Position numbers and translations under genes: made by a program. Of a DNA stretch of 23,396 nucleotides, positions 1-23,396 are shown one piece after another; the stretch's first letter is position 1, and each line of letters starts with the position of its first letter. The stretch is taken from positions 583,420 through 606,815 of the forward strand of contig MU646322.1 in NCBI GenBank assembly GCA_026770585.1, written 5' to 3'. The DNA is from Baffinella frigidus (taxonomy: Eukaryota > Cryptophyceae > Cryptomonadales > Baffinellaceae). Below the pieces are notes generated by a model. It did not search any database. It saw nothing but the letters and a program-made list of their open reading frames with translations, and was not told where the DNA came from.

Positions 1-740
1 CCCCCCCCGCCCGGGAGAGACCCTCCCCCCCGGCGATTCGCCCCATGCCTCTCGCACGGAGAGGGCGGCGGGGGGGGGGGCTTTCGGCGCCTGGGGTGTG
101 GGGGTTTGAGGTTTAGGGGCTTTGGCCCAGGGATCACAGCCCTGAACCCTGCAGCTGGCGTTTTTTATTCCTGCAGCTAGCTGGTCTGCTAGCCTGGAGG
201 GGGGGGTGCGGGGAATGGCAGAGGGTTTTTCCTTCAAGGGATGATCGGTATTTTGTCAGTTCCTTGCCACGTTAGTTGGTTTTGTTCGGATCCTGGGGGG
301 AAGGGGGGGGGCTCGACAAGGGATTTTGTTTGACGGGAGAATCTTTAATTGTCAGTTGTTCTTTGGAGCGTGAGGGGGGGAGGGGGGGGAAGTCATTATC
401 TTAGCAAGGCAAACTTTGCCTGAGTCACGGGCAACTATGAGACATCAACGTTAATTCGGAGCTCCTTGGGGGAGGGGGAGGGGGAGGTCAGGGAGGGTTC
501 CTTGACGGGGTCATGGTCGTTCTGTCAACACGTTGATCGTCGGTTCCTTGACACATTGGTTGTTGTTTGTGACACGTGCATGGTAATGGTCGTTGCGTGA
601 CACGGCAGATATCATTCCTTGCCACGACAGGGCCCCAGCGATGCTTCGAGAGCGCGGACTCTGAAGCAGTCTATTCCACACATAAACGGCGGTTCCTTTT
701 TTCTTCGTTTCGACAAAGAGTTTGTCCGATGAACCTCTAG
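1..740. other. G-rich non-coding stretch
   Basis: Contains many poly-G/poly-C runs and no open frame with splice-like borders that continues the minus-strand gene. The only structure seen is one arm of a long inverted repeat (354-443). The last exon or 3' UTR of the gene could be hidden here but could not be identified. Confidence 0.4.
354..443 (+). repeat. Left arm of an imperfect inverted repeat
   Basis: This stretch is found again in reverse complement at 1361-1448. Shared blocks include GCAAGGCAAACTTTGCCTG and GTCACGGGCAACT, plus a G-run and TTGTTC.TTGGAGC. A further shared block (CAGTTCCTTGCCACGTTAG) lies at about 258-277 against about 1449-1470. Confidence 0.6.
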
Positions 741-765
741 CTCTGCCTCACTCGGGTTGACCGAC

Positions 766-850
766 TATTCACAAGTTGACATGCTGGGTATGCGGCACAC
801 ATTCGCCAAATTTTCCGCTCCAAAGAGTCCGGACCCACCAAATTGGTGAG
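766..850 (+). repeat. Dispersed repeat family C, copy 1
   Basis: Shares the ordered blocks ACTATTC, CAAGTTGACATGCTG, TTCCGCTCCAAAG and CACCAAATTGGTGAGCC with copies at 2748-2845 (inverted), 6843-6965, 7742-7858 and 14098-14178 (inverted). No protein is encoded; it is probably a short non-autonomous element. Confidence 0.5.
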
Positions 851-919
851 CCCAAATAGTCGGAGAAATTGGTGAGCCCAGATAGACAAATTAGTGAGTC
901 CAATAGACGGAGATAGAAC

Positions 920-1041
920 CTGGCGGAAGAAAGGCGCGCTGTTTCCAAAGGCCTTGCCTTTAGCGATAATCTTCCCGTCCTCCTCTTCCTCTTCTTCTTC
1001 CTCTTCTTCTTCCTCCTCCTCCTCCTCGGCTTTCTTCGCCC
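920..1041 (-). CDS. Exon 23: second Glu-rich exon
   Basis: Acceptor CTACGGCAG and donor CCGCCAG|GTTCTATC bound 122 nt: two bases, which complete the Gly codon begun in exon 22, plus 40 codons. It starts AKKAE, continues as a run of GAG/GAA Glu codons, then DGKIIAKGKAFGNS and APFFRQ. No stop codon was reached and nothing clearly continues it in 1-900, so the 3' end is missing or unrecognised. Confidence 0.55.
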
Positions 1042-4000
1042 CTGCCGTAGGAAGCGGAGTTTGTAGGAGGTGGAGTTAGAATCCATCCGGAAAATGCTCT
1101 TATGAGATGTGGAGTCAGAATCCATCCGGCAAATGCTCGTATGAGCGGCCGACACAGGGTACAGTAAGTGGCACAATGCGTCGAGCATGTGCGGCGCTGA
1201 CGCTGGTTGTTTGGCAATAAATTACCAATCAATCTTCGCCTCTGCCACCATGGGACAGCGCGCGTAACGCACTGGCCACGAAAAAAAATGTACCAATCTG
1301 CGAAGCCCATCGTGTGACCTACTGCAAGGGAGATCGATCTACCGCCCCCCCTCCCCCGACGTCTCGCAGTTGCCCGTGACACAGGCAAAGTTTGCCTTGC
1401 CGGGATAATGACCCCCCCCCCCCCCTCCAGGCTCCAATGAACAACACCTAACGTGGCAAGGAACTGAATCGATCTGGATGCCACATGTCGTGCATCGAGC
1501 ATACATCCTCCATGTGCGGCATATTAGGTGCGTAAACCCTAACCCCTCAAACCCCGAAACCCCTAAACCCTAAATCAACCCTAACCCCTCAAACCCCTAA
1601 ACCCCTAAACCCTAAATCCTACACTCTACACCTTACACCCCCAAACCCTCCACCCTCCAACCTCCACCCCTAAACACTAACCCTCATACCTGGCGCAACC
1701 TCCGCCTCCTCCTCCTCCTCCTCAACCCTAAACCCCCACACCCTAAACCCTACAGGGATGCACCCCTAGCCCCTAACCCTCATACCTGGGGAAGCCACCG
1801 CCTCCTCCTCCTCCTCCTCCTCCTCCTCCCGCTTACCCTCCGGCTCCCCCTCCCCCCAATCAAAGTGCGACGACTCCTCAGAGTCCCCACTATCCCTACA
1901 CCTAACAGGTAAGACAGGACGAAGCCATCGCCCCCTCCTCCTCCTCCTCCTCATTCTCCTCATCCCTACACTGTACGCATCTTACACCGTACACCGTACA
2001 CCCCTAACCCTCATACCTGGCGAAGCCACCGCCCCCTCCTCCTCCTCCTCCTCCTCCTCCTCCCGCTTGCCCTCCGGCTCCCCCTCCCCCCAATCAAAGT
2101 GCGACGACTCCTCAGAGTCCCCACTATCCGACGGCTCCGCATGTACCTGCAAAACACGGGGGGGGGTGAAAGATTTCTCAGCAAGTCACTTTCAGTGGGT
2201 TCGACGCCCACCGTGCGGCCCACTGCCAGAGTGTACCGCGAACCGGAATGTCGACAATCACCCCCCTGACGCAAGATGGCAGTGGGGGGAGACTAGTTCT
2301 GTCTGAGTCTGTTTGGACGCAATCAAAGTGCCGGGGAGAGACTAGCGGGGCCTTCTGAGAGTGGGGAATCCGAGGAGTCGTCGCACTTTGATTGGGGGGA
2401 GGGTGAGCCGGACTTTGATTGCGCCCAAACAGACTCAGACAGAACTAGTCTCTCCCCGGACTCAGACAGAACGACTCCTCGGATTCCCCAACTCTCAGAA
2501 GGCTCCGCGTGCACCTGCCAAAAACGGGGGGTTAAGCGAATCGGAATTCACACGAGATTAATGTCGAACTCTGTGTCCGAACTCTGTGGATTAAGGTCAA
2601 AATGTGTGCCGAACTCTGTGGTTCTAGCTCTGTCACAGTCGTTTCACGAGCGAATCGTGCCTTAATTCTGCGAGTCCTCTCCTAAAATGGCCCATGCGCG
2701 GTACAAATAATAGAAAGAATCATGAGCAAATCGTACCATAATTCCCACCAATCTAGTGAGCCCGGGCTCTGTTTCGCTCCAAAGTTGACGGATTTCCACG
2801 GTGCATCCAGCGTGTCAACTTGAGAATAGTCGGTCAAACCGAGCGAGGCAAAACTAGATACTAAACCACGAGAAATCATACCCCCCATTGTGTGTCAAGG
2901 TTTCGGCTGAGACAAGAAGATCCCCTATTGGGGGGAGAAAGACCCCTCCGAAAAAGATGGGGGGGGGGGAAGACCCCTCCGGTTAGGGTTTAGGCAAAGA
3001 CTCACCTTGCCAGTCCCAGCAACTGCGAGCGGCAGTTCTTCGTCCCTCCGAATCACCTGGGATGGGTTTCGGGTATAGAGTTTAGGGCACAGGGTTTAAG
3101 GTTCGGAGTTTGGGTTTGGGGATTTGGGGGTTTGGGGGTTAGGGAGGAAATCAGGCCTCAGGTTTCAAGGCCGAATCAAACTTGACGGTTTCGGGTTTCG
3201 AGTTTCGGGTCTCGGGTTTCGGGTATGCCAAACTTCTTGAACGTTTCGGGTGTCTGGTGTCAGATTTCAAGTTTCGGGGTACCAGCGTACGCATCGTGAG
3301 GCCGAACTGGCGCTGGCGCCGCGTCCGAATAAGTCCTCCTTCAACGGTGGATTTCTGCTTGGTGCGTACCAGGCCGATGATCCCGACGTTGAGGACCAGA
3401 CTTCTCGTCTTCTCGACGGTTTCGTGTTTCGTGTTTCAGGATTTCGGATTTCAGGTCACCAGTGTCCGCATGGCGAGGCCAAACTACCTGATGGTTTTTA
3501 GGGGGGGGCGCGGATTTCGGGTTTCGGGTTTGGCGCACCAGCGTGCGCATCGCGAGACCGAACTGGCGCTGGCGGCGCGTGTAGTACTGCATGCTCTCCG
3601 GCTGCAGTATCAGCCGGACCAGAACCTGCTCCCGACGGGGGGGGGTCTGTATGTCAGATACGTCACAATGTTGTTTGTAAAGCACTGAGTGGCAGTGTGC
3701 GGGCACTGTGTACGGCAGCTTCAACCACACCAGAATCATCTGCGCCCGGGAGGGGGGGGGTCAGAAGGGGGATTCAAAGCAAAGCTGACGATCGAGAAGT
3801 TGCGAAAGGATCCAACGCCCCAAGAACATCAGCGGTGCGGGCTCGTTCTTGAGGCTCATAGACATTGTATCACTCAACTCAAGGCTAAAGGGCCTATCTA
3901 GGACCTGTATCGAGAGTAATAAAGAAGAAGAAGAAGAACATCAGGCCTGCAAATGGGGGTACCCCCCTTGCTCGTAGGGTGTGCTCATACCAGGCCGATG

Positions 4001-7000
4001 ACGCTGACGCTGAGCACCGCGGACGCGCTATGAGGGTTAGAGTTTAGGGTGCAGGGTGCAGGGTGCAAGGTGCAGGATGTAGGGTGTAGGGTGCAGGGTG
4101 TGCAGGGTGTAGGGTGTAGGGTGCAGGGTGTAGGTTGTAGGGTGCAGGGTGTAGGGTGCAGGGTGTGGAGTGTAGGGTGTAGGGTTTAGGGTGTAAGGTG
4201 TAGGGTTTTATTGCGTAGGGTTGGCAGACCAGGCCGATGATCCCGACGTTGAGGACCATGAACGCGCCGACGACCCCCAGCTCGTACAAAACGACACATT
4301 TTAAATGGGTTGTAAAGCCATCTGTTTTAGATGGGTTGTAAAGCCATCTATTATAAATTTCATACCGAGTCGCGTCCGAATAAGTCCTCCTTCAACGGTG
4401 GATTTCTGCTTGGTGCGTACCAGGCCGATGATTCCGACGTTGAGGACCATGAACGCGCTATGAGGGTTCGGTTGGAGGGTGTAGGGTGTAGGGTGGAGGG
4501 TGGAGGGTGGAGGGTGGAGGGTGGAGGGTGTGCAGGGTACAGGGTGCAGGGTACAGGGTGCAGGGTGTAGGGTGTGGGGTGTAGGGTGTATAATGTAGCG
4601 TCTTAGGGTTAAGGCTTCAGGGGTTTAGAGTTGGCAGACCAGGCCGATGATCCCGACGTTGAGGACCATGAACGCGCCGACGACCACCAGCTCGTACAAA
4701 ACGATACATTTTAAATGGGTTGTAGAGCCATCTGTTTTACATGGGTTGTAAAGCCATCTATTATAAATTTTGTACCGAGTCGCGTCCGAATAAGTCCTCC
4801 TTCAGCGGTGGATTTCTGCTTGGTGCGTACCAGGCCGATGATCCCGACGTTGAGGACCATGAACGCGCCGACGATCACCAGCTCGATCGGGACCTTGGCG
4901 GGATCTCCGTACTGCGTCAGCATCGCCTGCTCGCGGGGGAAAGCGCCTAGGGATGAGCACACGGAACAGCGTCTTTCTATTATGTGTACCGCGCATCGGC
5001 CACTTCAGGGGAGGAATCGCAGAATTATGGTACGAATCGCTTGTGAAGATGACATTTGAGGGCCGTGAAGGCACCACCAGCTCAATCGGGACCTTGGCGG
5101 GATCTCCGCACTGCGTCAGCATCGCCTGCTCGCGGGGGGGAAAGCGCCTAGGGTTGAGCACACGAAACAGCGTCTTTCTATTATGTGTACGAAGAATCGG
5201 CCACTTTAGGAGAGGAATCGCAGAAATCCGGTACGATTCGCTCATGAAGATGACATTTGAGGAGACGACCACCAGCTCGATCGGGACCTTGACGGGATCT
5301 CCGTACTGCGTCAGCATCGCCTGTGCCAGGAAACCGCGAACGAGGATAGTGTTCAGCTGACGACATGGCGTCTTTCTATTATTTGTACGAAGAATCGGCC
5401 ACTTTAGGAGAGGACTCGTATAATTATGGTACACTTCGGTTATGGCGACGACCATGGGGCACCGAATCAAGCCCTGAACCCTACACCCGAAACTGCACGC
5501 GTGAGGAGAGAGGCCAGATTGCGCCTGTAGAGGTACCTATGGGATATTCAATGGGAACATCGTCCCGGTGTGCGCATCTTATCTGGCGTAACAACCGCCG
5601 CATGAAAAACAACCCTCACGAACCTCCATGGAGACCACTCGTTGGACTACGAACCTCCATCAAAAGAAAACTTACCTGAAGACAATTAACTTTAAGGATG
5701 TTTCGATGCAAATTGGTCACGTAACACCCCAGAATCAAGGGTCAACGAAACCCTCGAAACCCACCGTGTGGTTACTCAACGTCTTTTGCAGATAGTTGAT
5801 GCTGTCCGGGCGCGGGATCTGAAGGGACCTGGAAATACACTACTAATGGTTGGATTGTTCGGTACAAAGGCACGTTACTAACCGACATTTCCACGAGATT
5901 TCTGGTGGGAATTTCCTTTAAAGCCCACTGTGTGGGAAGGGACCTGGAAGTAGAGGATGCAGATGATGGCGAAGACGCCGATGGCGACGAAGCAGATCTG
6001 GGACCAGGTCAGCTCGCGAGGTTCGAGTTCATGCTATCTTACACATGGGTTTGATGCCAACATAGCACCCCCCGCCCACAACATATCACAGAACGGGCCA
6101 GTTTTCATCTGGATTATCCGTTTCTCGATACCCCGATTGATCGGGGGGGACCTGGAAATAGAGGATGCAGATGACGGCGAAGACGCCGATGGCCACGAAA
6201 CAGATCTGGACCCATGTCCGCGAGCGGTAGACCAGGTTCGAGTTGTGGAGGAGTACTGTCGCGAACACGAAGGCTACCATCCACTTGCGGTACCTGGTTT
6301 GGAATTTAGGGGGGCGGGGTTTAGCGTTGAGGGTTTAGAGGTTAGGTTCCGGTACCTGGGGGGGTTAGGTTTCTATACGAGGTTCGAGTTGTGGAAGAGC
6401 ACTGTTGCGAAGACCAAGGCCACCATCCACTTGCGGTACCTGGGGGAGAAGTTGAGGGTTGGGGGTTACGGGGATAGGGTTCGGGTGCAGGGGTTGGGGT
6501 TTACTTGCGTTGCCTGGGAAAGGGGTTAGGGGTTAGGGGTTAGGGGAGCAGGGTGTGGGGTGCGGGGTGTGGGGTGTAGGGTTTGGGGTGTGAGGTTTGG
6601 GGATAGGGTTTCGGGTTTCGGGTTCAGGGTTTCTGGTTTAAGGTTTCGGGTTTAAGGTTTCGGGTTTGAGGTCAGGGTTTCGGGTTTAAGGGTTTCGGTT
6701 TTCGGGATTTGGGTTTCGGGTTTAGGGTTGGGCCCCAAACCGAGGGTTTGTGGGTTAGGTTCCGACACCTGGAAAACAGATCAACGGCGATTGATAAAAA
6801 CCATCTAAAAACCTCACTTTATAGGGTGTGTGGGGGGAGGGGCGAGTACTGAGGATTCTCAAGTTGAAAATGCTGGGTTCGCGGCACAAATCCGTTATAT
6901 TTGGACGAGGAAAAGAGCCCGGGCGCACCAAATTGATCAGCCGAAATACAATGAGACAGACGAGTGGAATGAGGAAAGGGGCGAGTTCGCGAGGATTTCG

Positions 7001-9664
7001 CTGATCCACCCTGGAGGGGACTTGCGGCCAATCCCGAATAACCCTTTATCGCAAAAGTTGACATGATTTATACCACTAAAATACATATTAGACCTTTTTG
7101 TACCAGATCCATTCATCACGGGGCAGCCGCATTACGGCCGCATCTCAGGGGGAGTTGACTCAAAAATGCTCAAAATACCATACCATACTGTTCCATCCAG
7201 GGTGGGGCAGGCAGGAGGCTTCGCAGATCGGTCCTTTTATTTTCGTGGTACTAATTAACAATGGCTCGGTACACAGACATGTTGCCGACCGACATTTAGA
7301 GGGGGCGCTTGCACAGCATGAGGCCCCTTCTCAAGAATGTCGGCGATGGCGCCGAGGACCACGTTCGTCACATTCATGGAAAGCACCTTCCACATTAAAA
7401 GCGTTTTTAAGTCAACCCCCCCCCGAAAATTATCAACTTAAAAAAAACTTGGATTTTTTTTCATAAGTTGATAATTTTCAAGGCGAATTGACTTAACAAC
7501 GCTTTTAATGTGGAAGGTGCTTTTCATTAACATGGAGAGGATCCACTTGCAGAATCAGGAAGCCGTTCGAGGTTCTAATCCAGAATCGCTCGGTGCAAAC
7601 ACATCTTATTCACCGACATTTCAACCAGATTGCTGCTCGAGTTTTTCTTCGTATACGTTGTTCACTTGGTGATATACGACTCTGGGTAGGTTCCTCGAGA
7701 TGATCTTCTCTCTCGTGTGACCTCCCAAAGGCAACTGGGGGTTTCTCAAGTTGAAAATGCTGGGTTCGCGGTACAAATCCGTTATATTTGGACGAGGAAA
7801 AGAGCCCGGGCTCAACAAATTGATGAGCCGAAATACAGTGAGACGAGTGGAATGAGGGGAGGGGAAGGTACGCGAGAATGTCGCTGATGGCAGGCAGGAC
7901 TACGTTGTTCACGTAGAGAGGATTCACTTGCGGGATCAAGAAGCCGTCCGCCTGGAAGTAGACATAGTAGAATCCTGTTGGGGTTGGGTTGTGAGGTCAT
8001 GTTGACTTAGTCGTGATGCCAAATGTTGACATTTGAAAAGTTGACTTTCAAAGTTGACTCAAGATCTACTCAGGCAGAGCTACGATTCGATGGAAGGATC
8101 AGGTCTATATCGAACCTGCGAAAGATCGAGGATCATAGACTTTTGGATCACATATCTCCAGGCTTGCGAGTGATAAGAATGAAGAAGAAGAAGAAGAAGA
8201 AGAAGAAGAAGACGACGACGAGGAAGAAGACGAAGAAAAAGAAAAAGAAGAAGAAAAAGTGGTGGAAGAAGACGAAGAAGAAGACGAAGAAAAAGAAAAA
8301 GAAGAAGAAGACAAAGTGGTGGACGAAAAAGAAGACGACGAAGAAGAGGAAGAAGAATAAGAAAAAGACGAAAAGGACGAAGAAGGAAGGGGGGCACCGG
8401 TCGGAACGGTCATGTCCATTCCGAATCCCTGAAGATCTCACAGACTGTTTGATCACTCATCTTAAGTCTCAAAAGTAATAAATAAATAATAATAATAATA
8501 ATAATAAGAAGAAGAAGACGAAGAAGAGAATACGTATTGGTGGAGGGGGGCGGCACCGGTGGAAACGGTCAGGTCCATTTCGAACCCCCGAAAAATTGTC
8601 CTCCCAGCCTCGCAGCCCGACACCTGCGTAACGTTGACGTCTGTGTTAAGTGGACACCTATGTACAGTGGGCACCTGTGTAAAGTGGACATTCATGTAAA
8701 GTGGACATATTTGTAAAGTGGCGCGCATGGAGACCCTCCTGACATGCAGCAGCGTCCTTTCAAAGGTGTCCTTGGCCAAGGACAACTATGCCGTCGACGG
8801 ACCTGTGAAGACACGGATGCACTTCACACAAAGCATCTATGGCAGATTCGTGCGTGATACAGTCTGGGCCATACCCCGTCCCGTGCTCATGCAGCACCAC
8901 AACACCCCAAGCTAAATTTGTAACAAGCAGGTTAGGGTAATGATTGAACCAGGCAGGCATGAAAGGGCGCAATCAGAGCTACTTAGGGCGCAGAAGAAGT
9001 ACCGTTTCGAGCTCTATTTAGTCCGATTCGAGCAAACGGTACTACCGTTTCGAGGATTCTACCATCGTCTATTTAGTCGAGCGCATCGTCTATTCTGCCC
9101 TAAGCAGACAATAGTGCATATTGTCTGCTTAGGGCAGAATCGTCTACTAGGGGCGCGGGGGGCAATACCACGCTGCACACAAAGCCCGGGTTGACCCCGA
9201 ACCCCGGAGAATCAACTTCCAGGCTCGTCGTCTACTTAAGGCGCGGGGAAAATACCGTGCTGCACACGAAAACCGCCGGGTTGACCCTGAAGCCGAAGAA
9301 CTCCTCGCACCTGCTTTCGGGTTTGGGGTTTGGGGTTTGGGGTTTGGGGTTGGGGTTTTCGGGGTTTAGGGTTGAGGGTTTTCGGGTTGAAGGTTTAGGG
9401 TTTCGGGTGTAGGGTTTCGGGTGCAGGGTTTCGGGTGTAGGGTTCGCACAGAAGGTTCTCGGTCCCCGCCCCTCCAGTCGTCCCAGGCGGCCACGGCACG
9501 TTGGGTCCACCACCCTGCAATTCCAGCAGTTTGTCACATTTTGTTCCGGATGACCCCGATGCAGAGGACGCCAACGTCAGGGACGATCCAGAGGACCCTT
9601 GATCACCGCATCGGTCTCCGCAGCATTACGGTGTCTCTCCCTCCCTCCCTCTCGCGCGCGCGCG

Positions 9665-9701
<37 letters not shown>

Positions 9702-11447
9702 GGGCGAGAGACGACGATGCGCAACGCCGGGACGCGCCGGCCAGCCCACAACCGGCAGCCCTTTCACCTTAAAAAAACTGCCCGCACGTGCCCTTCTTCC
9801 TCGTAGACTGAACCACGCGTGGTTTAGTTAACCCGCGCCAGGTTACAAGTTCCTTTTTCACACACACTCGTTCGCAAATCCTGGTACAAATTGTCTTTAA
9901 AAGACATTATACCCGCGGCAAAGAGCTCCAATTCCCATCACTTTTGACGTGTTTCCCGAGTAGAATCAACTTGACACGAACGAAATATCATTTTACTACA
10001 CGATCTTCAAGATTGAACGTGTGCCCTGGCGCGGCCAGGCTCGTGGACGGTCTTGTTCGTGGACGGTAACAAAACCGGTTTAGTCACCAGTACCACAGAC
10101 ACCTGGAAAAAGCTAGTCAACAACCGAAACTGGTCAAACGGTGAGGCTCATGACCTCGACGTATTGCCCGAGCGCACAGGTGACGATCCCGCCGCACTCA
10201 TCCAAGTTGACTGAACCACGCAGCTTCTTGCACGTGGACGGTAGCTAAACCGGTTTAGTCACCAGTACCACTGACACCTCAACAAAATTGAGAGGGTTCA
10301 TAACCTCGACGTCCTGTCCGAGCGTACAGGTTACGATTCGCACGTGCACTTCCCGGTTGACTGAACCACGAGGGTTCTCGTTCGTGTAAGGACTAAACCG
10401 TTCCTGTTCGTGGACGGCAACTAAACCGGTGCAGTCCCCAGGACCACAGACCTCAACGAAACTCTCCCCACCACCTCATCCTCCGAATGCTAACTACCCC
10501 ACGCACCTGTTAAGAGGCGCGTGGGGTAGTTAGCATTCGGTATTGGACCACGGTAGGCCATACGGCTCCCTTGGGACCGCGTGGAAGAGTCACCGGGGCA
10601 TGTGGACTAGACCGGGCATTTTTTATCACACACGAAACCTCAACACAACCGATCAAAAGGCAAGTGAGGCTCATGACCTCGACGTACTACCCGATAAAAT
10701 CTCTGAGTATGCAGGGTAGGGTAACACGCATCGGTGGGTAGCATTCGGTATTGGATCTGTTCACCTCAACTGTCCGAGCGCACATGTTACGACCCGCACG
10801 CGCACTTCCAACTTGACCGAACCACGCAGGTAACTAAACCGGTTTAGTCGGTCGTTTAGTCACCAGTACCAAAGAAGCCGCACCATAACTAGTCAATAGG
10901 CGAGGCTCATAACCTCGACGTATTGCCCGAGCGCACAGGTTACGATCCGCACGCGCACTTCGCCGTCCCGCCGGAGCGCCAGCCCGTCCGAATCCCGCAC
11001 GCGGATTGAAGGCAACGTCAGCGACAGCGCTGGTTTGGGGTGTAGGATTTCGTCAGCGAGAGCAGATGATACGTTAGTTTGGGGTTTATGGTTTATGGTT
11101 CATGGTTTAGGGTTTAGGGTTTAGGGTTTATGGTTTGGGGTTTAGGGTGTAGGGTTTGGGGTTCAGGGTTTAGGGTTTCATGAGAGAGAGCCGAGGCCGT
11201 CCGAATCACGCAATCGAATTGAAGGCAGCGTCAGCGAGAGCGCTGTTTTTGGGTCCAGGGTAAAACTAGTAGTAGGCATGTAGTTTGGAGCAAATCCCGC
11301 CTGTGGAGATGTCGCCCTTGGCCGTGTGGATGCCGTCGACTTTGACTGTCGCGAGTTGGCTCCAATTCCGGCCACTTTTGACGTTTAAAACTTTAACTCC
11401 TCAAAGTCCAGGAAAAAAAAGCCAAAAGTGGCCGGCATTGGAGCCAT

Positions 11448-11500
<53 letters not shown>

Positions 11501-13175
11501 ATCTCTATCTCTATCTCTATCTCTCTCTGTCTCAAGCACCTGTAGAGATGTCGCCCTTCACCATGTGGATGCCGGCGACTTTGACTGACGCGAGGACAGT
11601 AGATCCCAATTCCTGATTAAGGGTTTGGGGTTTAGGGTTCGAGGTTTAGGGTTTGGGGTTTGGGGTTTAGGGGTTTGGGGTTTAGAGTTCATGATTTGGG
11701 GTTTGGGGTTTGGGGTTTGGGGTGTAGGGTTTGGGGTTTGGGGTTTGGGGTGTAGGGTTTGGTGTTTGGTGTTTGGTGTTTAGGGTGTAGGGTGTAGGGT
11801 GTAGGGTGTAGGGTGTAGGGTGTAGGGTGTAGGGTGTAGGGTGTAGGGTGTAGGGTGTAGGGNNNNNNNNNNGGGTGTAGGGTGTAGGGTGTAGGGTGTA
11901 GGGTGTAGGGTGTAGGGTGTAGGGTGTAGGGTGTAGGGTGTAGGGTGTAGGGTGTAGGGTTTAGGGTGTAGGGTGTAGGGTTCACCATCGAGCCAAGCAG
12001 GCGCTCCGCCACGTACGACGGAGTGGAAAATACCAGAATCCGTCCTCTGATTTATGCTCTTTTAAGCCTGATTTATGCTCTTTTAAGCCTGATTTATGCT
12101 ATTTTAAGCCTGATTTATGCTATTTTAAGCCTTGGTGTCACGCATAAAATAGCATGTACGCCTCACGCTGTGGGAGCCTAAGATATCTTAAGACTGTCTC
12201 GTTCCGAAATTGGGGTTGGGGGGTTGGGGTTTACCATCGAGCCGAGAAGGCGCTCCGCCACGTTCGATGGAGTGGAACTCCCCTGGAGAAAGGGAGACGT
12301 TTACCGTCAGTCTCAAGTTGTCGCCCAGTTGACTTCCAAGAACGTTTTCAACTTAAGAAGGAGAGAGAGCTTGATTAATAATGCGGTGGTAGCGTGACGA
12401 TGCAGGATAGCTGGACAACGTTCGCTTCACGGCCAACAACCAAGAGACGTTCATCAATGTCGGCACAGAGTACATCCCTGTAACCCAACCTATCCTGAGA
12501 TGACTTTCAACTCCACTGGAGGAAGAGAGTAAGCCGTTTGGGAATACCAACACGGTCGACGTGTGAGCACTCCCCAGAGAGGCTACGCCTGAGCAGGCTC
12601 CAGAGAGAGGTCATGGTAGTATCCAAGTGCAACAGTATCCCCAAAGTGAAAGATGGCACTCTAGCTCTGTCCCACTTCGATTTCGTCTCCTCATCAATTC
12701 GCCCCCCCCGAAATTTATCAGGTAAATTTCATGAGGGGGGGTCAAAAACCACCTGAGAAATTTCGGGGGGGGCGAATTGATGAGGAGACGAAATCGAAGT
12801 GGGCCAGAGCTAGCCACTGTGTAGGCCACGGAGCTCGTTACTTTAGGGTTCTGGGTTCAAGGTTCAGGGTCCGGGTTCAGGGTCCAGGGTTGAGGGTTGA
12901 GGGAGCAGGGTTCGTGGTTGAGTTTTGAGGGTTCGGGGTTTCGGGTTTCGGGTTTCGGGTTTCGGGTCTCGGGTTCAGGGTTCAGGGTTCAGGGTTCAGG
13001 GTCCAGGGGTACCTCGAGGGGTTCAAGGATGTCGATCCCGACTGCCTCACCCCGCACCTCTGCACGTCGGGACATTTCAAGGGTTTAGGGTTTAGGGCTT
13101 AGGGGTTAGGGTTTAGTTGAGTTCAGGTGGAACCCGAGGCGTGAAAAATGTCAGGCTCTCCCAAGGAGGCTATGA

Positions 13176-13230
<55 letters not shown>

Positions 13231-16200
13231 GCCTAGCGAGAGGTCATTTCATTTGCACTGTGCATGTAAGCACAGGGGCTGCGACTTGCTAAGGCTAGCT
13301 GGATGAGTTGTTTCATTGGCAGATGCTCGGACGTCAGATCTCATCCGGATGAGTATTCATAATGAATACGATTTCGGGGATCTCCGATCCGATTCTCGTG
13401 CATCTTAAGGCTCTAAATGAAGTCTAGATAGACGACTGTCTTATTTATACCCCTTAAGACATACCAAAATCGTATTCATTATGAATACTCCACGGGATTA
13501 GATCCGCCATGCATCTCAAGCGATTTCCCTGTGCGCGAAACGTGTTTCGAACACCTTAATAGGGAAAAGTCCTAAAACCCGGGTAGTTAGGCCTACGGTA
13601 TTGCCTACGGTAGGCCGTAGGGACCCCAGGACCTAATATTTCATAGGACCCCCCCTAGGACCCTACGGTCTACTACAGGCAATACCTTAGGCTTAACTAT
13701 CCTGTTTTCAGGACGTTGCCCTATGAACTACTGGAAAGCCCCAGGGGAAGTTTCAAAAAGTTCGCGACACTCTGGTGTCGCATACTTTTGAGCCATTTTC
13801 TCCTCAAAAGGCAATTTTCACCCCAAGGACGTGACCAAAATTCGTCAAAAGGTGACCTACAAGTAATTTTAGTGTCGTGTCCAAGAATTTTGAGACTTCC
13901 TCTGTGGCTTTGCAGTAGAACCTAGCTCTGCCTGAGTAAACCTGGGCTCACCATAAATGCATTTTAGTCGCCCTTTTGCACTGGATGTTCTGCACTAAAT
14001 GTGTTGTATGGCGAGCCTAGTTTTACTCAGGCAGAGGTGGAATACCGAGGCCGCTCGTGGGGTGGCTGACGGTGGGCCCAGAGCGAAAAGCGAGGCCTGG
14101 TGAGATCAGGCACTTTCCCGCTCCAAAGTTGACAAATTTACACCACAAAAACAGCATGTTAACTTATGAATAGTCCCAGATGGAGTACCGAGGCCGCGCG
14201 TGGGGTGACTGACGGTGGGCCCAGAGCGGAAAGCGAGGCGGTAGATCCCGGGCTGCGTCCCTGTCAGGACGATGCGCACGTCCGCTATGCCGTCACCATC
14301 TGTCACCTGCACGTCCGCAAGACAGTCAGGGACAGGGTCACGGGCGTTATGAACACAGTCACGGGCGTTGGGAACACAGTCACGGGCGTAAGGAACACGG
14401 TTGCGGGCGGTCGGGCCAGAGCGGAAAGCGAGGCGGTAGATCCCGGGCTGCGTCCCTGTCAGCACGATGCGCACGTCCGCTATGCCGTCACCATCCGTCA
14501 CCTGTCCAAATCGCCGTCAGCACCTAGTTATACATCTATTATACCGTCGCTACATCTATTATGACGTCTCCACGTCCCTGTCAGGACGATGCGCACGTCC
14601 GCTACGCCGTCAGCGTCCGTCACCTGCACGTCCGCAACGCCGTCAGCATTACAATTGTATAACTAGCTTTACAACGGTATAACTAAGTTTACAACTGTAC
14701 ACGTACAGTCGCGTCCCGGCCAGGACGATGCGCACGTCCGCTATGCCGTCACCATCTGTCACCTGCAGAGAAGCGATCGAGGTTTCGGGTTCCGGTTTCC
14801 GGTTTCCGGTTTCCGGGTTTTGTGTTGCGGGTTCCAGTCTTCGTTATTTCGGTTTTCGTTTTCCGTGGTTTGGGTACCGCAACAAAGGAGCCCGCATGGA
14901 TTAGTCGTAAAACTCCTGGAAAGTTGGGTAGTTTCTCCTACGGCATTGCCTAGGACCTCCTACCGTAGGCCAAAATCCTAGGACATTTTGGTCCTAGGAG
15001 CCCTACGGCCTACGGTAGGTAGGTCCTACCTAAATCCGTAGGAAAACTACCGAACTTTCCAGGGGTTTCCCTATGAGGATGTGAAAATGTGGTAAGGGTG
15101 GACACCCCAATTCCGGCATTACCCTAATTCCGACATTCAGTAGGGTGCTACGGTAGACAATACAGTAGGGTGCTACGGAACGCCGGAATGAGGTTAGACG
15201 CCGGAAGCACACAGTGTGCTTCGAGGGTTTCGTTGGGCCCGGAATTCCGGGTGTTACGTGACCGATTTGCATGAGGAAAAATCCTTCAAGTTGATTGTCT
15301 CCAGGCAAGTTGACTTTTGATGAAACGTTCGTAGTCCACCGTGTGTAAGGGCGGACACCCTTACCGCTACCCACTCGAGGCTGGAAGTGGGACCATTTTA
15401 AATGTGGGGTTGTTACATTTAGTACCAGTCACGGGCAGGCTTGGTCACGTATCTCGGGTTATAACCCGAGATACGTGACCAAACAACCATATTTGTGTGA
15501 AAATTACTACACAGCGGTCCACTTGTGAAGGACTTGTAACGTTAAAACTTTTAAAATAGCCACACTTCTAGCCTCGAGTGGAAGCCGGAGCCCGCATCAA
15601 TCAACTGACTCAAACCTGAACTCTTGCGCCCTACCGTGGAAAGCTGAGAGTGGGTCTTACGGTTTCGGGTTCCGGATTTCGGGATCCGGGATCCGGGATC
15701 TAATCGCGGCGAGTATTTATGATAAATACGCGCCGGCAACGAAATTTACTACATAAATGGATCTTACTAGTAATTATAAAAGCATTTGTGTAGTAAAATT
15801 CGTTGCCGGTGCGTATTTATCATAAATACTCCTCCGGGTGAGATCCGGGGTTCGGGTACCGCAACGCCGGAGCCCGCGTGGATGAGCGTGAAAATGTCGC
15901 TCTCGAGCAGCCCTGGGGGTAGCTGGTACTTGCACCCGCCCTCCTCCGTCTCGCACTGCGTTTGGTGTTTAGGGGTTCGGGGTTAGGGTTTGTGGTTTAG
16001 GGTTGGGGTTTAGAGTGTACGCACCGCTGCAAGCGCGTTTAGGCACCGATACACGCGACGTTGGTGGACGCGTTGAAGATTGTGAGGTGCAGCGGGTCAC
16101 GGGCGCAAAAACGCACCGGACCGATGGGTCACGGGCCTACAAACATGGAAACGAACCCTTTCGAGGGAGCAGTTGTACGTGAAGTTGGTCGACACGTTGA

Positions 16201-19200
16201 AGATCGGGAGGCACGCGTCGACCACAACACACACCGTTCCGATGCGGCACGGGCTTAAAACCGCACCGTTCCAACCGCGCACGGGCACGCAAACGCACGA
16301 TTTCGATGGGTCACGGGCGCGAGAACGCACCCTTTCGAGAGAGCAGTTGTATGTGAAGTTGGTCGATGTGTTGAAGATAGGGAGGCACGCGTCGACGACG
16401 TACGCGTTGATGACGTGCCCGGAGAGCGGTGCGCCCGTCTTGGCCGTCGCTCTGCGAGAAGAGCACGGAATTAGATGCGTAGGGCGAAAAGCATCTCCAT
16501 ACAAGTATTTATTAATTGCTTTACGATTTCAAGGGGCCCAAAAAGTCAACCTGGAATTAGATACGCGCAACACACGCATTGTTTTTGATCAGATCCGTAC
16601 AGAAATACTTGATCAGCTAATTGAGAACGCGTCGATGACGTACGCAGTGATGACGTGCCCGGAGAGCGGGGCGCCTGTCTTGGCCGTCGCTCTGCACGAA
16701 AAGGTTTAATTAAATGTTTAATTCGGCAACAAATTTAATTATATAGGTTCGTAAATACCATATCAGCGAATTTCAATTCAGTATCAGCGAAACATAAACA
16801 CAGTATCAGTGAAATAGATTTTTCTGGCATGCGCTCGATGGATGCCACTCCTCAAAAGTAGGATGCGCCAAGATTCATACCCACATAGCGGACTTCGAAG
16901 GGATTTCGAATAACCCTTAAGCGATAAGACCTACGACCCTACGGTAGGCAATCCGTAGGGACATAGGGGGGGTTCCTACGGATAATGTAACGGAAAGTCG
17001 GCCCGAAGTGGGCCAAAAATCCCTTCGTAGCCCGCTGTGTGGGTGCGAGGGATGATTCGTGCACGCGTGTCCACGTGCAGTGTTAGCAAATGAGATGTGA
17101 GGGAGAAGAAGTGTAGAGGAGGCACCCGCTCTCCAAAGTCAAGTGTTTCGACCACTTAGGACTGGCGGATTTCATATGGAAACACTCATGATTTATAAAC
17201 TGAATTTCAATCAAAATTACTACACGTTTGCTTTAATATTACTAGTAAAGATAGTTATGTGTAGTAAATTTCATTGAATCCAGTTTATAAATTATGAGTG
17301 TTTGCGAATGAGATTTGCACCAGGGGCGGCTGGGCATCAAAGCATCCACTCGAGAATGCTGGATCCCCCTATTCAAAACCTGGGTTCATTACACGAGGGT
17401 ATTTGTAAAGTGACTTTCGCGGGTTTGGCCACGACCCCAGGAACAGAACATTGACAAATCCTTACAAACTAGTCGCGAAACCTTTGGAAAGTTCAGTAGT
17501 TTCTCCTACGGGATCGCCTAGGACCTCCTACCGTAGGCCAAAATCCTAGGAAATTTTGGTCCTAGGGGCCCTACAGCCTACGGTAGGTAGGTCCTACCTA
17601 AATCTGTAGGGAAACTATCGAACTTTCCGAAGGTTTCCCTATGAAACCTCACAAGTAAACATGGGGCTTCAGTGGGAAGGGTACGGGAATTACGAAACAC
17701 GGACGCACACATCAATTACGGGAATTACGAAGCACGGAAGAACGCATAGGGTGCGGGGATTACGAAATGAGGACGCGAAACTCCCGGCCGAGTTCGGCGT
17801 ACAAGGGTAGGTCCGAGATGTGCGTGACCGCGTAGGCCCGCAGCACCACCGTGAAGGGCTTGGCACACACCTGGGTTAACGATTTTCAGGATTCGGGGTT
17901 GAGAGTTTGGGGGTTGGATGTGCGTGAATGCGTCGGCCCGGAGTACGACTGCAAAAGGCTTCGCACATACCTGTGTTTTTTATTTGAGGGTTTGAAGTTT
18001 ATTTTCATTTAGTTTTTTATGTGCGTGTCTGGATAGGTCCGGAGTACGACCGTGAAGGGCTTCGCTCATACCTTTTGAGGGGTTTGGGGTTTGGGGTTTG
18101 GGGTTTGGGTTTTGGGTTTTGAATCTTGGGGTTTATGGTTTATAGTTTATGGTTTATGGTTTATGGTTTATGGTTTATGGTATGGTTTATGGTTTGTGGT
18201 TTATGGTTTATGGTTGAGGGTTTGTGGTTGATGGTTTAGGGTTTAGGGTTTAGGGTTTGGGGTAAGACCCAAGAGAGAGCCGTGCTGTCGTTAACGAGGC
18301 GCGAGTAAGGCTGGTTGCTCGGCGTGACTGGCGTGGCCCCAAGGGCGGCGAGGGCGAGGCAGTACCTGTTTGAGTATGGTGGATCAGTGGATGGTGTTGG
18401 GCTTCATTGGTGGACTCACACAGCGGGATTTGAAGGGAGTTCGTAAATATTTGATGCGTGAGTGATCATTAGGACCGTGCGGTAGGCCATCCGTACAGAC
18501 ACAGGGTTATCCTAACGGATATTCTAGACGATTCCCCTTTCGCAGCTCACTGTGTGAGGTTTCATACTGCACTAGTAAATGGTGTTATTATGCAGAAGTG
18601 ATACGGGTACCTCCCCGCCGGAAGCGGCAACTGTACAGTCGGCCAGGTGGCTAGATCCATGTGAAGACTACACAGCTACTCGTACAGTCTTCCCCTGGTG
18701 CAAAAAAACGTCCTCAGCAAAATCAACAAAAACTGTTAGTGAGGTATACCTCCCAGCCGGAAGCGGCAAGCTGATAGTCGGCCAGGTGGCGAGCGCCCTC
18801 ACTCACCACTAAACACTACGCACTCGAGCAAACGGAAACGGGTTCCCTCGTGCAACACCGTACCCACCCTCCTTCGGAGCACACGCCCTCCCTTTACTCC
18901 TTCCCCCCAAAAGGTGTACCTCCCCGCCGGAAGCGGATTAATAAAGCATCCCTCCCACCCTGTTTACACACTTCTGCCCTCGTACAAAACTTTCTCCTCG
19001 GTAAAGTGGGGGAAAGCACTTGATCGAATAGAGAACTGGTAGGGAAGAGTACCTCCCCGCCGGAGGCGGAAGGTTGACGGTCGGTGTGTTTTAAAACGTT
19101 TTACGCCCTTTAAAACCTTTTTGAAGTCTGAAATCTTGAAATCTCGAAGTCGAAAACGCGACAAGTTCTACCGGAATGGCTCTACCTCCCCGCGGGAAGC

Positions 19201-22200
19201 GGAAGGTTGACGGTCGGCCATGTGGCGAGCGCTCGGAGCGGATTTCCCGGAGGATCTCCGTTGATTATCGGGACCTGTATTTAGTGGTGAGGGGTTAGGA
19301 GTTGGGGGTTAGGGTGGAGGGTTTAGGGTTTAGGGAGACGCTGAAAGCCCTGGGCGCTCGGCTGCGGCAGCAGAATCCTCGGGGGGTCTGCGGATATTAT
19401 CGGGACCTGCATTGGGCGACGCTGTCAGCCCCAGATCCCCCCCCCCCCACGCATTTGGCTTTGGAGGAAATTTCGACCGAAATCTGGTTTGAATATCGGT
19501 TAATACGATGTCTTTGAACCGAGCAATTCCTAATTGGTACCACCAAAATAAATGTGCCGATCTGCGCAGCCCACCGTGGACGAGTGGTGTGTTCATTGCC
19601 GGTTGGTTTACACCCGAATCCACCTTCGAGATTCAAACCGGCCACCAGGCTTCCACACTAACGCATGCTCATCAGTTTCCTGCTCATCAGTTTCATGGCC
19701 AACCTTTCATGCTCATCAGTTTTTCGTTGCCAACCCCCGATTCGTACGACCCCGCGTCAAAACGGACTCACCAAAAGTTGACGGCCAAGTGTCGCGTCCT
19801 TGGTTACTACCACTCGTACAAAAATTTGTACCAATCACGTCCCCAAAACACAACGCTTCACCCCCCCAAACAAACAAAAAAAACCGGAAAGAGGGGGCCT
19901 CCCGGTACAACCCCGCCCTCCACAACCGAACAAACAGCTTTCTGAACCCCAGAGTACCTCACACCCTAAAAGACCCTAAACCGTGAAGGACCCTAAACCC
20001 TAAAGAACCCTAAACCCTACAGGACGCTGGACCCTAAAGCTTCCGAGGAGTGAAGTGGCCCTAAACCCTAGAGGACCCTAAACCTTAAAACTTCGGAGGA
20101 GTGACAAGCTTCAGAGGGGGTTTGGGATTTGGGGTTTGGGATTTGCGATTTAGGGTGTGTGATTTGGGGTTTAGGGTTGAGTGTCTAGGGTTTAGGGTTC
20201 AGGATTTAGGGTTTAGGGTTTAGGGTTTAGGGTTTCGGGTTTGGGGTTTAGTGTTTAGGGTTTGATGTTTCGGGTTTCGGGTTTCGGGTTTAAGGTTTAG
20301 GGCTTAGAGTGTACCGCAAGGACCTGCGAATCGCGCGCGATGGCCCCGAGCGCCCCGACCTGAGGGTTAGATGTTTGGTGTTTGGTGTTTGGTGTTTGGT
20401 GTTTGGTGTTTGGTGTTTGGGGTGTGGGGTGTGGGGTGTGGGGTGTGGGGTGTGGGGTTTGGGGTGTGGGGTATGGGGTTTGGGGTTTGGGAATTCGGAT
20501 TTGACGACTGGCACAGAGTCATCGCCTCGGGTTCCAGCGTGCAAGCAGGATTCCAGCGTGTTAACATACACACAATGCTAGTCGTAAAACTCCCGAAAAT
20601 GAAGGTAGTTTCGCCTACGGCATTGCCTAGGACCTCCTACCGTAGGCCGAGTGCTCGTAGGAAAGGAGGTCCTAGGAGCCCTACGGCCTACGGTAGCTAG
20701 GCCCTACCTAATTCCGTAGGGAAACTACCCAACTTTCCGGGAGTTTCCCTATGAACGTGCCTAAGGAGTAAGGGCGCACCATTGCGAGGACGGGCACGGA
20801 GAACGCAGTCGTTCACGACGAACCCTGTTCACTTACAAGCACGATCCCACCGTGTTAACTTATGCACAAACTTGTCAACTTATTCACGTGCGGGGCGAGG
20901 GCGCACCATAGCTAGAACTGGCATGGAGTCGTTCACAACGAACTGCGAAACCGACGCCTCCTGATCGTCCCCCGCTGACACCATCTGCCACCGGGTTGAC
21001 ATTTAGTAAAGTGGTTGAGGGTTGACATTTAGCGAAGATGTTGACTTCTGGGCTAAGCTCGGTCGGGGGTGAGAGTAGTCGAGAAGGAGAGATGGAGGGT
21101 GGGGGCGGGGTGAAAGTGTGGGTTGCGAGAGCGCTGCCTTGGTCTAGGAGGAGGGCGTTGTGCAACAGTTGTACCGAGACGGGTGCGTCTGAAGGCCCAT
21201 AGATTTCGGGATCCCTCATCTCCAGGTTGAGAGCAATAAAGAAGAAGAAGCAGAAGAAGAAGAAGAAGCCGGTGTACATCAAGTCAACTCTCTCTGCAAA
21301 AGTTGCACCTAGGCGAGCTCGACGCGGAGGACGGGAGGGAGCCACGCGTCGGGGAACATGAACGCCGCGTTGCCAATCGGCCTTTTGATCTCCACCGAAC
21401 CACGTTGCTACATGTATTGTACATCCCGTCCCTGGTACAAACCGCGCTGCTACATCTATTATATGCACTGCTACATCTATTGTAATACCTTTCCTGGTAC
21501 AAAACAGTAACGCGATCCGACGCCCCATCTGCGAAGGGCAGGAACCTGGGCGAGCTCGACGCGGAGGACGGGAGGGAGCCACGCGTCGGGGAACATGAAC
21601 GCCGCGTTACCAATCGGCCTTTGGATCTCCACCAATGCCTGCCGTATCCCCGAAAAAATGTCAGCAAATCGTGTACGTGGACGCGAATGCTGTCAGCAAT
21701 GCGTGTAGATGGACGCACTGTCAGCAATACTCATTCGTGGATACAATTCCAACAGCGCACACACGTCAGCTCCCGACCGCCCTCCATCCTCCCGCCATGT
21801 AAAAGAGGACACCATCGATTTCAGGATCGACAGGCCACGCAAAAAAAACATGCATCCAGAGGGGGGGGCGGGGGGCTGAAGCACGGCGGTCACCACCCCA
21901 TCTCACCGCAACCCACCCACGACGTGCAACACGGTGTACTCTCGCCAACGGGCAAACCACACACACACAGGGGTGGCATCCACACAGCGGACTTGGAAGG
22001 GATTTTGAATAACCCCTAAGCGATAAGACCTAGGACCCTACGGTAGGAAACCCGTAGGGCCATAGAAGGTTCCTACGGATAAGGTAACGGAAACTCGGGC
22101 ACTGAGTGCCCGAAAATCCCTTTGTAGCCTGCTGTGTGGACAGGCGAACTGATGGGTGTTGCCAATGAAGCCTGCACAAAACATTGCGGGAGGAGACCTG

Positions 22201-23057: not shown

Positions 23058-23167
23058 CTGCACAGGAAGGGGGGGGGGGTCTTTTAGATTTTTCTTTCGG
23101 AGGGGATCGTTTTGCGAAGGGGTGAAACGGGCGTCGATTCGAGCAAGACAATTTGGGGGTTTGTTGT

Positions 23168-23235
23168 AAACCCTAAACCTTAAACCCTAAACCCTAAAAC
23201 CCTAAACCTCAACCCTAAACCCTAAACCCTAAACT
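23168..23235 (-). repeat. CCCTAAA array (C-rich on plus)
   Basis: Mostly exact CCCTAAA units, in inverted orientation relative to the array at 23286. Confidence 0.85.
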
Positions 23236-23285
23236 AATTCACTAATTTGAGCAAGATAATCCCTTCGGAGGGCGTGGGTGCCGAT

Positions 23286-23396
23286 TAGGGTTTGGGGTTT
23301 AGGGTTTAGGGTTTAGGGTTCAGGGTTTAGGGTTTAGGGTTTAGGGTTCAGGGTTTAGGGTTTGGGGTTTGGGGTTTAGGGTTTAGGGTTTAGGGT
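23286..23396 (+). repeat. TTTAGGG array at the window end
   Basis: Mainly exact TTTAGGG with a few TTCAGGG and TTTGGGG. The orientation suits a right-hand chromosome end, but similar arrays fill the interior, so this may be another intronic array. Confidence 0.85.

Follow-up and report, generated by a model that had tools for sequence, protein, structure and literature searches.

The window, i.e., the whole stretch of 23,396 nt analysed here (C20:583420-606815 of an assembly of 382,457,362 bases in 1364 contigs), carries on its minus strand 26 exons of 36-142 nt each, which join in frame into 739 amino acids without any stop codon. All 25 introns of the curated model are of the GT-AG type with the acceptor CAG (23) or TAG (2), and the junctions comprise 16 in phase 0, five in phase 1 and four in phase 2. 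Intron lengths range from 139 to 1578 nt with a median of 689 nt (n = 25), exons of about 85 nt typically alternating with introns of about 690 nt (medians), and introns make up about nine tenths of the gene (19,919 nt of intron versus 2,219 nt of exon). Nineteen of the 25 exons downstream of a junction begin with G and 12 with GT, the latter having a probability of 2e-9 against the GT rate within these exons. The gene is almost certainly real, and the best explanation is that these 26 exons belong to a larger spliceosomal gene encoding a surface membrane protein. As a donor site follows exon 26 and the tail of the homologous protein P0001 continues, the gene extends beyond the window at least on the 3' side (left), while its start probably lies further right than exon 1 of the window. 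The window sequence contains no match to an Rfam family and no tRNA. By its size, splice sites and introns, the assembly is eukaryotic in character.

The draft of this gene was first assembled manually and with scripts, guided by AG/GT borders, codon pattern and phase, and the homologue was used only afterwards, when alignment with P0001 corrected five exon borders, added exon 19 and took out one false exon. Exons 1 to 7 and most of exon 8 are ab initio predictions from sequence pattern: exon 1 (22969-23057, recognized by its AG/GT borders and codon pattern; all exons lie on the minus strand), exon 2 (22479-22553), exon 3 (21546-21638), exon 4 (20907-20984), the 36-nt exon 5 (20324-20359), exon 6 (19340-19406) and exon 7 (18611-18650), which was picked over near copies in intron 6 by its phase fit. 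Only the last residues of exon 8 (18269-18365) align to P0001. The following exons are aligned with P0001: exons 9 (17764-17870), 10 (16331-16451), 11 (15860-15955), 12 (14189-14306), 13 (13013-13059), 14 (12235-12282), 15 (11540-11612), 16 (10914-11029), 17 (9450-9514), 18 (9256-9310), 20 (7872-7974), 21 (6152-6293), 22 (4831-4926), 23 (3539-3625) and 24 (3006-3056), together with exon 19 (8557-8623), which was detected via the homologue only (78% identity over 23 residues). Exons 25 (2017-2146) and 26 (920-1041) encode the acidic tail, with tentative exact joins; the alignment to P0001 covers the first residues (VHAEP) of exon 25 and is of low complexity in exon 26.

Several candidates were rejected. 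The hydrophobic stretch at 9555-9597 fits no phase and is passed straight over by the homologue, and the F-rich stretch at 8214-8444, which an initial automatic decoding had picked, is a microsatellite of the other strand. That decoding, which gave 38 exons, counted intronic copies of exon sequence (echoes, see below) as exons and was superseded by hand curation and the homologue.

The sequence-only reading had proposed a single minus-strand gene of many micro-exons with AG/GT borders and in-frame joins, in a region lacking a long open reading frame. This picture is borne out by the 25 GT-AG introns and by two collinear homologues, and the longest of the 44 listed open reading frames (of at least 80 aa) measures 232 aa and encodes a different protein. 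Nine junctions split codons in the curated model, where seven had been claimed, and the exon count of 23 is replaced by 26 within the window. Among the borders named, 23057, 920, 6152-6293 and 4831-4926 are exact, while the exon given as 7872-7951 keeps its 3' end and by homology starts at 7974, which lengthens it by 23 nt.

A search of the draft protein against 5.8 billion proteins returned two matches, P0001 (814 aa; E 1.1e-147) and P0002 (798 aa, 8 member sequences; E 6.7e-147), with 53% identity over 81% of the stretch used as query. Both originate from jgi, from contigs of at most 7,537 and 16,902 bases, respectively, and their mutual identity of 96% makes them a single independent witness. 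The core of the window protein (residues 183-660, 478 aa) is collinear with the homologue at 61% identity, and its alignment gaps are short, with four residues at the start, three near residue 190 (one residue from intron 8) and two at residues 279-280 in exon 11. When the 481-aa core of P0001 was compared with the window by tblastn, 18 matches were obtained at E<=0.01, all 18 on the minus strand, some of them being echoes instead of exons (e.g., 5323-5240 and 14501-14409), whereas five dinucleotide shuffles and the reversed protein gave none. A second protein search via the core alignment yielded no relatives beyond these two proteins (best 7999 candidates scored), no relative was confirmed among viral contigs or GTDB genomes, and none of the 3706 candidates scored in a protein search with residues 1-195 (the N-terminal part, with exons 1-7 and most of exon 8) reached E<=10.

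Within the 478-residue core, the window gene has 17 introns. Judging from their entries, each a single predicted protein on a short contig, the relatives appear to carry this core as one long frame without introns, in which case the 17 introns were either gained here or lost there. Intron gain or strong growth in the lineage of the window is favoured, although loss in the lineage of P0001 would explain the presence/absence pattern equally.

The joined protein contains five N-glycosylation motifs, and exon 10 holds three such motifs. Hydropathy identifies two clear membrane segments (residues 558-576 and 594-612), while a likely first segment (KWMVAF...) remains below the cut-off of 1.5; the earlier count of "at least three" is plausible. 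As judged from its sequence, the product probably comprises an ectodomain with N-glycosylation motifs, a linker (glycine/proline-rich, exon 17), probably three membrane segments (membrane part in exons 21 and 22), a basic stretch (exon 23) and a very acidic inner tail, which in P0001 runs for about 250 further residues absent from the window. The order of ectodomain, linker, membrane part and acidic tail agrees with that first proposed and recurs in the two homologues. For an Ig-like fold, also proposed, no support was found: there is no Pfam match in that part and no match in a PDB profile search, and the AlphaFold model (P0001 and P0002) is unusable with a mean pLDDT of 33.1. No Pfam family was found in the N-terminal 418 residues of the draft, and none scored above the curated cut-off elsewhere, the best E for the draft halves being 0.28 and the best match below the cut-off being YL1 (18.5 versus 29.2 bits) in the acidic stretch of P0002. 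The PDB profile search with the core retrieved no chain, while the best hit of a single-sequence search with the ectodomain was cyclophilin A at chance level (E 0.039). As a guess, at somewhat less than even odds, the product may be a cell-surface protein sensing or binding something outside.

The introns of this gene contain mostly partial copies of the neighbouring exons, here termed echoes. When exons 1-24 were compared with the introns by BLAST at E<=1e-3 (exons 25 and 26 were excluded for low complexity), 34 copies were identified, of which 33 are located in one of the two introns adjoining the exon they resemble, where 3.2 would be expected from intron length; the only exception is a copy of exon 22 in intron 23. 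All 34 are in sense orientation with none inverted, they occupy 18 of the 25 introns and derive from 16 of the 24 exons, and three block-shuffled intron sets gave no match. Inverted matches appear when exons 25-26 and flanks of 15 nt are included (exon 26 with poly-GAA stretches, and exon 25 with a single stretch within intron 24). Under other settings, 29 echo pairs were obtained, comprising 16 exon tails which reach the donor and lie downstream, 12 exon heads which reach the acceptor and lie upstream, and one that does neither. The likeness ends no more than 12 nt from the splice site in 11 of the 28 (5.6 under a placement null, P 0.007).

Divergence of the echoes from their own exons ranges from 2 to 25%. 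The most recent ones, from exons 3 and 22 (97-98% identity), stop 2 nt past the exon and are preceded by 134-147 nt of unrelated DNA; they are located at 21307-21396 in intron 3 (minus strand; 97%, ending 2 nt after the donor position) and at 4638-4694 in intron 22 (minus strand; 98%, likewise ending 2 nt after the donor position), with another tail echo of exon 22 at 4228-4284. The head of exon 12 is echoed three times in intron 11 (14408-14504, 14573-14646 and 14711-14767, minus strand), exon 10 has a head echo in intron 9 (16627-16703, minus strand) and a tail echo in intron 10 (16098-16225), and tandem copies of the head of exon 22 together with intron sequence fill 5075-5452 (minus strand) in intron 21. 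The inserts between exon and echo share no common sequence and consist of minisatellites, of (AG)n with fold-back sequence, or of telomere-like heptamers. The copy of exon 4 is shifted in reading frame, as judged by eye. Four copies of exon 7 stand in a row (18747-18793, 18916-18936, 19049-19069 and 19183-19229) and are candidate alternative exons; the first and the last match the whole exon including both borders. Tandem units lying wholly within introns also occur, e.g., of 201 and 410 nt.

Period-7 arrays are confined to the introns, where they take up 2,612 nt (0 nt in exons), and amount to at least 20 nt in 16 of them. The largest (11621-11982, intron 14), which is G-rich on the plus strand and C-rich on the sense strand, contains a gap of 10 N at 11863-11872. 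On the sense strand of the window gene, 187 C-rich heptamer motifs were counted versus 22 G-rich ones, and the introns lean accordingly, 18 being C-rich, three G-rich and four neither (P 0.0015); the orientation bias is not absolute, as introns 5, 21 and 25 hold 21 of the 22 G-rich motifs. The heptamers are spread evenly along the introns and are not concentrated at the acceptor. CCCTAAA repeats contain neither GT nor AG, whereas TTTAGGG repeats contain both.

A second gene with such introns (C2:895001-905425, pieces L033 and L016, plus strand) was modelled ab initio with 22 exons, and its commonest heptamer class is AAACCCT, as in the window gene, with self-match peaks at lags 7, 14 and 21. 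It has 183 C-rich and 0 G-rich motifs, with 18 of its 21 introns C-rich and none G-rich, but this is no blind test, as the gene was picked and modelled after the 111-to-0 bias of its region had been seen. The model is supported by long coding stretches and one Pfam match, Big_9 (33.3 bits versus a cut-off of 23.6), which falls largely within a single exon and extends about 8 residues past one junction. Its product is predicted to be a large protein with an N-glycosylated ectodomain, and several of its introns consist of CCCTAAA-like heptamers over more than half their length. In pieces with unmodelled genes, the G-rich/C-rich counts are 7/2, 7/2, 4/5, 1/0, 1/2, 6/13, 6/8 and 8/29 for L001-L008 (with L001 overlapping L002, and L006 overlapping L007), and 37/2 for L022, 17/55 for L031, 0/30 for L010, 0/10 for L025, 0/8 for L032 and 0/0 for L014.

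Echoes likewise occur elsewhere in the genome, though at uneven density. Of 42 ab initio exon candidates in three partly readable regions, 35 were examined for further copies, and a second copy was found near eight of them (6 of 16 in L031, 2 of 10 in L016 and 0 of 9 in L014). The minus-strand exon 9286-9396 of L031 has a tail copy of 91% identity 141 nt downstream, which ends at the donor. On the plus strand of L031, two near-identical candidate exons (4719-4790 and 4944-5010; 85%) lie 153 nt apart in a heptamer-rich region on another contig. The second gene has six exon-intron matches at E<=1e-2, three of them adjacent and one inverted.

No clear telomere was found among the 11 contig ends examined. 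The right end of C4 (L043) carries a clean CCCTAAA run, which is the wrong strand for a right-hand telomere and thus probably marks an assembly break in an internal array. GGGTTCC repeats are present at the right end of C20 (L055), and the last 400 bases at the right end of C6 (L047) look AT-rich, unlike the rest, and are perhaps organellar or foreign DNA.

Palindromic MITE-like elements of about 175 nt are located at 14902-15076 (intron 11), 17470-17644 (intron 9) and 20579-20754 (intron 4). The core of this element matches the assembly exactly at 1377 + 1425 places (2802), where each palindrome may yield two matches, and the reversed pattern has none. Two further repeat families have two copies each in the introns, one direct with 86% identity (16881-17042 and 21980-22139) and one inverted with 80% identity (5636-5773 and 15205-15345). 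The repeat patterns of the window have no match in viral contigs. At the junctions themselves, the footprint of break repair is weak: direct repeats of at least 4 nt to the right of the junction occur in 4 of 25 introns (1.2 when permuted, P 0.017), and those of at least 5 nt with both junction sides counted occur in 4 of 25 introns versus 4.3 when permuted (P 0.72).

From the exons, the homology, the echoes and the strand bias of the window gene, we tentatively infer, at a little under an even chance, that the introns are scars of repeated break repair, made of duplicated exon edges and filler, with selection on the orientation of the filler. A DNA break near a splice site would be repaired by fill-in duplicating 30-100 nt of the exon edge, and filler would be added in the form of minisatellites, fold-back elements or telomere-like heptamers from telomerase or slippage. 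The edge copy would be tolerated if the splice machinery still joins the outermost intact exon parts. Telomere-like filler would be retained mainly where its C-rich strand is transcribed, because the CCCTAAA strand is pyrimidine-rich and free of GT and AG, while TTTAGGG would bring in both decoy dinucleotides. In a stronger and unlikely version, breaks in genes would often be healed by telomerase, which would add its repeats between duplicated exon edges, and the insert would be a spliceosomal intron at once if the CCCTAAA strand is transcribed, no competing GT or AG being present. The role given to telomerase is the most daring and least supported part of this reading, as slippage could also spread an old heptamer.

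It is also quite possible, if somewhat doubtful, that this is an ordinary intron-rich gene, in which old introns were lengthened by replication slippage and unequal crossing over, which would copy any stretch in tandem, exon edges among them, the heptamers are a satellite, and the lineage of P0001 lost its introns. Local direct copies such as the 201- and 410-nt units also arise wholly within introns, copies of exons are easier to recognize because just one of the two copies drifts, and expansion of repeats has been described as giving rise to introns (PMC2395259). However, the abrupt ends of the young echoes, within 2 nt of the donor and beyond a spacer of unrelated DNA, are unlike plain tandem duplication, and slippage alone does not account for sense-strand biases of 187 to 22 and 183 to 0. 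Introner-type transposable elements, of which some have terminal inverted repeats (PMC9860276, PMC7789003), are a rather improbable source of these introns: the palindromic element with its numerous exact matches and the two-copy families would suit them, but the three copies of the element are internal to introns 4, 9 and 11 and fall short of the splice sites, and none of the introns in the window resembles another over its full length.

That the exon copies are working alternative exons and not debris is very improbable. The two whole copies of exon 7 with their borders suggest such a role, whereas 28 of the 29 echoes are partial, being tails that reach the donor only or heads that reach the acceptor only, and the exon 4 copy is frame-shifted. 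An assembly error, with introns made of mis-joined repeats, is scarcely credible, since the echoes differ from their exons and keep a fixed order between collinear exons and the same heptamer introns are found at a second locus on another contig; the 10-N gap within the largest heptamer array is the feature that fits it.

The repair part of the favoured reading, i.e., intron growth by break repair, resembles at a larger scale the proposal made for Daphnia, where staggered breaks would lengthen new introns (PMC4202315). In both cases introns would be lengthened by inserts between direct repeats, and the end of an adjacent exon is repeated in the intron, but the repeats described in Daphnia measure 4-17 nt (4-12 bp where shared with the exon), whereas those in the window are mostly 30-100 nt long, number up to several per intron and affect 18 of 25 introns; the relevant sections of the Daphnia paper mention neither telomere-like filler nor a strand bias (PMC4202315). 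In an RdRp gene of potato, a duplication spans an exon-intron border, and the added copy ends up in the intron, as here, but it is described as a single event (PMC4974935), while the window shows the pattern at many exons and often with unrelated DNA between the copies. Introners likewise place inverted-repeat elements with many genomic copies in introns (PMC9860276, PMC7789003), but the window elements sit within longer introns and do not provide both splice sites.

In mammals, break repair is reported to insert telomeric repeats, with duplication of the target site as one of the outcomes, which yields short telomere-like arrays at internal sites (PMC2246262). The arrays of the window are similar but, unlike those described there, occupy spliceosomal introns and are oriented according to transcription. 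In the highly intron-rich chlorarachniophyte Amorphochlora, a gene which is also mostly intron has GT-AG introns that are specific to the lineage and in some cases lie at AG|GN sites, but these contain [AT]n repeats, and the relevant parts of that report mention no exon echoes or telomere-like arrays (PMC12730881). The classic AGGT tandem-duplication intron starts with a copy of the head of the next exon and ends with a copy of the tail of the previous exon. In 28 of 29 echoes of the window the arrangement differs, with tails plus donor lying in the downstream intron and heads plus acceptor in the upstream one. No precedent in print for strand-biased telomere-like introns or for adjacent exon-edge echoes was found in the open-licence literature searched.

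How introns originate and lengthen is an old open question, and here one gene appears to present both states, as the core is uninterrupted in the relatives (judging from their listing) and is split by 17 introns in the window, with echoes and biased arrays as traces. Genes of this kind, with micro-exons between long introns and in many cases look-alike exon edges, would be missed by gene finders and domain searches. If the telomerase reading were true, break repair would set the number and size of introns, and the direction in which the repeats point would preserve a trace of past selection on splicing. If the pattern should prove genome-wide, intron growth by break repair could be counted, dated and tested in a single genome.
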